A stretch of DNA of 64,000 nucleotides from an uncultured Opitutaceae bacterium (GTDB lineage: Bacteria > Verrucomicrobiota > Verrucomicrobiia > Opitutales > Opitutaceae): the NCBI GenBank assembly GCA_903862935.1, contig CAIOZY010000041.1, positions 1 to 64,000 of the forward strand, written 5' to 3'. Under the pieces are notes generated by a model that saw only the letters and a list, made by a program, of their open reading frames with translations, did no database searches and was not told the DNA's origin. Below are positions 1 through 64,000 of this stretch, piece by piece (positions within the stretch are counted from its first letter, which is position 1; each line of letters opens with the position of its first letter). The translations under genes were made by a program, and so were the position numbers.

Positions 1-90
1 GAAGTAGAGCGTCCGGTGGGGAAGAAAATCGACCCTCGGAAGTAGATCTTTCTTCGGGAAGTTCCTGGAAGAAAATCAACCGAAGGAGAT
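1..90. repeat. Imperfect short repeats at the left edge
   Basis: GGAAGAAAATCRACC occurs at 20-34 and 67-81 with one difference, 47 bp apart. GAAGKAGA-like words stand at 1, 39 and 82, so the stretch looks like about two units of a degenerate repeat that may continue outside the window. A plus-strand frame open from base 1 stops at TAG 43-45 and could be the tail of a gene lying mostly outside. No function can be assigned. Confidence 0.35.
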
Positions 91-123
91 GCCGGAATTC
101 AAACCGCCAAGAATAGCGGACTA

Positions 124-783
124 TCAAATCACCGCTGGCACTGCCGGAACCCCCCGGATAATGAGGTAGGCGACGCGGCTGCCGGAGGGGAGGAGGACCC
201 CGTTTCCGGCCAGGTTGAACGCGCACGCGGCCGATCCGGCGGACTGGCCGGTGGCCCCCGGGTTGCTGACCCCGTCGGAGACCGAGCACTCGACACGGCT
301 CGCCGCGGCGTAGCTGAGCGTGGGTGCCGCCGTTCCGGTGAACATCTGAGTGGAGGGGACCCACGCGAAGCCGTTTGCCAACCCGGTTGCCGCCGCGGTC
401 TGGGAGCCCAGGCGCAGGCTGATCGGGCGCTCCAGAACGCCCTCGGCAAGGAGCACGTTGTCGAGGGTAGCCGCTGCGGCGATCGCGGCCGCGCTCGGGC
501 TGCCGGATCCGGAGTATTCGGCGGTCAGGGCCGAGGAGGTTCCCTCGGTGACCGGCAGGGTTCCCGGGGAACCGGGCCGGCTCAGGTACTGCGTGAGGGC
601 CGACTTGACGACGCTTGCGGTCCCTTGAGCGTTGCGCACGCGGCCGCCCTGCAGAACCCGAGCGATCGCAGGGACGCCGATTGCGATGATGGCCGCGATC
701 ACGGCCAGGACGGCGAGGATCTCGATCAGGGTGAAGGCCCGCCGCAGGTCGCGGCTCGAATAGGAGGGGTGGGTGGAGTTCAT
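124..783 (-). CDS. Type II secretion/type IV pilin-like pseudopilin
   Basis: This 219-residue protein begins with a short charged leader followed by RRAFTLIEIL and about 20 hydrophobic residues, the N-terminal methylation and assembly helix of type IV pilins and type II secretion pseudopilins. A prepilin peptidase would cut before the Phe and methylate it; the conserved Glu at +5 is present. The residue before the cut is Ala instead of the usual Gly. The remainder is a small, Ala/Ser/Gly-rich globular domain of unknown fold. It lies 32 bp downstream of the GspE-type ATPase and probably shares its operon. The ATG at 783 was chosen because it gives a leader of normal length; the frame stays open far upstream over the ATPase, which is a shadow. 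No strong ribosome site is visible. Confidence 0.85.
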   Translation of the reverse strand: MNSTHPSYSSRDLRRAFTLIEILAVLAVIAAIIAIGVPAIARVLQGGRVRNAQGTASVVKSALTQYLSRPGSPGTLPVTEGTSSALTAEYSGSGSPSAAAIAAAATLDNVLLAEGVLERPISLRLGSQTAAATGLANGFAWVPSTQMFTGTAAPTLSYAAASRVECSVSDGVSNPGATGQSAGSAACAFNLAGNGVLLPSGSRVAYLIIRGVPAVPAVI

Positions 784-815
784 GGGGTTCGTGGGGGAGG
801 ATGATAGCAAGGCGC

Positions 816-2462
816 CTAGACGGCCTCCTCGAGGGCGCCGTAGACTTCCTCGATGGTCGTCAGGCCCAGGGCGGCCTTGAGCACGCCGTCCTCGAACAGC
901 GTGCGGCGTCCCCGCGGCCGGAGGTGTTCGAGAAATGCCCTCGGGGGCGCCCGTTCGGCGACCAGCCTCTCGAGGCCCGCCAGCGGGTAGACCTCGACAA
1001 TGGCCGTGCGGCCGGCGTAGCCACGGCCGCCGCAGGCCGGACAGGAGGGTTTGGGGCACACTGTCAGGAAGCCCCTCCGATCGCGGGGGATCGCCTCGCC
1101 GTCGAGCAGCCCGGCAAAGCGGCGCAGGAGCAAGTCGCTTTGCGGGTGGGTCCGCCGGCACTCGGGGCAGGGGCGGCGGACGAGCCGCTGGGCGATCACG
1201 CCCCGCAGGGCCGAGGCGAGCATCACCGGGTCGAGCCCGATGTCGGCCAGCCGCGCCACGGCCCCCAGGGCGTCGTTTGTATGCAGGGTGCTCAGGCACA
1301 GGCGTCCCGTGAGGGCCGCCCGCAGCGTGATCTCGGCGGTCTGGCGGTCGCGCGTCTCCCCGACGAGGATCACGTCGGGGTCGTGCCGCAGCACGTGGCG
1401 GAGCAGCTCGCTGAAAGTGCGTCCGGCCCTTTCGTCGACCCCCACCTGCATCAGGAACCGCGGATGGCGGATCTCCACGGGCTCCTCAAGGGTCACGATC
1501 TTCAGCTCGTTGATCCGCTCCGGCGGAAGGTTGTGGAGCATCGAGTGCAACAGCGTTGTCTTCCCGGCCCCGGTGGGCCCCGTCACGTACACTAGGCCGT
1601 TCGGGGATCCGAGGAGCTCGCGCAGCCGCTCTTGGTCGCAGGGGAACAGCCCCATCTCCGCGAATGTCCGCAGCCCCGCCTGGTCTTCGATCAACCGCAC
1701 GACGAGCGACTCGCCGTTGACCGCGGGGATGCACGAGAAGCGCAGGTGGTGGCGCTTGCCTCCCACCTCGACGACGCCCTGACCGTCCTGAGGGCGGCGC
1801 CGCTCCGAGATGTCCATGCCCCCGGCGATCTTCGCGGCCTGGATCAGCGGGTCCCGGGCGGCCTCGTCGATGAAGCGCTGGTGGATCAGGTGGCCGTCGA
1901 TTCGCAGCCGCACGTCCAGGGCGTGGTCCCGGGGCTCGAGGTGGATGTCGCTCGCTCGGGCGGCGATCGCCTCGCGAACCAGCTGGGAGAAGGCTCCTCC
2001 GGCGTCGGCAGGCCCCTCGTCCCTCCAGGCCTCCTCGAGCAGGCCCAGAATCTCCGGCCTCGGGGCGACCCGCAGCCGCACCTCGCGCCCGGGAAGGTCC
2101 TCCCGGGCCTGGCCTTGCCCGTACACCGCAGGGTCCTCGACGGCCAGATCCACCCGCAGGCCCTCCTGCCGGTAGGCCAGGACGCAGCGCTGGCGCGCCC
2201 GCTCCAGGGGGATCAGGCGGGCCGCCGAACGGTCGACCCCCCGGGGCCCGAGTTCCGCCAGGGGCAGGGCGTGGCGGCGGGCGACCAGGCCCGCAAGCTG
2301 GGCAGCGGTCGCGAGACCGAGGGTCTCGAGAGCATTGGAGAAGCCACCCTTCGGATGCCTGCGCCAGAACTGTTTTGCGCTGGCGAGCTGGCCGGGCGCC
2401 AGGGCGCCCAATTCGAGGAGCGCTGCCCCGAGCCAGAAGGGGTCCTGGGTGGCCTCCGCCAT
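816..2462 (-). CDS. gspE: GspE/PilB-type secretion ATPase
   Basis: The 548-residue protein is a cytoplasmic hexameric ATPase that powers pseudopilus or pilus assembly. After an N-terminal MshEN-like region (about 1-140) the core shows a Walker A GPTGAGKTT near 295-303, an Asp box TLEEPVE near 324, a Walker B ILVGETRD near 365 and a His box LSTLHTNDA near 390. A Cys cluster of CPEC and CPACGG type follows, the zinc-binding element of GspE/PilB. The length is typical. It starts 4 nt after the secretin stop and is followed by a pseudopilin, so the three genes form an operon. No GspF-type platform protein is visible here; it may lie beyond the left edge. GspE and PilB cannot be separated on sequence alone. 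Confidence 0.93.
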   Translation of the reverse strand: MAEATQDPFWLGAALLELGALAPGQLASAKQFWRRHPKGGFSNALETLGLATAAQLAGLVARRHALPLAELGPRGVDRSAARLIPLERARQRCVLAYRQEGLRVDLAVEDPAVYGQGQAREDLPGREVRLRVAPRPEILGLLEEAWRDEGPADAGGAFSQLVREAIAARASDIHLEPRDHALDVRLRIDGHLIHQRFIDEAARDPLIQAAKIAGGMDISERRRPQDGQGVVEVGGKRHHLRFSCIPAVNGESLVVRLIEDQAGLRTFAEMGLFPCDQERLRELLGSPNGLVYVTGPTGAGKTTLLHSMLHNLPPERINELKIVTLEEPVEIRHPRFLMQVGVDERAGRTFSELLRHVLRHDPDVILVGETRDRQTAEITLRAALTGRLCLSTLHTNDALGAVARLADIGLDPVMLASALRGVIAQRLVRRPCPECRRTHPQSDLLLRRFAGLLDGEAIPRDRRGFLTVCPKPSCPACGGRGYAGRTAIVEVYPLAGLERLVAERAPPRAFLEHLRPRGRRTLFEDGVLKAALGLTTIEEVYGALEEAV

Positions 2463-2466
2463 CGCC

Positions 2467-3879
2467 TCAGTGCACGACCTCGGCCGTGAGGAAGATCACC
2501 AGCTCGCTGCGGCTGCGCGCGGCACCCGAGGTGGCGAAGGCCCGGCCGACCCCGGGCAGGCTCCCGAGGAGTGGAAGCCTGCGGGACCGGGTGCGCGCCT
2601 CTTCGAAGATGAGCCCACCTAGCATCACCGACTCGTTGGGGTGCAGCCGGGCGAGCGTGGACAGCGACTTGATATCCATCCGCGGGGCGGTCTGCAGGCC
2701 GTCCGGGGAGGTGTCGATCCCCACCAGCTGGGTGACGGCCGGGAGGATGTCGACCGTCACGGTCCCGTCCCCGTTAACCTCGGGCGTCACGTACAGGACG
2801 GTCCCGATCGTGATCGCGTTCTGGGCGTAGGTGCTCTGGGTCGTCGCGAATGGCGTGGCCGCCCCGGCCTGGTTGATCGTCGTCGAGTTCGCGAGCGAGA
2901 AGAAGGTCTGCTCGGTGCCGACCTTCACGAAGGCGGTCTGGTTGCTCAGGCTCACGACCGACGGGTTAGACACGGCCCGGACACTTCCCTGCTCCTCAAG
3001 GGCGCGGATCGCCGCCGACACCTTCGCGGTGGCGATCGTTCCCGAGATGGTGGCCGGGGCGAGGGCCTGCCCGCCCAAGGCCGAGAAGGCGGTCGAGCTC
3101 GACACCCCGCTTAAGAGCACGCCGCCGATCCGGGAGGCGGCGAGCGCCCAGTCGACGCCGAGCTGACGCTGGGATCCGAGCTCCACCTCGAGGACGCGGG
3201 CCGAGATGCGCACCTGCCGAGAGATCCGGCGGTTCACCTGCTCGATAAAGCCCCTGAAGTCGGCCTGCCGGGAGGGCGGAGCGGTGACGACCGCAAGGCC
3301 GGCCAGCCGGTTCACGGCGACCATCTCCCCGGGCTGGGCCATCGCGGTGAGCTCGGCCTGGACGTCGGCCCAGAACGTGTTCTGGTTTTGCTGCTGGATT
3401 GAAATGTTCGTCTGGTCGGTTTGCTGTCCCGCGGTCCCGGTGGCGTTCTGCGCCTGGGCGGCTGCCGCTGCGTAGGGGCCGGAGGACGGGCCGAGGGCGG
3501 GTGCCTGGGCGGAGAGAACGACACTGCTCACCCCCTGCGCCGAGCGGGTCATCTGGGGGTAGTCGATCTCGTAGAAGCGGACCGCGTTCCGGCGGACGAC
3601 GACAAGGCGGCCGTCCCGCTCCCAGTACGAGCCGAGCGAGCGGGCGAGGGCGTCCAAGAGCTCCGCCACGGTCCCGCCGCGGACCTCGAGGGTCACCTCG
3701 CCCCGAACCGCGGGGTCGACGACGACTGGGAAGCCGTACGAGCGGCTGACCGCAAGGAAAACTGCCTCGGCGGGAACCTTCGCGGCCCGAAACGCGGAGA
3801 CGGGGGCATCGAGGGAGGTGGGGCCGGCCAAGTGGTAGCCCGGCAGGAGGGCAGCAGCGATGATAAGCGCGAAGGTCAT
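2467..3879 (-). CDS. Secretin (GspD/MshL/PilQ-like outer-membrane channel)
   Basis: The predicted 470-residue protein starts with a signal peptide (about residues 1-18), then a short STN-like domain (about 30-95), a Gln/Ala-rich linker (about 135-165), an N-domain ending in ISARVLEVELGSQ and a C-terminal secretin core with VMLGGLIFEE and LPLLGSLPGVGRAF, a hallmark of the family. Secretins form the multimeric outer-membrane pore for type II secretion or type IV pili. At 470 residues it is shorter than GspD and closer in size to MshL-like secretins. The frame is open to 4284, but the ATG at 3879 directly precedes the signal peptide; an ATG at 3921 is an alternative. It leads the operon with the ATPase and pseudopilin. 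Confidence 0.87.
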   Translation of the reverse strand: MTFALIIAAALLPGYHLAGPTSLDAPVSAFRAAKVPAEAVFLAVSRSYGFPVVVDPAVRGEVTLEVRGGTVAELLDALARSLGSYWERDGRLVVVRRNAVRFYEIDYPQMTRSAQGVSSVVLSAQAPALGPSSGPYAAAAAQAQNATGTAGQQTDQTNISIQQQNQNTFWADVQAELTAMAQPGEMVAVNRLAGLAVVTAPPSRQADFRGFIEQVNRRISRQVRISARVLEVELGSQRQLGVDWALAASRIGGVLLSGVSSSTAFSALGGQALAPATISGTIATAKVSAAIRALEEQGSVRAVSNPSVVSLSNQTAFVKVGTEQTFFSLANSTTINQAGAATPFATTQSTYAQNAITIGTVLYVTPEVNGDGTVTVDILPAVTQLVGIDTSPDGLQTAPRMDIKSLSTLARLHPNESVMLGGLIFEEARTRSRRLPLLGSLPGVGRAFATSGAARSRSELVIFLTAEVVH

Positions 3880-3995
3880 CTGCTGCCGGGCCTTTCTGCA
3901 GTGTCCATGGTGCCCTAACATAGCAAGGGGCGCGGGAGGACCCGCGCCTCCGCCGAAGAGCTTGTTTCGCCGCGCCGATCTGCGAGGATCGGGCG

Positions 3996-4391
3996 ATGAA
4001 CCACCGCATCCCCCTCCTCGCCGCTGGCCTGGTCGGCGCCGCGGGAATCGCCGCGGGGGCCTTCGGGGCCCACGCCCTGCGCCCCTCGCTGATCGCCCTT
4101 GGAACCTACGATGCCTGGCAGACGGCGGTTCACTACCACCTGCTCCATGCCGTGGCCCTGGCGGCGGTCGCGGGCTGGATGCGGGGCGAGCGCGGGCCTG
4201 CGGCGCTGCGCCGGGCGGCCTGGGCGGTGTGGAGCTGGATTGTCGGGGTGGCGCTCTTTTCGGGCTCGCTCTACCTGATCGCAACCGGAGGCCCGCGCTG
4301 GCTCGGGCCCGTGACGCCGGTCGGCGGGATCGCGCTCATCCTCGGCTGGCTGTGGATTGCCGCGGCAGCCTGGGCTGGCGAGGACGCATGA
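3996..4391 (+). CDS. DUF423 family small membrane protein
   Basis: The 131-residue protein has four predicted membrane helices and the family landmarks: an N-terminal Gly/Ala-rich helix with GAFGAHAL, then YHLLHAVAL in the second helix. DUF423 (YgdD-like) proteins are widespread inner-membrane proteins of unknown function. It is divergent from the secretin gene and overlaps the CCA-adding enzyme gene by an ATGA junction, so the two are probably co-translated. The length matches the family. Confidence 0.9.
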   Translation: MNHRIPLLAAGLVGAAGIAAGAFGAHALRPSLIALGTYDAWQTAVHYHLLHAVALAAVAGWMRGERGPAALRRAAWAVWSWIVGVALFSGSLYLIATGGPRWLGPVTPVGGIALILGWLWIAAAAWAGEDA

Positions 4392-5800
4392 GCGGGGACT
4401 TTCCGGTTCCCTCGGACCTGCGCGCGATGCTCGAGGCGGTGCGCCGCGTGGGACGCCCCCGGCTGGTCGGGGGAGGGGTGCGCGACTGGCTCCTGGGCCT
4501 TAAGCCGAAGGACCTCGACGTAGAGGTCGCCGGCGCCGACTTCGAGACCCTGCGCCGGGCGCTCTCTCCGTTCGGCGCGACCGATGTCGTCGGCAGGAGC
4601 TTCGGGGTCGTCAAGGTGCGAAGCCGCGACAGCGGGGCCGAATACGACTTCGGCCTGTCCCGGCGGGAGTCGAAGACCGGTGCGGGACACCGCGGGTTTG
4701 CCGTCGCTCCGGACCCGACCCTGACCGATGCCGAGGCCGCGGCGCGCCGCGACTTCACGGTGAACGCGATCGCCTACGACCCGTTCTCCCAGACTCTCGT
4801 CGACCCGCACGGGGGCGTGAGGGACCTCGAGGCCCGGGTCCTGCGCCACACAAGCCCGGCCTTCGTCGAGGACCCGCTGCGCGTCCTTAGGGCCTTCCAA
4901 CTGGCGGCCAGGTTCGACTTTTCGCTGGCCCCGGAGACGGCTGCCCTCTGCCGCGGGATTGCGGGCTCGTTTCGGGAGCTGCCCGTGGAACGGGTCTGGG
5001 GCGAATGGGACAAGTGGGCGGCAAAGTCGGTGCGGCCGTCCCGCGGGCTGGCGGTCCTCGAGGAGACCGGATGGCTCGTCCACTTTCCGGAAGTTGCGGC
5101 CCTCCGCGGGACCCCGCAGGAGCCGGAGTGGCACCCCGAGGGCGACGTTCTCACCCACACCCAGCACTGCCTGGACGCCCTGGCGGGCCTGGAGGCCTGG
5201 CGCTCGGCGGAGCCGGCCCGCCGGAGGCTCCTCACCCTGGCCGTCCTCGCCCATGACTTTGGCAAGCCCCCGACCACGGCCCGGGCCGAGCGCCGCGGAG
5301 TGATGCGCTGGATAAGCCCGGGGCACGAGGCCGCCGGCGGCCCCCTGGCCGAGAGTTTTCTCAGGCGGATCGGCGCGCCCCTGGACGTGATCCCTCCGGT
5401 GTGCGCCATGGTGGTCCACCACTTGGTGCACCACCACGGAGCCCAGGGCGGCTATAGCGACAGCCAGGTGCGCCGGCTCGCCCGCAAGCTCACCCCTGCC
5501 ACGATCGAGGATCTGGCGCTGGTGATGACCGCCGATGCGATGGGCCGGCCCCCGGCACCCTTCGCCGACATCCTGGTCATGATCGGGGAGCTTCGGACCA
5601 AGGCGCGGGAACTCGAGCTTGCCCTGGCTGCCCCGAAGCCCCTGGTGCTCGGCCGGCACCTTGTCGCCCTGGGCCGCAAGCCTGGGAAGGACTTTAAGCC
5701 GATTCTGGACGATGCCTTCGAGGCCCAGCTCGACGGGGCCTTCACCGACGAGGCCGGGGGGGTGGCCTGGCTCGAGAGGCGCCTGCGCGGCGAGGCCTAG
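4388..5800 (+). CDS. cca: CCA tRNA nucleotidyltransferase with HD domain
   Basis: The enzyme adds or repairs the 3' CCA of tRNAs. The 470-residue protein has the class II nucleotidyltransferase signature GGGVRDWLLG near 28-37 followed by DLDVEV near 42-47, whose Asp residues bind the catalytic metals. RRDFTVNAIAYDP follows, and then an RNA-binding head with FVEDPLRVLRA. A C-terminal HD phosphohydrolase domain is marked by the THTQH and LAHDFGKP motifs, as in bacterial enzymes that also have phosphatase activity. The frame is open well upstream, but the ATG at 4388 overlaps the DUF423 stop and gives a standard N-terminus. Poly(A) polymerase is a less likely alternative. Confidence 0.93.
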   Translation: MSGDFPVPSDLRAMLEAVRRVGRPRLVGGGVRDWLLGLKPKDLDVEVAGADFETLRRALSPFGATDVVGRSFGVVKVRSRDSGAEYDFGLSRRESKTGAGHRGFAVAPDPTLTDAEAAARRDFTVNAIAYDPFSQTLVDPHGGVRDLEARVLRHTSPAFVEDPLRVLRAFQLAARFDFSLAPETAALCRGIAGSFRELPVERVWGEWDKWAAKSVRPSRGLAVLEETGWLVHFPEVAALRGTPQEPEWHPEGDVLTHTQHCLDALAGLEAWRSAEPARRRLLTLAVLAHDFGKPPTTARAERRGVMRWISPGHEAAGGPLAESFLRRIGAPLDVIPPVCAMVVHHLVHHHGAQGGYSDSQVRRLARKLTPATIEDLALVMTADAMGRPPAPFADILVMIGELRTKARELELALAAPKPLVLGRHLVALGRKPGKDFKPILDDAFEAQLDGAFTDEAGGVAWLERRLRGEA

Positions 5801-5801
5801 C

Positions 5802-7796
5802 ATGATCCGGGCCTTCCAGTGGGACCTTGCCCGCCAGGTCGAGAGGCTCGACTGGCTCATGGCCCAGCTGCCGCGCTACGCCGACTGGGGCTACCAGGAG
5901 CTCTACCTGCACCTCGAGGACGCGGTCGACTACCCGGGCCTGCCCGGGGTCGCGCGGGCGGACGCCTACTCGTACAGGCAGTTCGCGCGGCTGGTCGGGG
6001 CGGCGCAGAAGGCGGGGATTGGGGTGGTGCCGATCGTGAACCTCCTCGGGCACACGCAGTACCTGATCAAGGTCCCCGGGCTGCGGGACCTCAACGAGTG
6101 CCGGGCCCCCGACGGCTCCCCGCTGCCCACCGGACAGATCTGCCCGCTCCACCCCCGGACCCTCGAGGTTGCCGGGAAGCTCATGGGCGACATGGCGCCC
6201 TTCTGCACGGCGGGAAAAATCCACGTTGGCCTGGACGAGTCCTACAACCTCGGCCGGCACCCCCTGAGCCGCGCGGAGATCGCCCGGATCGGGGTCGAGG
6301 GGCACTTTGCGCGCTACGTCGGGCGCCTCCACGGGCTGGCCGGGCAGTTCGGCCTGCGCCTGGGGATTTGGGCGGATATGCCCGCCCTCATGCCGGAGAC
6401 GATACCCCTGCTTCCGCCGGGGATCTGCGCGTACGATTGGTATTATTATCCGTTCCGCAGCAGGCCCGCGATTGAGCTGCGAAACTTCGCCCCGTACGAC
6501 TTGGCCCGGGCACTGGGCCAGCGGGGAATCGGCTACTGGGGCTGCCCAATGAATGGGTCGTTCCGGCACGAGCCGCTGCCGATTTTCGGGGAGCGCCTTG
6601 CTAACATCGTCTCCTGGTGGAAGCGGTGCCTTCGCACGCGCGCCGAGGGAATGCTGGTCACCTCGTGGGAGTCGAACCGGCTCGCTGCGGAGATGCCGCT
6701 CGCCGTCGACGCGGCGGCCGCGGGACTCTGGCTCGACGGGCTGGAGGATCCCGGGGCGCTCCTTGAGGCGGGCTGTCGGCGGGCCTTTGGGTCACGAGGG
6801 GGGCGGACGGCCCGGGCCCTGGCCCAGGCCGACAAGACGCCGTTTTCCGGATATGCGCGGTGGCAGGTGAACGAGCGCTGGGACACCCTGGCCTCGGAGG
6901 CCTCCCTGGAGCCGTGGCGGGAGCAGGCGCGGGAAGTGCGGCGGCTGGCCCGCCTGTCCGGTCCATGCCCTGCTGCCCGCTCAAGCCTGCGGTTCCGGGC
7001 GTATTTGGCGGAGCGCGACCGATTCGTGCGGGAGGCGTCTGGCTCGGTCTGGGAGGTGAGGAAGGCGCTCGCCTCGGGGAGCGTGGCCCGGGGCAAGCGG
7101 CTGCTCGGTCGGGCTTTGGCTGACGCGGTCCATTTCTCCGGGCACATCCGCTCCGGCCGAGCCGCTGCCCGCCTGATGTGGGGGCGGACGCGCGACCGGC
7201 GCCGCGCGGGGCCGAACGAGCGGATTCTCGCCCGGGACGCGGCCCGGCTAAAAGCATGGGTGGCGTGGCTTCGCCGGTGCGGGGCGGGAACGGACGGGGT
7301 TTCGGCCCGGGCGGTGTTTCGGGTTTCCCCCGTCGCCGGGGCCTGGCAGGCCCTGGTGGAGATCGTCAACTTCGAGCCCGCGCTCCAGAAGGCGGTGATT
7401 GAGCAGCAGGGGAAAGACGGGCGCTGGAGCGACCTGCACGGGCATTTTCTGATCGAGTTCCAAGCCGGTGCGGCGCGCCGCCGGTCGGACCGGCGTATCA
7501 TCCTTTCGGCTCCGGTGCGGTGGGAGGGACCTCCCTCGGCCCGGCTTCGGATCCGGACCGCCTGCCGCGGCTTTGGCAGATTCAGGGCCCTGAGTTTTGT
7601 GCTCACCGACGGGGTCCGGAGGTACGCCGCGTCCGGATCGGAACAGGCCGCCCTAGGCCGGCCTGCCGGACGGGGATTTCCCTCCTTCGACTGGGCACGG
7701 AACCAGGGAACCTGGGAGCCGCGTCTGGCGCCGGTCCCCGAGGCGGACGATTCCGCGAAACCAGTGGCCAAACTGGCGCGTCTGGTACAGCGTTAG
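5802..7796 (+). CDS. GH20-like beta-N-acetylhexosaminidase family protein
   Basis: The 664-residue protein has a TIM-barrel N-terminal half resembling glycoside hydrolase family 20. HVGLDES near 141-147 matches the family's His-x-Gly-x-Asp-Glu catalytic motif, with the Asp-Glu pair at about 145-146. IVNLLGHTQ near 78-86 and GIWADMP further on also fit. There is no N-terminal signal peptide, so it is probably cytoplasmic, as for HexD-like enzymes. The last 350 residues are Arg-rich and not recognised. It starts one base after the cca stop and its own stop abuts the ABC ATPase start. The substrate is inferred to be an N-acetylhexosamine glycoside, perhaps a wall or glycoprotein fragment. The family is fairly sure; the activity is not. 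Confidence 0.75.
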   Translation: MIRAFQWDLARQVERLDWLMAQLPRYADWGYQELYLHLEDAVDYPGLPGVARADAYSYRQFARLVGAAQKAGIGVVPIVNLLGHTQYLIKVPGLRDLNECRAPDGSPLPTGQICPLHPRTLEVAGKLMGDMAPFCTAGKIHVGLDESYNLGRHPLSRAEIARIGVEGHFARYVGRLHGLAGQFGLRLGIWADMPALMPETIPLLPPGICAYDWYYYPFRSRPAIELRNFAPYDLARALGQRGIGYWGCPMNGSFRHEPLPIFGERLANIVSWWKRCLRTRAEGMLVTSWESNRLAAEMPLAVDAAAAGLWLDGLEDPGALLEAGCRRAFGSRGGRTARALAQADKTPFSGYARWQVNERWDTLASEASLEPWREQAREVRRLARLSGPCPAARSSLRFRAYLAERDRFVREASGSVWEVRKALASGSVARGKRLLGRALADAVHFSGHIRSGRAAARLMWGRTRDRRRAGPNERILARDAARLKAWVAWLRRCGAGTDGVSARAVFRVSPVAGAWQALVEIVNFEPALQKAVIEQQGKDGRWSDLHGHFLIEFQAGAARRRSDRRIILSAPVRWEGPPSARLRIRTACRGFGRFRALSFVLTDGVRRYAASGSEQAALGRPAGRGFPSFDWARNQGTWEPRLAPVPEADDSAKPVAKLARLVQR

Positions 7797-8462
7797 ATGA
7801 TGCTCGCGATCAACGGCCTGCTCAAGTCCTTCCGCTCCCCCGACGGGGAGGCGGTGGAGATTGTGCGGGTGGAAGAGTTCCGGCTCGGGGCGGGCGAGCA
7901 GCTCGCCCTGCACGGGGAGAGCGGCTCGGGGAAGACCACCTTCCTGAACCTGATTGCGGGAATCCTCGCGGCCGACTCGGGCCGGATAGAGGTCGGGGGG
8001 GTTGATTTAACGGCCCTCTCGGAACCGGGGCGCGACCGGCTGCGAGCCCGCAAGCTCGGCTACATCTTTCAGTCGTTCAACCTGCTCCAGGGCTACACGG
8101 TCCTTGAGAACGTGGTGCTGGGCATGTCCTTCGGGCCGGGGATCGACCGGCACCGGGCCCGCTCACTTCTGGGGCGCGTGGGCCTTGCCGAGCGGCTCCA
8201 CCATTTTCCGAGGCAGCTTTCGACCGGGCAGCAGCAGCGGGTGGCCGTGGCCCGGGCGCTGGCGAACCACCCCCAGCTGGTCCTCGCCGACGAGCCCACC
8301 GGGAACCTCGACCGGCGCCACGCCCGCGAATCCCTGACGCTGATCCGCGAGGTCTGCAGGGAGAACGGCGCGGCGCTTCTCTTGGTGAGCCACGACGAGG
8401 AGACCCTGGCCCAGTTCGATTCCGTCCGGGAGTTCTCCTCGATCAACCGCGCCGAGCCATGA
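7797..8462 (+). CDS. ABC transporter ATP-binding protein, LolD/MacB type
   Basis: The 221-residue ATPase has Walker A GESGSGKTT at about 40-48, a Q-loop in YIFQSFNLL near 89-97, signature LSTGQQQRVAVARAL from about 141 and Walker B LVLADEPTGNLD from about 161. The form and length are those of LolD/MacB/FtsE ATPases, which drive FtsX-fold permeases that move lipoproteins or other substrates at the periplasmic face without transmembrane transport. It overlaps the permease gene by 4 nt and adjoins the upstream glycosidase. ATG at 7797 or the adjacent ATG at 7800 could start translation. Confidence 0.92.
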   Translation: MMLAINGLLKSFRSPDGEAVEIVRVEEFRLGAGEQLALHGESGSGKTTFLNLIAGILAADSGRIEVGGVDLTALSEPGRDRLRARKLGYIFQSFNLLQGYTVLENVVLGMSFGPGIDRHRARSLLGRVGLAERLHHFPRQLSTGQQQRVAVARALANHPQLVLADEPTGNLDRRHARESLTLIREVCRENGAALLLVSHDEETLAQFDSVREFSSINRAEP

Positions 8463-9664
8463 CGCTGCCCCTGGTCATCTACCGCTCGCTCCGGCAGCAC
8501 GCCCTGTCGACCCTGGTCACCGCGGCGAGCATCGCCCTCGCCTCGGGGCTGCTGCTGTGCGTGTGGATGGTCAAGGTCCAGTCCCAGGCCGTATTCAGCA
8601 CGACAACTGGGGGGTTCGACGCTGTCCTCGGGGCGCGCGGCTCAAAGCTCCAGTTGGTCTTGAACTCGGTCTTCCACCTCGAGGCCTCGCCCGGCAACAT
8701 CGAGTGGGACGACTACCAGGCGATCCGGAAGAACCCGGCCGTCCGGTCGGCGATCCCGATCGCTGTCGGCGACAACCTCCGCGGGTACCGCATCGTGGGC
8801 ACAGTGCCCGAACTGTTTTCCGATGTGTCCTATGCCCCGGGACGCCGGTACGCCGTCGAGCCGGGCGGCAGGTTTTTCATCAAGGATGCGAAGGAGGCCG
8901 TCGTCGGCAGCTTTGCCGCGGAGCGCCTGGGGCTGAAGAGGGGAGACACCTTTCACCCGTTCCACGGCCTGGTCTTCAACCCCAGCGCGGTCCACGCGGA
9001 GACCTATGTCGTGACCGGGATTCTCAAGCCCACCAACACCCCCGCAGACCGGGTGGTGTGGATTCCCCTGGAGGGGGTCCAGACAATGAGCGGCCACGAC
9101 CCGCGCGCGGCGAAGGAGGTGAGCGCGGTCCTTGTCCAGTTGCGGAGCCCCACGGCGGGCTTCCGCCTGGACATCGCCTACAACAAGCAGGGTGACCGGC
9201 TGACCTTTGCCTACCCGGTCGGGGCGATCATCGCCGACCTCTTCGACCGGATCTCGTGGTTCGACCGGGTGCTGACCCTGGTGGCGTACATGGTCGCCCT
9301 CGTCGCCGCGGGCTCGGTCCTTGCGAGCATCTATAACTCCATGAGTTCGAGGCGGCGCGACCTCGCTATCCTCAGGGCCCTGGGAGCCCGCCGCCGCACC
9401 GTGTTCGGCTCAGTCGTCGCGGAGGCTGCCTGCATCGGGGCGATCGGCTCCATCGCGGGGTACGCGGTCTACCTGGTGCTTTTCACGATCGTGGCCGGCA
9501 TCGTCAGGGAGCAGACCGGGGTCGTGCTCTCCGTCTTCGCCTGGCACCCGGTGGTCGCCGCCTGCCCGGCCGCCATGGTCGCCCTGTGCGCGCTGGGCGG
9601 CATCGTACCTGCCCTGAAGGCCTTCCGCACCCCCGTGGCGGAGACGCTTGCGCCGGTCTCCTGA
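8459..9664 (+). CDS. FtsX-like ABC transporter permease
   Basis: This 401-residue protein has one membrane helix near residues 13-38, a periplasmic MacB-PCD-like domain of about 230 residues and three C-terminal helices. The conserved SMSSRRRDLAILRALGARR segment after the second helix is the typical FtsX/MacB coupling region. It partners the ATPase just upstream, with which it overlaps by ATGA. The four-helix layout is that of mechanotransducing permeases. The substrate is not shown by the sequence, but the DUF3299 gene that follows suggests a three-gene unit. Confidence 0.9.
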   Translation: MTLPLVIYRSLRQHALSTLVTAASIALASGLLLCVWMVKVQSQAVFSTTTGGFDAVLGARGSKLQLVLNSVFHLEASPGNIEWDDYQAIRKNPAVRSAIPIAVGDNLRGYRIVGTVPELFSDVSYAPGRRYAVEPGGRFFIKDAKEAVVGSFAAERLGLKRGDTFHPFHGLVFNPSAVHAETYVVTGILKPTNTPADRVVWIPLEGVQTMSGHDPRAAKEVSAVLVQLRSPTAGFRLDIAYNKQGDRLTFAYPVGAIIADLFDRISWFDRVLTLVAYMVALVAAGSVLASIYNSMSSRRRDLAILRALGARRRTVFGSVVAEAACIGAIGSIAGYAVYLVLFTIVAGIVREQTGVVLSVFAWHPVVAACPAAMVALCALGGIVPALKAFRTPVAETLAPVS

Positions 9665-9688
9665 CCGCATACCGTTTCGGCCTCACGC

Positions 9689-10189
9689 ATGCGTACCCGC
9701 CTTTGCACAGTCCTCGTCTTGGCGCTTTGCGCCGCCCGGGCCCCGTGCACGGCCGCCCCAGAAATGGAGGGGGCCTACCTGAAGCTCGGGTTTGACCGGC
9801 TGGCGGCCTTCAAGTTTGTGACCCCGGCCTACGACCCCCTGGCCGACCCAAAGGCGGTTCCGCCGACGGGCGAGGAGCAGATCCCGGACGAGGTCAAGGG
9901 CTGGAACGGGAAGAAGGCGGTCGTCACCGGCTTCATGCTCCCGACGCGCCTGGAGAAGGGGAAAGCCGTTGAATTTCTCATCATGGCTAACCAGATGGCC
10001 TGCTGCTTTGGCGTGGTGCCAAACATGAACGACTGGGTCGTCGTGCGGATTCCCTCAGGGGTTGCCGTCACCCAGGACGTCCCGATCCCCGTCTACGGGG
10101 TCCTCAAGGTCGGCGCCATGTACGAGAACGGCTATATGACCGGCATTTACGAGATGGACGCCGAGAGGCTGGGCGACCCGCAGAATTAG
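9689..10189 (+). CDS. DUF3299 family exported protein
   Basis: The 166-residue protein has an N-terminal signal peptide (cleavage probably after about residue 22), then VVTGFMLPTRL and a MANQMACCFG segment with an adjacent Cys pair, ending with a VYGVLKVG strand. This is the pattern of DUF3299, a periplasmic family of unknown function often encoded beside LolD-like ATPases and FtsX-like permeases, and, as I recall, in some zinc-linked loci of gammaproteobacteria. It follows the permease by 24 bp and its stop overlaps that of the convergent ACT gene. The Cys pair may bind metal or be redox-active; this is inference. Confidence 0.82.
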   Translation: MRTRLCTVLVLALCAARAPCTAAPEMEGAYLKLGFDRLAAFKFVTPAYDPLADPKAVPPTGEEQIPDEVKGWNGKKAVVTGFMLPTRLEKGKAVEFLIMANQMACCFGVVPNMNDWVVVRIPSGVAVTQDVPIPVYGVLKVGAMYENGYMTGIYEMDAERLGDPQN

Positions 10190-10641
10190 CGGGAGATGTC
10201 CCCCTGCGTCAGGACCTTGTAGCCGCGCTTGCCCAGCGCCTGGGTCGCGACTTCGGGATCCTCGACGTTGATCGCCAGGGCGGCCCGCTCCTGGGGCCGC
10301 TTGATGAAGCTGTAGATGTAGCCGATGTTGATCTCCGCCTCGAGCAGCGCGGCGAGGACCCCGGTCAGGTCCGCCTCGCTCACGATCTCGACAGCGAGGA
10401 CGCTCGACTCCGTGAAGGGGAAGTCGTGGGCGATCATGAGCGTGCGGGCCCGGTCGGGGTCGTCCACGATCAGCCGCACGATCGCGCTGTCGGTCGTGTC
10501 GAGCACCGTGATCCCGATCACGTGGACGCTGGACTTTCGAAAAAGCGCCGTCATCTCGTGCAGGAGACCGACGCGGTTGGCGACGAACACCGAGAACTGC
10601 CTCACAGGGTCCTCGGGGCGGATTTCGGTCTGGGGAGGCAT
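10186..10641 (-). CDS. ACT-domain protein (tandem ACT)
   Basis: This 151-residue protein contains two ACT-like units: VFVANRVGLLHEMTALF near 18-34, and a second unit from about residue 80 with SEADLTGVLAALLEAEIN. ACT domains bind small molecules, usually amino acids, and regulate enzymes; a free-standing tandem protein of this size is probably a sensor or regulator with no catalytic domain. It is convergent with the DUF3299 gene, stop codons overlapping, and divergent from the CDF transporter. The ligand is unknown. Confidence 0.85.
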   Translation of the reverse strand: MPPQTEIRPEDPVRQFSVFVANRVGLLHEMTALFRKSSVHVIGITVLDTTDSAIVRLIVDDPDRARTLMIAHDFPFTESSVLAVEIVSEADLTGVLAALLEAEINIGYIYSFIKRPQERAALAINVEDPEVATQALGKRGYKVLTQGDISR

Positions 10642-10734
10642 CTTCGGAGGCAGGCTATGACGGGACGGCTGGGCGGGTCAATTGCTTCCCCGGCCTTGCG
10701 TGCGGGGGCCTTTCCGGAGAGGATCGACCGTTCG

Positions 10735-11646
10735 ATGAGACCCGCTGAGCCGCTGCCCGCCCACCATGCGATAGCCCGGGACCGCGCCCGGGCCGGCGGG
10801 CGGCTCGTCGCGGGGGGAATCTCCCTGAACGCGGGACTTGCGATCGTGAAGTTTTCCGGGGGGATCCTCGGCCACAGCTACGCGCTGATCGCCGACGGGA
10901 TCGAGTCGCTCCTGGATGTGCTCTCGTCGCTGTTGGTCTGGGCGGGCTTCCGGGTCGCTGAGCGGCCTCCCGACGCCGAGCACCCCTTCGGCCACGGCCG
11001 GGCGGAGCCGCTTTCGGCCCTGGCGGTCGCCGTCATCATCTTTGTGACCGCGGGCGTGGTCGCATGGCACGCCGCCGCGCTCATCCTCTCCCCCCACCAG
11101 GGGCCGCGCTGGTTCACGCTTCCCGTGCTCGCCGCCGTGATTGCGCTGAAGATCTGGTATTCGAGGAGGGTGGGCCGCGCGGGAAGCGAGTCGGGGAGCA
11201 CCGCCCTCCAGGTCGAGGCCTGGCACCACGGGTCGGACGCGCTGACCTCGGTCGCGGCCTTTGTCGGGATCGCTGTCGCAGTGGCCGGCGGGCGCGGGTG
11301 GGAGTCGGCCGACGGCTGGGCGGCTCTTTTTGCATGTCTGGTTGTGGCCTTCAACGGAGTGGGGATCCTGAGGAAGGTGGTAGGGGAGATGATGGACACG
11401 GCCGCCCCCGCGGCCTTGGACGGCCAGATCCGCGCGGTTGCCGCCGGTGTGGCCGGGGTCCTCGCCCTGGACAAGTGCCGGGTGCGAAAAAGCGGGCTCA
11501 GCTACCTGGTCGAGATCCAGGTGAGAGTCGACGGAGACATCCCGGTGAGGCAGGGCCATCGGATCGCCCACCAGGTGAAGGACGCCCTGCTCGCTTCGCC
11601 GCTCCAGATCCTGGACGTGTCGGTTCATGTGGAGCCGCTATCCTGA
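10735..11646 (+). CDS. Cation diffusion facilitator (CDF) transporter
   Basis: The 303-residue protein has the CDF fold: six predicted helices, HPFGHGRAE between helices 2 and 3, and a C-terminal cytoplasmic domain (about 215-303). CDF proteins export divalent metals in exchange for protons. In helix 2 the usual metal pair reads Glu...Asp (ADGIESLLD), with Glu where zinc exporters have His; helix 5 has His...Asp (WHHGSDALTS). The metal is therefore uncertain: zinc, iron, manganese or cobalt are all possible. The frame is open further upstream, but the ATG at 10735 has a GGAGAGG site 11 bp before it. Confidence 0.9.
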   Translation: MRPAEPLPAHHAIARDRARAGGRLVAGGISLNAGLAIVKFSGGILGHSYALIADGIESLLDVLSSLLVWAGFRVAERPPDAEHPFGHGRAEPLSALAVAVIIFVTAGVVAWHAAALILSPHQGPRWFTLPVLAAVIALKIWYSRRVGRAGSESGSTALQVEAWHHGSDALTSVAAFVGIAVAVAGGRGWESADGWAALFACLVVAFNGVGILRKVVGEMMDTAAPAALDGQIRAVAAGVAGVLALDKCRVRKSGLSYLVEIQVRVDGDIPVRQGHRIAHQVKDALLASPLQILDVSVHVEPLS

Positions 11647-11674
11647 AAGAGTCGGCCAGTTGGGGCTCTAATAG

Positions 11675-11692
11675 GAAATGCAAACGCATTTC
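11675..11692. promoter_or_regulatory. Dyad between the CDF gene and pckG
   Basis: GAAATGC and GCATTTC form a perfect 7-bp inverted repeat around a 4-base spacer, in the 118-bp gap upstream of pckG. It is AT-richer than its surroundings. It could be an operator for pckG or a weak terminator of the upstream gene; the following bases (ATTCTTCC) are not a good U-tract, so the operator reading is slightly preferred. Confidence 0.4.
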
Positions 11693-11764
11693 ATTCTTCC
11701 CGGCTGAAGACAATTTCAGTTTACTGGGTTGCAGCGGCAGACATCCTCCGCCGCGCCTATGCCT

Positions 11765-13600
11765 ATGAGCACTCACCACCACCGGAATCCCACAACGCCT
11801 CTCAGCGAGAACAAGCACCTGCTGCAGTGGGTAAAGAAGATGGAAGAACTGTGCCAGCCTGACGCACTTCACTGGGTGGACGGCTCGGCCGAGGAGAACG
11901 AGGCCCTGTGCTCCGAGATGGTGGCCGCCGGGACCTTTATCAAGCTCAACCCGAAGCTGTGGCCGGGCTGCTACTACGCCCGGTCCGACGCCAGCGACGT
12001 CGCGCGGGTCGAGGATCGGACCTACATCTGCTCGCTTTCAAAGGACGCGGCGGGGCCGACCAACAACTGGGTCAATCCCTTTGAGATGCGCAAGAAGCTC
12101 AAGGAGCTGTTCCACGGCTCGATGCGCGGGCGCAAGATGTACATCCTTGCCTTCAGCATGGGCCCGGTGGGATCCCCGATGTCCCAGATCGGGGTCCAGC
12201 TGACGGACTCTCCGTACGTGGTCGTGAACATGCGCATCATGGCCCGCATCGGCCGCGCCGTATTTTCCGAGATCGACAAGTCCGACAAGCGCGTCGTGCC
12301 GTGCCTGCATTCGGTCGGATTCCCGCTGGCCCCCGGCCAGAAGGACGTTCCGTGGCCCTGCAACCCGGAGAAGTACATCGTGCACTTCCCCGAGACCCGC
12401 GAGATCTGGAGCTATGGCTCGGGCTACGGCGGCAATGCGCTCCTGGGCAAGAAGTGCTTCGCCCTGCGGATAGCCTCCAACATGGCCCGCGACGAGGGCT
12501 GGCTCGCCGAGCACATGCTCATCTTAGGGGTCGAGGATCCCCATGGGGAGAAGACCTACGTTGCGGCCGCCTTCCCCAGCGCCTGCGGGAAGACCAACTT
12601 CGCCATGCTCATCCCGCCGGCCGCCTTCAAGGAGAAGGGCTGGAAGGTCTGGGCCGTCGGTGATGACATCGCCTGGATCAGGCCTGACGACAAGGGCCGG
12701 CTGCGCGCCATCAACCCGGAGGCGGGGCTTTTCGGGGTCGCCGCCGGAACCTCCATGAAGACCAATCCGAACGCCATGGCGACGCTCGGCAGGAACTCGA
12801 TCTTCACGAACGTCGCCCTCACGCCCGAGGGCGGGGTGTGGTGGGAGGGGATGACCGACGAGCCGCCGGCGGAGTGCTTGGACTGGCAGGGCAACATCTG
12901 GACCCCGAAGATTGGCAAGGAGACTGGCGCGAAGGCCGCCCATCCCAACTCCCGGTTCACCGCTCCCATGTCCCAGTGTCCGGTCGTCGACAAGGACTGG
13001 GAGAAGCCCGAAGGGGTGCCGATCAGCGCGATCATCTTCGGCGGCAGGCGGGCCAGCACGATGCCGCTTGTCTACCAGGCCTTCAACTGGAGCGCCGGGG
13101 TATACATCGGCGCCACGATGGGATCCGAGACGACCGCGGCCGCTGCGGGCGCCTTGGGCAAGGTCAGGCGTGACCCAATGGCCATGCTGCCCTTCTGCGG
13201 CTACCACATGGGCGACTACTTCAATCACTGGATCACGATGCAGAAGCGCCTGAGCGAGACCCCGCGCATCTTCCACGTGAACTGGTTCAGGAAGGGCCAT
13301 GACGGAAGGTTCCTGTGGCCGGGCTTCCGCGAGAACATGCGGGTCCTGAAGTGGATCGTCGACCGCGCGCGCGGCCGCGCTCTCGGGCGCGAGACGCCGA
13401 TCGGATGGATGCCCCACTACGAGGACATCACCTGGACGGGGATGGACTTCAGCCGGGAGCAGTTCGATGTGCTGCAGGCCTTCGACCGCTCGGCCTGGCG
13501 CCGGGAGATCATTGAGCACGAGGACTTCTTCTTTGACCTCCACGGGCGGCTCCCCAAGGAGCTCGTATTCGAGCGGGAGCTGCTGATCTGCCGGATGTAA
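11765..13600 (+). CDS. pckG: Phosphoenolpyruvate carboxykinase (GTP)
   Basis: This cytosolic enzyme interconverts oxaloacetate and PEP with GTP/GDP, the first committed step of gluconeogenesis. The 611-residue protein carries the GTP-class P-loop [13 protein letters not shown], the family signature, along with [10 protein letters not shown], a Mn-binding region with VGDDIAWIR and the C-terminal [16 protein letters not shown] nucleotide-binding segment. The length is normal for the class. Two ATGs (11759, 11765) and a TTG (11729) compete as start; 11765 was taken for its conserved-looking N-terminus. A hairpin without U-tract follows the stop. The gene stands alone on its transcript. Confidence 0.95.
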
Positions 13601-13605
13601 CCGCT

Positions 13606-13639
13606 GGGCACGGCCCCGCCTTGCGGCTGGGGCCGTCCC
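13606..13639 (+). terminator. GC-rich hairpin after pckG
   Basis: ACGGCCCC at 13610-13617 pairs with GGGGCCGT at 13629-13636 around an 11-base loop, with an outer GGG/CCC pair past a bulge. It begins 6 bp after the pckG stop. No T-run follows, so intrinsic termination would be weak, though it could protect the transcript end. Confidence 0.5.
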
Positions 13640-13662
13640 GGATATACTAGCACCTGCGAACG

Positions 13663-14403
13663 ATGCGTCCGTGGCTTATTGTCTTTATTGCGCTCGCTGC
13701 CGCGCCTGTGCGGGCGGAGACGCCCCAGCCTCTGGCCGAGGCGGTCCAAAAGCTCGTCAATGACGAGAACCACTGGGCCTACACCCGAACGACCCAGCGC
13801 CTGGAGCGGGGAGGCAAGCCGCACGGCGGCCCGTTTGTCGAGCGGTGCGACCCCTCACAGCCCTTCGCTAAGCAGTGGGAGCTCGTCAAGTACGACGGGC
13901 GCGAGCCCACCGCACTCGAGCGGGGCATCTGGCGCCACCAGAAGCAGCGCGAGGTGAAGCGCCGGGACGAGAAGTCCCTCGGCGACGTCCTCGATCTGGA
14001 GCACGCAACGGTAGCCGGGGAGAGCACCGGCACGGCGACCTATCTGGTTCCGATCCTCCCGGGTTTGAGTCGGAGGTTTCCGGCCGATCAGCTCGAGGTC
14101 TTCATGGAGGTCGACAAGGCCTCGCGGGAGCTGAAGTCCTTCTCGCTCCAGCCGCGCGGCCCCTTCCGGGTGATCGGGGTTCTCAAGGTCGACTCTGGGG
14201 AGGCGACCGGGACCCTGGAGGTCGTCAAGCCGGGCTACGCGCCCACCTTCGTCAGGCTGCGGGCCGGCGGGGTGGGGCACCTGCTCGGCATCTTCAAGAT
14301 CACCCGGGACTATGAGGTGACCTTCAGCGACTTCAGGCGGGTGAAGCCGTACAATGACCGCTTCGAAGTGAAGATCGGCGACGTGAAGGCCCTGAACTTC
14401 TGA
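13663..14403 (+). CDS. Exported protein of unknown function
   Basis: I do not recognise a named family. The 246-residue product has a signal peptide (residues 1-18, ending APVRAE) and a soluble periplasmic body rich in beta-strand pattern. An early Cys sits in VERCDP, and RGPFRVIGVLKVD lies near residue 170. The general layout recalls lipid-binding or outer-membrane-associated LolA-like folds, but this is a guess. It starts 62 bp after pckG and its stop abuts the stop of the convergent coiled-coil gene. Confidence 0.75.
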   Translation: MRPWLIVFIALAAAPVRAETPQPLAEAVQKLVNDENHWAYTRTTQRLERGGKPHGGPFVERCDPSQPFAKQWELVKYDGREPTALERGIWRHQKQREVKRRDEKSLGDVLDLEHATVAGESTGTATYLVPILPGLSRRFPADQLEVFMEVDKASRELKSFSLQPRGPFRVIGVLKVDSGEATGTLEVVKPGYAPTFVRLRAGGVGHLLGIFKITRDYEVTFSDFRRVKPYNDRFEVKIGDVKALNF

Positions 14404-15726
14404 TCAGAAGTTTGCGGTGACGTCCTGCTGGTGGCCCGGCTCGAGCTTCAGGGCCGGCAGGCCGGGGCATTCGGTCTCGTCGTTTTTGTAGAGCTTGCAG
14501 GTAACCGGCGCCGTCGCGTCCAGCGCCTCCCAGCGCCACTTTCCGATCGAGACGAACTGGAGAGGGACCCCTTTGTCCCAGCTGAGGCCTCCGCCCTCGC
14601 CGCGGACAAAAAGCCTGTTGCCGATGCCGATGTAGGCCGTGACAAGAAGGCGGGTCGCCCCGTCCGCCGAGATCGAGTCGACTGGTGCCGCCTCGTCGGC
14701 CGCGGTCTGGGAGAACTCTAGGGACGGCGGGGCCGTCTCATCCAGGGCAAGCGTCGGCTCATCCGGCCTCGGAGCCTGCGCCGGGGCGGTCTCCTTGGGC
14801 TTCTTTGGGGCGCGCTTCCGAGGGGGCTTGGGCTCTTGGGCCTCCTCGGGGACCGTGGCGGGGGCGGTGGCGGGGGCGGTCTCGGCCTTCGCGGTTTCGG
14901 GCTCCGAGGGCTTGGGCTCCGGGATCGGCTCCGGCGCGGGCTCGATCAGGGCGGGCGCCGCCGGCTCCGCGGCAACATCCTGCGGGGCAGCCTTCGGCTC
15001 GGCAGGCTCCGCCCGGGCCGCCGGCTTCTCCTCGGGAACTTCGGCCTTCACGGGCGCGGGTTCCTTGGGCTCTCTGGGCTTCCTCGACGGCTTTTCCTCC
15101 GCCGCCTCGGCCTGGGGGGCCGCGCGCAGCCGCGCGATCTCCTGGTCCAGCTCCGCGAGGACCGCCTTGCTTGCGGCGAGGTTCTTCTGGACCGAGGCTT
15201 CAACCTTGGCCCAGTCGGCTGCCGCGCGGGCGACCTTGTCGGCTGTGGACTCCAGCCGCTCGCTCTCTGAGGAGCGCAGCGCCGCGAGTTCCTTCTCGAG
15301 TTCGTCGTTTTCCTCGTCCCTGGCCTGCGCGAGCCGGGCCTGGAACTCGGCTATCTTCTCCTGGAGCTTGTGGGGGAGCTGCTCGGCGTGCTTGAGGTTC
15401 TTCTGGGCGAGTTCGGCGATCTCGGCAAACCCCCCTGCAGCGATGCTGATCTGCTCAGCCGCTGCGGTCGTGGTCCGGGCGAGGGCCTCTAGGGCGCGTT
15501 GGCGGTCGTCGAGGGCCTCGTCCTGCTTGCGGGCGTAATCGGTCAAAAACGGGATCACGCCGACCAGTGCGGCGCCGGCCACACAGACGACGATCGCAAC
15601 CACAGCCTCCGCGCCCAGGGGATGGGCGGACAGGTTGGCCACGGCCCACGCCGCGACGAGAAGGGCAACATCGGCGGCCACGAAGGGCCATTTGGGAAGC
15701 CTGGGAGTCTGGTCGGGCAGGGGCAT
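14404..15726 (-). CDS. Membrane-anchored coiled-coil protein with Pro/Ala/Glu/Lys linker
   Basis: The 440-residue protein has two predicted membrane helices near 14-33 and 40-62, a coiled coil from about 68 to 205 (heptads rich in Ala, Glu, Lys, Leu) and a low-complexity linker of about 120 residues rich in Pro, Ala, Glu and Lys. It ends in a compact domain of about 90 residues with RLLVTAYIGIGNRLFVRGEG. The shape suggests an inner-membrane anchor with a long spacer carrying a sensing or binding domain. I know no function for it. It meets the preceding plus-strand gene tail to tail and lies upstream of nothing obvious on its strand. Confidence 0.8.
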   Translation of the reverse strand: MPLPDQTPRLPKWPFVAADVALLVAAWAVANLSAHPLGAEAVVAIVVCVAGAALVGVIPFLTDYARKQDEALDDRQRALEALARTTTAAAEQISIAAGGFAEIAELAQKNLKHAEQLPHKLQEKIAEFQARLAQARDEENDELEKELAALRSSESERLESTADKVARAAADWAKVEASVQKNLAASKAVLAELDQEIARLRAAPQAEAAEEKPSRKPREPKEPAPVKAEVPEEKPAARAEPAEPKAAPQDVAAEPAAPALIEPAPEPIPEPKPSEPETAKAETAPATAPATVPEEAQEPKPPRKRAPKKPKETAPAQAPRPDEPTLALDETAPPSLEFSQTAADEAAPVDSISADGATRLLVTAYIGIGNRLFVRGEGGGLSWDKGVPLQFVSIGKWRWEALDATAPVTCKLYKNDETECPGLPALKLEPGHQQDVTANF

Positions 15727-15739
15727 GGGAAAACCTATT

Positions 15740-16219
15740 CTAAGGTGCGAACCGGGCGGAGAGGGCCGCCTTCAAGCGCGCCCATTCAACGGGATTGAGG
15801 TCCTTCTCACGGCCTCCGGAGGCCTGCCTGTGGTCGGTGACCGACTCAGGGGTCCAGCCCCGGGCCTTCCAGCGGCGGGCGAGCCACTCGACTGCGGAGG
15901 CGAGCTGGTGGCTCGAGAGCGGGCTTGCGTTTGTGTCCCCGGCGAAGGCAACGCCCAGGGTGAAGGCGTCGCACCCGGACCTGCCCAAGAACGTGGAGAC
16001 GCCAGCGTGGCGGGCCACCTGGGCGTCGGGGACCAAGGTGCACTGGGAGCCGTCCGGGGCGATCACGCAATGGTAGCTGACGGCAGCTCCGGGCTTCACG
16101 GCCCGGGCGATCGTCTCCTCGAAGGAGAGGCCGCTGTCGTGGAAGATGACGCCGCGCTGCTCGTTTGCAGGTTCGGCGCTGCGGTTTGTTGAAAGGCGCT
16201 CAGTCGCGGGGTAAGGCAC
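15740..16219 (-). CDS. Amidase_2/PGRP-fold N-acetylmuramoyl-L-alanine amidase-like protein
   Basis: The 159-residue protein is a minimal Amidase_2 domain. FHDSGLS holds the first zinc-ligand His, VSYHCVIAPDG the conserved substrate strand, VARHAG a second His and VTDHRQASGGREKDLNP the C-terminal ligand and catalytic loop. Such enzymes cut the muramoyl-alanine bond of peptidoglycan, in recycling (AmpD) or outside the membrane. No signal peptide is seen, which favours a cytoplasmic AmpD-like role. Translation appears to start at a GTG. It lies 13 bp upstream of the coiled-coil gene and so may be co-transcribed with it. Confidence 0.82.
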   Translation of the reverse strand: MPYPATERLSTNRSAEPANEQRGVIFHDSGLSFEETIARAVKPGAAVSYHCVIAPDGSQCTLVPDAQVARHAGVSTFLGRSGCDAFTLGVAFAGDTNASPLSSHQLASAVEWLARRWKARGWTPESVTDHRQASGGREKDLNPVEWARLKAALSARFAP

Positions 16220-16299
16220 GGGTAAAACGAAGTCCTTCGGAGCGGATTCTCACACCGGGAGGCTCCCCAGTGCAAGCCCGACGCGAGCTTCCCGGGTGC

Positions 16300-16328
16300 A
16301 AAAAAAGAGGCGGGCCATTGGGCCCGCC
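16300..16328 (-). terminator. Intrinsic terminator of hppA
   Basis: On the minus strand GGCGGGCC (16328-16321) pairs with GGCCCGCC (16316-16309) around a 4-base loop and is followed by TCTTTTTTT (16308-16300). It lies 30 bp after the hppA stop and is the clearest intrinsic terminator in the window. Confidence 0.9.
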
Positions 16329-16358
16329 CCTTTGCTGCAGAAGGGTTTATCCGTTGCC

Positions 16359-18788
16359 TCAGGCCTTCGAGTCGCTGTCCACCGGGATCCGCATCCCGTA
16401 GAAGCTGCGGTAGACGAAGACCAGGCCGATCAGGAAGATCACGGCGCCGAGCACGTGCTTGGTGGTCGGCTCCATCTTGACCGCGATCTCGACCGCCAGA
16501 AGACCGAACAGGGTCGTGAACTTGATGACCGGATTGAGCGATACGGACGACGTGTCCTTGAAGGGGTCGCCCACGGTGTCGCCGACGACGGTGGCGGCAT
16601 GGAGCGGGGTGCCCTTCTGGCGGAGCTCGACCTCAACGATCTTCTTTGCGTTGTCCCAGGCGCCGCCGGCGTTCGCCATGAAGATGGCCTGGAACAGGCC
16701 GAAGAAGGCGATCGCGATCAGGTAGGCAATGAAGAAGAACGGGTCGAAGAGGGCGAGCGACAGGGCGAAGCAGAAGATCACGACGAAGATGTTGACCATC
16801 CCCTTCTGCGCGTACTGTGTGCAGATCTTCACGACCTCCTTGGAGGCGGCCGTGCTCGCGGTCTTCGCGTCGAGCTTCATGTTGTCCTTGATGTAGACGA
16901 CGCCGCGGTAGGCGCCGGTGACGACCGCCTGGGTGCTCGCGCCCGTAAACCAGTAGATCGTGGCCCCGCCCATCAGCAGGCCCATGATTGTCTCCGGGTG
17001 CACGAACGACAACCGGGAGATCGTGTCGGGGTAAAGGCGCTGCAGCATGATGATGATGCCGAAGACCATCGTCGTCGCGCCGACGACCGCGGTGCCGATC
17101 AGGACGGGCTTCGCCGTGGCCTTGAAGGTGTTGCCGGCGCCGTCGGCCTTCTCGAGCTGGTACTTCGCGTTCTCAAAATCGGGCTTGAAGCCGAAAGTCT
17201 TCTCGATCTCCGCGGCCACCCCGGGGTGGGACTCGATCTGCGAGAGCTCGTAGACCGACTGCGCGTTGTCCGTAACCGGCCCGAAGCTGTCGACAGCAAT
17301 CGTGACCGGACCCATTCCGAGGAAGCCGAAGGCGACCAGTCCGAAGGCGAAGATCGGTGCCGCGAAACGGAACTCCTCGGGCATGATCGCGTAGAAGGCG
17401 GAATGGCTGGCGAAGAAGTAGGCGGCGAACATGAGGCCCAGGATCACCAGGCCCTGCCAGAACGCGGAGAAGTTTCCCGAGACAAATCCGGACAGGATGT
17501 TGAGGGAGGCCCCGCCCTGGCGGGAGGAGGTGACGATCTCCTTCACGTGGCGGCTGTTCGTCGAGGTGAAGATCTTCGTGAACTCGGGGATCAGGGCCCC
17601 CGCGATCGTGCCGATCGAGATCACTGACGAGAGGACCCACCACAGCTTGGGCTGGCCCGCCATGTTGCCGAGGAGCAGCCAGCTTGCCACATAGGTCACG
17701 GCGATCGAGACGATCGAGGTGATCCACACAAGGCTCGTCAGCGGGTGCTCAAGGTTGAAGTCCTTGGCGTTGCCGTAGAGCATCTTGTTGAAGGCCTCGT
17801 TCACGAAGTAGCTGGCGAGCGAGGTGAGCACCATCAGGATGCGCATGGCGAAGATCCAGACGATCAGGGTACCGCCGAGTTGGGGGTTGCCCGCCAGCGC
17901 GAGGGCGAGGAAGGCGATCAGGGCGACGCCGGTCACGCCGTAGGTCTCGAACCCGTCCGCTGTCGGCCCAACCGAGTCACCGGCGTTGTCACCCGTGCAG
18001 TCTGCAATCACGCCCGGGTTGCGGGGGTCGTCCTCGGGCATCTGGAAGATGATCTTCATCAGGTCGGCGCCGATGTCGGCGATCTTCGTGAAGATGCCGC
18101 CGCAGATGCGCAGTGCCGAGGCGCCCAGGGACTCGCCGATCGCGAAGCCGATGAAGCACGGGCCTGCGAGGTTCGACGGGATGAAGGCCAGGATGCAGAT
18201 CATGAAGAACAGCTCGATCGCCACCAGGAGCAGCCCGACGCTCATTCCCGAGCGCAGCGGGATCGTCAGGGTGGCCAGGGGGTTGCCCCTGAGAGCCGAA
18301 AAGGCCGCGCGGGAGTTGGCCACCGTGTTGATCCGGATTCCAAACCAGGCAACGCCGTAGCTGCCGAGGATGCCCAACACCGAACAGGCGAGGATCATAA
18401 CCACATTGCCCACAGACTCGTGCGAAAGGACCCCGAAATAATAGACCATGCAGGCGGCGATCAGCACCCAGAGAACAAGCAGGAACTTGCCCTGCTGCGC
18501 CAAGTACGTCTTGCACGTCTCCCAGATGATCTGGGAGACGTCGCTCATCGACTTGTGCACGGGCAGGTTCTTGGTCTGCACGTACTGCACGAGACCAAAG
18601 AGCATGCCGATCGCGCACACGGCCAGCCCGATATGGAGCAGACCTAGGCCGCTCAGGGCGCCGTTGAAGAAGGACACGGTGTGCAGGTCCGGGATCTTAA
18701 TGTCGGCTTCGCTTGCGCGAAGGGACGTCGCCGGTAGGACGGCCAGTCCCACTGTTGCCAACAACCAAGGGCTTCGAGTGAATTTCAT
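16359..18788 (-). CDS. hppA: Membrane-bound proton-translocating pyrophosphatase
   Basis: The 809-residue protein has about 16 membrane helices and couples pyrophosphate hydrolysis to ion pumping. The family motifs are PEDDPRNPGVIADC, GDNAGDSVGPTADGFETYG, GGAWDNAKK and GDTVGDPFKDTSS. In GNTFKATAK the Lys after GNT-x matches the potassium-independent class, which suggests proton pumping that needs no potassium. The usual DVGADLVGKVE reads DIGADLMKIIF, with one residue fewer before PEDDP, so the protein is divergent. A signal-like N-terminus precedes the first helix. It is monocistronic with a strong terminator. Confidence 0.93.
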   Translation of the reverse strand: MKFTRSPWLLATVGLAVLPATSLRASEADIKIPDLHTVSFFNGALSGLGLLHIGLAVCAIGMLFGLVQYVQTKNLPVHKSMSDVSQIIWETCKTYLAQQGKFLLVLWVLIAACMVYYFGVLSHESVGNVVMILACSVLGILGSYGVAWFGIRINTVANSRAAFSALRGNPLATLTIPLRSGMSVGLLLVAIELFFMICILAFIPSNLAGPCFIGFAIGESLGASALRICGGIFTKIADIGADLMKIIFQMPEDDPRNPGVIADCTGDNAGDSVGPTADGFETYGVTGVALIAFLALALAGNPQLGGTLIVWIFAMRILMVLTSLASYFVNEAFNKMLYGNAKDFNLEHPLTSLVWITSIVSIAVTYVASWLLLGNMAGQPKLWWVLSSVISIGTIAGALIPEFTKIFTSTNSRHVKEIVTSSRQGGASLNILSGFVSGNFSAFWQGLVILGLMFAAYFFASHSAFYAIMPEEFRFAAPIFAFGLVAFGFLGMGPVTIAVDSFGPVTDNAQSVYELSQIESHPGVAAEIEKTFGFKPDFENAKYQLEKADGAGNTFKATAKPVLIGTAVVGATTMVFGIIIMLQRLYPDTISRLSFVHPETIMGLLMGGATIYWFTGASTQAVVTGAYRGVVYIKDNMKLDAKTASTAASKEVVKICTQYAQKGMVNIFVVIFCFALSLALFDPFFFIAYLIAIAFFGLFQAIFMANAGGAWDNAKKIVEVELRQKGTPLHAATVVGDTVGDPFKDTSSVSLNPVIKFTTLFGLLAVEIAVKMEPTTKHVLGAVIFLIGLVFVYRSFYGMRIPVDSDSKA

Positions 18789-19130
18789 GGTAGGGAAGGG
18801 GATATAAGCTCGGGAATATGGGGTGCGTCCGCCCCGTCGCGCGAGTCTATTCTCTGCCCGGGTCGCGTCGTTAAGCTGGACTAATCCGAGCTGACGGCTG
18901 CATTATGTAATTCCTAAAGCTGGTCAGGGCGATGTTTTTGTCCGGAAGATCGGCAGGATTACGGATCGTATAAACCATTTACGTCCAAGATACTTAATAA
19001 AGGCGATGGCGGGTTCTCCGTCTTCGATTGTCATAAATGGTTAGAGTTGAAATCCAGTTCACCATTGCCGTTTTCCCGATTCGCTGGCGCGACGTATTCC
19101 GGGCTGGTCGCCGACGCGCCGCGTTCCCCA
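18789..19130. other. Intergenic region between hppA and the ECF sigma gene
   Basis: This 342-bp divergent region must hold promoters for hppA and the sigma-factor operon. From about 18895 to 19045 it is clearly AT-richer than its flanks. TAAACCATTTA (18971-18981) is repeated in inverted orientation as TAAATGGTTA (19034-19043), with about 52 bp between. No convincing promoter boxes were found. Confidence 0.5.
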
Positions 19131-19640
19131 ATGCCTGAAGACCCCGCCGATCGCCGGGATTTTTCCACCCTTTACCGGGCGACCCTGGCGCCGTTGCGCC
19201 GGTACCTCGCGCGACTGCTCGGAAACGTCACCGAGGCGCAGGATGTGGCGCACGACGCCTACCTGCGGGTGTATCCCACGCTCAGCCAGCAGGCCGCGCG
19301 TCGGCCGGAGGCACTGCTGTTCGTCACAGCCCGCCGGCTCGCCATCAACCGGCTCAAGCGCCGCGACATCTCGCCCTTCGCCCGCGAGGCGATGGACCCC
19401 GAAGCGGCCTCCTCCGCGCCCGGCGTCGAGCAGGAGGTGATGGCGCGCCAGGAACTGCGGCTGTTGGACCAGGCCATCACGGAACTCCCGGAGGGCTGCC
19501 GCGCCGTCCTGCTCCTGCGCAAGGTGGAGATGCTCTCCCACCGCGAAATCGCCGACCGCCTCGGCATCGCGATCAGCACGGTTGAAAAACAGCACGCCCG
19601 CGCCTTGCGGCTATTGCGGACGGCCCTCGCCGAATCATGA
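19131..19640 (+). CDS. ECF RNA polymerase sigma factor (FecI-like)
   Basis: The 169-residue protein has sigma region 2 (about 20-85; DVAHDAYLRVY and PEALLFVTARRLAINRLKRR) and region 4 (about 115-165; LPEGCRAVLLLRKVEMLSHREIADRLG, a helix-turn-helix). It would direct polymerase to genes of its own surface-signalling system. It overlaps fecR by ATGA, with the TonB receptor next, the standard FecI-FecR-FecA order. The frame is open from a TTG at 19047, but the ATG at 19131 gives a normal N-terminus. It is probably held inactive or made active by FecR on receptor signalling. Confidence 0.9.
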   Translation: MPEDPADRRDFSTLYRATLAPLRRYLARLLGNVTEAQDVAHDAYLRVYPTLSQQAARRPEALLFVTARRLAINRLKRRDISPFAREAMDPEAASSAPGVEQEVMARQELRLLDQAITELPEGCRAVLLLRKVEMLSHREIADRLGIAISTVEKQHARALRLLRTALAES

Positions 19641-20629
19641 ACGCTTCCCTTCCCCCTCGCGACGCGACCGCCCAGGAGAAGGCGGCGTTCTGGGCCGCAC
19701 GGCTCGACGGCTCCGCGTTGGAGGAAGCCGATTGGGCGGAGCTCGACGCCTGGCTCGCCGAGGCCCCCGCGCACAGGGCCCTCCTTTCGCGCTACTGCGA
19801 ACTTTCCGCCGCGCTCGAGGCGCGGCTGCCCGCGCTGGTGTCGGCCGGAGCCGTGGCCATGCCGACGCCGCGGGCGTCTCCCTCTCCCCTTTGGCGGCGG
19901 CGGACGGTCCTCGGCGTTGGGGCGGCGGCCGCCGCCGTGTTGGCCCTCGGCGTCTGGCTGGCCCGGCCGAGGCTGCAGGTCGAGGACATCGTCACGCCGG
20001 CGGGCCAGCGCCAGTCGCTAACGCTGGCCGACGGCACCCGCCTCGAGCTCAGCGCCCGGACCCGCTTCCGCATCGAGAACAGCAGGACGGAGCGGCGCAT
20101 GCGGCTGGCCGAAGGGGAGGTCTATCTGCAGGTGGCCAAGGACCAGAGCCGCCCCTTCACCGTGGAGACTCCGGCCGGATCGGTGGAGGTGACCGGCACG
20201 GTCTTTGACGTGCGCACCGAGGCGGCGGGCGAACTCGACGTGACGGTCTTGGCTGGCTCGGTGCAGGTGCGGCCCGCGGAAGGGGACGGCGCGCCGGCGG
20301 CGTTGGGCGCCGGCGACCAGCTCTGTGCCCGGGCAGGCCGGGTGACGGTGCATCCGCTTTCCGCCGGCGAACTCGACGACACCCTCGCCTGGCGGCATGG
20401 GAAAGTCGTGTTTCGCGGCGTTCCCCTGCGGGAAGCCCTCGCCCGCCTTGCCTACTACCATGGCCTGGATATCACGGCCAAGGCCGGAGCGGCGGACCTG
20501 CGGCTGGGCGGGGCCTTCAGCCTCGACGACCTCGACGGATTCTTTGCGGCGTTGGAGGAGGTGCTGCCGGTGCGCGTGGCGCGAGGCTCTGCCGGGGGGG
20601 CGCAGGTCAGCCTGCGCTCCGATCGGTAA
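19637..20629 (+). CDS. FecR family anti-sigma/signal transducer
   Basis: The 330-residue protein has a DUF4880-type N-terminal cytoplasmic segment (about 12-55; FWAARLDGSALEEADWAELDAWL), one membrane helix near 92-112 and a periplasmic FecR domain with QRQSLTLADGTRLELSA and FTVETPAGSVEVTGTVFDV. A C-terminal STN-like tail follows (about 270-330). FecR relays receptor occupancy across the inner membrane to the ECF sigma factor. It overlaps the sigma gene by 4 nt and ends 12 bp before the receptor gene. Confidence 0.92.
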   Translation: MNASLPPRDATAQEKAAFWAARLDGSALEEADWAELDAWLAEAPAHRALLSRYCELSAALEARLPALVSAGAVAMPTPRASPSPLWRRRTVLGVGAAAAAVLALGVWLARPRLQVEDIVTPAGQRQSLTLADGTRLELSARTRFRIENSRTERRMRLAEGEVYLQVAKDQSRPFTVETPAGSVEVTGTVFDVRTEAAGELDVTVLAGSVQVRPAEGDGAPAALGAGDQLCARAGRVTVHPLSAGELDDTLAWRHGKVVFRGVPLREALARLAYYHGLDITAKAGAADLRLGGAFSLDDLDGFFAALEEVLPVRVARGSAGGAQVSLRSDR

Positions 20630-20641
20630 CGTTTTTTCGCC

Positions 20642-23600
20642 GTGCGGGCGATTCGAAGTCTCCTCTGGCTCGCCTTCCTCGTCGCGGGCGGGCTGGCGGC
20701 GGAAGCGGGCGCGGCACCGGTGGATTTTGACCTGCCGGCGCAGCCGGCCGACCAGGCCCTGCTCGCTTTCTCCCGGCAGTCGGCCGAGGAGGTGCTCTTT
20801 TCCTACGACGACCTGCACTGGGTTCGCTCTACGGCGGTCCTCGGCCGGCATGAGCCGGAGGCGGCGCTTGAGCTCCTGCTGCAGGGGACCGGATTTGCCG
20901 CCCGTCGCAACCACCGCGAGAAATTCGTGGTGGCCCGGGCGCCGACGCCCCTCCGGTCGGCTCCGGCAGAGGCGTCCCAGGCCGAGGCGAGCGAGCCGAT
21001 CCGGCTGGATCCGGTGATCGTCGAGGATCAGGCGGAGCGGCAGCGACGCTCCGACCGGGACCGCAGCCTGGTCGGGGACCTGGCGGCCGGAGGCAACCTC
21101 GATCTGCCCCGCACCGAGGACGACGTCCTGCCCTTCACGATCTATCACCGCGACCAGATCGTGCGCAGCGGAGTCGTGGACCTGAACCAGTACCTGCAGC
21201 GCGAGCTGCTGGAGAGCGCCGCGGCCACTCCGGTTCCGTCGGGCAACAGTCTGCGCCAGTTCCTGTTCGCGGGCGCCAAGAACCTGAATTTGCGCGGCTA
21301 CGGCAACGACGAGACGGTGATTCTCGTCAACGGTCGGCGCCTGCCGAACGTGGTGATCATGAACGCGGACCCGACGCAGACCGCGCCGGACGTGAGCCTA
21401 ATCCCCCTGAGCCTGGTGGAGCGGATCGAGGTGATGCCGATCTCCGCCTCGGCCCTTTACAGCGGCAATCCCGTGGGGGGCGTCATCAATATCGTGCTTC
21501 GGTCCGGCCTGCCGGCGCACACGCGGGCGACCGCCCAGATGACCGAGGTGACTTCGACCTACGCCAACGCCCTGCGCGGTTTCGACGCTCCCCAATCCAC
21601 GATTTCGTTCCTGCACGGGGAATCCCTCCTCGGCGGTGCCCTGCACCTGCGCTTGAGCGCGAGCTTCACGCAGGCGATGCCGCCGACGGAGACCGAGCTG
21701 CGCTTTCACCAGGCGAGGAGACTGCCCGCCGCGGACCTCACGGCTCCCGTCTACGGAGCCACGCCCAATATCCGCTCGGCCGACGGTCTGCCCCTATTTG
21801 GTCCGGGCACCTCGTCGGTGACCTCGGTGGCGCCCGGGACGGACGGCTCCGGGGGCTTGGGTCTGTTCCTGGGTCGCCAAGGGGTTCTCGACCAGGCGCT
21901 GTACCACCTCCCGGGAGGATGGTCCACGTCGCCCGACAGCCGGGACTATGCCTACGGCCAAAGGCTGAGGCGCGCGGTTTACTACGGGGCGGCCGATTAC
22001 ACCGTCTCGCCCCGCCTGCACCTCGGTCTCGACGGCAGCTACGCCCGCACCGTGGTGAACCCGGGCTATGATATCCTGACGGCGGACCTGGCACTCGGCG
22101 CGGACTCGCCGCTCAATCCTTTCGGTCGCGACGTCCGGGTCGCCGTGAACGAGGCCGCGCCGCAGCTCGGCCCTGGGTACGGCGAAGCGCAAATCGAATT
22201 TTATTCGGGGATCTTGGGCGCGGTTCTCAAGCTGCCCGGGGATTGGCGGCTGGATCTCGACGGGCAGCTCGACCACAGCCTGGCCAAATACCGCGGGTTG
22301 GTCGGCGCCGATCCAGGCCGCTGGCAGCAGCTGGTCGACCAGGGACTCTACAATCCCCTGCGCGACACGCAGCGCTTCGCCCCTCCGGCCGCCTTTTACG
22401 ACCGGGTGCTGATCTATGAGGGAGGTCGGGGCCGTTTCGCGACTGTCGGTAACTACAACACGTTGGACCTTGCGGTGCGGGCGACCAATCCAACGTTGTC
22501 GTTGCCGATGGGCTCCGGTACAGTGAACCTCGGGGGCGACTACCGGCGCGATCGTTTCGACGACTTGGCGGAGGAGCCGGTTTATGGCGACGGCTCTCCG
22601 GCGGAGGACCCGATTCGCTGGAGGGGGCGGACGCTCCAGGCCTACAGCGCCTTTGGCGAGTTGCAGGCGCCGCTCGTGCCGAGCCGCCTGCTCCCTGCCT
22701 GGCTGCGACAGGCCGACGTCGACCTCGCTGCCCGTTACGACGCCGACAGCTCGCGGGAATCCAACCTGGCCCCGACCTTTGGGCTGAGGCTCGGCTTGCC
22801 GGCGGGCTTCACGCTGCGGGGCAGCGCCACCACCTCGACCCGCTACCCCACGCCCATCCTGAGCCGGCAGGCCTCGTCCGGAACCATGGTGCCGGGCGGG
22901 GGGCCCAGCGTGGCCTACGTCTTCGATCCGCTGCGCAACCAGAACTACGATGTCGCCTACACCGACGTCATCAATCCGGTCCTGCGGGCGGAGGGGACGG
23001 TGACGGAGGCGGCCGGGGTGATTTTCGAGCAGGGCCACGTCCATCGCCTCCGGCTGGCCCTGGATTTTGCCGACACGCGGAAGAACAACGAGGCGCAATA
23101 TCTCGACGCGGGGACGGTCGTGGAGCTCGAGTCGCTCTTGCCCGGCCGGGTGACGCGCTCTCCGCCGGCGCCCGGCGACACGCACGCCGTGGGGCCGGTG
23201 ACCTCAGTCCTCACCGGGGCGGCCAATTTTTACCTCCGCCATTCGCGAAACTGGAACGCCTCCCTGGAGTACACCTGGACTGACTGCGCGGGGGGCACTC
23301 TCGAACTGTACGGACGCCTGGTTTACTTCACGCGCTACGACCGCCAGATCCTGTCGACCTCCCCGATGGTCGACGAGCTGCGCCATCCCGACAACTCGGC
23401 CCCCGACCTCCTCAAATGCCGCGTCAACTTCGGCGCGGGCTGGTCTGACCAGGCGGCCGGGTTCGGCGTGGACGGCCACTATTTCGGCTCGCGCGTCCTG
23501 CCGGCCGTCGAATGGGCGAGCCAAGGCGCCGACCGGATCGCCTCGTTCTGGCAGTTCGACGCCTACCTGCAGAAGGATTTCAGCCGGTGGCTGCCGGGGA

Positions 23601-23758
23601 AGAATCCCCGCTGCGGCCTGCGGGGCCAGGCGAGGGTCAACAATGTATTTGGCGCCGATTTTCCATTTTTTGCCAACGATCAGTCCGGGGCCGGGGTGCA
23701 ACCCTATGGCGACTGGCGCGGCCGCACGTATTCGCTTTCTATTACGGTCACGTTCTGA
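20642..23758 (+). CDS. TonB-dependent receptor with N-terminal STN signalling domain
   Basis: The 1038-residue outer-membrane receptor starts at a GTG and has a signal peptide (about 1-25). An STN domain (about 28-95) contacts FecR, and a TonB-box-like DPVIV lies near 122. The plug (about 155-285) contains NLNLRGYGNDETVILVNGRRLP and SASALYSGNPVGGVINIVLR. A 22-strand barrel ends in YSLSITVTF with the C-terminal Phe. The STN domain plus upstream sigma/FecR genes mark it as a transducer that both imports and signals its ligand. The ligand may be a siderophore, a glycan or another compound. The linkage to a carrier protein and methyltransferase downstream is unusual. Confidence 0.92.
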   Translation: MRAIRSLLWLAFLVAGGLAAEAGAAPVDFDLPAQPADQALLAFSRQSAEEVLFSYDDLHWVRSTAVLGRHEPEAALELLLQGTGFAARRNHREKFVVARAPTPLRSAPAEASQAEASEPIRLDPVIVEDQAERQRRSDRDRSLVGDLAAGGNLDLPRTEDDVLPFTIYHRDQIVRSGVVDLNQYLQRELLESAAATPVPSGNSLRQFLFAGAKNLNLRGYGNDETVILVNGRRLPNVVIMNADPTQTAPDVSLIPLSLVERIEVMPISASALYSGNPVGGVINIVLRSGLPAHTRATAQMTEVTSTYANALRGFDAPQSTISFLHGESLLGGALHLRLSASFTQAMPPTETELRFHQARRLPAADLTAPVYGATPNIRSADGLPLFGPGTSSVTSVAPGTDGSGGLGLFLGRQGVLDQALYHLPGGWSTSPDSRDYAYGQRLRRAVYYGAADYTVSPRLHLGLDGSYARTVVNPGYDILTADLALGADSPLNPFGRDVRVAVNEAAPQLGPGYGEAQIEFYSGILGAVLKLPGDWRLDLDGQLDHSLAKYRGLVGADPGRWQQLVDQGLYNPLRDTQRFAPPAAFYDRVLIYEGGRGRFATVGNYNTLDLAVRATNPTLSLPMGSGTVNLGGDYRRDRFDDLAEEPVYGDGSPAEDPIRWRGRTLQAYSAFGELQAPLVPSRLLPAWLRQADVDLAARYDADSSRESNLAPTFGLRLGLPAGFTLRGSATTSTRYPTPILSRQASSGTMVPGGGPSVAYVFDPLRNQNYDVAYTDVINPVLRAEGTVTEAAGVIFEQGHVHRLRLALDFADTRKNNEAQYLDAGTVVELESLLPGRVTRSPPAPGDTHAVGPVTSVLTGAANFYLRHSRNWNASLEYTWTDCAGGTLELYGRLVYFTRYDRQILSTSPMVDELRHPDNSAPDLLKCRVNFGAGWSDQAAGFGVDGHYFGSRVLPAVEWASQGADRIASFWQFDAYLQKDFSRWLPGKNPRCGLRGQARVNNVFGADFPFFANDQSGAGVQPYGDWRGRTYSLSITVTF

Positions 23759-23817
23759 GTGGGGACGCGAGAGGGCAGTAGCGGGTTGGCTCTCCTGGAT
23801 TGTCATCTCGGGTAACC

Positions 23818-24231
23818 GTGAACAGTCATTTTGGAGCCATCCGGGTCCCCGCCGTGCCGGTGGACGCGCTTCCGCCCGCGGAGGACGCCCGCTTGCGCGA
23901 GGCGCTGAGGCACTGCTCGTCGGCCACCTACTACGCCGCCTATCAGTTTCACCTCACCGGCGACGCCTCGCGCCTGCCGGCGGTGGTCGACGGAATCATT
24001 GCCCGGTACGTGGAGACCGGCCGCCGGGCGAGCCTCGCAAATCCGGACGGTTCCCTGCGCCTGAGCGAGGATCTCGGCCTCGATTCGCTGACGATGGTCG
24101 AGATCGCGGCCGCGGTGGAGGATGTCCTTGGGGTGTCGCTTGCCGATGACGACCTGTCCCACTTGCGCACACTGGGCGGTGTGCGGGAGCTGATCCGGGG
24201 CAAGGTGCGCGACCAGAGGGCGTCCCCATGA
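23818..24231 (+). CDS. Acyl/peptidyl carrier protein-like protein
   Basis: The 137-residue protein ends in a carrier domain of about 75 residues: RLSEDLGLDSLTMVEIAAAVEDVLG carries the Ser in the DSL motif that would take 4'-phosphopantetheine. The preceding 60 residues (with YYAAYQFHLTG) are an unrecognised extension and are not seen in ordinary AcpP. It overlaps the methyltransferase start by ATGA and follows the TonB receptor by 59 bp. Start choice is uncertain: GTG at 23818 or TTG at 23800. A free-standing carrier next to a methyltransferase suggests a small biosynthetic step, but no synthase or ligase is in reach. Confidence 0.75.
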   Translation: MNSHFGAIRVPAVPVDALPPAEDARLREALRHCSSATYYAAYQFHLTGDASRLPAVVDGIIARYVETGRRASLANPDGSLRLSEDLGLDSLTMVEIAAAVEDVLGVSLADDDLSHLRTLGGVRELIRGKVRDQRASP

Positions 24232-25127
24232 ACCCCGCGATGCCGGCGCTGTTTTCCGGGCCGGTTGCGGACGGGGCCGATGGCGGGCCGCTGGGCGTAA
24301 GGCGGCCGCCATCGTGTCCCGGTCCGATTTCGGCCCGCAGCCGGGCGGAGGGGTTTTCTGAGCGCTTCGCCCGGATTCCGTCCGCCCTGATCCAGAAGGT
24401 CAATGGGGTCGCCTCCGAGGAGGGATTCGTCTACATTGGCGGCAGGATTGCCGACACCATCGGAGGCGCCCTGGGCGGGTTCGCGGGCACGCGGGATGTC
24501 CTCGATTTCGGGTGCGGACTGGGCCGTGTGGCGGCCCGACTGTTTGATCGCGCGCCCGACGCGCGGATAGTCGGCTTCGATATCGACCCGATGATGCTGA
24601 AGTGGGGGGAGGACCTGCTCGCGGGACAGCCCGTCCGATTTGTCGACACCACCCTCGACCTGCCGAACCGTTCCTTCGACCTGGTGATCGCCGTCTCCGT
24701 CTTCACCCACCTGGATGCGACGACGGACTATTGGCTCGCCGAAATCCACCGGCTGCTGCGGCCGGGCGGCCGGGCGTTCCTGACGTATCACGACCAGACC
24801 CTGTTCGGGGAAATGGCCCTGCAAGGCCAGCTTCCCGGCGTCGCATCCGACGGGGCCCTCGCCGATCGGTATGTGCTCGGCCGCGGCACTCCGGAAGGCG
24901 GGGCGGCCATGGGTACCTTCTATACGACGGAGCATTGGGAGAGGCTGCTCGACCGGTGGTTCGTCATTTCCGCCACTGCGGAGCGCGGCATGTTCGGGCA
25001 CCAATCCTACTCCGTCGTGCGGCCCAGGCCCGTCTCGCCGCCCCGCGGCGAACTCCTGCGCCGCTACGCCCGCTCCCTTGAGCGGCACTTGTCCGACCTG
25101 CGGCGGGAGCACGAGATATTCTATTGA
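24228..25127 (+). CDS. Class I SAM-dependent methyltransferase
   Basis: The 299-residue protein shows motif I VLDFGCGLGRVAARL, motif II IVGFDIDPMMLKW and post-motif FDLVIAVSVFTHLD, followed by LRPGGRAFLTYHD. These are the Rossmann methyltransferase landmarks. The acceptor is not recognisable. It overlaps the carrier-protein gene by 4 nt, so co-translation is likely and the acceptor may be carrier-bound; this is inference. About 60 N-terminal residues before the fold are unassigned. It is the last gene of the cluster, about 80 bp before tRNA-Leu. Confidence 0.85.
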   Translation: MNPAMPALFSGPVADGADGGPLGVRRPPSCPGPISARSRAEGFSERFARIPSALIQKVNGVASEEGFVYIGGRIADTIGGALGGFAGTRDVLDFGCGLGRVAARLFDRAPDARIVGFDIDPMMLKWGEDLLAGQPVRFVDTTLDLPNRSFDLVIAVSVFTHLDATTDYWLAEIHRLLRPGGRAFLTYHDQTLFGEMALQGQLPGVASDGALADRYVLGRGTPEGGAAMGTFYTTEHWERLLDRWFVISATAERGMFGHQSYSVVRPRPVSPPRGELLRRYARSLERHLSDLRREHEIFY

Positions 25128-25210
25128 GTACGCCCGTCCGCCCATCCGCTTATCCGGACATTCGGCTGGATTCGACCGCTGCCCCGTCTTTAATGAGAGG
25201 GTCGCTGCAC

Positions 25211-25296
25211 GCCCGGGTGGTGGAATGGTAGACACTAGGGACTTAAAATCCCTTGGCTGTAAGGCCGTGCGGGTTCGAGCCCCGCCCCGGGCACCA
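25211..25296 (+). tRNA. tRNA-Leu (UAA anticodon)
   Basis: The 86-base gene has an acceptor stem GCCCGGG/CCCGGGC, an anticodon stem AGGGA/TCCCT around CTTAAAA (anticodon TAA), a long variable arm typical of class II tRNAs, a T arm GCGGG-TTCGAGC-CCCGC, and an encoded CCA at 25294-25296. The encoded CCA is notable beside a CCA-adding enzyme that could repair it. Confidence 0.96.
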
Positions 25297-25533
25297 CTTA
25301 GAAGATTTTACATCTCAATAAGCCGCTGAGGCGACCTGCCTCTAGCTGTGAACGCCGAGGCGGAGGTGAGGCGATCGCTTCGTGTGTGGTCGTAGGGGCC
25401 CGGTTTCCGAAATGAAGCGTCAGGCAACCGGGTCTAGCGGAAAGGGGACAGGGGCGTGGTACTCGTCTTTCCCGCGGTAGCGCTGGCCCTTTTCCCTTCT
25501 GCCCGGGCGAGCCGGCCTGCACTTGAGCCTGTT

Positions 25534-25562
25534 TTGACGCCTTGGAATCAGCAGCCTATAAT
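25534..25562 (+). promoter_or_regulatory. Sigma70-type promoter of the DUF4143 gene
   Basis: TTGACG (25534-25539) and TATAAT (25557-25562) are separated by exactly 17 bp, one base from consensus. The start codon of the ATPase gene follows 29 bp after the -10 box. It is by far the best housekeeping promoter in the window and is unlike the promoters of the neighbouring genes. Confidence 0.8.
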
Positions 25563-25591
25563 GAAAAACATGCATTGACAGCGGGTTTTTC

Positions 25592-26758
25592 ATGGTCTGC
25601 TCTGCGTTCATGATTGATCGCTCCCAAGACCGAGGGCTTGTTCGATCGGCCCTGCGCCGTAGCCGGGTGGTGGCCCTGCTGGGTCCCCGCCAATGCGGCA
25701 AGACTACGCTGGCCCGTGAATTCGTCCCGGCCGGTTCGGACAACTATTTCGATCTGGAGGATCCCTCTAGCTTGGCCCGGTTGGCGGAGCCGGAACTAGC
25801 CCTTCGCCCCTTGAAGGGGCTGGTGGTGATCGATGAGATCCAACGCAAACCGGAGTTGTTTCCGCTTCTGCGGGTTCTGGCGGAGCGCCGGCCGCTGCCG
25901 GCCCGTTTTCTCGTCCTGGGCAGCGCGGCGCCCGCGCTCCTCAAGCAGTCCTCCGAGACGCTGGCCGGCCGGCTGGAGACGGTGGTGTTGGAGGGATTCC
26001 GGCTCGCCGATCTCGGCTCCCACGCACAGGCCCGCCATTGGCTGCGGGGAGGATTTCCGCTGGCCTACACCGCCAAAAATGAGGCCGATTCCTTCACTTG
26101 GCGCCGGCAATTTCTCCAGACGTTTCTGGAGCGCGATCTCCCCCAGTTAGGCGTGCAGATTCCTGCCGTGGCCCTCGGGCGGTTTTGGAGCATGGTGGCG
26201 CATTATCATGGCCAAACCTGGAACTCGGCCGAGTTGGCCCGCGCCCTGGCGGTTAACGAGTCCACGATCCGACGTCATCTCGACCTGCTGACCGGGGTGT
26301 TTATGGTGCGACAGTTGGCGCCATGGTTCGAAAATCTCGGCAAACGCCAGGTGAAGGCGCCAAAAGTGTACATCCGCGACAGCGGCCTACTGCACGCCTT
26401 GCTGGGTGTTCCGGCCCAGCGGGATCTCGAGGGGCATCCCAAGGTGGGGGCTTCCTGGGAAGGCTATGGGGTCGAGGAGGTGCTGAAGGCGCTGAGACCC
26501 GACGGGGCCTATTATTGGGCCACCCACAACGGCGCCGAACTGGATCTCCTCCTGTTCTGCTCCGGCCGGCGAATCGGGGTGGAGTTCAAACGATCGAGCG
26601 CACCGGCCCTGACGCCGTCGATGCGCATCGCTCTGGACGACCTCAAGCTTGACCGATTGATGGTAGTCTATCCGGGAGAGCGTCGCTTCCCCTTGGCGGG
26701 AAAAATCGAGGCCATTCCTCTCGCCGAAATCGCGACGTCGAGTTCGTCGATCTCATAA
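25592..26758 (+). CDS. ATPase/DUF4143 protein (AAA_14 plus nuclease-like fold)
   Basis: The 388-residue protein has Walker A GPRQCGKTT near 31-39, Walker B LVVIDEIQ and an arginine-bearing sensor region typical of AAA_14. A winged-helix segment with LAVNESTIRRHLDLL follows, then a DUF4143 domain in which GAELDLLL and IGVEFKR recall the PD-(D/E)xK nuclease core. Such proteins are common, mobile and of unknown function. The gene stands alone on a strong promoter, with gaps on both sides and a tRNA upstream. ATG at 25592 was preferred over 25610 because it fits the promoter. Confidence 0.88.
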   Translation: MVCSAFMIDRSQDRGLVRSALRRSRVVALLGPRQCGKTTLAREFVPAGSDNYFDLEDPSSLARLAEPELALRPLKGLVVIDEIQRKPELFPLLRVLAERRPLPARFLVLGSAAPALLKQSSETLAGRLETVVLEGFRLADLGSHAQARHWLRGGFPLAYTAKNEADSFTWRRQFLQTFLERDLPQLGVQIPAVALGRFWSMVAHYHGQTWNSAELARALAVNESTIRRHLDLLTGVFMVRQLAPWFENLGKRQVKAPKVYIRDSGLLHALLGVPAQRDLEGHPKVGASWEGYGVEEVLKALRPDGAYYWATHNGAELDLLLFCSGRRIGVEFKRSSAPALTPSMRIALDDLKLDRLMVVYPGERRFPLAGKIEAIPLAEIATSSSSIS

Positions 26759-27059
26759 CCTGAAGGTCTCTCATAGTTTGTTATTCGAGGGTTGAATGAG
26801 TTGAATCATCCGACCTCGAAGGTGGATCCCAGCCGGATCCTTGCTCCTCCCGGCCTGCGGTAATCATTGGATGGCTTTCGACTGACAGAGGCGCAGAAGC
26901 CATTCGACCCATTCGGGTTCGTGTTCAACTTGCTACTGGGGCACCAAGCACTTACGAGGACCCCACGACTAGCAATTATGTTTCCTAGTCAGTGGGGCTC
27001 CGTGGTTGGTCCTGGGCAGGCTCCCTCGTTAGGGAACAACCGCAAGGCTCGCCCCGGCT
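26759..27059. other. Intergenic region with a long hairpin
   Basis: No gene is seen. CCCCAC-GACTAG (26961-26972) pairs with CTAGTCAGTGGGG (26985-26997) with a one-base bulge, and the arms extend to about 26956-27001, with a 12-base AT-rich loop. The hairpin lies about 200 bp from the ATPase stop and 60 bp from the DUF748 stop, so it may act as a two-way terminator, although neither side has a T-run. Confidence 0.5.
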
Positions 27060-30000
27060 TCACTGGAGACTTAGAAACACGCGCGGTCCCTTATTCTGTT
27101 TAGCTGCATCGGTGCCTTGGGCCAGGAAGAGCCGATCGGCGGCGATGTGGCCTGTGTTGATCAAGTAGTCGCGTACCCGCTGGGCGCGGGCTGAGGCCTG
27201 GGCGCGAAGGTCGTTTTCTGTAACCTCCATCGACTCCGCCAACCGACCTGTCATTTCCTCCAGCGGCAGTCCGGCGGCAATGGCGGCAGCTACCGCCTTT
27301 TCGTGCTCGGCAGCGAGGCGGGCACGCTCCCTCTCGGCGGCGCGGTGTTCGCGCTGCTCCTTGAAGGTGATGATGTTTACTAAGCGCCGGAACAATCCCG
27401 GCGGTGGAGGCGGGGGCGGCGGAGCCACCGCGGGTGGAACGGGCAGCGGCGTGCCAAACTGGGTGCCCGGTGGAAACTTCTCGTCGAAAAGCTTTTTGAT
27501 CATCGCGGCCGAATCTTCAGGTGCGATGACAAGCTGCTCAGGCGGCGCGATGTTGGGGTCGGCGGCGTGGCGCGCCTCCCAGATGCGATGCCTAACGAGC
27601 GAGGCGACTTTCTGTTGTTTCAGCGCATAGGTGTCAGCCGCGGCATCATAGCTGCCTTCAAGGCCAAGGCTCAGTCCCGGCCTGTTTGTCAGGGCCTTGA
27701 CGAGAGTGTCGAGCTTCGGCAGTTGCGTCGGCTGCAACTCGCTGCTGCCCGGCGAGAACTCCTGGAACGCCAGCTCGTCGCCACCGCCGCCGAACATCGA
27801 GCCTACAAGGGCAAACGGGGAGACAGCGGCCTTGGTGAGCAGGTTGACGATCACGCGCAGAACCACTTTGCCGATGCGGAAATTAGGGTCGTCAAGACTG
27901 CCCTGCACAGGCAGGTCGATGACGATCTTTCCGTCGAGGTCCTTGAGGAGCGCCACTCCGAGCCGAACGGGAAGGCCTGTGGCGTCGGGGCTGTTGGTGA
28001 CCGCGCCGAACGTGAATTGGTTGAGTGTGACGACATTGGTGGCGTCGATCGCTTTTCCGGCGAGGTGAAACCGGGCGTCCACGAGGAGCTTCCCTCGTGC
28101 CAGCTCGTAGCCTGCGAACTTCCCCGTGTAGGGACTGAGCGGCACAAGATCGACATTCTTCACGTCGATCCGCAGGTCCACGAACTTGCTTGACCCTAGC
28201 AGGTCGAGTTTTCCGTTGATCGACACAGGGCCTACTCCGTCGACTGTTCCTTTCAAGTCCACGTCGGCTCGCGCCAGGTTCTCGGAGGACAGCCCGGAGA
28301 TGGTCCCTCCGAACTGGCTGAGCGCGATCCGCACATTAGGCTGTACTGAGCGGTCTGAGAAACTGAAGTCGCCCCCGGTCAGAACCACCCGGCCGATCTC
28401 CACCTTCGGCGGCGGCGTGGCGGATGCCGGACCCTCTTTTGAGGGTGTGGAGGGCGGCCCGCCGGCCTGTGCGACCGCCGCGAGGTTGGTCGACTTGTCT
28501 GCGTTCACGAACACGCGTGCGTAGGGTCCCGTTACGGCCACTTCGGCCAGGGAAACCCCAAGCTGCGGCGCCGTGGAAATTTTGAGGCCGATGAGTGCAA
28601 GACTCGAGACACCCGCAAGCTCTTCGCTGGCGGCACCGTCGACCAGGGCCACCTTTTCGAGCTTAATGTCGCCCGCAAAGCTGACGGCAGGCTGGCCGCC
28701 CGCCGAGGTCAGGCGCACAGCGTTGGTCGTGGAGACCGAACCCTGCGCGATCCGCGCATTGACGAACTGCTCAAGGTAGGGGCTGAGCGGAAGGACATCC
28801 AGGGAAGCCACCTCAGTCTTGAGGTCGGCGGCCAGCCCCGGTCTCAGCGTAACGGTTCCTGCGACCTGAACGGTTCCCCCCGGAGCCCAGGTGAATGAGA
28901 GCTGCAGTGGCATCACGGCGCCATCGGCCAAGGTGACGTTTTTCACCGATGCCTGCAGGTCGGACAGCGAGAGCCGCGCGGGGCGCGGGGCGGCCTGGTC
29001 GTCAAGATCCAGTTTGAAATCCTTCAGGGAAATCTCTCCCACGGTAAGGTCGGGGAGCTTGGCTGGCGCCGCCGGGGCTGCCGATGCAGGGCCGGCCTGC
29101 GGCAGCATGCTCAGAAGATTGATTGAACCGTCCTTCTCCCGGCGCACAGCGAGATGGCCGCCGGCTAGGGCAATCCCACCTACTGCGGCCTTGAAGGCGA
29201 GGGCGTCGGCTTGGACGGCGGTGACATCGAGTGCCGAGAGTTCAATGGCGTGCAGCCCTGTCGTCCGCTCGTTGACCTGCAGGTCCCGCAGGTGCACCTG
29301 GCCGTCGCTGAGCCTCAGAATACGTTGCCTGGGGTCGAAACTCACCTCGTAGCGGCCGCTGAGGGTCAACTTGCCGTCGGTCAGATCAGCACTGAGCTTG
29401 TCCTCAAAATACGGCGTATATTTTCTCAGCACGATGTTCTCCAAGGCAAACTCGCCCTGGGACTTTAGAGGATCGGCCGAGAGAGTCCCGGTCCAGGCGA
29501 GCCTCTCGCCCGCCTCTGTCATCGCCTCAAAATGATAGGGCGCACCGCGGTCCCCGACGGTACGAAACTGTGCCAGTGTGAAGCTGACCGGGCCGATGGC
29601 GGTTGTGAACGGATGCTGGCGCGAGTGGTCACTGAAATCCACGCGAGCCTGCGTGACCACCAGGCGGCTCACTCGGATGGGGCGCGGCGGCTTAGCCGGC
29701 GGAGCGGAGGTTTGGGATGACGGTGCCGCAAGTTTCGCAAGGAGATCGGAAAAGTTGAACGATCCGTCAGGATTTATCACGACGCCGACGTGGAAGCCCT
29801 CGAGTTCTATGTTACCTAGGACCCAGTCGCCTGCCAGCGACGGCAGGGCATCAAACCTTACGTAGAGGCGCTTCCAGCCAAGGAATGAGCCGCGGCCGTC
29901 CTTCTCGCGGATATCGAGATCCTGCAGCGCGAGGGACAGCAGGTACGGGTTCACGCGTACCTTGCCGAGGGTCACGGTGCGGCCGAGCTCGGCCGAAAGA

Positions 30001-30101
30001 CGCTTTTCCGCCTGTGCCTTGATGATGGGAGGCAGGACAAAGAATCCCGCAACGCTAAAGAGGACAAAGGCGGCCGATATCCCAATCAGCCACCGGCGCA
30101 T
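27060..30101 (-). CDS. DUF748/AsmA-like giant envelope protein
   Basis: The predicted 1013-residue protein has one N-terminal membrane anchor (MRRWLIGISAAFVLFSVAGF) and then a very long repetitive periplasmic body of AsmA/DUF748 type, with recurrent units such as LALQDLDI, VDLVPLSPYTGKFAGYEL and LARGKLLVDARF. A Pro-rich run of about 12 residues near the end separates a helical Ala/Glu-rich stretch from a tail resembling an OmpA-like end (RAQRVRDYLINTGHIAADRLFL). AsmA-like proteins bridge the envelope and are implicated in phospholipid transport. ATG at 30101 is assumed; GTG at 30119 and TTG at 30143 are possible. It is monocistronic. Confidence 0.85.
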   Translation of the reverse strand: MRRWLIGISAAFVLFSVAGFFVLPPIIKAQAEKRLSAELGRTVTLGKVRVNPYLLSLALQDLDIREKDGRGSFLGWKRLYVRFDALPSLAGDWVLGNIELEGFHVGVVINPDGSFNFSDLLAKLAAPSSQTSAPPAKPPRPIRVSRLVVTQARVDFSDHSRQHPFTTAIGPVSFTLAQFRTVGDRGAPYHFEAMTEAGERLAWTGTLSADPLKSQGEFALENIVLRKYTPYFEDKLSADLTDGKLTLSGRYEVSFDPRQRILRLSDGQVHLRDLQVNERTTGLHAIELSALDVTAVQADALAFKAAVGGIALAGGHLAVRREKDGSINLLSMLPQAGPASAAPAAPAKLPDLTVGEISLKDFKLDLDDQAAPRPARLSLSDLQASVKNVTLADGAVMPLQLSFTWAPGGTVQVAGTVTLRPGLAADLKTEVASLDVLPLSPYLEQFVNARIAQGSVSTTNAVRLTSAGGQPAVSFAGDIKLEKVALVDGAASEELAGVSSLALIGLKISTAPQLGVSLAEVAVTGPYARVFVNADKSTNLAAVAQAGGPPSTPSKEGPASATPPPKVEIGRVVLTGGDFSFSDRSVQPNVRIALSQFGGTISGLSSENLARADVDLKGTVDGVGPVSINGKLDLLGSSKFVDLRIDVKNVDLVPLSPYTGKFAGYELARGKLLVDARFHLAGKAIDATNVVTLNQFTFGAVTNSPDATGLPVRLGVALLKDLDGKIVIDLPVQGSLDDPNFRIGKVVLRVIVNLLTKAAVSPFALVGSMFGGGGDELAFQEFSPGSSELQPTQLPKLDTLVKALTNRPGLSLGLEGSYDAAADTYALKQQKVASLVRHRIWEARHAADPNIAPPEQLVIAPEDSAAMIKKLFDEKFPPGTQFGTPLPVPPAVAPPPPPPPPGLFRRLVNIITFKEQREHRAAERERARLAAEHEKAVAAAIAAGLPLEEMTGRLAESMEVTENDLRAQASARAQRVRDYLINTGHIAADRLFLAQGTDAAKQNKGPRVFLSLQ

Positions 30102-30431
30102 GCGAATTGAGATTTTCACGTTCCAATGTGAACGTATTTGCAAACCGTGGCAAGGTTATGCCGCCGAAGATCCCCCGTCTTTCGGATTTCTAAGGACAAC
30201 AGCCCCGATCCGGCCCTGCTTCGCCTCAACGCAATCTAAGACTGTCCGTTACCGCTGCATTACCCGTCTGGCGGACCGGATGCAGCGCAAGGCGAGGGGG
30301 GGCTGGTTCCGCTGCGCTAAGGTTGCTTTCGAGGCCTCTTGGAGTATGTTTCCTAAGAACGCCAAGGGATCCGCCGGCGGCCCCTAAAACACAGCGACCT
30401 TTCGACCCATCCCTTCGCGGAGGAGTCTAAA

Positions 30432-30641
30432 ATGCTGCACGATCTGTTACACAAGCTCTGGAAACACCACGGGCTCCTAGAGAAAAGCGCAGCGGGCCAC
30501 CAAGTTTCCGGGGAGCCGAGGATCTCCCCCGGGACTGTCATCGGGATTACCGTATTCGCTGTCCTTGTTCTTTCGATGATGATCCTGCTCTGGATCTACG
30601 CCCCGCTGCCGTCACAGGAGTCACCCTGGATGCCATACTAG
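30432..30641 (+). CDS. Small single-span membrane protein, 69 residues
   Basis: A GGAGGAG site lies 7 bp before the ATG, one of the best ribosome sites in the window, which supports this gene. The product has a basic, His-rich N-terminal tail (about 1-33), one membrane helix (about 36-57) and a short Pro-rich periplasmic tail. No family is recognised. The 290 bp upstream, back to the DUF748 start, contain no other supportable gene. Confidence 0.7.
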   Translation: MLHDLLHKLWKHHGLLEKSAAGHQVSGEPRISPGTVIGITVFAVLVLSMMILLWIYAPLPSQESPWMPY

Positions 30642-30720
30642 TTCTCGGCACCTCGGAAATGTCGACTCGGACGTTGCCAGCCGTGCCGCGGACGCTGGCA
30701 GGCCAGATGGGCTCCTGGGC

Positions 30721-31371
30721 TCAGCGGTGCTCGACCATCTCGCCGACCGGGTAGCGGACTTTCTTGTAGGTCGCATATTTGTCGTCGCCGGCACGGTAGC
30801 CGAGGGCACAGGCCGCCACTGTGATGTAACCCGTAGCCGGCAGGCCAAGCAACTCATCGAACTTAGCAGCATCTATTCCCTCCATCGGGCAGGCGTCCAC
30901 ACCCAGTAAGGCGGCGCTCGTCATCAGATTTCCGAAGGCGATATACGTCTGGCGCTTGGCCCATTCCTTGATGTGGGCGTGGCGCGGCCCCTTCACGAGG
31001 CTGCCGACCATCATGTCGTAGTTGCCCTGTAGGTCGGACCGTTTCTGCCCGCGAACGCTGGCGATGCTCTGAACGTATCTTTCCACGTCGACCTCGGTCA
31101 GGTCGGTCTTGGCCGTAAGGACGAGGAAATGGGAGGCATCCGTCACCTGAGCCTGCCCCCAGGAGTTCGCCTTCAGCTGCTCGCGTAGGGCCGGGTTCTC
31201 GATCACCAGGAACTTCCATGGCTGCAAGCCGTAGGAGGACGGGGAAAGCACGAGGGCCTGCTCAAGGGCCGCCCAAGTGGCGTCGGGAATCTTCCTGGAT
31301 GGATCAAATTTCTTTGTGGCGTAACGCCAATTCAACGCGGCCAGGAGCGTCTTGATATCGATGGTTTCCAT
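30721..31371 (-). CDS. NfsB-like NAD(P)H nitroreductase family flavoprotein
   Basis: The 216-residue protein has the nitroreductase fold: N-terminal RYATKKFDPSRKI, SPSSYGLQPWKFLVI near 45-60 (the FMN-binding segment), and GVDACPMEGIDAAKFDELLGLP followed by CALGYRAGDDKYA near the end. These homodimeric FMN enzymes reduce nitro compounds, quinones and flavins, or act as dihydropteridine reductases. The length is typical. It is divergent from the kdp locus; a shared control region is possible. Confidence 0.9.
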   Translation of the reverse strand: METIDIKTLLAALNWRYATKKFDPSRKIPDATWAALEQALVLSPSSYGLQPWKFLVIENPALREQLKANSWGQAQVTDASHFLVLTAKTDLTEVDVERYVQSIASVRGQKRSDLQGNYDMMVGSLVKGPRHAHIKEWAKRQTYIAFGNLMTSAALLGVDACPMEGIDAAKFDELLGLPATGYITVAACALGYRAGDDKYATYKKVRYPVGEMVEHR

Positions 31372-31581
31372 GAGGATTGTGGCCGCCTTTGATAGTCAGA
31401 CTGGCAGAAAATACAAATTCCCAGTGTTTCGCGCGTTGATCGTAGAGAGCCACGCCGGATCTGATACGCTCCGGGATCAGGGGCCGGCCGTTGAGTTGAA
31501 GAAGGATGGGTTCAAAGGACTCATCGTGGCGCGGTATAACCGAAAATCGATTGTACCCGTTCCCGAGTCGCCTGGGGGAGG

Positions 31582-31619
31582 CTTAACATTTTCTTAACGG
31601 TCTAGCGGCAGGCCTTAAC
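31582..31619. promoter_or_regulatory. Phased CTTAAC repeats upstream of the kdp locus
   Basis: CTTAAC occurs at 31582, 31593 and 31614, that is, with 11-bp and 21-bp steps, one and two helical turns on the same face. The first two form CTTAAC-5-CTTAAC, the classical direct-repeat layout of OmpR/PhoB-family regulators, to which KdpE belongs. It lies 38 bp before the first small gene of the kdp operon and about 210 bp before the nitroreductase start. Confidence 0.6.
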
Positions 31620-31656
31620 TAGGCGGTGGACGGTTCGCATGGCATCCTCTGGAACC

Positions 31657-31743
31657 ATGAACGACGTAATCTTTGTCGGAACTTCCATCTGCTTCTTTGC
31701 GTTAACCGCGGCGTATTCCCGGTTCTGCGCAAGGGTCCGCTGA
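31657..31743 (+). CDS. 28-residue membrane peptide leading the kdp operon
   Basis: The frame begins with MNDVIFVGTSICFFAL and ends in an Arg-rich tail (YSRFCARVR): one hydrophobic helix with a basic cytoplasmic end. GGAA lies 6 bp before the ATG. As I recall, similar short peptides precede kdpF in several other phyla; I cannot verify this here. It sits 30 bp before kdpF and probably belongs to the operon. Possible role: a KdpF-like stabiliser or regulator of the pump. Confidence 0.6.
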   Translation: MNDVIFVGTSICFFALTAAYSRFCARVR

Positions 31744-31773
31744 CCTCCAGAGAACCGGTTGCCGACAGTAACC

Positions 31774-31857
31774 ATGGAAATCACCGTCATCTCACTGCTA
31801 GCGTTTGCCTGCCTCGTCTATCTCGTCGTTGCGGTGCTCCGTCCGGAGAAATTCTGA
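31774..31857 (+). CDS. kdpF: Potassium-transporting ATPase subunit KdpF
   Basis: This 27-residue single-helix peptide ends in VLRPEKF, which matches the RPE(K/R)F end of KdpF. KdpF packs between KdpA and KdpB and stabilises the complex. Its stop codon directly abuts the kdpA ATG, so the two are translationally coupled. The length is usual for the family. Confidence 0.9.
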   Translation: MEITVISLLAFACLVYLVVAVLRPEKF

Positions 31858-33663
31858 ATGAACTCGCCCAACGCCTGGCTCCAATTTGCCGTATATGTCG
31901 GGGCGCTGCTGCTCATCACAAAGCCCCTTGGACTCTATCTTGTTCAAGTGCTCGAACCGCGCGGGCGCACGCTGCTCGATCCGGTCGTCCGCCCGTTTGA
32001 GCGGCTCACTTATCGCATCTGCTGGGTCGACCCGGAGAAGGAGCAAAGCTGGATCGGCTACACGCTTGCGTTGCTGACCTTCAGCCTAGTTGGGCTGCTG
32101 TTTACCTACCTCATCCTTCGCCTCCAGGCTCACCTGCCGCTCAATCCGCAGAATCTGCCGGGCCTCCCTCCCCATCTGGCGTTCAACACTGCAGCGAGCT
32201 TTGCGACGAACACCAACTGGCAGAGCTACGGGGGCGAGTCGACCATGTCGTATTTCTCGCAGATGGTCGGGCTGACGATCCACAATTTCACGTCGGCCGC
32301 CGCGGGCATCGCCGTCGCCGCAGCGCTTGTCCGCGGCATCGCCCGAGCCTCGGCACGGACCGTCGGCAATTTCTGGGTCGATACCGTGCGCGTGACCTAT
32401 TACCTGCTGGCGCCGATCTGCGTTGTGTTCGCGCTGTTCCTCGTCTCCCAGGGGGTCATCCAAAATCTCAGGCCCTACACGGTCGCGAAGACGGTTGAGC
32501 CCTATTACACGCAAGTTCCCAAGACCGACGACAAGGGTCAACCCGTCATGGCCGCCGACGGCAGGACGCCTATGATGGTCGATCAAAAGGTCGACTCGCA
32601 GACGATCGTGCAGGGCCCAGTGGCCTCCCAGATCGCGATCAAAATGCTTGGCACGAATGGCGGCGGCTACGTCAACGCCAACGCGGCGCACCCGTTCGAA
32701 AACCCCACGCCGCTCTCCAACTTCCTCCAGATCCTGTCGATCTTCGCGATTCCCAGCGCCCTGACCTACTACTTGGGCCGCTCCGTGAAAAACCAGCGCC
32801 ACGGCTGGACCGTGTGGGGCGCCATGTTCGCGATGTTCGTTGCTGGAGTGCTCGCCTGCTGGAGGGCCGAGGCGGCCGGTAACCCGATTCACCACAAGCT
32901 CGGAGTGGCTGCCGCCGACGGGAACATGGAGGGCAAGGAGGTCCGCTTCGGTATCTTCAACTCAGCGCTCTTTGCCACGATCACGACCGACGCCTCGTGT
33001 GGAGCGGTCAATTCCATGCACGACTCGTTCACCCCCCTGGGAGGGCTGGTGCCGCTCTTCAACATCGAGACGGGAGAGGTCATCTTCGGCGGCGTCGGAG
33101 CCGGGCTCTACGGGATACTCATTTTTGTCGTGCTCGCAGTGTTCATCGCCGGACTGATGGTTGGCCGCACGCCGGAGTACCTGGGGAAGAAGATCGAGGC
33201 CTACGATGTGAAGCTGGTGATGCTCGTTTTGATGGTGCTCGCCGCGACTATTCTCGGTGGCACGGCGTGGGCCACGGCAAGCGTATGGGGCAAGGCCGGC
33301 CTCGCCAACGACGGGCCGCATGGGTTCAGCGAGATCCTCTACGCCTACAGCTCCGCGGTCGGCAACAACGGCAGTGCATTCGCCGGACTCAATGCCAACG
33401 AGCCGCACTGGGATACGACTCTCGGGCTCGCGATGCTCATCGGCCGCTTCCTGATGATCGTCCCGATACTTGCGCTCGCGGGCAATCTTGCGGGGAAGAA
33501 GCTGATTCCCGCTAGCGCGGGAACCTTCAAGACTGAGGGGGTCACCTTCGGCGTGCTGCTGGTCGGGACCGTGCTGCTCGTCGGGGCGCTCACCTTCCTC
33601 CCTGCCTTGGCTGTCGGGCCGATCGTCGAGCACTACCTGATGCATGCCGGAACCCTTTTCTGA
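31858..33663 (+). CDS. kdpA: Potassium-transporting ATPase subunit KdpA
   Basis: KdpA is the channel-like potassium-binding subunit of the high-affinity Kdp pump. The 601-residue protein has ten predicted helices and the four selectivity loops, visible as [58 protein letters not shown] and [12 protein letters not shown]. The length is a little above E. coli KdpA because of an inserted Lys/Asp-rich loop near residues 215-245. It is followed by kdpB with a 16-bp gap and preceded by kdpF without a gap. Confidence 0.96.
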
Positions 33664-33679
33664 GATTCGCACCACTCTC

Positions 33680-35722
33680 ATGAGCTCGAAGTCCATTTCC
33701 CTGTTTGACCGCGCAATCATGGCGCAGGCTGTTGCCGACTCATTCCGCAAGCTCGACCCTCGGGCGCAGCTGAAGAACCCGGTGATGTTTGTTACCCTAG
33801 TCGGGGCGGTCCTCACCTTTCAGCAGCTTTTCACCGCGACTGAGCCGTTCGGATATGTCGTTCAAGTCGCTCTTTGGCTGCTTTTTACCGTGGTCTTTGC
33901 CAACTTCGCCGAGTCTGTGGCTGAGGGCCGCGGTAAGGCCCAGGCCCGAGCTCTGCGCTCGTCGCGCAGGCAGCTTGTGGCCCGACGTCGGCGCCGGGAC
34001 GGAGCGCTTGAGTCTGTTGACGCGTCCCAGCTTCGCAGAGGAGACATCGTCGCAGTCCCCGCCGGCCAGCTGATTCCCGGCGATGGCGAGGTCGTGGAAG
34101 GCGCCGCCTCAGTGGATGAGTCAGCCATCACGGGTGAGTCTGCGCCCGTCATCCGTGAAGCGGCCGGCGACCGCAGTGCGGTGACCGGCGGAACCAGCGT
34201 GCTCTCCGACTCGCTCGTGATCCGCATCACCGCGAATCCGGGTGAAGGTTTTTTCGACCACATGATCAGCCTCGTCGAGGGCGCAAGCCGACAGAAAACC
34301 CCCAACGAAATCGCGCTCACAATTCTCCTTTCCGCGCTCACGGTAATCTTCCTCCTCGTCATCGTCGCGCTCAGGCCGTTCGGCATTTACTCAAATGTTG
34401 CCTTCTCGATCACCACGCTCATCGCGCTGCTCGTCTGCCTGATCCCCACAACCATAGGCGGGCTGCTCAGCGCGATCGGGATCGCGGGCATGGACCGCCT
34501 GCTTCAGCGGAATGTCCTCGCCATGTCGGGGCGCGCTGTTGAGGCCGCCGGGGACATCGACGTGCTCCTGCTCGACAAGACCGGCACGATCACGCTCGGA
34601 AATCGCATGGCCAGCGAGTTCATACCCGCGCCCGGAATTTCCTCGGAGCGCTTTGCAAACGCCGCCCAAATCGCCTCGCTTGCGGACGAAACCCCCGAGG
34701 GCCGCAGCATAGTCCTGCTTGCCAAGGAGAAGTTCGGGCTCCGGGGCCGGGTGGTATCGACGCCGGCGCACGCGTTCGTGCCTTTCACGGCCCAGACGCG
34801 TATGAGCGGAATCGATTTTGCCGCCGATGGGGCTGTCCCAGCTCATTCCATCCGCAAGGGCGCAGCGGAGAACATTCGCACTTGGGTCGAATCCCAAGGT
34901 GGCAGCTATCCTCCCGCTGTTGGAGACGCCGTCGCGAGGATCTCCCGCGCTGGCGGCACGCCCCTCGTCGTCGCAGAAGACGGCGAAGTCCTTGGTGTTG
35001 TCTTCCTCAAGGACGTCGTGAAGGGGGGGATCAAGGAGCGCTTTGCGCAGCTTCGCGCGATGGGCATACGCACCGTCATGATCACCGGCGATAACCCCCT
35101 CACGGCCGCTGCCATAGCGGCCGAGGCAGGCGTCGACGATTTCCTAGCGCAGGCAACGCCCGAGATGAAGCTCGCGCACATCCGCGAGGAGCAGGCGAAA
35201 GGCCACCTCGTCGCCATGACTGGTGACGGGACCAACGACGCCCCTGCCTTGGCGCAGGCCGATGTCGGGGTCGCGATGAATACCGGCACGCAGGCGGCCA
35301 AGGAAGCCGGCAACATGGTCGACCTCGATTCCAATCCGACAAAGCTCCTCGAGATCGTCGAGATTGGGAAGCAGATGCTCATCACGCGTGGCGCGCTCAC
35401 GACATTCTCGATCGCGAACGATGTGGCCAAATACTTCGCCATAATTCCGGCAATGCTCGTTGGCGTGTTCCCCGCGATCGGGCCGCTCAATGTCATGCAT
35501 CTTGCTTCGCCGCACAGCGCAATCCTCAGCGCCGTAATCTTCAATGCCCTCGTCATCATCGCGCTCATTCCGCTTGCGCTTAGGGGCGTGCCCTACCGAC
35601 CCATTGGCGCGGCGGCGATGCTCCGCCGCAATCTGCTCCTCTACGGCTTCGGCGGCATCGTCGTGCCATTTATCGGCATCAAGACCATCGATCTGATCAT
35701 CACCGCCATCCACCTCGCTTAA
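33680..35722 (+). CDS. kdpB: Potassium-transporting ATPase subunit KdpB (P-type ATPase)
   Basis: KdpB is the catalytic P-type subunit. The 680-residue protein has the phosphorylated Asp in [10 protein letters not shown] near residue 299, the actuator TGES motif near 151-154 (its Ser is the inhibitory phosphorylation site in E. coli), and the hinge [20 protein letters not shown]. The frame is open to 33644, overlapping kdpA, but the ATG at 33680 gives the expected N-terminus. It is followed by an unusually long 106-bp gap before kdpC. Confidence 0.96.
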
Positions 35723-35736
35723 GACTCCCCACCACG

Positions 35737-35802
35737 AAGACACACGACTCAAACAATACTAGTTTATCGAACCGACCTTTCTGGCCGTCAGCACTGTGTC
35801 TT
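35737..35802 (+). repeat. Inverted repeat in the kdpB-kdpC gap
   Basis: AAGACACA (35737-35744) and TGTGTCTT (35795-35802) form perfect 8-bp arms with 50 bases between. In mRNA they could pair and shape the kdpB-kdpC intercistronic region. The significance is uncertain. Confidence 0.35.
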
Positions 35803-35828
35803 AATGCCCCCGGGTTGGGTCCCCTCCC

Positions 35829-36416
35829 ATGAGAACACTCCTCGCCGAACTCAAGATCTCTGTCCTCGTCACTTTGCTCTTTGCCGTACTGCTCTGCGGA
35901 GCTTATCCACTCGCGGTGTGGGCTGGCGCGCAGGCGCTGTTCCCCGCCAAGGCCAACGGTTCGCTCGTCCTTGACAAGGACGGCACTGTGCGCGGCTCGG
36001 CGCTGCTTGCGCAAAGTTTCTCAAGCGCGCCGTACTTCCACCCGCGCCCATCTGGCGCCGGCACCAGCTACGACGCCGCGAACTCCTCCGGAACAAACCT
36101 CGGTCCCACGAGCCGGAAACTCGCCGACGTCATTACTGCCGCTGTCGCGGCCTACCGCTCGGAGAATGATCTTGGCGCCGGAACGGCCGTGCCGGCCGAT
36201 GCGGTCACCTGCTCTGGCAGCGGTCTCGACCCGCACATCAGCCTCGCCAACGCCAGTGTCCAGGCCGGGCGAGTGGCGAAGGCCAGAGCCCTCCCGCCTG
36301 ATCGCGTGCGGGCACTCATCAAGCAATACACCGAAGGCCGCGACCTCAACGTGTTCGGCGACCCGGGAGTAAACGTGCTGCTGCTCAACCGGGCGCTTGA
36401 CCAGGAGGGCAAGTAA
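35829..36416 (+). CDS. kdpC: Potassium-transporting ATPase subunit KdpC
   Basis: KdpC is an accessory subunit with one N-terminal membrane helix (about 7-30) and a periplasmic domain. The 195-residue protein carries FHPRPSGAGTSYDAANSSGTNLGPTS, recognised here by its RPSGAG and NLGPTS parts, plus SGSGLDPHISLANASVQ and DPGVNVLLLNRAL at the C-terminus. The length is normal. The 106-bp spacing from kdpB is unusual; downstream a 240-bp gap contains no convincing gene. Confidence 0.94.
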   Translation: MRTLLAELKISVLVTLLFAVLLCGAYPLAVWAGAQALFPAKANGSLVLDKDGTVRGSALLAQSFSSAPYFHPRPSGAGTSYDAANSSGTNLGPTSRKLADVITAAVAAYRSENDLGAGTAVPADAVTCSGSGLDPHISLANASVQAGRVAKARALPPDRVRALIKQYTEGRDLNVFGDPGVNVLLLNRALDQEGK

Positions 36417-36656
36417 GGGAGCTGAGACGATTTCGGCACAGCGTCAGGAGACCATCGTGCGACAAATGCTGAGTGCCCGCAGCCCAGGTGGTGGCGTTTT
36501 TTCTCCGGATCCTCGTGCTGACCATGACCAACTCATCCTGTCGCCTCCAATGCGATCCAACGAGACACCTACGGACTCGATGACGCAGCCGAGGTGCGGG
36601 CCAATCTTACCGCCCAATCGCCAAGCCGTGATCGCTGGGCACGAAAGGACTCCGAT

Positions 36657-37061
36657 ATGATCATCGACAATCCAGTTCATACGTGGCTCGCCGCGATAGG
36701 CCTGACCGCAGCGCTTTTTCTCGAGCCGCCCGCCTTGGCGGTGGTTCCGGCACCCCCGGTGGCCACGCCTACGACCGAGGCGGCCAATCTCGTCGCTGCC
36801 CTCGAAAGAGCTGACCGCGCCGCATTCGTTGTAGACGGGGATGCTACGTTTTCGGTCCTTGGGAAGAAACAGTTTGACGCGCTTACGCTTCAGCTCGGCA
36901 GCCGCCTCAAGCGGGGCTACGAACTTTCGCCCTTGGGCGAGCTCAGGCAACGAGGCCAGCAGATCACGCTTTGGAGAATCACGTTCGAGGATGGAGGAGA
37001 CGATGTGCTGGCGATGCTCAGCCGGAAGGACGGAAGGGTCACCGGTTTCTGGGTGAATTAG
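36657..37061 (+). CDS. Small exported protein in the kdp locus
   Basis: The 134-residue protein has a hydrophobic N-terminal segment (about 8-27) that may be a signal peptide or anchor, a Pro/Ala/Val-rich spacer, and a compact domain with FVVDGDATFSVLGKKQFDALTLQLGSR, ending LSRKDGRVTGFWVN. AAAGGA stands 8 bp before the ATG. I do not recognise a family. Its position between kdpC and kdpD suggests a link to potassium sensing or pump assembly. A frame open further upstream (36594) looks non-native. Confidence 0.6.
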   Translation: MIIDNPVHTWLAAIGLTAALFLEPPALAVVPAPPVATPTTEAANLVAALERADRAAFVVDGDATFSVLGKKQFDALTLQLGSRLKRGYELSPLGELRQRGQQITLWRITFEDGGDDVLAMLSRKDGRVTGFWVN

Positions 37062-37064
37062 ATT

Positions 37065-37277
37065 GTGACCGATCCCGGCAACTGTCTCGAGGAGCAACGC
37101 GGCGCCGGCGGGCGTCGGTCCGCCGGCATCTCCTGGTTTGAGCTGAGCAAGTTGGTACTCACCCCGTCGCGGGCCCTTGTTGCGCCCCTGTCCGCTCCAA
37201 CCGTGGCGCTGGGGCTCTTGCTGATCGGGAAGCTCGTGTTGCGTATCGCGACCGCCTCGGTGGTGCTCTCACTTTAG
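37065..37277 (+). CDS. Possible small membrane protein between kdp genes
   Basis: A GTG lies 3 bp after the preceding stop and opens a 70-residue frame. The first 30 residues are polar and Gly/Arg-rich, and a hydrophobic stretch (about 41-68) could span the membrane once. The position and coupling argue for it; the rare start and absence of a known family argue against it. It ends 68 bp before kdpD. Confidence 0.3.
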   Translation: MTDPGNCLEEQRGAGGRRSAGISWFELSKLVLTPSRALVAPLSAPTVALGLLLIGKLVLRIATASVVLSL

Positions 37278-37345
37278 GTCACAGACAACGCCGGACTTCT
37301 CGCAAATCACTCGCCCTCCACACAATCAATTATAACCTCCCCAGT

Positions 37346-40039
37346 ATGTCCGATGCCGGTCGTATAGTCGCGTCGTCGGGTCGGCCCGATCCTGACGCAC
37401 TGCTCGCCTCGCTGAAGCGCGACGAGCGCCGGGCAATCCGCGGCCGTCTCAAAGTCTTCTTCGGGATGTGTCCCGGCGTGGGCAAGACCTACGCGATGCT
37501 CCGGGCCGCACAGTTGGAGGGGCGCGGGGGCATAGATCTTGTCGTAGGTGTCGTCGAAACCCACGGGCGCCAGGAGACCGAGGCCCTGCTCACCGGTTTG
37601 TCCGTGATTCCACGCAGGGAGGTCGAGCTAAGCGGCATTCGCGTGACCGAGATGGATCTGGAAGCGATCCTCCAGCGCAGACCACGACTTGTGCTCGTCG
37701 ATGAGCTGGCCCACACGAACGCCCCTGGCTCCCGGCACCCCAAGCGCTACCAGGATGTGGTGGAGTTGCTCGACTGGGGGATAGACGTATTCACCACGCT
37801 CAACGTCCAGCACCTTGAGAGTCGCGCCGACGCGGTCCGGCAGATCACAGGAGCGCCGGTGCACGAAACCGTGCCCGACTCAGTGTTTGAGCTGGTGGAC
37901 CAGATCGAACTCATCGACGTCACTCCGGAGGCGTTGCGCGGGCGGCTCGCCGAAGGGAAGGTCTACTTGGGTGACCGGGCGGCCGTCGCCGCGGAGCACT
38001 TCTTCAGGGACACCAACCTGACCGCGCTGCGTGAGCTCGCACTGCGCTTCGTAGCAGAACGCGTTGACAAGAGGCTGCGAGAACTGCGCGCGACCACGCT
38101 GCTCAAGACCGTCTGGCGCTCCGGCGAGCGTCTGCTCGTTGCCGTCGGCCCCAGCCCCTCGTCGACCCAACTCGTGCGTTGGACGCGGCGCATGGCGGCT
38201 GCCCAAGGGGCATCATGGGTTGCCGTGAGCGTCGAGGCCTCGAGACCGCTGGAGCCGGATGCCCTCCGCCGTCTTGAGAAGAACCTCGCCCTTGCGCGCG
38301 AGCTCGGCGCCGAGGTAGTTGTCACACATGACGACGTCGTGGCCAACGCCCTCGTGAGGGTGGCGCTGCAGAATAACGCGACCCAGATCGTCGTCGGCAA
38401 GTCGCGGTCTCCGCGGTGGTTTGATGCATTGCGTGGCGGCAGCCTGATCGACCGCCTGCTGCGCATCAGCGGCCCCATCGACATCTACGTCGTTCCCGCC
38501 GAACGCACGGAGGGAACCTCCAGCACCTGGTTCGACTGGCGGCCCGTCGCGCCCTCGCCGGCCCGCGAATACGCCGAGGTGCTAGGAGTGCTCGCTGCCC
38601 TCACGGCCGCCTTTTGGTTCCTGACGCCGGCGACGGGCTACCTGGCGGTTGGCATGCTCTATCTGCTTGCCGTCATCGTGCTCAGCCTGCGCGTCGGCCG
38701 GGGCCCTGTCATTCTCGCGGGAGCCTTTAGCGCTGTTATCTGGGATTTTTTGTTCATCCCACCGCTGTTCACCTTCTACATCGCCAAGCTCGAGGACGGG
38801 GTGTTGTTCATCACCTATTTCGTTGTCTCCCTCATTGCAGGCCACCTCACCGCGCGCGTGCGTGCACAACAGCGCAACGAACGGATGAGGGAAGACCGAG
38901 CGACCGCTCTCTTTCACCTTACCCAGGCGTTGAGCGCCGCGGGAACGTTGGACGACGCTGTGTTTGGTGCGCTGAGGCAGGCGGATGCGCTCTTCGCAGC
39001 GCAGTCCGCACTCCTGCTTGGCAGCGAAAGCCAGCCTGGGCTCACCCCACACTTCGCCGGCTCGTTCACGCTGAGTCAGAAAGAGCAGGGAGTAGCGGAC
39101 TGGGCTTGGCGCAACCGTAAGAACGCCGGGCGTTTCAGCGACACGCTCCCGGGCTCCGAGGGCTTCTATGTGCCGCTGGTGAGGGAGGGCGCCGCCATTG
39201 GAGTTCTCGCGGTTAGGGTGCCTCCAGAGGCGGTGCTCACGCTCGCGCAGAGGGATCTCGTCGAGAGTTTCGCCGCGCAGCTCGCGCTTTTTGTCGAACG
39301 CGAGTCTTTGCGCGCCGCGGGCGAGCGGGAGAAGCTTCTCGCTGAGTCCGAAAAGCTTCACCGGGCGCTCCTCGACGGCGTATCCCACGAGTTAAAGACC
39401 CCTCTTGCCGTGCTGGCGACCGCAGCGGATAGCATCGCAACCGCCGATGAACCCACCCGCCTCGCTCTGGTTGGCGAGATCCGAACCGCAACGCGCCGCC
39501 TCATCCGCCTCGTCACCAACCTCCTCGATCAGACACGCCTCGAGTCCGGTGCGTTACGGCCAAGACTCGACTGGTGCGACGCACATGACTTGGTGAACTC
39601 CGCTGTCGAGGGAGTGCGCGATTCGCTTGCGGGGCATCCGTTTGAAGTCGCGGTGCCCGCCGAACTACCCCTCTTCCGGGCCGATGCGGCGCTCATGGAG
39701 CAGGTTATCGCTAATCTCCTCCTCAACGCTGCACTCCATACGCCCGAGGCCACGCCGATCTTTCTTACCGCAGGTGTCGACGGTGCGCGTGCGCGGGTCT
39801 TCTTTACCGTTGCCGACCGCGGCCCGGGCTTTCCGATGGCGATGCGTGAGCGGCTGTTTCAAAAGTTTCAGAGGGGAGACGCTGCGCACGCCGGAGGCCT
39901 CGGGCTTGGGCTCTCGATCATCCGCGGTTTCGTTGAAGCACAGGGCGGCGATATCGTTGTGGGCGAGAATCCCGGCGGCGGAGCGGTGTTTACTGTTTAC
40001 CTCCCCTACGCGCCCCATGGTAGGGTGCCTACCGAATGA
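37346..40039 (+). CDS. kdpD: Sensor histidine kinase KdpD
   Basis: KdpD senses potassium limitation and turgor and phosphorylates KdpE. The 897-residue protein has the KdpD N-terminal domain with a P-loop (FFGMCPGVGKTYAM near 38-51) and LVDELAHTNAPGSRH, a Usp-like domain (about 255-385), four membrane helices (DUF4118, about 410-500) and a GAF-like region (about 530-650). The C-terminal part has HisKA with His in GVSHELKTPLAVL near 675, and an HATPase with GLGLGLSIIRGFVEAQGG. The Arg-rich part after the helices is also present. It overlaps kdpE by ATGA. Confidence 0.95.
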   Translation: MSDAGRIVASSGRPDPDALLASLKRDERRAIRGRLKVFFGMCPGVGKTYAMLRAAQLEGRGGIDLVVGVVETHGRQETEALLTGLSVIPRREVELSGIRVTEMDLEAILQRRPRLVLVDELAHTNAPGSRHPKRYQDVVELLDWGIDVFTTLNVQHLESRADAVRQITGAPVHETVPDSVFELVDQIELIDVTPEALRGRLAEGKVYLGDRAAVAAEHFFRDTNLTALRELALRFVAERVDKRLRELRATTLLKTVWRSGERLLVAVGPSPSSTQLVRWTRRMAAAQGASWVAVSVEASRPLEPDALRRLEKNLALARELGAEVVVTHDDVVANALVRVALQNNATQIVVGKSRSPRWFDALRGGSLIDRLLRISGPIDIYVVPAERTEGTSSTWFDWRPVAPSPAREYAEVLGVLAALTAAFWFLTPATGYLAVGMLYLLAVIVLSLRVGRGPVILAGAFSAVIWDFLFIPPLFTFYIAKLEDGVLFITYFVVSLIAGHLTARVRAQQRNERMREDRATALFHLTQALSAAGTLDDAVFGALRQADALFAAQSALLLGSESQPGLTPHFAGSFTLSQKEQGVADWAWRNRKNAGRFSDTLPGSEGFYVPLVREGAAIGVLAVRVPPEAVLTLAQRDLVESFAAQLALFVERESLRAAGEREKLLAESEKLHRALLDGVSHELKTPLAVLATAADSIATADEPTRLALVGEIRTATRRLIRLVTNLLDQTRLESGALRPRLDWCDAHDLVNSAVEGVRDSLAGHPFEVAVPAELPLFRADAALMEQVIANLLLNAALHTPEATPIFLTAGVDGARARVFFTVADRGPGFPMAMRERLFQKFQRGDAAHAGGLGLGLSIIRGFVEAQGGDIVVGENPGGGAVFTVYLPYAPHGRVPTE

Positions 40040-40731
40040 GCGAGTCTGCCCGCCCACTCGACGTCCTCATTATCGACGACGAGGTCCAAATTCGCCGGCT
40101 TCTCCGACTTACCCTTGAGTCCGCTGGCTACCGCGTGCGGGAGGCCGAGAACGGCACGCTAGGGCTCAACGAAGCCGCTGTCCGCCGACCCGATGCGGTC
40201 ATCCTAGACCTCAGCCTGCCAGATCTCGGCGGCCTCGAGGTGCTCCGCCGTCTGCGCGAGTGGAGCCAGATCCCTGTCCTCATTCTCTCGGTGCGCGGCG
40301 CCGAGACCGACAAGATCGCTGCCCTCGATGCCGGGGCTGACGATTACCTTACGAAGCCATTCGGGGGTGGCGAGCTTCTCGCGCGAGTTCGCGTAATGCT
40401 CCGGCGGGCGCAACCTTCTGGCGAGGCCTCGATTGTGCGCTTTGGCGACGTCGAGGTCGACTTTACGCAACGGATTGTCACGCGTGCGGGGGCTGATATC
40501 CATCTGACGGTCAAGGAATACGCGCTGCTCCGGCTGTTGCTCCAGCATCGCGGCAAGGTCATCACCCACCGCCAACTCCTACGCGACGTGTGGGGCCCCG
40601 GACATGAAGAGGACACCCACTATCTTCGGGTCCACATGGTCAGCCTGCGCAAGAAGATCGAGTCGACCCCTGAGCAGCCTAAATTCCTGAGGACGGAATC
40701 CGGGGTCGGTTACCGGTTCACTGACGCTTGA
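40036..40731 (+). CDS. kdpE: Response regulator KdpE (OmpR family)
   Basis: The 231-residue protein has a receiver domain with the acidic pair in IIDDEVQ (about 13-15), the phosphoacceptor Asp near 58 in VILDLSLPD, and the conserved Lys in LTKPF near 107. A winged-helix Trans_Reg_C DNA-binding domain (about 135-230) follows, with VKEYALLRLLLQHRGKVITHRQLL and VHMVSLRKKIE. It is the last gene of the kdp operon and most likely binds the phased CTTAAC repeats upstream of the operon. Confidence 0.95.
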   Translation: MSESARPLDVLIIDDEVQIRRLLRLTLESAGYRVREAENGTLGLNEAAVRRPDAVILDLSLPDLGGLEVLRRLREWSQIPVLILSVRGAETDKIAALDAGADDYLTKPFGGGELLARVRVMLRRAQPSGEASIVRFGDVEVDFTQRIVTRAGADIHLTVKEYALLRLLLQHRGKVITHRQLLRDVWGPGHEEDTHYLRVHMVSLRKKIESTPEQPKFLRTESGVGYRFTDA

Positions 40732-40844
40732 TGGAGCCCAGGTCGAGTCGGCCGATTTGAGGAATCGACCGTTCCACCCAACCGGGTTTCTAGTCCGTGG
40801 TTGACACAGGGCTCAGCTGTACGCCCACCATGGAGCTTGCCTCC

Positions 40845-41309
40845 ATGAACCCGGTCCAGCTCCGTCCCTTCAAGATTGAGGACTACAACGAGGTTCACGC
40901 CCTGTGGGCCTCGACCGAGGGGATTGGCCTAAGCGAATCCGATGCGCGGGAGGCCGTCGCCGCCTTCCTCGAGCGCAACCCAGGGCTCAGCCTTGCCGCG
41001 GTTTCAGAAGGCAGGATCGTCGGAGCGGTGCTGTGCGGGCACGACGGCCGGAGAGGCTATCTGCACCATCTGGCCGTCTGCCCGGATTGGAGGCGCAGGG
41101 GCGTGGGCCGCGCGATTGTTCGGCAATGTCTGGAGCGGCTGAAAACCGCGGGGATTCCGAAGTGCAACCTGTTCCTCTATGCGGACAACGCCGCGGGAGA
41201 GGTATTTTGGAGGCGCCTGGGATGGACCGTTCGGGCCGACCTGCACTTGGTTCAAAGGCCCACCAGTTCCGCGGATGCCAACGAAAAGAGCAGGTGCAAG
41301 AGCTGCTGA
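40845..41309 (+). CDS. GNAT family N-acetyltransferase
   Basis: The 154-residue protein has the GNAT fold with the acetyl-CoA-binding segment LAVCPDWRRRGVGRAIV near 76-92 and a C-terminal FYADNAAGEVFWRRLGWT-type strand (here LYADNAAGEVFWRRLGWT). The acceptor is unknown; RimI-like or small-molecule acetyltransferases are possible. ATG at 40845 was preferred because TGGAG lies 9 bp before it; ATG at 40830 is an alternative. It has no obvious functional partner nearby. Confidence 0.88.
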   Translation: MNPVQLRPFKIEDYNEVHALWASTEGIGLSESDAREAVAAFLERNPGLSLAAVSEGRIVGAVLCGHDGRRGYLHHLAVCPDWRRRGVGRAIVRQCLERLKTAGIPKCNLFLYADNAAGEVFWRRLGWTVRADLHLVQRPTSSADANEKSRCKSC

Positions 41310-41412
41310 ATGATGGGATGAGACACTGTATTCCCCAGCCGGCGCGACTTCTGACTCGACAGTTTGCTGCCGGTACGTGTTTTGAACCGGCGGAAATTCC
41401 CCGCGCACACCC

Positions 41413-42483
41413 ATGAAAATCGGCCTAGGCCTCTACCGGCACATGCTTACCCCGGACAACTTCCGCTTTGCGCGGCAGGCCGGAGCAACCCACGTCGTCG
41501 CGCATCTCGTGGACTACTTTCGGGGCGGAACGCACAACCCTTCGGACAACCAGCCGACCGGGGCCGACCAGGGATGGGGGTTGGCGGGCGACCCAGATCA
41601 GCTCTGGACGGCGGCCGAGTTGAAGGCGCTGCGAAAGAGCGTCGAGGATGCGGGCCTCACGCTTGAGGCGATCGAGAACTTCGATCCGGCCCACTGGCAT
41701 GACATCCTCCTCGACGGGCCCCAGCGCAGCCGGCACATCGACAACGTCAAGACCCTGCTTCGCAGGCTCGGAGAGGCGGAGATCCCCATCATGGGATACA
41801 ATTTCAGCATCGCAGGGGTAGCAGGAAGGATTACTGGGGACTTCGCCCGGGGCGGTGCGCTGTCGGTGGGCATGAGCGGGCCCTACGACCTGCCGATGCC
41901 CCAGGGCATGGCGTGGAACATGGTCTACGATGCGAAGGCCCCGGCCGGGGCGGCGGAGCCGGCCACGTCGGAACAGCTCTGGGACCGGCTGGAGAGGTTT
42001 CTGGGCGAGGTTCTTCCCGTTGCGGAAAGGGCCGGGGTGAAGATGGCTGCCCATCCCGACGACCCGCCGATGCCGACCATCCGCGGCCAGCCCCGCTTGG
42101 TCTACCAGCCGCAGTACTATCAGCGGCTGATCGACCTGAATCTGAGCCCGTCAAACGCGCTGGAGTTCTGCATCGGCTCTATCGCCGAGATGACGGACGG
42201 CGATGTCTACAAGGCGGTCGACCGCTACAGCAGCCAGCACCGGATCGCCTACATCCACTTCCGCAATGTCCGTGGCAAGGTTCCCTTCTACAAGGAGAGC
42301 TTCGTGGACGACGGGGATATCGATATGCTGCGCGTCCTGAAGATTCTTAAGCGAAACGGTTTTGATGGAGTCCTCGTCCCGGACCACACGCCCCAAATGA
42401 CCTGCTCGGCGCCCTGGTATGCGGGCATGGCCTTTGCGACCGGCTACATCGCGGGAGCGATGAGGGCCCTGGGAATCCGGTAA
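41413..42483 (+). CDS. uxuA: Mannonate dehydratase
   Basis: UxuA converts D-mannonate to 2-keto-3-deoxygluconate in hexuronate breakdown. The 356-residue TIM-barrel protein shows LRRLGEAEIPIMGYNFSIAGV, a metal/active-site segment with AAHPDDPPMPTIRGQPR, and NALEFCIGSIAEM, which are UxuA landmarks. It is somewhat shorter than E. coli UxuA (394 residues), as is common outside enterobacteria. No other hexuronate genes lie in the window. Confidence 0.9.
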   Translation: MKIGLGLYRHMLTPDNFRFARQAGATHVVAHLVDYFRGGTHNPSDNQPTGADQGWGLAGDPDQLWTAAELKALRKSVEDAGLTLEAIENFDPAHWHDILLDGPQRSRHIDNVKTLLRRLGEAEIPIMGYNFSIAGVAGRITGDFARGGALSVGMSGPYDLPMPQGMAWNMVYDAKAPAGAAEPATSEQLWDRLERFLGEVLPVAERAGVKMAAHPDDPPMPTIRGQPRLVYQPQYYQRLIDLNLSPSNALEFCIGSIAEMTDGDVYKAVDRYSSQHRIAYIHFRNVRGKVPFYKESFVDDGDIDMLRVLKILKRNGFDGVLVPDHTPQMTCSAPWYAGMAFATGYIAGAMRALGIR

Positions 42484-42847
42484 CCTTTTTGACTTCGGCG
42501 GGGTCGATTCAGGTCTTGCGGCGACAAGAGCCGCCGAGATGTTCCCCGAGAACCATGCGCCCACGGGAGGGCGGGGAAGGAAGCGCCGTCAGCGATCTGC
42601 TTGCAGTGACCCTGTACCGACCGGGATGCAGATGAGCAATAATGCCTCAGGCAACGCTACCAATTTACGCTCAAACATCGCAGCAAACATTGTATCAATA
42701 CCTCCTCGTATTTTTGTGGAGTTAGAGCACGCTTTGATGAGGTTAAAAAATATGTCTGCCAACGGGTTACGGAAATTTGTTAGTCCTGTTTGATCACTGC
42801 AGTTTCATCGGAACATCGCTTTCAGATTGCCGTAGGGCGCCTCCTCA
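42484..42847. other. AT-rich gap upstream of the PAS-HTH gene
   Basis: In this 364-bp gap the part from about 42630 to 42790 is markedly AT-rich compared with the genome and has no convincing gene. A frame 42539-42793 (84 residues) can be read but has no ribosome site, no family and an odd composition. The region may carry control signals for the regulator gene or be an old insertion. Confidence 0.45.
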
Positions 42848-43462
42848 ATGGATCCGCACAAGCAAGCCATCACAATCAGGGAGTCGGTCCTCAAGGAGGC
42901 CTTGGACCGCTATGCGTTTCCGGCGGTGATCGCCAATCCGAACCATCGCATCGTGTATATTAACCAGGCTTTCACGGAACGGTACGAATGGCAGGCCCGC
43001 GACCTCATTGGGCTTAGCACGGCCTTCCTCCTGCCACCCGGGTTCTCGGAGGGGGAAATTAAGACCCTCAGAAGGAGCACGGAGAAGGCCCCGTTCGGTT
43101 GGGAGGGCACGGTTCCTCTCCTGACAAAGAGCAAGAAGCAGGTCATTGTCTACGGAAGGACTTTTGCATTGAAGGCGTCGCGGGAGACGGACGCGATCTT
43201 CAAGCTCGGGATCCTCGTCGAGTGCGAACGAGCGAAGGAGGCAGAGACATCGCTCGTGGGACTCATGGCGCTTGACCTACTCAACACCCGAGACGGAGCG
43301 GATCAGAAAGGGGAGGTACGCAAGCGCCCCAGGACGAAGCAGGACGAGGTCCGGAGGCTCAAGGAGATGGGGTTTTCGAACAAGGAGATTGCCGCTGCGA
43401 TCGGCATCTCCCCGAACGCGGTGAATGTCACGCTGTTCCGGATTCGGCAGAAGACCCGGTAA
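42848..43462 (+). CDS. PAS-domain transcriptional regulator with C-terminal HTH
   Basis: The 204-residue protein has a PAS domain (about 18-125) beginning with YAFPAVIANPNHRIVYINQAF and a Glu/Arg-rich linker. Its end resembles the HTH of sigma region 4 or LuxR proteins: RRLKEMGFSNKEIAAAIGISPNAVNVTLFRIRQK. The composition suggests a one-component regulator responding to a small molecule, light or redox via PAS. No kinase is encoded beside it. Targets are unknown; the adjacent gap is a candidate. Confidence 0.8.
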   Translation: MDPHKQAITIRESVLKEALDRYAFPAVIANPNHRIVYINQAFTERYEWQARDLIGLSTAFLLPPGFSEGEIKTLRRSTEKAPFGWEGTVPLLTKSKKQVIVYGRTFALKASRETDAIFKLGILVECERAKEAETSLVGLMALDLLNTRDGADQKGEVRKRPRTKQDEVRRLKEMGFSNKEIAAAIGISPNAVNVTLFRIRQKTR

Positions 43463-43488
43463 TGCCGACGGCAGCGAACCGCCGGGTC

Positions 43489-46400
43489 TCAGCTGGCCTT
43501 TTGGGACCGCGCGTGGGTCATGTAATAGATGAGTGGAACGGCAAGCGGGCTCACGAGCAGGGACGCTATCGCGCCGAACAGGAGTGAAATCGCCAGGCCT
43601 TGGAAGATCGGGTCGGCAAGGATGACGAGACCTCCCACCACCACGGCGAGGGCCGTGAGCATCATGGGCCGGAAACGCACTGCCCCGGACTCGATGCACG
43701 CATCCCGAAGGGACCGCCCGTCGCTGAGCCGCAGTTCGATGAAGTCGACCAGGATGATCGAATTGCGCACGACAATGCCCGCGCCCGCCATGAAGCCGAT
43801 CATCGAGGTTGCGGTGAAGAACGCGCCCATCGCGGCGTGGGCGGGCATGATTCCGATGAGCGAGAAGGGGATCACGGTCATGACGATCAGCGGAGTCGCG
43901 TAATTCTTGAACCAGCCGACCATGAGCATGTAGATCAGGATCAGCACGGCGCCGAAGGCGAGCCCGAGGTCGCGGAAGACCTCGATCGTGACCTGCCATT
44001 CGCCGTCCCACTTCATGGCGGGCTCACGGTCGGAGCCGGGCATGGTCGAGTTGTAGATTCTGACCGAGTCTTGAGTCCCCCCGAAATCGCGCCCGTCGAG
44101 TTTCACGAGCTCACGGTTCATGCCGAGGATCGCGTAGACCGGACTTTCCACGACCCCAGCGACGTCGCCGATCACGTAGGTCACGTTCTGGAGGTTCTTG
44201 TGGTAGATATTTCGCTCTGCACGGGAGGACTCGACGCTCACGAGCTCCCGTAAGGGCACCAGCGGTGCCTGAGGATTCGTCTCTGAGCGCACGGGCAGGG
44301 CCAGAAGGTCTTCGGGCCTGGCGCGCATTGAACGCGGCAGCTCCAGAACAATGTCCACCCCTTCGCGGTCGTCGGCAGTGTGAAGGAGCGTCACCGGGTA
44401 ACCCTGAGCCGCAATCTGCACCGTGCGCGAAACGGCCGCCTCGCTAATACCGTGCAGAGCGGCCTTGGCCTTGTCGACGCGCAGAATCGTCTTCGGCTCC
44501 TCCCTCTCGACGTACCAGTCGATGTCGACCGTCCCGGGCGAGGCCTTGAAGATCTCGCGAACCCGGGCCGCCAGCTTGAGGTGGGCCTCCTCCGTAGGTC
44601 CGTAGACCTCAGCGACCAGGGTCTGCAAGACGGGAGGCCCAGGCGGGACCTCCGCGACAGCCACGGCCGCACCGTACTTCTCCGCAATTGCTGCGAGGCG
44701 GGGCCGCACCCGCTTGGCGATGTCGTGGCTCTGCGCCGCGCGCTCGTTCTTCGGCACGAGATTGACCTGGATGTCCGCCATGTCCGAGCCGCGCCGCATG
44801 AAGTAGTGGCGCACGAGCCCGTTGAAATTGAAAGGCGAGGCCGTCCCCGCGTAGACTTGATAGTCGCGAACTTCGGGCTCGTCCCGCACGGTGGCCGCCA
44901 TCTCACGGGCGACCCGCGCTGTCTGCTCCAGGGTGCTCCCCTTGGGCATGTTCACAATCACCTGGAACTCGGACTTGTTGTCGAAAGGAAGCATCTTCAC
45001 CTTTACGGCCCCGATTCCAACCAAGCCCATGGCCCCCGCCGTCGCCGCGGCCACCACGGCGAGGAAGCCCCATCGCCAAGAGCGGTGGTCCAGCAGGGGT
45101 GCCATCACGCGCTTGTACAGGCGCGTGAAGGCGGTGTCGGACATCATCTCCTCGGCTGCCTCTTCCTCGTCGGACAGGGGGGCGTCCACAAATTCCGAGG
45201 CCTCGGGGACATGGCTGGCGTGGCCGCGCAGGATCTTGAGCGCGGCCCATGGCGTGACGGCGAATGCGACGAGGAGTGAGAAGAGCATTGCCGCGCTCGA
45301 CCCGATAGGGATGGGCCGCATGTAGGGTCCCATTAGGCCGCTCACGAACGCCATCGGTAGCACTGCGGCGATCACCGCCCAGGTGGCGAGGATTGTCGGG
45401 TTCCCGACCTCGTCCACTGCCTCGACTGCGATCTGGAGCAGGCGTTTGCGACGGCAGCTGGGAAGGCCCATGTGCCGGACGATGTTCTCGACGACAACGA
45501 TTGCGTCATCGACCAGGATCCCGATTGAGAAAATCAGGGCAAACAGCGTGATCCGGTTCAGGGTGTAGCCGTACAGGTAGAAAACGAGAAGGGTCAGACC
45601 CAGGGTGACCGGGATCGCAAGAAGGACGACCAGCGACTCGCGCCAGCCTAAGAAGAGAAGGATCAGGATCGCCACGCCAAACACGGCCAGCCCCATGTGG
45701 AGCAGGAGCTCGTTCGATTTCTCAAGGGCCGTTGCCCCGTAATCGCGGGTCACCGTCACTTCGACGTCCCCAGGTATCAGGGTCCCCTTGAAGGAATCAA
45801 CCTTGGCCAATACGGCGGAGACCACGTCGACCGCGTTCGCCCCGGGGCGTTTCGCGACGCTCAGGGTAACCGCAGCCGTCTCCCCGGCGGACCCGCGCCT
45901 TCCAAACAGGACATAGGTAGAGGGATCCTGGGGGCCGTCGACGATCTCGGCTACATCGCGGAGGTAGACGGGCCGGCCTCCGGAGACGCCGACCACGACC
46001 GAGCCCACGTCCTTCGCGTCACGGAAGAAAGTGCCCGCCTGAAGGAGGGTCTCGCTGTTGCCGGCCGCCTGGGCTCCCGCGAGAACCTGGGCGTTGGACT
46101 GCTGGAGCATCGGGACCAGGTATGCCGGGCTCAGGCCGCGCGAGGAGAGCCTCTGTGGGTCCAACAGGACCCGGATCGCTCGGGGTTGGCCGCCGATGAG
46201 CGCCGTCTCGGCGACCTGCGGGATCTGCTTGACGGCATCGTCCACCTGGGCGGCGAGCCGGCGGAGCGTCACGTGATCGTAGCGGGCGCTGTGGAAGGTG
46301 AGGGCCAGGATTGGGACGTCGTCGATCGTGCGCGCCTTGATCAGGGGCGGGACTACGCCCAAGGGAATTCGGTCGAAGTTCGACTGGAGCTTCTGGTTGA

Positions 46401-46773
46401 GCCGCACGAGGGCGGCCTCGAGGTCCGTGCCGACCTTGAACCGGACGATCGTCATGTTCCCGCCCGGGCTCGAGGTGGAATACAGGTACTCCACTCCAGG
46501 AATCTCCCAGAGCAGTTTTTCCATCGGCCGGGTGACCCGGTTCTCGACCTCGTGCGCGCTGGCGCCGGGCATGGCCACCATCACGTCAATCATCGGCACC
46601 TTGATCTGAGGCTCTTCCTCCCGGGGGAGCATCAGGACGGCAAACACTCCGAGCAGGAGCGAGGCCGCGACCATGATCGGGGTCAGCTTCGAGTCGATGA
46701 AACGCGAGGCGATCCGGCCCGCGAAACCGTACCGGGAGGGATCGGGAGGCAACGGCCGCTGGGGATCCTTCAC
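43489..46773 (-). CDS. RND efflux permease (AcrB/MdtB-like)
   Basis: The 1094-residue inner-membrane pump has 12 predicted helices and two large periplasmic loops. The proton-relay Asp pair appears in [13 protein letters not shown] in the fourth helix, and the N-terminal [14 protein letters not shown] is typical. It starts at a GTG overlapping the adaptor stop by 4 nt. Pump substrates cannot be read from sequence; the family includes drug and metal exporters. The operon also contains adaptor, TolC and small membrane proteins, and the regulator is ArsR-type, so metal, sulfur or electrophile export is suggested. Confidence 0.93.
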
Positions 46774-47798
46774 GGCTGGGCCTCCAGGGGCGTTCCCTCC
46801 CGCAATCCGGCCGGCGGATCAAGGACGACGCGCTCATTGGCGTCCAGGCCGGACAGGATCTCGACCTGGTCGTCGCGTGGGGTGCTGGTTGTCACAAGGC
46901 GGAGAACGGCGCGGTTTTGGGCCCCGGCCACAAAGACTCGCTCCATCTGGCCCCACCGTGCGACTGAGGAAGCGGGTACGAGCAGCATTGCTACAGGGTC
47001 CCCGGGTACCATCACCCGGGCGAATTCGCCCGAGTTTACGGCCACCCCGGCGGGTACCTCTATCTTGGCGAGGACCGTGTGCGCTCCGGGATCAGCCGCG
47101 CTGGACAGCTCGGCCAGCCGCCCGTTGAAGAAAGTCGATCGGGCGGGGATTTCGACCGAGAGGGTCGCCCCGGGCGAGAGCTTCTGTGCCAGCGAGTCGG
47201 GAATGCCCGCCTCCACTTGGAAACTGCCGGTGCCCTCGATCTCCATGAGAGGAACGCCCGGCGAGGCGAGGTCCCCGGCGTTGGCGGACTTTGCAGCGAT
47301 GACCCCGTCAAACGGGGCCCGGATCTCCGTATAACCTAGCATCGTCTTGGCCTCGCTCACCATCGCCCTGGAGGCGTTGAGCCGGTCCTCAAGTCCCCGG
47401 ACCACGTCGGCTGTGCTGGCTCCCTTGGCGAGAAGCTGATGCTCACGCTCGAAGTCGCGCTGCGCTCCGTTGAGCTGGGCCTGAGCCTGTGCGAGCCGCG
47501 CGCCGATCTCCCCTGCGCTGATCTTGGCCAAGAGGTCGCCGGAGCGCACGCGCTGGCCGAGCGTTACAGTCATCTCCTCGATCGCGCCCATGACCTTGGG
47601 AGCGAGCTGTGCACGGCGGACCGGCCGCACGGAGCCTGTGACCTCGTTGAGGGTCGGGATGCGCTCGGCCCGAACGGCGGCGAGCCGCACCCGTACGGGA
47701 GGAGTTGCCGCAGAGGAATCTGCCTCGGTTTGCCGGCCGCAGCCGGCCAGCGCCGCTACGAGCGTGCAGCCAAGAATAAGGGTGTGGGAGGAGTGCAT
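46770..47798 (-). CDS. RND periplasmic adaptor lipoprotein
   Basis: The 342-residue protein begins with a lipoprotein signal ending in the lipobox LAGC (Cys at about 20). It has a biotinyl-lipoyl-like domain, a helical hairpin (about 95-165, with an Ala/Glu/Gln-rich coiled coil), and the adaptor beta-barrel domains. It connects the RND pump to TolC across the periplasm. It overlaps the pump gene by 4 nt and follows the TolC gene by 8 bp. Confidence 0.92.
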
Positions 47799-47806
47799 GG
47801 GTAAGG

Positions 47807-49123
47807 TCAGGATTGGGGAAGGGGTTGGAGGCCCAAGGCGCGGCGGAGCTCGACCAAGGCCATGTGTTCGTCGGCTGCGGCCGCGGTGCGCCGGAGCCGG
47901 GCTTCGAGGAGCCGGCCCTCGACTCCGATGAGGTCGGCCGTCAGCACCGCCTCCTTTTCAAAGCGCGCGCGGGTGAGGGCCGCACTTTCCTCGGCCTGTT
48001 CCACCGCCCGGGTGGCCACGGATAGCGTCTGGACGGCGTCGGCGTGGGAGAGCCGCGCCTGTTCAACCTCGAGTTCGACGCCCAGGGTGGCCTTCCGGAG
48101 CATTTCCTTGATCTGCGTAAGCCCGGCGTCGGCCTCGCGGACCTTCCCGGAGGTCTGTCCGCCGTCGAAGATGTTCATGTCCACGGAAAGGCCCGCGAGC
48201 CAGCCGTCGGCATGGCGGTCGAGCTGCCAGCCTTGGTCGTACTGGTAGCTGGCAAAGGCGTTCACCGTGGGGCGCCGGCCGGACCTCGCCGCGTTGACCA
48301 TCGCGGCCGCCGCGCGGACTCTCGCCTGCAGGCCCACAAGCTCCGGTCGCCGGGAGAAGTCGTTTGTGTCGGGAAGCACGAGCCGGCCCAGGGCCGGATC
48401 CGAATCCGCAAGCTCGACCGACCCGCCGATCGGCTCCAGTCCGAGAACGAACTGAAAAGCACGGGCCGCGAGCTCCGCCCCGTGGTGGGCGCTAGCGAGC
48501 ATCTCCTGGGTTTGCGCGAGCTGGACCTCCAGGCTGAGCAGGTCCGCCTTGAGGAGCTGCCCGGCCTCGTAGCGCGCCTGGGCGGCCGAGACTGCAGCCT
48601 CGTAGGCCCGGACACCGCCCGCGACCGCGCCGACCGCTTCCCGGGCCTTGCGCATGTTCAGGGCGGCCTTGACGACCGCGGTCGCCAGATCGTTGCGGGT
48701 GGCCTGCAAGTCGAAGTCCGCCGCCTCGGCTCCAGCTTTGGCCGCCTCGCGGCCGGCCGTGGCGCGCCCGCCGCTGTAGATATTGTAGGCTACCGTCCCG
48801 GTTGCGTTGAGGTCGTCGATCTTCCCCGGGTGGTTGAAATCGAGCCCGAAGCTGAAGGCCCTCTGGTTTAGGATGGATCCGAACGCCATCATGGGACTGT
48901 TCGTGTCCGTGTAGCGGCCGGAAACCGACAGCTGGGGAAGCCAAGCCGCCTGGGATTGGCTGACCAGGGCCTGTGCAGCCTCGATCCGCGCCCGGGCGAC
49001 CCGTGCGTCGGGGTTGTGCTCCAGGGCAGTTGCGACAGCGCGGTCCAGGGTCCAGGGCTCGTCCGCGCGAGCGAGCGGGACGGCGCTGGCCAGAATCAGG
49101 GCGACAATAAAGAGGCGGTTCAT
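47807..49123 (-). CDS. TolC-family outer-membrane efflux protein
   Basis: The 438-residue protein has a signal peptide (about 1-20) and two OEP repeats of long helices, marked by ARARIEAAQALVSQSQAAWLPQLSVSGRY and a second repeat with EVELEQARLSHADAVQTLSVA-type sequence. It forms the trimeric exit duct for the RND pump encoded downstream. It is the first large gene of the operon after two small membrane proteins, 3 bp from the DUF6132 stop. Confidence 0.93.
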   Translation of the reverse strand: MNRLFIVALILASAVPLARADEPWTLDRAVATALEHNPDARVARARIEAAQALVSQSQAAWLPQLSVSGRYTDTNSPMMAFGSILNQRAFSFGLDFNHPGKIDDLNATGTVAYNIYSGGRATAGREAAKAGAEAADFDLQATRNDLATAVVKAALNMRKAREAVGAVAGGVRAYEAAVSAAQARYEAGQLLKADLLSLEVQLAQTQEMLASAHHGAELAARAFQFVLGLEPIGGSVELADSDPALGRLVLPDTNDFSRRPELVGLQARVRAAAAMVNAARSGRRPTVNAFASYQYDQGWQLDRHADGWLAGLSVDMNIFDGGQTSGKVREADAGLTQIKEMLRKATLGVELEVEQARLSHADAVQTLSVATRAVEQAEESAALTRARFEKEAVLTADLIGVEGRLLEARLRRTAAAADEHMALVELRRALGLQPLPQS

Positions 49124-49126
49124 GGG

Positions 49127-49312
49127 TCAGGACGACGAGGATCCGGCTACGGCAAGCATCAGCCCCAAGAAGCCGCCGTACAGGGCTCCCCTCCACCAGG
49201 TCGAAGTTAGCGGGCAGGTCCCGGAGGTGCATTGGCCTAGGGCGCCCATGGCGGCGCCCAGGGAGGCACCGACGGAAACGGTGATGACGAAGCGGAGCAG
49301 GGTTGGTTTCAT
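49127..49312 (-). CDS. DUF6132-like small membrane protein
   Basis: The 61-residue protein has two hydrophobic helices, one at the N-terminus and one at the C-terminus, with QCTSGTCPLTS between them, a Cys-x4-Cys pair facing one side of the membrane. The size and motif recall DUF6132. It lies between the DUF2892 gene and TolC in the ArsR-controlled operon. The Cys pair may be redox- or metal-active; this is inference. Confidence 0.7.
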   Translation of the reverse strand: MKPTLLRFVITVSVGASLGAAMGALGQCTSGTCPLTSTWWRGALYGGFLGLMLAVAGSSSS

Positions 49313-49323
49313 GGGTTCAGGTT

Positions 49324-49554
49324 TCAGCGGGCCTTGGGTGCGCCGCCCCAGTGGATGAACCCGCTGTCGTCGATCCAGCCGAGCTTCCTGAGCAGGAGGG
49401 TGGGGGGGCAGAAGCCGGTGAAAGCGGACTGGATCAGGTTTGCCCCGGCGAAGGCCGGCAGGAGCAGCCACCACGGGTTGACCACGGCGGCGAGGGCGGT
49501 GCCGATCAGCACCATGGAACCGGCCAAGACTCGGATGAAGGATTCGGATTTCAT
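49324..49554 (-). CDS. DUF2892 (YgaP-like) membrane protein
   Basis: The 76-residue protein has a two-helix DUF2892 core (LIGTALAAVVNPWWLLLPAFAGANLIQSAFTGFCP, read here as two helices) followed by PPTLLLRKLGW. DUF2892 is the membrane half of rhodanese-type YgaP and is often linked to sulfur-sensing ArsR regulators. It is the first gene of the leftward operon; its start is 48 bp from the ArsR start. Confidence 0.82.
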   Translation of the reverse strand: MKSESFIRVLAGSMVLIGTALAAVVNPWWLLLPAFAGANLIQSAFTGFCPPTLLLRKLGWIDDSGFIHWGGAPKAR

Positions 49555-49573
49555 AGCAATTGTGATTGACTAA

Positions 49574-49599
49574 TATGCGTACATGAGCATATGTGTACA
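49574..49599. promoter_or_regulatory. Direct repeat in the ArsR divergent region (likely operator)
   Basis: TATGCGTACA (49574-49583) and TATGTGTACA (49590-49599) differ at one base and start 16 bp apart, inside the 48-bp gap between the divergent DUF2892 and arsR genes. TTGACA on the minus strand (49609-49604) and TTGACT on the plus strand (49566-49571) flank it like -35 boxes. ArsR bound here would shut both promoters. Confidence 0.65.
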
Positions 49600-49602
49600 A
49601 GT

Positions 49603-50004
49603 ATGTCAAGAGTCAACACGCCCCAACGCTTCATCAATCTCCGCCAAGCGGGCTCGCTGCCCGATGGGGCGATCGAACTGATTGCGCGCCGCTTCGCGGT
49701 TCTTTCCGAGCCGGCCCGGCTGCGCCTGGTTCACGCGCTGTTCGACGCGGAAAAAAGCGTGAATGCCCTTGCGGAGGAGACCGGCAGCTCCCAGCCCAAC
49801 ACCTCCAGGCACCTCCAGGCGCTGGCAAGTGTCGGGGTCGTCTCGCGGAGGAGGGAGGGGCCTCAGTCGCTCTATTCGATCTGCGACCCATCGATTTACA
49901 AGCTGTGTGACCTGGTGTGCGGGAGCATTGAAAAGCAGCTGGCGAGACAGGTCGGAGTGTTCAATCCGGACGTCAGACTGGGTGCTCAGCCCCGGCGGCC
50001 GTAG
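49603..50004 (+). CDS. ArsR/SmtB-family transcriptional regulator
   Basis: The 133-residue protein is a winged-helix dimer with FAVLSEPARLRLVHAL near 31-46 and the recognition helix QPNTSRHLQALASVGVV near 64-80. Three Cys residues (about 94, 102 and 106) cluster in the last helix region, a likely metal, persulfide or redox sensor site. It is divergent from the RND operon and shares a short gap with direct repeats. ATG at 49603 was preferred over 49591 because the upstream Met would fall in the repeat. Leaderless translation is possible. Confidence 0.9.
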   Translation: MSRVNTPQRFINLRQAGSLPDGAIELIARRFAVLSEPARLRLVHALFDAEKSVNALAEETGSSQPNTSRHLQALASVGVVSRRREGPQSLYSICDPSIYKLCDLVCGSIEKQLARQVGVFNPDVRLGAQPRRP

Positions 50005-50013
50005 GCAAACGCG

Positions 50014-50649
50014 ATGGAAGCTGACTTCTGGGACAGCCGTTACGACACGGACGAGTTCATCTACGGCACCGATCCCAATGACTTTGTCGTCTCGGTCGCC
50101 GGAGACGTTCCCGGGGGCCCCGTCCTCTGCTTGGCCGAAGGGGAAGGCCGGAACGCGGCCTTCTTCGCCCAGCGGGGTCATAGGGTGACGGCGGTCGACG
50201 CCTCGACTGTGGGACTTGCGAAGGCCGTGCGCCTGGCGACGGCCCGCGGCGTGGTCGTGACAACCCAGGTGGCCGATCTCGGTTCCTACACGATCGAGCC
50301 GGGGTTTTGGTCGGCGATCGTCGCCACATGGGCGCACCTTCCGCCCGAGCTGCGCCGCAGGGTCCACCGGCAGGCAGTCGCGGGTCTCCGGCCTGGCGGG
50401 GTCTTCATTCTCGAGGCGTACACGCCGGGACAGCTTGCCCTCGGAACAGGCGGCCCGAGGGACCGTCAATTGCTGATGACGCTCGAGGCGCTCCGGAGCG
50501 AGCTCACCGGGCTTGAGTTTCTCGTCGGCCGGGAGTGCGAACGGGATGTCTCCGAAGGCTCCGCCCACAAGGGCCGTAGCTCGGTCGTCCAGGTCTGCGC
50601 TCGGCGGGGAAACCTGGCTGCGGCGAGCCCGCAGCGCGGGAGAGACTAG
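50014..50649 (+). CDS. Class I SAM-dependent methyltransferase (TehB-like)
   Basis: The 211-residue protein has a small Rossmann methyltransferase fold; motif I is the divergent VLCLAEGEGRNAAFFA, followed by VTAVDASTVGLAKA and LRPGGVFILEAYTPGQ. Similar proteins include TehB and thiol/thiopurine-like methyltransferases. It starts 9 bp after arsR, so it belongs to the same regulon. Methylating a thiol, tellurite-like or arsenic-like substrate would suit the context, but that is inference. Confidence 0.82.
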   Translation: MEADFWDSRYDTDEFIYGTDPNDFVVSVAGDVPGGPVLCLAEGEGRNAAFFAQRGHRVTAVDASTVGLAKAVRLATARGVVVTTQVADLGSYTIEPGFWSAIVATWAHLPPELRRRVHRQAVAGLRPGGVFILEAYTPGQLALGTGGPRDRQLLMTLEALRSELTGLEFLVGRECERDVSEGSAHKGRSSVVQVCARRGNLAAASPQRGRD

Positions 50650-50664
50650 CCGGGGCCTCGGTGG

Positions 50665-52644
50665 TCACCGGACCATCGACTGGAGAATCCTCAGCTTTTC
50701 GCGCGCGTCGCCGTCGGATGGGTCGAGCTTGGCGGCCGCCGCCATGTGGGCCAGAGCCTCGCCCAGCTGCCCGATCCTCGCGTACGTGATGGCAAGGTTC
50801 TTGTGCGCCTCCGCACTGTCCGGATTGACCCGGACGGCCAGCACGAAGTGGGCGATCGCCTGATCGAAACGCCCCAGCCTGGCGCATACGATGCCGGCGT
50901 ATTGCTGCGCGGCGAAGTTGTCGGGATCGAGCCGGAGCGTCTCCTCCAGGTGGGTAAGGGCCTCGGGCAGCCGGCCTGGATCTTTCGCAAGCTGCGTTGC
51001 GAGGTTGTAATGGGTGTCCCCGTTGCCGGGATCGATTCGCAGCGCCTGCCCGTAGTGATCGAGGGCCTCGGGCATCCGCCCCGGCATCTGCGCCAGGATG
51101 TTCGCCAGGTTATTGTGGGCTTCGCCGAGGTTGGGGTTGATCCGCAGCGCGTGCTCGAACTCGGATACTGCCTGCTGGGTTTGGCCAGAGTCTGCAAGGA
51201 CCTGGGCGAACTTCGAGACCTGCCCGGCGTGGAGGCTGACGCACTGCAGGAGCGTGAACACCGCGGACAGCCCGAGCAACAGGGACCAGGCCCCGCGGAC
51301 GGCCACCCGCAGCACCGGCCTGTCGGAAAGCACCTGTTCGAGTCCGAAAATTCCCAGGACTGAGAGGATCGCCAGAGCCGGGATAAACTCGATTTCGTAG
51401 CGCCCGCAGGACCAATAATACATGCCCAAGGTCAGTGCGCCCGCGCCAAACAGAAGCGCTGCCGAACCCGCTGCGGAGCGTAGGGTGGAGCGGTCCAGAC
51501 CTTCCCGTCCGCGCCAGGCGAGCGGCGCCGCTAGGGCGAGCCACAGGATGGGAAGGTTCACCAACACGCCGAAGGTGTCCTCAACCGGCATGTGGCCGGC
51601 GGGCGGCAGCGTTCCCCGAGCAGGCATGTGAAAGGGAAACGACGAGCTCCAGCGCGCGGGCTCGAGGAAGTAGGTCCGCAGGTTGAACTCGAGGTAGGCC
51701 GGGCTGAAATGTCCCATCGCACCCTCCCGCTCGGCCGCCAGCTGGTAGCTCTGGCCGAACTCAAAGGCGCTGCCGAACCTGAGAAAATTGTAGAGCATAA
51801 TCCCCAGCCCGCACAGGGAGATGGGGACAAGCGCTGCGGCGAGGCTGGCCCAGGGCCCCCATCGACCCGGGCCTCCGGGGCTTTGCCTCCATGCGGCAGC
51901 GACGGGCACGAGCAGGATCACCGCCCCGTAAAGGACCGCCGGACGGGCGCCCACGGCGAGCCCGAAGGCGAGGCTCGCCGCAGCAAGCCACGGACCCCGC
52001 TTGGCGGGCCTCTCTGCGGCCATCCAGATGAAGGCCAGCGACAGCAGGGTCAAAGCGCATCCGCAGCTGATCGCGACCTCGTAGAACTCGGCCCGCTGGA
52101 GGAGGAACGGCATCCCCGATGCAAGGCCCAGGACGGCAACCCCCACTGCCGCCACCCCCGGGGAAACCTCTGGAAAGTATCGGCGCCAAAGGTGCAGGAT
52201 GGCGGACGCCCCGGCCAGGAAGCCGGCCGCGAGGAAGAAGGCCACCGCTGTCTGCTGAAAGAGATACCGGCCCGTCACGGCCGCCCAGGGCCAGAAGAGG
52301 AGGACGACCGGCGTGGCACCGAAGTAAAGATAGAGTCGGCCCCGGTAATAGCTCTGGTCGTGGAGCCAGTAGGGTGGGCCGCGGTAGGGAAGGCTCTGCT
52401 CCGGATCCAGCGGGTCGGCCAGTTGTGCGAATCCGGGCGGTATCTCGGACTTCAGGCTGAGCTGACCGGACTGGAACCCCTGGACCAACAGGTTGTAGTT
52501 CTGGGAGGCCGGATCCGGCTTGGGGCCGTAGGGGCGGACCCATTCGGACATCGCGAGAAACAACCCTACGATCGCCGCGCAGGCCGCGGCCGGCAGGAGG
52601 ATCCGCGTTCGCGGCGGCGCGTTCGCTGGGCGGCTCTGGGTCAT
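50665..52644 (-). CDS. Multi-span membrane protein with C-terminal TPR repeats
   Basis: The 659-residue protein has about ten membrane helices in the first 470 residues, with the layout of GT-C/PMT-type glycosyltransferases, and then about four tetratricopeptide repeats (about 490-640). Landmarks in the repeats include EFEHALRINPNLGEAHNNLANIL and LRIDPGNGDTHYNLA. This pairing is common in Planctomycetes and Verrucomicrobia. The enzyme activity and acceptor are not known; the conserved catalytic acidic pair could not be placed surely. It is divergent from the glyoxalase-like gene. Confidence 0.78.
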   Translation of the reverse strand: MTQSRPANAPPRTRILLPAAACAAIVGLFLAMSEWVRPYGPKPDPASQNYNLLVQGFQSGQLSLKSEIPPGFAQLADPLDPEQSLPYRGPPYWLHDQSYYRGRLYLYFGATPVVLLFWPWAAVTGRYLFQQTAVAFFLAAGFLAGASAILHLWRRYFPEVSPGVAAVGVAVLGLASGMPFLLQRAEFYEVAISCGCALTLLSLAFIWMAAERPAKRGPWLAAASLAFGLAVGARPAVLYGAVILLVPVAAAWRQSPGGPGRWGPWASLAAALVPISLCGLGIMLYNFLRFGSAFEFGQSYQLAAEREGAMGHFSPAYLEFNLRTYFLEPARWSSSFPFHMPARGTLPPAGHMPVEDTFGVLVNLPILWLALAAPLAWRGREGLDRSTLRSAAGSAALLFGAGALTLGMYYWSCGRYEIEFIPALAILSVLGIFGLEQVLSDRPVLRVAVRGAWSLLLGLSAVFTLLQCVSLHAGQVSKFAQVLADSGQTQQAVSEFEHALRINPNLGEAHNNLANILAQMPGRMPEALDHYGQALRIDPGNGDTHYNLATQLAKDPGRLPEALTHLEETLRLDPDNFAAQQYAGIVCARLGRFDQAIAHFVLAVRVNPDSAEAHKNLAITYARIGQLGEALAHMAAAAKLDPSDGDAREKLRILQSMVR

Positions 52645-52790
52645 GGGCGCGTTGCGTGGGGGGCGGGCCGACGGGCCCCGTCCGGAAACCCGCCCAAGCT
52701 ACCCCCGGCGTCCGGCGAGTCGAGCGAATCCCCCGGGCGGGGTCGAAGCGGCCGTTTGACTCGGGCGCCCCACGGGGCTTCATGTGGGGC

Positions 52791-53177
52791 ATGGTCACCA
52801 AACTTCTCCACACCCGGATGCGCGTGAACGACATCGAGCGCTCGGTCCGGTTCTACGAGGGAGCCCTCGGCCTAAAGGTCGCCCGCCGCAGCACTTCGCC
52901 GCGCGGGGCGCAGCTTGTCTTCCTATCAACCCCCAACAGCGACGAGGAGATCGAGCTCTGCCAGCTCCCGGGAAGCCCCGCCGTGCAGGTCCAGCCTGAC
53001 CTGATGCACTTGGCCTTCCTGGTCGACGACCTCGAGGCCTTTTCGAAAGACCTCCGCAGGAAGGGCTACGCGTTGAGCGACGGTCCGACCCGCTCTGGTT
53101 CCGGATCGGTGATCGCCTTTCTCGACGCCCCGGAGGGCTACGAGGTTGAGTTGATTCAGAAGGCCCCGAGGGTCTAG
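52791..53177 (+). CDS. VOC-family protein, glyoxalase I-like
   Basis: The 128-residue protein has two beta-alpha-beta-beta-beta units: LLHTRMRVNDIERSVRFYE at the start and MHLAFLVDDLEAFSKDL in the middle. The metal ligands of glyoxalase I (His, Glu, His, Glu) appear as LLHTRM, EIELCQ, LMHLAF and YEVELIQ. It may detoxify methylglyoxal as a GloA-type enzyme; other VOC activities are possible. ATG at 52791 was chosen over 52782. Confidence 0.87.
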   Translation: MVTKLLHTRMRVNDIERSVRFYEGALGLKVARRSTSPRGAQLVFLSTPNSDEEIELCQLPGSPAVQVQPDLMHLAFLVDDLEAFSKDLRRKGYALSDGPTRSGSGSVIAFLDAPEGYEVELIQKAPRV

Positions 53178-53234
53178 GGCGACTCTCCCGGATTGGGCTT
53201 TCCCCCGGCGGCCTTTTGCCCACGCTTGGGGGAA

Positions 53235-53942
53235 ATGCCGCCAGCCACTCCCGCGGACCGAAGGAGGCTCCTGCTCAAGCTCGCAATCGTTGCGGCTGCG
53301 CTGCTTGTCGGCGCTGGGATCGCCCTGCGCGGGACCGACATACGGGCTTTGCTTGCCCCGGGAATGGCGCTGATCCGCGGCGCCGGGCCCTGGAGCTTCT
53401 ATATTGCCATGGCGCTCCTGCCCGCAGCGGGGGTCCCCATGCTCACCTTTTCCCTGACGGCCGGCCCTATCTTTGCCGAGCGACTGGGCCTCGGGGCGAC
53501 GGTCGCGGCCGGGCTTGCGGCGGCGACCGTGAACCTGCTTTTGACCTATTGGCTGGCCCGCCGGGCGCTGAGGCCCTGGTTGACGAGGATCATCGAGCAC
53601 CTCGGCTACCGGATGCCCGACCTGGACTCTGCGGACTTGACCGACCTGATCGTCATCGTGCGGGTCACGCCGGGAATCCCGTTTTTCGCCCAGAACTACA
53701 TGCTGGGCCTGGCGGGGGCGCCGATCGGCCGGTATGTCGCCATCTCTTGCGTCGTTGTCTGGAGCTATACGGCCGGATTCATCGTATTCGGGGACGCCCT
53801 CTTGCACGGGAGAGGGAGGATGGCGCTTGTGGCGGTGAGCCTCCTCGTCGCGGCTGCCGCGGCGACGCATCTGGCCAGGCACCACTACGCAAACCGCAAG
53901 GCGGCCGGGAAGGGCGGAAGCGATGAAGGCGCCCAATCCTGA
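53235..53942 (+). CDS. TVP38/TMEM64 (VTT domain) membrane protein
   Basis: The 235-residue protein has about five membrane helices and a VTT (SNARE-associated) domain marked by AGPIFAERLGLGATVAAGLAAATVN-type sequence, then LIVIVRVTPGIPFFAQNYMLGLAG. DedA/TVP38 proteins act as lipid scramblase-like carriers or transporters. GGGGGAA lies just before the ATG at 53235, which supports this start over the TTG at 53193. It overlaps the xseA start by 20 bp. Confidence 0.88.
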   Translation: MPPATPADRRRLLLKLAIVAAALLVGAGIALRGTDIRALLAPGMALIRGAGPWSFYIAMALLPAAGVPMLTFSLTAGPIFAERLGLGATVAAGLAAATVNLLLTYWLARRALRPWLTRIIEHLGYRMPDLDSADLTDLIVIVRVTPGIPFFAQNYMLGLAGAPIGRYVAISCVVVWSYTAGFIVFGDALLHGRGRMALVAVSLLVAAAAATHLARHHYANRKAAGKGGSDEGAQS

Positions 53943-55215
53943 GCTTTTCGGCGCAGCCTCCGAGCGGATCGAGACCGTCTCGGAGTTCACCCGCAGGGTG
54001 AAGGAACTGCTGGAAGCCGGGATCCGGCCCTGCTGGGTCAAAGGCGAGGTGTCTAACCTGCGGGCCCAGGCAAGCGGGCACGTCTATTTTTCCCTCAAGG
54101 ACTCCGGCGCCCAGTTGAGCGCGGTCCTTTTCCGCGGCGACGCCGCCCGGCAGAAGGTTGCCCTTAAGGACGGGATGCAAGTGGCCGTCTACGGCGAGGT
54201 GAGCGTCTACGAGGTCCGTGGTCAGTACCAATTGATCGTTCGCGCGGTCGTCGAGGAGGGACTGGGGAAGCTGCAGCGGGAGTTCGAGGCCCTTAAGAAG
54301 CGGCTCGCCGAGGAGGGCCTCTTCGCCCCCGAGCGAAAGCGGCCGATTCCCGCCATGCCGGCGGTCGTGGGCTTCGTCACTTCGCCCACGGGGGCGGCGG
54401 TCCAAGACTTCCTCAGAATCTTGTCCCGGAGAGGCTGGCGGGGCCGCATCGTCATTCTGCCCGCCAAGGTCCAGGGAGCCGAGGCCGCGGCCGAGATGGT
54501 CGCGATGCTCGAACTGGCCGGTTCGCTCGGAATCTTCGACCTGATCGTCATCGGGCGCGGGGGAGGCAGTGTCGAGGACCTTTGGGCCTTTAACGAGGAA
54601 CCCCTTGTGCGCGCGGTCGCCGGGTGCCCGGTTCCGACCATCTCAGCGGTGGGACACGAGATCGACTTCACCCTGTGCGACTTCGCGGCCGACGTCCGGG
54701 CGGAGACCCCAAGCGCCGCAGCGGAACTGATTTCCAGCCATTTTGTAGCCTGCCTGGAGCGTTCGGAGCAGGCATCCGAGGCCATGGCTGCGGCCGCGGA
54801 CCTCATGCTCGCCCGTTCCGGGGAGCGCCTCGCCCACGCGCGGTCCCGGCTGCGGCTGCTCACCCCATCGGCCCAGATCGAACGGGGCCACCTGAGGCTG
54901 GACGATCTGGAGAACCGCCTGGGCTCGGCCCTGCGGGGCGCGGCCGACAGCGCCAAGCGCCGGCTTGCCGAGGTGGAGAGCCACTTCGCGGCCGCCTCGC
55001 CGGCCTTGAGACTGCCGCTCTTTCGGGAACGGGCCGTCGCCCTGGGAAAGAGGCTTGGGGCCGCGAGCCCGGACTCCGTCCTGAACCGGGGTTTTGCGAT
55101 CATCCGGGATGACAAGGGGGGACCGGTCATGCGCCGGGCCGGACTGCGGGCCGGGCAAAGCCTCGGAGCCCAGTTTGCCGACGGCACCGCCCGGGTGAGG
55201 GTGGAAAAGGAGTGA
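53923..55215 (+). CDS. xseA: Exodeoxyribonuclease VII large subunit
   Basis: XseA, with XseB, makes the exonuclease VII that degrades single-stranded DNA. The 430-residue protein has an N-terminal OB fold (about 10-105; [24 protein letters not shown]) and the catalytic core with [21 protein letters not shown] and [23 protein letters not shown]-like sequence (here [13 protein letters not shown]). The length is typical. It overlaps rsmE by 4 nt. No xseB follows here, unlike in many genomes; it must be elsewhere. Confidence 0.93.
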
Positions 55216-55925
55216 ACCTGATCCTCTTCGATGCCGGGGAGACCGGCCGACCGCTGCCGCGGTCCGATCCCCGGGCGCTGCATATCCTTGCGGTCCTGAG
55301 GCGCCGGGAGGGGGACTCTTTCGACGCGGGCCTGGTGGATGGGCCCCGGGGGAAGGGGGTCCTCGTGGCGGTCAGGGCGGACGGCCTTCAGATCGCATTC
55401 ACCTGGGGCGACGAACCCCCGCCCCTGGATCCGGTGGCGCTGGTCGTCGGGATGCCCCGTCCGCAGACCGCCCGCAAGATCCTGCAAGAGGCCGCGGCTC
55501 TCGGTGTCGCAGTGTTGCATTTTGTGGGGACCGAGAAGGGAGAGCCGGGCTACGCCCGCAGCACCCTGTGGCGCACAGACGAGTGGAAGCGCCATATCCG
55601 GGCCGGGGCCGAGCAGGCCTTCTCGACGAGGATCCCTCAGGTCACCCACGGGCATTCCCTTGCAGAGGCGATCGATTTCCTGGCCGGTTTTTCCTCGCGG
55701 GTTGCCCTCGACAACTACGAGGCGCCCGCCCTGCTGTCGCAGGCCGACCTCGCCCCGCCGGTGGCGCTCGCCATCGGGCCGGAGCGCGGCTGGTCCGCGG
55801 CTGAGCGCGATCTTCTGCGCTGCCGGGGCTTCACCCTTGCACACCTGGGGCCGCGGGTCTTGAGGTCCGAAACGGCCTGTGTCGCCGCCGTTTCGATTGT
55901 CCGGGGAAGGCTCGGGCTGGCCTAG
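55212..55925 (+). CDS. rsmE: 16S rRNA (uracil1498-N3)-methyltransferase
   Basis: RsmE methylates U1498 of 16S rRNA. The 237-residue SPOUT-fold protein has an N-terminal PUA-like part ([18 protein letters not shown]) and the knot with [17 protein letters not shown] and [17 protein letters not shown], which fit the family. It starts at a GTG overlapping the xseA stop. Its stop TAG overlaps the stop of the convergent rsmD. Confidence 0.93.
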
Positions 55926-56488
55926 GCCGACCGTGAGAAAACGACCGCATCCGGCTGGTGGGCCCGCTTGCCGAACCGCTTGATGCAGGACCAGCCCGTG
56001 GGGCTGAGTTCCATCTGGCCCGGGACCTCAAAGATCACCAAAGCCTCGGGCCGGGAATCGAGAAGAACCGAAAGCCGGGCGAAGATCGCCGGGGCCACCC
56101 GCTCGATGATCTCGTAAGGGGGGTCGGCAAAGACCAGGTCCGGCGGGCCGAGGCCGCCGTCTGGAACCGAGGTCGCGTCCAACTGGAGCACTTTCAGGCC
56201 GCTCTCGTCCCGCCTCAGGCACTTGCAGACCGCCGCAAGGTTCCGGCGGAGGCAGTCGGCCGCCCGGCTGTTCTGCTCGACGAAGGCGCCCCCGGAGGCT
56301 CCGCGGCTCAGGGCCTCCAGGCCGTAGGCCCCGCTGCCGGCGAACAGGTCGAGGAATTGCGCGCCGGAGACCCTCGCGCCCAGGCTCGAGAACAAGGCCT
56401 GGCGCAGGCTGTCGGTCGCCGGGCGCACGGCGTCGCCCCTGGGCACGGTGAGCGGGATTCCCCGGGCCGTTCCCCCGCTTATGCGCAT
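55922..56488 (-). CDS. rsmD: 16S rRNA (guanine966-N2)-methyltransferase
   Basis: RsmD methylates G966 of 16S rRNA. The 188-residue protein has [13 protein letters not shown] at the start, [18 protein letters not shown] as motif I and VFADPPYE as the catalytic NPPY-type motif. A frame open to 56566 would add a 26-residue N-terminal extension that looks unnatural; the ATG at 56488 gives the usual N-terminus. It is convergent with rsmE and divergent from the MBL gene. Confidence 0.92.
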
Positions 56489-56542
56489 GGGCAGGGTTCC
56501 TTGGTTTGCATGGGACAGGAAGATCGCCGATGGTTCGCCCCC

Positions 56543-57499
56543 ATGACAGGGCCGGCATCCGACCACTTCAACGGCAAAAGATTTTTCAACCCCGGAGACC
56601 GCGAGGGCAGGGGATGGGGCGACCTGCTCAGATGGAAGCTCACGAGCCGGCCCGTGCCGTGGCCGGAGCGGATCGACCTGACCCCGCGGCCGCCGCCGGC
56701 CGCGCCCAGGTCGGGCTTGGCCGCGACTTGGATCGGGCAGTCAACCTTCCTGCTCCAGTCCCCGCAGGGCAACTTCCTCACCGACCCCATCTACTCCCGG
56801 CGGGCCAGCCCGCTGCCCTGGCTCGGGCCTGCCCGGGCGATCCCTCCGGGAATCCCCTTCGAGCTGCTGCCGAGAATCGACACCGTCCTGCTCAGCCATG
56901 ACCACTTCGACCACTGCGACCTGCCGACCCTTCGGCGCCTCAGACGGGCCTTCAGTCCCGTTGTCATCGCCCCCCTGGGGCATGCGGATCTCTTAAAGAA
57001 TGCCGATGCTGCAGCCTCCGTGGTCGAACTCGACTGGTGGCAGTCCCACCGGCTGCCGGGAGGCGCCGAGGTGGAGCTTGTCCCGGCCAGACACTGGTGC
57101 CGCCGCAGCCCGGGCGGGGACAATCTCCGGCTTTGGGGCGGCTTCGTCCTCCGGGCCGGGGAGAGAACGGTGTACTTCGCGGGGGACTCGGGCTATGACG
57201 AGGAGCTTTTCCCGGAGATCCGCAGGAGGAGGGGAGAGCCGGACCTAGCGCTGATCCCCATCGGGGCCTACGAGCCGCGTTGGTTCATGAAGGAGGCCCA
57301 CATGGATCCGGGCGAGGCGGTGGGAGTCCACCGGCTGGTTGGGGCGCGCCTCAGCGTTGCCATGCACTGGGGCACCTTCCAACTGACCGACGAAGGCCGG
57401 GACGACCCGCCGAGGCGGCTGCAGGAGGTGCTGAACGAGGTCGGAATCCCGCCGGGACAGTTCCAGGTCGTCGCGCCCGGTGACAGTGTCTTGGTGTGA
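56543..57499 (+). CDS. Metallo-beta-lactamase-fold hydrolase (NAPE-PLD/UlaG-like)
   Basis: The 318-residue protein has ATWIGQSTFLLQSPQGNFLTDPIYS at the start of the fold and LSHDHFDHCDL as the HxHxDH zinc motif, then FAGDSGY and MHWGTF as later zinc-ligand loops. N-acyl-PE phospholipase D-like and UlaG-like enzymes share this pattern, which suggests a phosphodiesterase or lactonase. ATG at 56543 gives a normal start; ATG at 56510 also works. The substrate is unknown. Confidence 0.83.
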   Translation: MTGPASDHFNGKRFFNPGDREGRGWGDLLRWKLTSRPVPWPERIDLTPRPPPAAPRSGLAATWIGQSTFLLQSPQGNFLTDPIYSRRASPLPWLGPARAIPPGIPFELLPRIDTVLLSHDHFDHCDLPTLRRLRRAFSPVVIAPLGHADLLKNADAAASVVELDWWQSHRLPGGAEVELVPARHWCRRSPGGDNLRLWGGFVLRAGERTVYFAGDSGYDEELFPEIRRRRGEPDLALIPIGAYEPRWFMKEAHMDPGEAVGVHRLVGARLSVAMHWGTFQLTDEGRDDPPRRLQEVLNEVGIPPGQFQVVAPGDSVLV

Positions 57500-57600
57500 T
57501 GGGTTGAACCCGGGGCCGCGAACCCGTTCCAAGGGGGTTTGCATCCTGGATTTCCCCCTGATAACTTCCGACCCGCCTGCACCGTAAGCACCAAACACCC

Positions 57601-59040
57601 ATGAAACCGTGTCCGACCACCGCCTGGCTCGCCCTGGCTGCGGTGTGCCTGTGCGGAGCCCGCGCGGAGGAAACGAATGCTTGGCCGGGTCCGGTCTCCT
57701 GGTCGGACGGAAGGACAGGGGCCCAGTCCTGGACGGCCGCGGGGCCGTTCCTTTTCGACCAGCCCGACCCGGACGGTGGGAGGCTGTCGGGACTGCGTCC
57801 CTTCTACGTGAGGCGCGCGGACCCTAGCGGGCAGGTCTCTGAGACCACTGCGCTGTACCCCATCTACACCGGACGCCGCTACGGGGACCATTTCGAGTGG
57901 AGCATCTTCAAGCTGATCAACGGGTACGGACGTGTCGACGGCGCGCGGCCAACCCCGTCGACAGAACCTGCGACCTTCGATGTCTGGCCCTTCTACTTCT
58001 CGAAGGATACGGGAGATCCGACCACGTCCCGCAGGGCCCTGATGCCGGTTGCGGGAACTGTCGACCAGCATTTCGGCTACGACCGGATTTCCTGGGTTCT
58101 GTTTCCGCTCTACGCCCGGACGGAGCGCAAGGGAAGCTCGACCACGTACACGCCCTGGCCCTTGATGAGGGTGACCCAGGGGGCAGCGCAGGGCTTTGCA
58201 ATCTGGCCGCTCTTCGGACACCTGGAGAGTCCGGGGGCCTACGACCGGCGGTACGTCCTGTGGCCCCTTTTCTGGGCAAACACGGTCCAGGCCGGCCCGG
58301 ACGCCCCCGCCGGGACCCCGCCGACCCGACAGGTCGGGGCCCTTCCATTCTATGCCTCCGAGAAAGGGCCCGGGTTTGTGAACGAGGCCTATCTGTGGCC
58401 GTTCTTCGGCTACACCGACCGGACGGCACCCTACCGGTACAGCGAGGTCCGCTACCTGTGGCCGTTCCTTGTGCAGGGGACGGGCGACGACCGGCTGGTT
58501 AACCGCTGGGCCCCGTTCTACTCGCATTCGGTCGTTAAGGGAGTCGACAAGACCTGGGCTCCCTGGCCTCTCGTGCGCCTGACGAACTGGACCGACGGGA
58601 ATGTCGCCCAGGCAAAGACCCAGGTCTTCTACTTCATCTACTGGCGCTTGGAACAGCGCAGCACGACAAACCCGGCTGCGGCCCCGGCCGAGAAAGCCTA
58701 CCTTTGGCCGATCCTGAGCACCTGGGACAATGGCGCAGGGCGCCGGCAGGTCCAGGTCCTGAGCCCATTTGAGGGGATGTTTGCGGACAATCCCCGGGTG
58801 CGGGCGGCCTGGTCGCCCCTGTTCGCCCTGGTGCGCTACGAACAGACGGCCCCGGGGGAGTCGAGCACCTCAGTCCTGTGGAACGCCGTGACCTGGAGGA
58901 GCAGCGCGGTCCGGAGAGAGAGCGAGTTCCACCTTGGCCCGATCCTCGGGGTTCGGACTGGACCCGGAGGGACCCGCTGGAGCCCGTTCGGCTTGGAGAT
59001 TGCGCCAAAAGGCCCTAAGCTGGCAGCTTCCCCCCACTGA
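57601..59040 (+). CDS. Exported aromatic-repeat (WPLF) protein beside Mla genes
   Basis: The 479-residue protein has a signal peptide (about 1-22) and then a regular series of short aromatic units: WPFY, FPLY, WPLM, WPLF, WPLF, LPFY, WPFF, WPFL, APFY, WPLV and WPIL, spaced by about 20-60 residues. The pattern implies a repeated beta-hairpin architecture, such as a beta-barrel or propeller, in the outer membrane or periplasm. I know of no named family. It is one base before mlaE, so it probably belongs to the same operon and may aid lipid transport in the outer membrane. Confidence 0.75.
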   Translation: MKPCPTTAWLALAAVCLCGARAEETNAWPGPVSWSDGRTGAQSWTAAGPFLFDQPDPDGGRLSGLRPFYVRRADPSGQVSETTALYPIYTGRRYGDHFEWSIFKLINGYGRVDGARPTPSTEPATFDVWPFYFSKDTGDPTTSRRALMPVAGTVDQHFGYDRISWVLFPLYARTERKGSSTTYTPWPLMRVTQGAAQGFAIWPLFGHLESPGAYDRRYVLWPLFWANTVQAGPDAPAGTPPTRQVGALPFYASEKGPGFVNEAYLWPFFGYTDRTAPYRYSEVRYLWPFLVQGTGDDRLVNRWAPFYSHSVVKGVDKTWAPWPLVRLTNWTDGNVAQAKTQVFYFIYWRLEQRSTTNPAAAPAEKAYLWPILSTWDNGAGRRQVQVLSPFEGMFADNPRVRAAWSPLFALVRYEQTAPGESSTSVLWNAVTWRSSAVRRESEFHLGPILGVRTGPGGTRWSPFGLEIAPKGPKLAASPH

Positions 59041-59041
59041 C

Positions 59042-59794
59042 ATGAAGCAGCTCAGATCCATCCTCGAGGGCATCGGAAGCGCGATCTTCCTCATGCTGCG
59101 CTCGGCCTCGTTCGTGGGGACGATCCCCAGCCAGTTCGCGAGGGTGATCGAGCAGTGCTACCTGATTGGCTACACGACCCTGCCTATCGTGGCGATCCTC
59201 TGCTTCTTCGTAGGAAGCGTGCTCGCGCTGCAGGCGGGCTACTCCATGCAGGACTTCCAGGCCCAGCAGTTCATCGGCTCCCTCGTGGGCCTGTCGATGG
59301 CCCGGGAACTCGGACCCATGATGGTGTCGATCCTGCTCGCGGGCCGGGTCGGGTCCGCGGTGACGGCCGAACTCGCATCGATGAAGGTCTACCAGGAGGT
59401 CGATGCCCTGGTGACGATGAACATTTCCCCGGAGCGGATTCTGGTCCTTCCGCGCCTGGTTGCAGTCCTGGTCATGATGCCCGTCCTGACGATCATCGCC
59501 AACCTCGTCGGCTGGTATGGCGGGGCAGTCGTCTGCCGGTACACGGGCTTCATTGCCATCGGTCCGGAGTCGTACTTCGCGGCGGTGCGCCACGTGGTGA
59601 AGTTCAAGGACGTCTTCGACGGCATGGTCAAAGCCGAGGTCTTCGGCTTTGCCGTGGTCTTGGTCTGCTGCAACATCGGCCTGAACACCCGCGGGGGCCC
59701 GCGGGAGATCGGGGCGTCGGTCACCCGCGCGGTGGTCGCCTCGCTGATCCTGATCCTGGTCCTCGATTACTTCGTCACGAAGGTGCTGATCTAG
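59042..59794 (+). CDS. mlaE: MlaE-family ABC permease
   Basis: The 250-residue inner-membrane protein has the MlaE/YrbE fold of five to six helices, with GLSMARELGPMMVSILLAGRVGSAVTAELASM as the conserved core, read here as RELGPMM and GRVGSAVTAEL. It is the permease of the Mla phospholipid transport complex, with MlaF (ATPase) and MlaD (MCE subunit). It starts one base after the WPLF-protein stop. The open frame extends upstream into that gene, but the ATG at 59042 is natural. Confidence 0.92.
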   Translation: MKQLRSILEGIGSAIFLMLRSASFVGTIPSQFARVIEQCYLIGYTTLPIVAILCFFVGSVLALQAGYSMQDFQAQQFIGSLVGLSMARELGPMMVSILLAGRVGSAVTAELASMKVYQEVDALVTMNISPERILVLPRLVAVLVMMPVLTIIANLVGWYGGAVVCRYTGFIAIGPESYFAAVRHVVKFKDVFDGMVKAEVFGFAVVLVCCNIGLNTRGGPREIGASVTRAVVASLILILVLDYFVTKVLI

Positions 59795-59804
59795 AGTGCG
59801 CGCC

Positions 59805-60611
59805 ATGGACCTTCCTCAACCCTCCCACATTCCCCACGTTACCGGCGATGCGCTGACGACCGGCGTCGCGATCGAGGGGCTGTCTAAGAGCTTCGGGAGC
59901 CTAAGGGTCCTGAAGGACGTGAGCTTTACCGTGAAACCGGGGGAGATCTTCGTCCTGATGGGCCCGTCGGGCTCGGGGAAGAGCGTGCTCTTGCGCCACA
60001 TCATCGGGCTGGAGGCGCCGACAGAGGGACGGGTCCTCGTCGACGGGCACGATCCCATGGTTGAGGACACGCGCGGGCACGTGCGCATGGCCCTGGTGTT
60101 CCAGGACGGGGCGCTGTTCAACTCGCTCTCGGTCTACGACAACCTCGCCCTTTATCCGCGCGAGCACCGGCTCGGTTCCGAGGCCGAGATCCGGGAGCGG
60201 GTGATGCACGCTTTGCAGATTCTCTCCGTCGAGAAGGCCGCCTCAAAGCTGCCCTCGGACCTTTCGGGGGGAATGAAGAAGCGCGTCTCGATCGCCCGGG
60301 CTCTGGTGATTCAGCCGCAGCTCCTGCTCTACGACGAACCCACGAGCGAGCTCGACCCGGTGATGGCGGCGACGATCGACGAGATCATCGCCACCCTGAA
60401 GGACGAGATCCGCGTGACCTCGATTGTCGTTTCGCACGACCGGGACCTTGCCCTGAGCATTGCCGACCGGGTCGGTTTCCTCATGGACGGCCGTCTCATC
60501 CACATCGGGCCGCCCTCGGGCCTGAAGGCCCCGGAGGATCCCCGCATTGCCGACTTCCTCAACCCGAAAATCGACATCCGCAACCCCCGCTTCAAGAGCC
60601 TGGAGGCCTGA
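59805..60611 (+). CDS. mlaF: MlaF-family ABC ATPase
   Basis: The 268-residue ATPase has Walker A GPSGSGKSVLLRHIIG, signature DLSGGMKKRVSIARAL and Walker B LLLYDEPTSELDPV, as in MlaF. It lies 10 bp after mlaE. A GTG at 59796 could also start translation; ATG at 59805 was preferred. An N-terminal extension of about 20 residues precedes the nucleotide-binding fold. Confidence 0.92.
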   Translation: MDLPQPSHIPHVTGDALTTGVAIEGLSKSFGSLRVLKDVSFTVKPGEIFVLMGPSGSGKSVLLRHIIGLEAPTEGRVLVDGHDPMVEDTRGHVRMALVFQDGALFNSLSVYDNLALYPREHRLGSEAEIRERVMHALQILSVEKAASKLPSDLSGGMKKRVSIARALVIQPQLLLYDEPTSELDPVMAATIDEIIATLKDEIRVTSIVVSHDRDLALSIADRVGFLMDGRLIHIGPPSGLKAPEDPRIADFLNPKIDIRNPRFKSLEA

Positions 60612-60645
60612 CAGGAGCCGGAGAGAAACCAAAACAATTTCCACT

Positions 60646-61641
60646 ATGAACAACCCACAGCAAACCGCCCGGGTCGGGCTTTTCTTCCTGCTCGGAATGG
60701 CCCTGGTCTGGGTGACCTACGAGTCGCTGAGCGGCGGACGCCTCTTCAAGAAGGAGGGCTACACGATTGTCGCCGGATTCGAGAACCTCGAGGACCTGAA
60801 GGTAGCCGATGACGTCAAGATGGCCGGGGTAAGCATTGGCTCTGTTGAGAAGACCCGGCTCTCAAAAGGCAGGGCCGAGGCGATCCTCCGGATCAATCCG
60901 TCGGTCAAGATCCCCTCCGACGCGACGGCGACGATCGGGATGGCTGGGCTCATCGGTACCAACTACATCGGGATCGATCTGGGGAGCCCCGGCGCCGCGC
61001 CGCTGGCAGATGGTGCCGAGATCCGCACCAAGGTGACTCCGGACATCAACAAGATCATGACCCAGCTCGGCGACCTGGGCCAGAAGCTCGAGGGAGCCCT
61101 GGGATCGTTCAGCACGGCGGTGAACGGGTCAGGCCAGGCCGGAGGGGGCCTTTTCCAGAAGCTCGACCGGCTGATCACTGAAAACAGCGCGAAAATCGAC
61201 GCGACGATGTCGAACCTGCAGGAGATCACAACGAAGCTCAACCAAGGGGAGGGCACGCTCGGCAGGCTCATCAACGACCCGAAACTCCACGACGATCTCG
61301 TGGCGACCGTGGGAGAGCTCAAGACCGCGGCCGGCCAGGCTAAGACCTTCATCGCGGACGCCCAGGGCATCGTTTCCCAAGTTAAGTCCGGCCAGGGCAC
61401 GCTGGGGGTCCTCCTCTACGACGAGCAGGCGGCGTCCAACCTAAAGGGCACCGTCAAGAACCTGAAGGACCTCTCCGACAAGGTCGCCCGCGGCGAGGGA
61501 TCCCTGGGAAGGCTGATCAACGACGACAGTCTCTTCCTGTCCGCCCAGACCACCCTGAAGAAGGCCGACCGGGCCCTCGACGGGATGAATGACTCCGGCC
61601 CGATCACCGCGGTCGGGATCGTCGCGAACTCCCTTTTCTAG
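60646..61641 (+). CDS. mlaD: MlaD-like MCE-domain protein
   Basis: The 331-residue protein has an N-terminal anchor (about 9-26) and an MCE domain (about 33-130) marked by VKMAGVSIGSVEKT. A long helical tail then carries three related motifs: GEGTLGRLINDPKL, GQGTLGVLLYDEQ and GEGSLGRLINDDS. It binds lipid and forms the hexameric channel of the Mla complex. GGAGAG lies about 20 bp before the ATG. No mlaB or mlaC is linked. Confidence 0.9.
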   Translation: MNNPQQTARVGLFFLLGMALVWVTYESLSGGRLFKKEGYTIVAGFENLEDLKVADDVKMAGVSIGSVEKTRLSKGRAEAILRINPSVKIPSDATATIGMAGLIGTNYIGIDLGSPGAAPLADGAEIRTKVTPDINKIMTQLGDLGQKLEGALGSFSTAVNGSGQAGGGLFQKLDRLITENSAKIDATMSNLQEITTKLNQGEGTLGRLINDPKLHDDLVATVGELKTAAGQAKTFIADAQGIVSQVKSGQGTLGVLLYDEQAASNLKGTVKNLKDLSDKVARGEGSLGRLINDDSLFLSAQTTLKKADRALDGMNDSGPITAVGIVANSLF

Positions 61642-62050
61642 GGAGAGCCGCCCAGTCCTGATGGCTGCGTTTTCTCGCACGCAGCCATCTCGACTAGATC
61701 AGCAGAATCCATCGGCCCGCGGGACCGAACTGCTGGTCCATAGCGCAGTCGTCCTGAAGCATGAAACAGCACCGGCGGAGCGGGTGATTCAATTTTGGGA
61801 GAGGGTTGATGGCGCGCCTGATTGGGGAAGACAGTGGCTGGGCGGAGCCGTTTGAGATTGTCCAGAGTGCCGGAGGCGATCACGCAGCCCAGGGAGACCC
61901 CGATGGTCGCGTATAGGGGGGGGAGGCGCCTGGGTGGGTGGTGGGCCTACCACCAACGAAGAGGCCTGAGGCGTTGACCCTTAGGCCCGAGGGCAGCCGG
62001 CCGGCGTTTTCTTGGCTTCACTTCCGCACCGACTGGATTAGCCAGTAGCC
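61642..62050. other. Gap between mlaD and the propeller gene
   Basis: This 409-bp gap contains the mla terminator hairpin near its left end and no supportable gene. A run of G (about 61916-61925) and GGTGGGTGGTGGG (61933-61945) could form G-rich structure. Promoter signals for the next gene were not recognised. Confidence 0.5.
61660..61689 (+). terminator. Hairpin after the Mla operon
   Basis: GATGGCTGCG (61660-61669) and CGCAGCCATC (61680-61689) form a perfect 10-bp stem with a 10-base loop, 19 bp after the mlaD stop. No T-run follows, but the stem strength and position support a transcript end. Confidence 0.65.
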
Positions 62051-62716
62051 ATGGCAAACATCCTCGAACTCAAGCGTCTTCCCTCGCCCGCGCCCAAGCC
62101 GCAGTCTCTCGCCTGGGATGGTGCCACACTTTGGATGGGTTCCCGCGAGACGAAGCGGATCTACGCGATCAACCCGGCCCAATGGTCGGTCGGCTGGGAA
62201 TGCGCGGCCCCGGATGTGCCGTGGGGGCTGGCGGCGGTGCAGGGTGAACTACGGGTGGTCTGCGGCGAGGGTCAGGACGATATCCGGTTCATCCGGCGTT
62301 GCCTGCCAGGTCACGGCTTCGACGGCAGGTTCCGCGTGCCCTGTCCGGACGGGAAGGGTTCCCACCTCGGTTGGGATGGTCGCACCCTCTGGCTCAGCCA
62401 GTGGTATCCGAAGAAGCTCATCGCCCTCGGGACCGAGGGACAGGTCGAACGCGTGATCCAAATTCCGCATGAAATCGTCGGGCAGGTAATCGTCGGCGGC
62501 CTGTTTTACTTGGTGACCACGGATAACGAGGAGAGCGACGACTATTTCCTCACGCGCGTGGACCCGCGCCCGGCGTTGCCGCGGGTGGACGTGCTCATCA
62601 GGCTTGGTTTCTCCGCCCGGGGACTGACCTTCGACGGGGAAAATTTCTGGTCCAACCACCGCGAGGCAAACCAGATCGTTTCCTTCGCGCGACCGGACAG
62701 CCAGCCTGTGGCGTAG
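62051..62716 (+). CDS. Beta-propeller-like (NHL/glutamine-cyclotransferase-like) protein
   Basis: The 221-residue protein has repeated strands with LAWDGATLWMGSR, LGWDGRTLWLSQW and LTFDGENFWSNH, the DG-x-x-(L/F)W pattern of glutamine cyclotransferase-like and other propellers. There is no signal peptide. It could be a small-ligand or carbohydrate-binding protein; no catalytic residues can be recognised. It stands alone, with gaps of several hundred bases on each side. Confidence 0.7.
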   Translation: MANILELKRLPSPAPKPQSLAWDGATLWMGSRETKRIYAINPAQWSVGWECAAPDVPWGLAAVQGELRVVCGEGQDDIRFIRRCLPGHGFDGRFRVPCPDGKGSHLGWDGRTLWLSQWYPKKLIALGTEGQVERVIQIPHEIVGQVIVGGLFYLVTTDNEESDDYFLTRVDPRPALPRVDVLIRLGFSARGLTFDGENFWSNHREANQIVSFARPDSQPVA

Positions 62717-63260
62717 TTGTTGATTTGGTTGTCGCCGGGACAGGTTCTGCGCTGGGCCGATTGTCGCTCAAGCCCTCCGGGGCCGCCTAGGTGTGATGTT
62801 TCAGGACGTTGTCCGCATTTAGCGGGTATGAGAGGGTTGGGTTCCTACCAAGAACTAACCTTCAACCCCGATACATGCGGACATTCACAAGAACGCCCGC
62901 ACGACTCCGCTTAGCCGAGCGGTGATCGTGCAGAGAGTGCTCCGGGAGGGACCCAGCCGGAAAAGTCCTGCCGGGCCGAGTCTGGACTTCACGGCAGTCA
63001 GTTTGAGGCGGGCGCGCCTGACCTTCCTATCCCGAATGAACTGGTGGGTTGAGCAGCCGCTGAACGAAGCATCTACCCTAATTAGGGCCGGGGCGCCGGG
63101 TTGGCCCCGGGGATCATCAGAACGATCCACCACTGGATCCGGTGCCCTCCCCGCGCAGAACAACTCAAGTTCGACTCAGGCGAGTTCCGCCCAAGAGCAC
63201 CACGACAGGAGGATCTCTATCGCTCTGTCTGCGTTTATCTTGGGGAGGCTGATGGGGAAC
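62717..63260. other. Non-coding stretch near the right end
   Basis: This 544-bp stretch holds no supportable gene. A hairpin (CCGGGGC 63088-63094 with GCCCCGG 63104-63110) is present. Frames of 187 residues (plus, 62922-63485) and 92 residues (minus, 62885-63163) are open but have no known fold or good start, and the first overlaps the neighbouring gene. It could be a decayed gene. Confidence 0.5.
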
Positions 63261-63986
63261 CTATCTATTGCCCCCAAAGAGGCCCTTGAGGCCCTCAGTG
63301 GCCTGCTTGGCCGCGTCCCCGGCTGCGGAGCCGACCTTGCCCGCGGACTGGACAGCAGCGCTCACGACGCTGGAACTCACGCTTCTCATGACGGCCAGGG
63401 CGAGCTGGTCGGAGGTGATGCCACCCTCCTTGGTGCCGAGGTCGGTCAATTCGATCGGCGGCATGGGAACGGTCACAGCGGCTAAGCCTGCGCCGAGGGT
63501 CACCTTGGCGCCGGTGAGCAGGAAGTGCTTCACTTCGAACTTGAGGGGCTTGCCGCTCTTCGTCGTTGCCGCCGAGGAGCCGCTGGAGGCGGTCCCCTGG
63601 ATATTCTTGAGCAGGTCCCCAATGTTGCTGGCGACCAGCTTTGTTTCGTACACGAACTCGGGCTGCTCGATCACGACGTCCTTGACGACAATGTGGTCGC
63701 CCAGAAGAGACAGGGGTGCGAGTGCAACATGGACCTTACCGCAGGAGAAGGCCTTCTCCGATGTCCAGCCCTTGGGGTTTCCGACAAACAAGCCGGTGAG
63801 GGTTCCGCTTCCCGTCAGAGGGGATATGGTCGCTCCCGCCAGCTCGACTCGGGTCTGGGTGATCTTCGGGCCGACCGAGTTGACCCCAACCGTTACTGCG
63901 GACCCGATCGAGAATCTCAGAGCGAAATAACCGACAATTCCGACGACGACCACCACAGCGGCAATCTTGATGAGTTTGGAGTTCAT
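63261..63986 (-). CDS. Membrane-anchored AsmA-like protein
   Basis: The 241-residue protein has an N-terminal membrane anchor (about 6-25) and a periplasmic domain with VELAGATISPLTGSGTLTGLFVGNPKGW, recognised in AsmA-like/DUF748-related anchored proteins. VVKDVVIEQPEFVYE and a Ser/Ala/Thr-rich linker follow, then a Gly-rich C-terminal end. It probably faces the periplasm and is involved in envelope upkeep. It is the last gene in the window. Confidence 0.75.
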   Translation of the reverse strand: MNSKLIKIAAVVVVVGIVGYFALRFSIGSAVTVGVNSVGPKITQTRVELAGATISPLTGSGTLTGLFVGNPKGWTSEKAFSCGKVHVALAPLSLLGDHIVVKDVVIEQPEFVYETKLVASNIGDLLKNIQGTASSGSSAATTKSGKPLKFEVKHFLLTGAKVTLGAGLAAVTVPMPPIELTDLGTKEGGITSDQLALAVMRSVSSSVVSAAVQSAGKVGSAAGDAAKQATEGLKGLFGGNR

Positions 63987-64000
63987 GGTGAGATTTCTTT

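Follow-up and report, generated by a model that had tools for sequence, protein, structure and literature searches.

Organisation of the locus

The window analysed, a stretch of 64,000 nucleotides from the genome of an uncultured Opitutaceae bacterium (contig CAIOZY010000041.1), contains five genes that run in the same direction, two copies of a promoter-like site and a tRNA gene:

19007..19032, + strand: ECF-type promoter-like site, copy 1 (predicted), TGGCGGGTT-N12-TTGTC, 5' of the sigma gene
19131..19640, + strand: ECF sigma factor, FecI-like, 169 aa (Pfam and NCBIfam profiles)
19637..20629, + strand: FecR-like anti-sigma factor, 330 aa (Pfam FecR, DUF4880)
20642..23758, + strand: TonB-dependent receptor, 1038 aa, with signalling (STN-type) domain, plug and barrel; GTG start
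23779..23804, + strand: ECF-type promoter-like site, copy 2 (predicted), TAGCGGGTT-N12-TTGTC, in the receptor-carrier gap
23818..24231, + strand: stand-alone acyl carrier protein, 137 aa (PP-binding); GTG start
24228..25127, + strand: class I SAM-dependent methyltransferase, 299 aa (Methyltransf_11)
25211-25296: tRNA-Leu, downstream of the methyltransferase gene

The coordinates, overlaps and gaps of the five genes reported in the initial annotation were confirmed, as were their families by profile search (sigma factor, FecR, TonB plug, PP-binding and class I SAM methyltransferase). The sigma and fecR genes overlap by ATGA, and so do the carrier and methyltransferase genes; 12 bp separate fecR from the receptor gene, and 59 bp separate the receptor gene from that of the carrier. 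This last gap is no mere spacer: the second copy of the motif, missed in the initial annotation, sits in it.

The surface-signalling components

The sigma factor matches Sigma70_r2 and Sigma70 r4_2 above the Pfam cut-off and the NCBIfam sigma70-ECF model above its own, with the FecI models scoring under theirs, and it is 60–78% identical to its counterparts at related loci. The FecR-like protein scores above the cut-off for both Pfam FecR (82.3 bits) and the N-terminal DUF4880 (28.7 bits), and has one apparent membrane helix, read from the sequence by eye. In the receptor, the TonB plug domain exceeds the Pfam cut-off and STN falls under it (14.7 vs 28.4 bits); residues 29–90 nevertheless resemble the solved signalling domain of a ferric-pseudobactin receptor (E 4.5e-9), and in the AlphaFold2 model (mean pLDDT 75) the blocks between residues 31 and 90 reach pLDDT values of 82–91. 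The best PDB matches in a fold search with this model are siderophore receptors, FpvA among them, at 10–15% identity. The locus thus contains the three elements of FecIRA-type signalling: an ECF sigma factor, an FecR-type anti-sigma factor and a receptor with an N-terminal signalling domain. Searches of Pfam, NCBIfam and the PDB, by sequence and by fold, returned general, mostly siderophore-type receptors only, and did not reveal the ligand.

The FecI-FecR-FecA system of Escherichia coli is likewise built from an ECF sigma factor, an FecR-type anti-sigma factor and a TonB-dependent receptor with a signalling domain. There, fecIR is made by sigma-70 and is not autoregulated, and FecI drives the fecA promoter (PMC9249621). 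Unlike in E. coli, the motif found here stands before the sigma gene and not before the receptor gene, with its second copy before the carrier gene.

A promoter-like motif specific to receptor-bearing genomes

In its strict form the motif, found 5' of the sigma gene and in the 59-bp gap, reads TRGCGGRTT-N12-YTGTC. The 3.35-Mb genome of the organism has exactly two matches to it, upstream of the sigma and carrier genes, and none to the reversed pattern. When one mismatch is allowed the same genome yields 20 sites against 11 in the control, so the looser sites in it are mostly background. Receptor orthologues occur in 78 of the 252 family genomes, and these hold 163 strict sites against 10 for the reversed-pattern control, although 15 of them have none; an equal number of family genomes without the receptor, hand-picked from 174 and mostly more complete assemblies, hold 21 against 20. 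Two sites in G028 and one in G143, both from the receptor-less set, resemble true ones, and in genomes of this type the signalling system may be absent through incomplete assembly.

At related loci, a loose form of the motif lies upstream of the sigma gene in 46 of 50 cases, window included (it is missing from the other four), upstream of the carrier gene in 29 of 36, upstream of fecR in 0 of 55 and upstream of the receptor gene in 1 of 58; the shuffle control for this form permuted two-base blocks and is not a true dinucleotide shuffle. Among the seven carrier regions that lack it within the stretch searched, two (L066 and L075) have it farther upstream, at the head of the unit. The motif also heads the unit in G067 and G129, in which the carrier is preceded by a methyltransferase or by a secreted protein plus a methyltransferase, and in G111 (L152) it accompanies a carrier gene distant from the receptor. 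In the window, the GTG start of the carrier gene lies only 13 bases past the TTGTC element of copy 2, which may mean a true start farther downstream or an almost leaderless mRNA.

Because the motif is specific to receptor-bearing genomes and is found at both upstream regions, the most likely arrangement is that of two transcription units, sigma-fecR-receptor and carrier-methyltransferase, in one ECF-sigma regulon; that both units share a regulon is highly probable. The motif might instead be the site of another regulator, the carrier being merely a co-regulated neighbour. Consistent with this, the motif was not found in the portions of the literature searched, and, since the presence of the sigma factor and that of the receptor are inseparable in these genomes, another gene of the same distribution could be responsible. 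The -10 elements of ECF promoters, however, often hold GTC, and the motif has two blocks at a fixed spacing of 12 bases with a GTC-type second element, sits before gene starts and depends on the presence of the receptor system, all of which makes a different regulator improbable.

Conservation of the linkage

Of the 78 genomes with the receptor, 72 contributed receptor loci (all but G115, G139, G146, G181, G251 and G261). Among the 70 loci that were assessable, 38, from 14 genera, have a carrier homologue downstream of the orthologous receptor and 32 do not. Opitutaceae bacterium EW11 (L206), apparently an isolate, is among the strains with the locus. Judged from gene order, the linkage goes beyond chance for every gene of the five except the methyltransferase. 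The initial annotation had tied both the carrier and the methyltransferase to the receptor; for the carrier this holds, and its link to the receptor is real by gene order and by the shared motif, whereas the methyltransferase is not conserved there.

The methyltransferase matches Methyltransf_11 (63.9 bits) from residue 92 onwards, behind some 85 additional residues at the N-terminus. Among 57 genomes, matches at E ≤ 1e-20 were limited to the organism itself, G008 and G025, and in the latter two they lie on contigs other than that of the receptor locus; no orthologue was found at this position in the relatives searched. In two other genera a different methyltransferase adjoins the carrier. The notion that carrier and methyltransferase travel together was considered and rejected, the enzymes of G067 and G129 matching that of the window over no more than about 100 residues of the SAM core, at 35–37%.

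With regard to genomic position, the whole locus sits in the window between tRNA-Leu and a pyrophosphatase gene. A tRNA search found the same tRNA-Leu(taa) upstream of the pyrophosphatase gene in eight of 11 stretches from genus-mates; of the other three, the G002 stretch is without it and two end at contig ends. The distance between the two genes is 0.28 kb in G010, a genome without a receptor match, and about 1.1–6 kb in the others. Beyond the tRNA, no right flank is common to the window and the genus-mate stretches compared. An insertion of the locus beside tRNA-Leu is supported by this arrangement.

The carrier and its relation to an ACP-FabZ fusion

The carrier matches PP-binding (PF00550) at 34.7 bits, with a cut-off of 20.8; its D89-S90-L91 is invariant, and the attachment serine, Ser90, is kept in all 36 aligned rows. 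The AlphaFold2 model (mean pLDDT 90) shows extra N-terminal helices at residues 20–29 and 35–47, so that profile, alignment and model agree on an ACP fold with its attachment serine. No enzyme to load the carrier is encoded adjacent to it; an ACPS-family phosphopantetheinyl transferase is encoded elsewhere in the genome (G000:C33).

Searches of relatives with the carrier returned mainly an ACP-FabZ fusion, from which the stand-alone class was separated by frame lengths and neighbours. The two have the extended ACP domain in common, at 47–57% identity in the loci compared; the fusion, unlike the carrier, is joined to a dehydratase and occurs with or without the receptor system. This resemblance makes the carrier a free-standing paralogue of the fusion's ACP domain; its 60-residue extension is found in that domain too and so is not peculiar to the carrier. 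The fusion is encoded with a ketosynthase, an SDR reductase and an MGDG-synthase-like glycosyltransferase. In G003 a copy of the motif begins 80 bp ahead of the ACP-FabZ/ketosynthase cluster. As a general regulator of this cluster the motif was rejected: only that one locus of 21 has it (21 distinct loci from 24 rows, three of which repeat a genome; L150 is the same place as L014), and co-regulation with the core ACP-FabZ pathway is therefore not general.

The carrier shares with AcpM and ordinary type II ACPs the PP-binding fold, the DSL motif and the helical core, and differs from them in its two ordered extra N-terminal helices, which no PDB chain covered in the profile search (matches start at profile position 44 at the earliest, about residue 49). 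By analogy, it could serve a membrane protein, for example a membrane glycosyltransferase, as a structural or regulatory subunit instead of acting as a metabolic carrier: AcpM is reportedly a subunit of mycobacterial arabinosyltransferases, as in a study of EmbB2-AcpM2. By sequence, its nearest PDB chains are indeed AcpM, several from complexes with EmbA/EmbB or MmpL5, and proteins weakly like arabinofuranosyltransferases are motif targets in three relatives (one searched, two by homology). The AcpM match, however, spans the ACP core only, all ACPs resemble one another, and in the organism's own genome the strict motif is limited to the sites of the sigma and carrier genes; a subunit role is accordingly unlikely.

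Other targets of the motif and the possible product of the pathway

Away from the receptor loci, 40 extra sites were hand-picked in relatives among the non-receptor matches listed, roughly in listing order. For 27 of them, a figure that stands without a control, a called gene starts 35–290 bp downstream on the same strand; the other 13 have no gene start in that range. Gene calls came from a simple custom caller that mis-called some antisense frames (L032, L064). By the author's own classing, 11 of these 27 genes encode secreted or surface proteins and eight are glycan genes, the labels epimerase, glycosyltransferase and secreted having been given partly by reading the sequence or by BLAST to labelled genes. 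In relatives, then, the motif precedes genes for secreted repeat proteins and for glycans.

These targets bear on the initial proposal that all five genes form one operon in which the molecule imported by the receptor, a small one, is produced or completed by the carrier and methyltransferase, as the last steps of its synthesis. The genes are on the same strand with short gaps, and read-through over the 59 bp is possible; a simple scan found no terminator-like site there. Against this, a copy of the sigma promoter-like motif lies in the gap itself, the methyltransferase of the window did not turn up at the other loci, and there is no synthase or ligase among the five genes. A single operon is thus probably the wrong reading of the sequence, and one that makes the ligand is unlikely. 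Given that the motif in relatives precedes secreted proteins and glycan genes, a change in the envelope fits better than tailoring of a ligand.

Under the two-unit arrangement, binding of a ligand to the TonB-dependent receptor would be signalled through the N-terminal domain to FecR, and the sigma factor, freed as a result, would transcribe its own sigma-fecR-receptor operon and, from the second promoter copy, the carrier gene, together with the methyltransferase gene in this species. The carrier, an ACP-domain paralogue that can be induced, would most likely feed or divert acyl chains in the ACP-FabZ pathway so as to alter an envelope lipid or glycan; the methyltransferase could add a species-specific modification. 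That the regulon has the carrier as a true effector is probable; that the carrier acts in the ketosynthase/dehydratase/reductase/glycosyltransferase pathway is put forward tentatively.

Significance

Sigma factors of surface signalling have been known chiefly as inducers of nutrient receptors. An output other than iron uptake has a parallel in the PUMA3 system (VreA-VreI-VreR) of Pseudomonas aeruginosa, whose regulon consists of secretion systems and exoproteins (PMC2729926). It differs in that VreA is small and mostly periplasmic, and the sections consulted do not mention a carrier protein (PMC2729926). No carrier protein in a surface-signalling regulon was found in the parts of the literature searched, which included PMC13088901, PMC9249621 and PMC2729926. 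The second output proposed here is, in 14 genera, a carrier without a conserved adjacent enzyme, and the short, specific promoter-like word allows the regulon to be read across the genomes of the family.

On the best reading, a carrier dedicated to envelope chemistry is induced by surface signalling. In the Opitutaceae, the main conserved output of such signalling may perhaps be a carrier capped by two helices, swapped into an envelope lipid or glycolipid pathway when an outside compound or the cell's own surface polymer is sensed, in coordination with adhesin-like secreted proteins and enzymes for surface glycans that belong to the same regulon. If true, outer-membrane sensing would be linked to lipid or glycan chemistry, beyond nutrient uptake.

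Two promoter-like words in one locus

The genome that holds the window (contig C41; 3.35 Mb, completeness 95.6%) carries the five genes as the initial annotation described them, and re-reading the window sequence reproduced both ATGA overlaps and the gaps of 12 and 59 bp. When the upstream regions were compared, a two-block word was found ahead of both the sigma and the carrier genes. The locus reads as follows:

19007-19032: first copy of the word, TGGCGGGTT-N12-TTGTC, before the sigma gene
19131-19640, + strand: ECF sigma factor
19637-20629, + strand: FecR protein with DUF4880
20642-23758, + strand: TonB receptor
23779-23804: second copy of the word, TAGCGGGTT-N12-TTGTC, before the carrier gene
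23818-24231, + strand: PP-binding carrier (a stand-alone acyl carrier protein)
24228-25127, + strand: class I methyltransferase
tRNA-Leu: starts 83 bp past the end of the methyltransferase gene

The strict form of the word (TRGCGGRTT-N12-YTGTC) occurs in this genome at those two places only, and the reversed pattern used as control does not occur at all. Allowing one mismatch adds 18 further places, against 11 in total for the reversed pattern, and these sites are therefore mostly background. The genome has two more FecR-domain genes (contig C31, 17349-17597, and contig C1, 7522-7767); given the total of two sites, the strict word is absent near both. The word is a predicted promoter for the ECF sigma factor. 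Since the carrier unit bears a copy of its own, a single five-gene operon, as proposed initially, is not the best reading.

At the carrier gene the distance from TTGTC to the GTG start (window 23804-23818) is only 13 bases, and comparably short in several relatives, which hints at a nearly leaderless mRNA or at a start further downstream.

Distribution of the receptor and linkage of the carrier

A receptor orthologue (E <= 1e-100) was found in 78 of 252 family genomes, in 21 of 49 genera. Among 76 loci from named genomes in the receptor alignment, close relatives carry the titles Opitutaceae, Opitutae/Opitutia, Opitutus, Lacunisphaera and the like, or plainly Verrucomicrobia or bacterium; the few with different titles (Croceibacterium, a gammaproteobacterium and two cyanobacteria) have an identity of 25-26%. 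Receptor loci were taken from 72 of the 78 genomes, giving 75 with the window, and five of these stop less than 500 bp past the receptor, which leaves 70 assessable. The search for homologous clusters upheld the link between carrier and receptor, with a carrier homologue downstream in 38 of the 70 loci, spanning 14 genera by the labels of the receptor survey, and none in 32; conservation did not extend to the methyltransferase. The carrier match starts 37-497 bp past the receptor match in 34 of the 38 loci, and 0.9-3.1 kb past it, with intervening genes, in the other four. Within the genus of the window the receptor is present in 10 of 13 genomes, nine of which also show the carrier; in the tenth (G008) the locus is broken off by the contig end. 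Eighteen of the 32 carrier-less loci group in one part of the receptor tree (quick method, SH-aLRT only), and a putative sugar epimerase gene, by our own reading, lies downstream in 15 of the carrier-less loci; the 38 carrier-bearing loci have none there.

A methyltransferase match at E <= 1e-20 was confined, among 57 genomes searched, to the window's own genome, G008 and G025, in the last two of which it is located elsewhere (34-35% identity). This enzyme is best seen as accessory.

The receptor of the window is some 60-80 residues shorter than most of its relatives: past about residue 100 it lacks a stretch, between signalling domain and plug, that we take to be possibly a carboxypeptidase-regulatory-like domain. 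In one relative (G069), contig C563 has at its end a sigma-fecR-receptor set with a motif of its own (locus L138), and another receptor fragment is on contig C644; these are either two copies or a single copy divided over two contigs.

The genomic site beside tRNA-Leu

The whole locus occupies the space that separates a pyrophosphatase gene from tRNA-Leu(taa) (window 18789-25296). In eight of 11 genus-mate stretches this tRNA is likewise found upstream of the gene for the pyrophosphatase; the distance is 0.28 kb in G010, a genome without a receptor match, and about 1.1-6 kb in the seven others. The site has the appearance of a variable one. In five genus-mates the locus is at another place, adjoining putative sufS and sufU (our own reading), and in the receptor tree the eight genus-mates form a fully supported clade that does not include the window's copy (quick tree, SH-aLRT only). 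These observations point to acquisition or relocation of the locus at the tRNA-side site.

The word across relatives and the genes behind it

At related loci, sigma genes have a loose form of the word ahead of them in 46 of 50 cases and carrier genes in 29 of 36, fecR genes in none of 55 and receptor genes in one of 58; a block-shuffle control gave about 0.1 per set. The 78 receptor-bearing genomes hold 163 strict sites against 10 reversed, with at least one site in 63 of them. In 78 receptor-less family genomes the figures are 21 and 20, in 20 genomes, which is the background level and ties the word to the signalling system. Two relatives, G067 and G129, have a methyltransferase ahead of the carrier, alone or together with a secreted protein, and there the word heads the unit; these two methyltransferases are 64% alike and have just the SAM core in common with the window's enzyme. 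In G111 a carrier gene, with its word, is on a contig separate from the receptor contigs, and there is no carrier within 5.4 kb downstream of the receptor.

From the sites listed, 40 strict sites outside receptor loci were fetched from relatives. A same-strand gene starts 35-290 bp downstream in 27 of them, by our own gene caller and as a figure without a control; we class these genes as 11 secreted or surface, eight glycan, two sigma, one carrier, one ACP-FabZ cluster and four other. Family searches, which covered part of the 27, identified Ig, RCC1, NHL or DUF5122 repeats (L131, L144, L161) and a two-domain glycosyltransferase (L132). L140 is weakly arabinofuranosyltransferase-like, with L143 and L146 homologous to it by BLAST; L135 and its homologue L155, whose strict sites lie in two genera (G066, G112), have heptose-kinase-like and nucleotidyltransferase genes followed by more sugar-related genes. 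A Pfam search gave no match for L137, L140, L145, L147, L160, L163 and L168. The common thread of these other targets is the cell surface; with this theme, and a methyltransferase best seen as accessory, the earlier idea that carrier and methyltransferase finish the receptor's ligand is not the best reading.

The carrier and its ACP-FabZ relative

The carrier has 137 residues, and Ser90, in a DSL motif, is invariant in all 36 aligned stand-alone carriers; a phosphopantetheinyl transferase family member is encoded in the genome. An AlphaFold2 model built from 36 sequences (pLDDT 90) shows an ACP core and, with confidence, two additional helices at residues 20-29 and 35-47. The N-terminal extension is not private to the carrier, as the ACP domain of an ACP-FabZ fusion begins with it too:

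Contig C61 of the same genome, 12747-13730 (L024, 6748-7731): ACP-FabZ fusion, followed by a FabF-like ketosynthase, an SDR and an MGDG-synthase-like glycosyltransferase (families named from the copy in G003)

This cluster recurs in many family genomes and may represent a core pathway for envelope glycolipids; in G003 (L150) it is itself behind the word. A profile of the stand-alone carrier matches in 235 of 252 family genomes and in 28 of 113 drawn from the class, mostly through the longer fusion, as judged by frame length rather than one by one. A second ACP-profile match is present in 63 of 78 genomes with the receptor and 54 of 174 without (hand count over the 252 genomes; Fisher p 2e-13), an association that pools all ACP classes and is uncorrected for kinship or genome size. 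In a tree of 63 ACP domains with several long branches, fused and receptor-linked carriers mostly separate, and the latter form no single clade.

Proposed role of the carrier

Most likely, ligand binding would be relayed by the receptor's signalling domain to FecR, freeing the sigma factor, a step that follows by analogy from known FecIRA systems (PMC9249621). In E. coli, where FecI drives fecA, there is no autoregulation of fecIR; here, in contrast, the word precedes the sigma gene itself and the receptor follows without one of its own. The freed factor would then most likely fire two promoters, that of its own operon and that of the carrier unit. The carrier could in turn change the envelope's acyl or glycolipid chemistry; enzymes of the ACP-FabZ pathway are its probable partners, given that the carrier and the ACP of that pathway are paralogues. 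A rival proposal, drawn by analogy with AcpM, is that it would instead be a subunit of a membrane glycosyltransferase. Surface-signalling systems can serve functions besides iron uptake, as PUMA3 shows (PMC2729926). The carrier is probably a second output, and a conserved one, of such a regulon under surface-signalling control.
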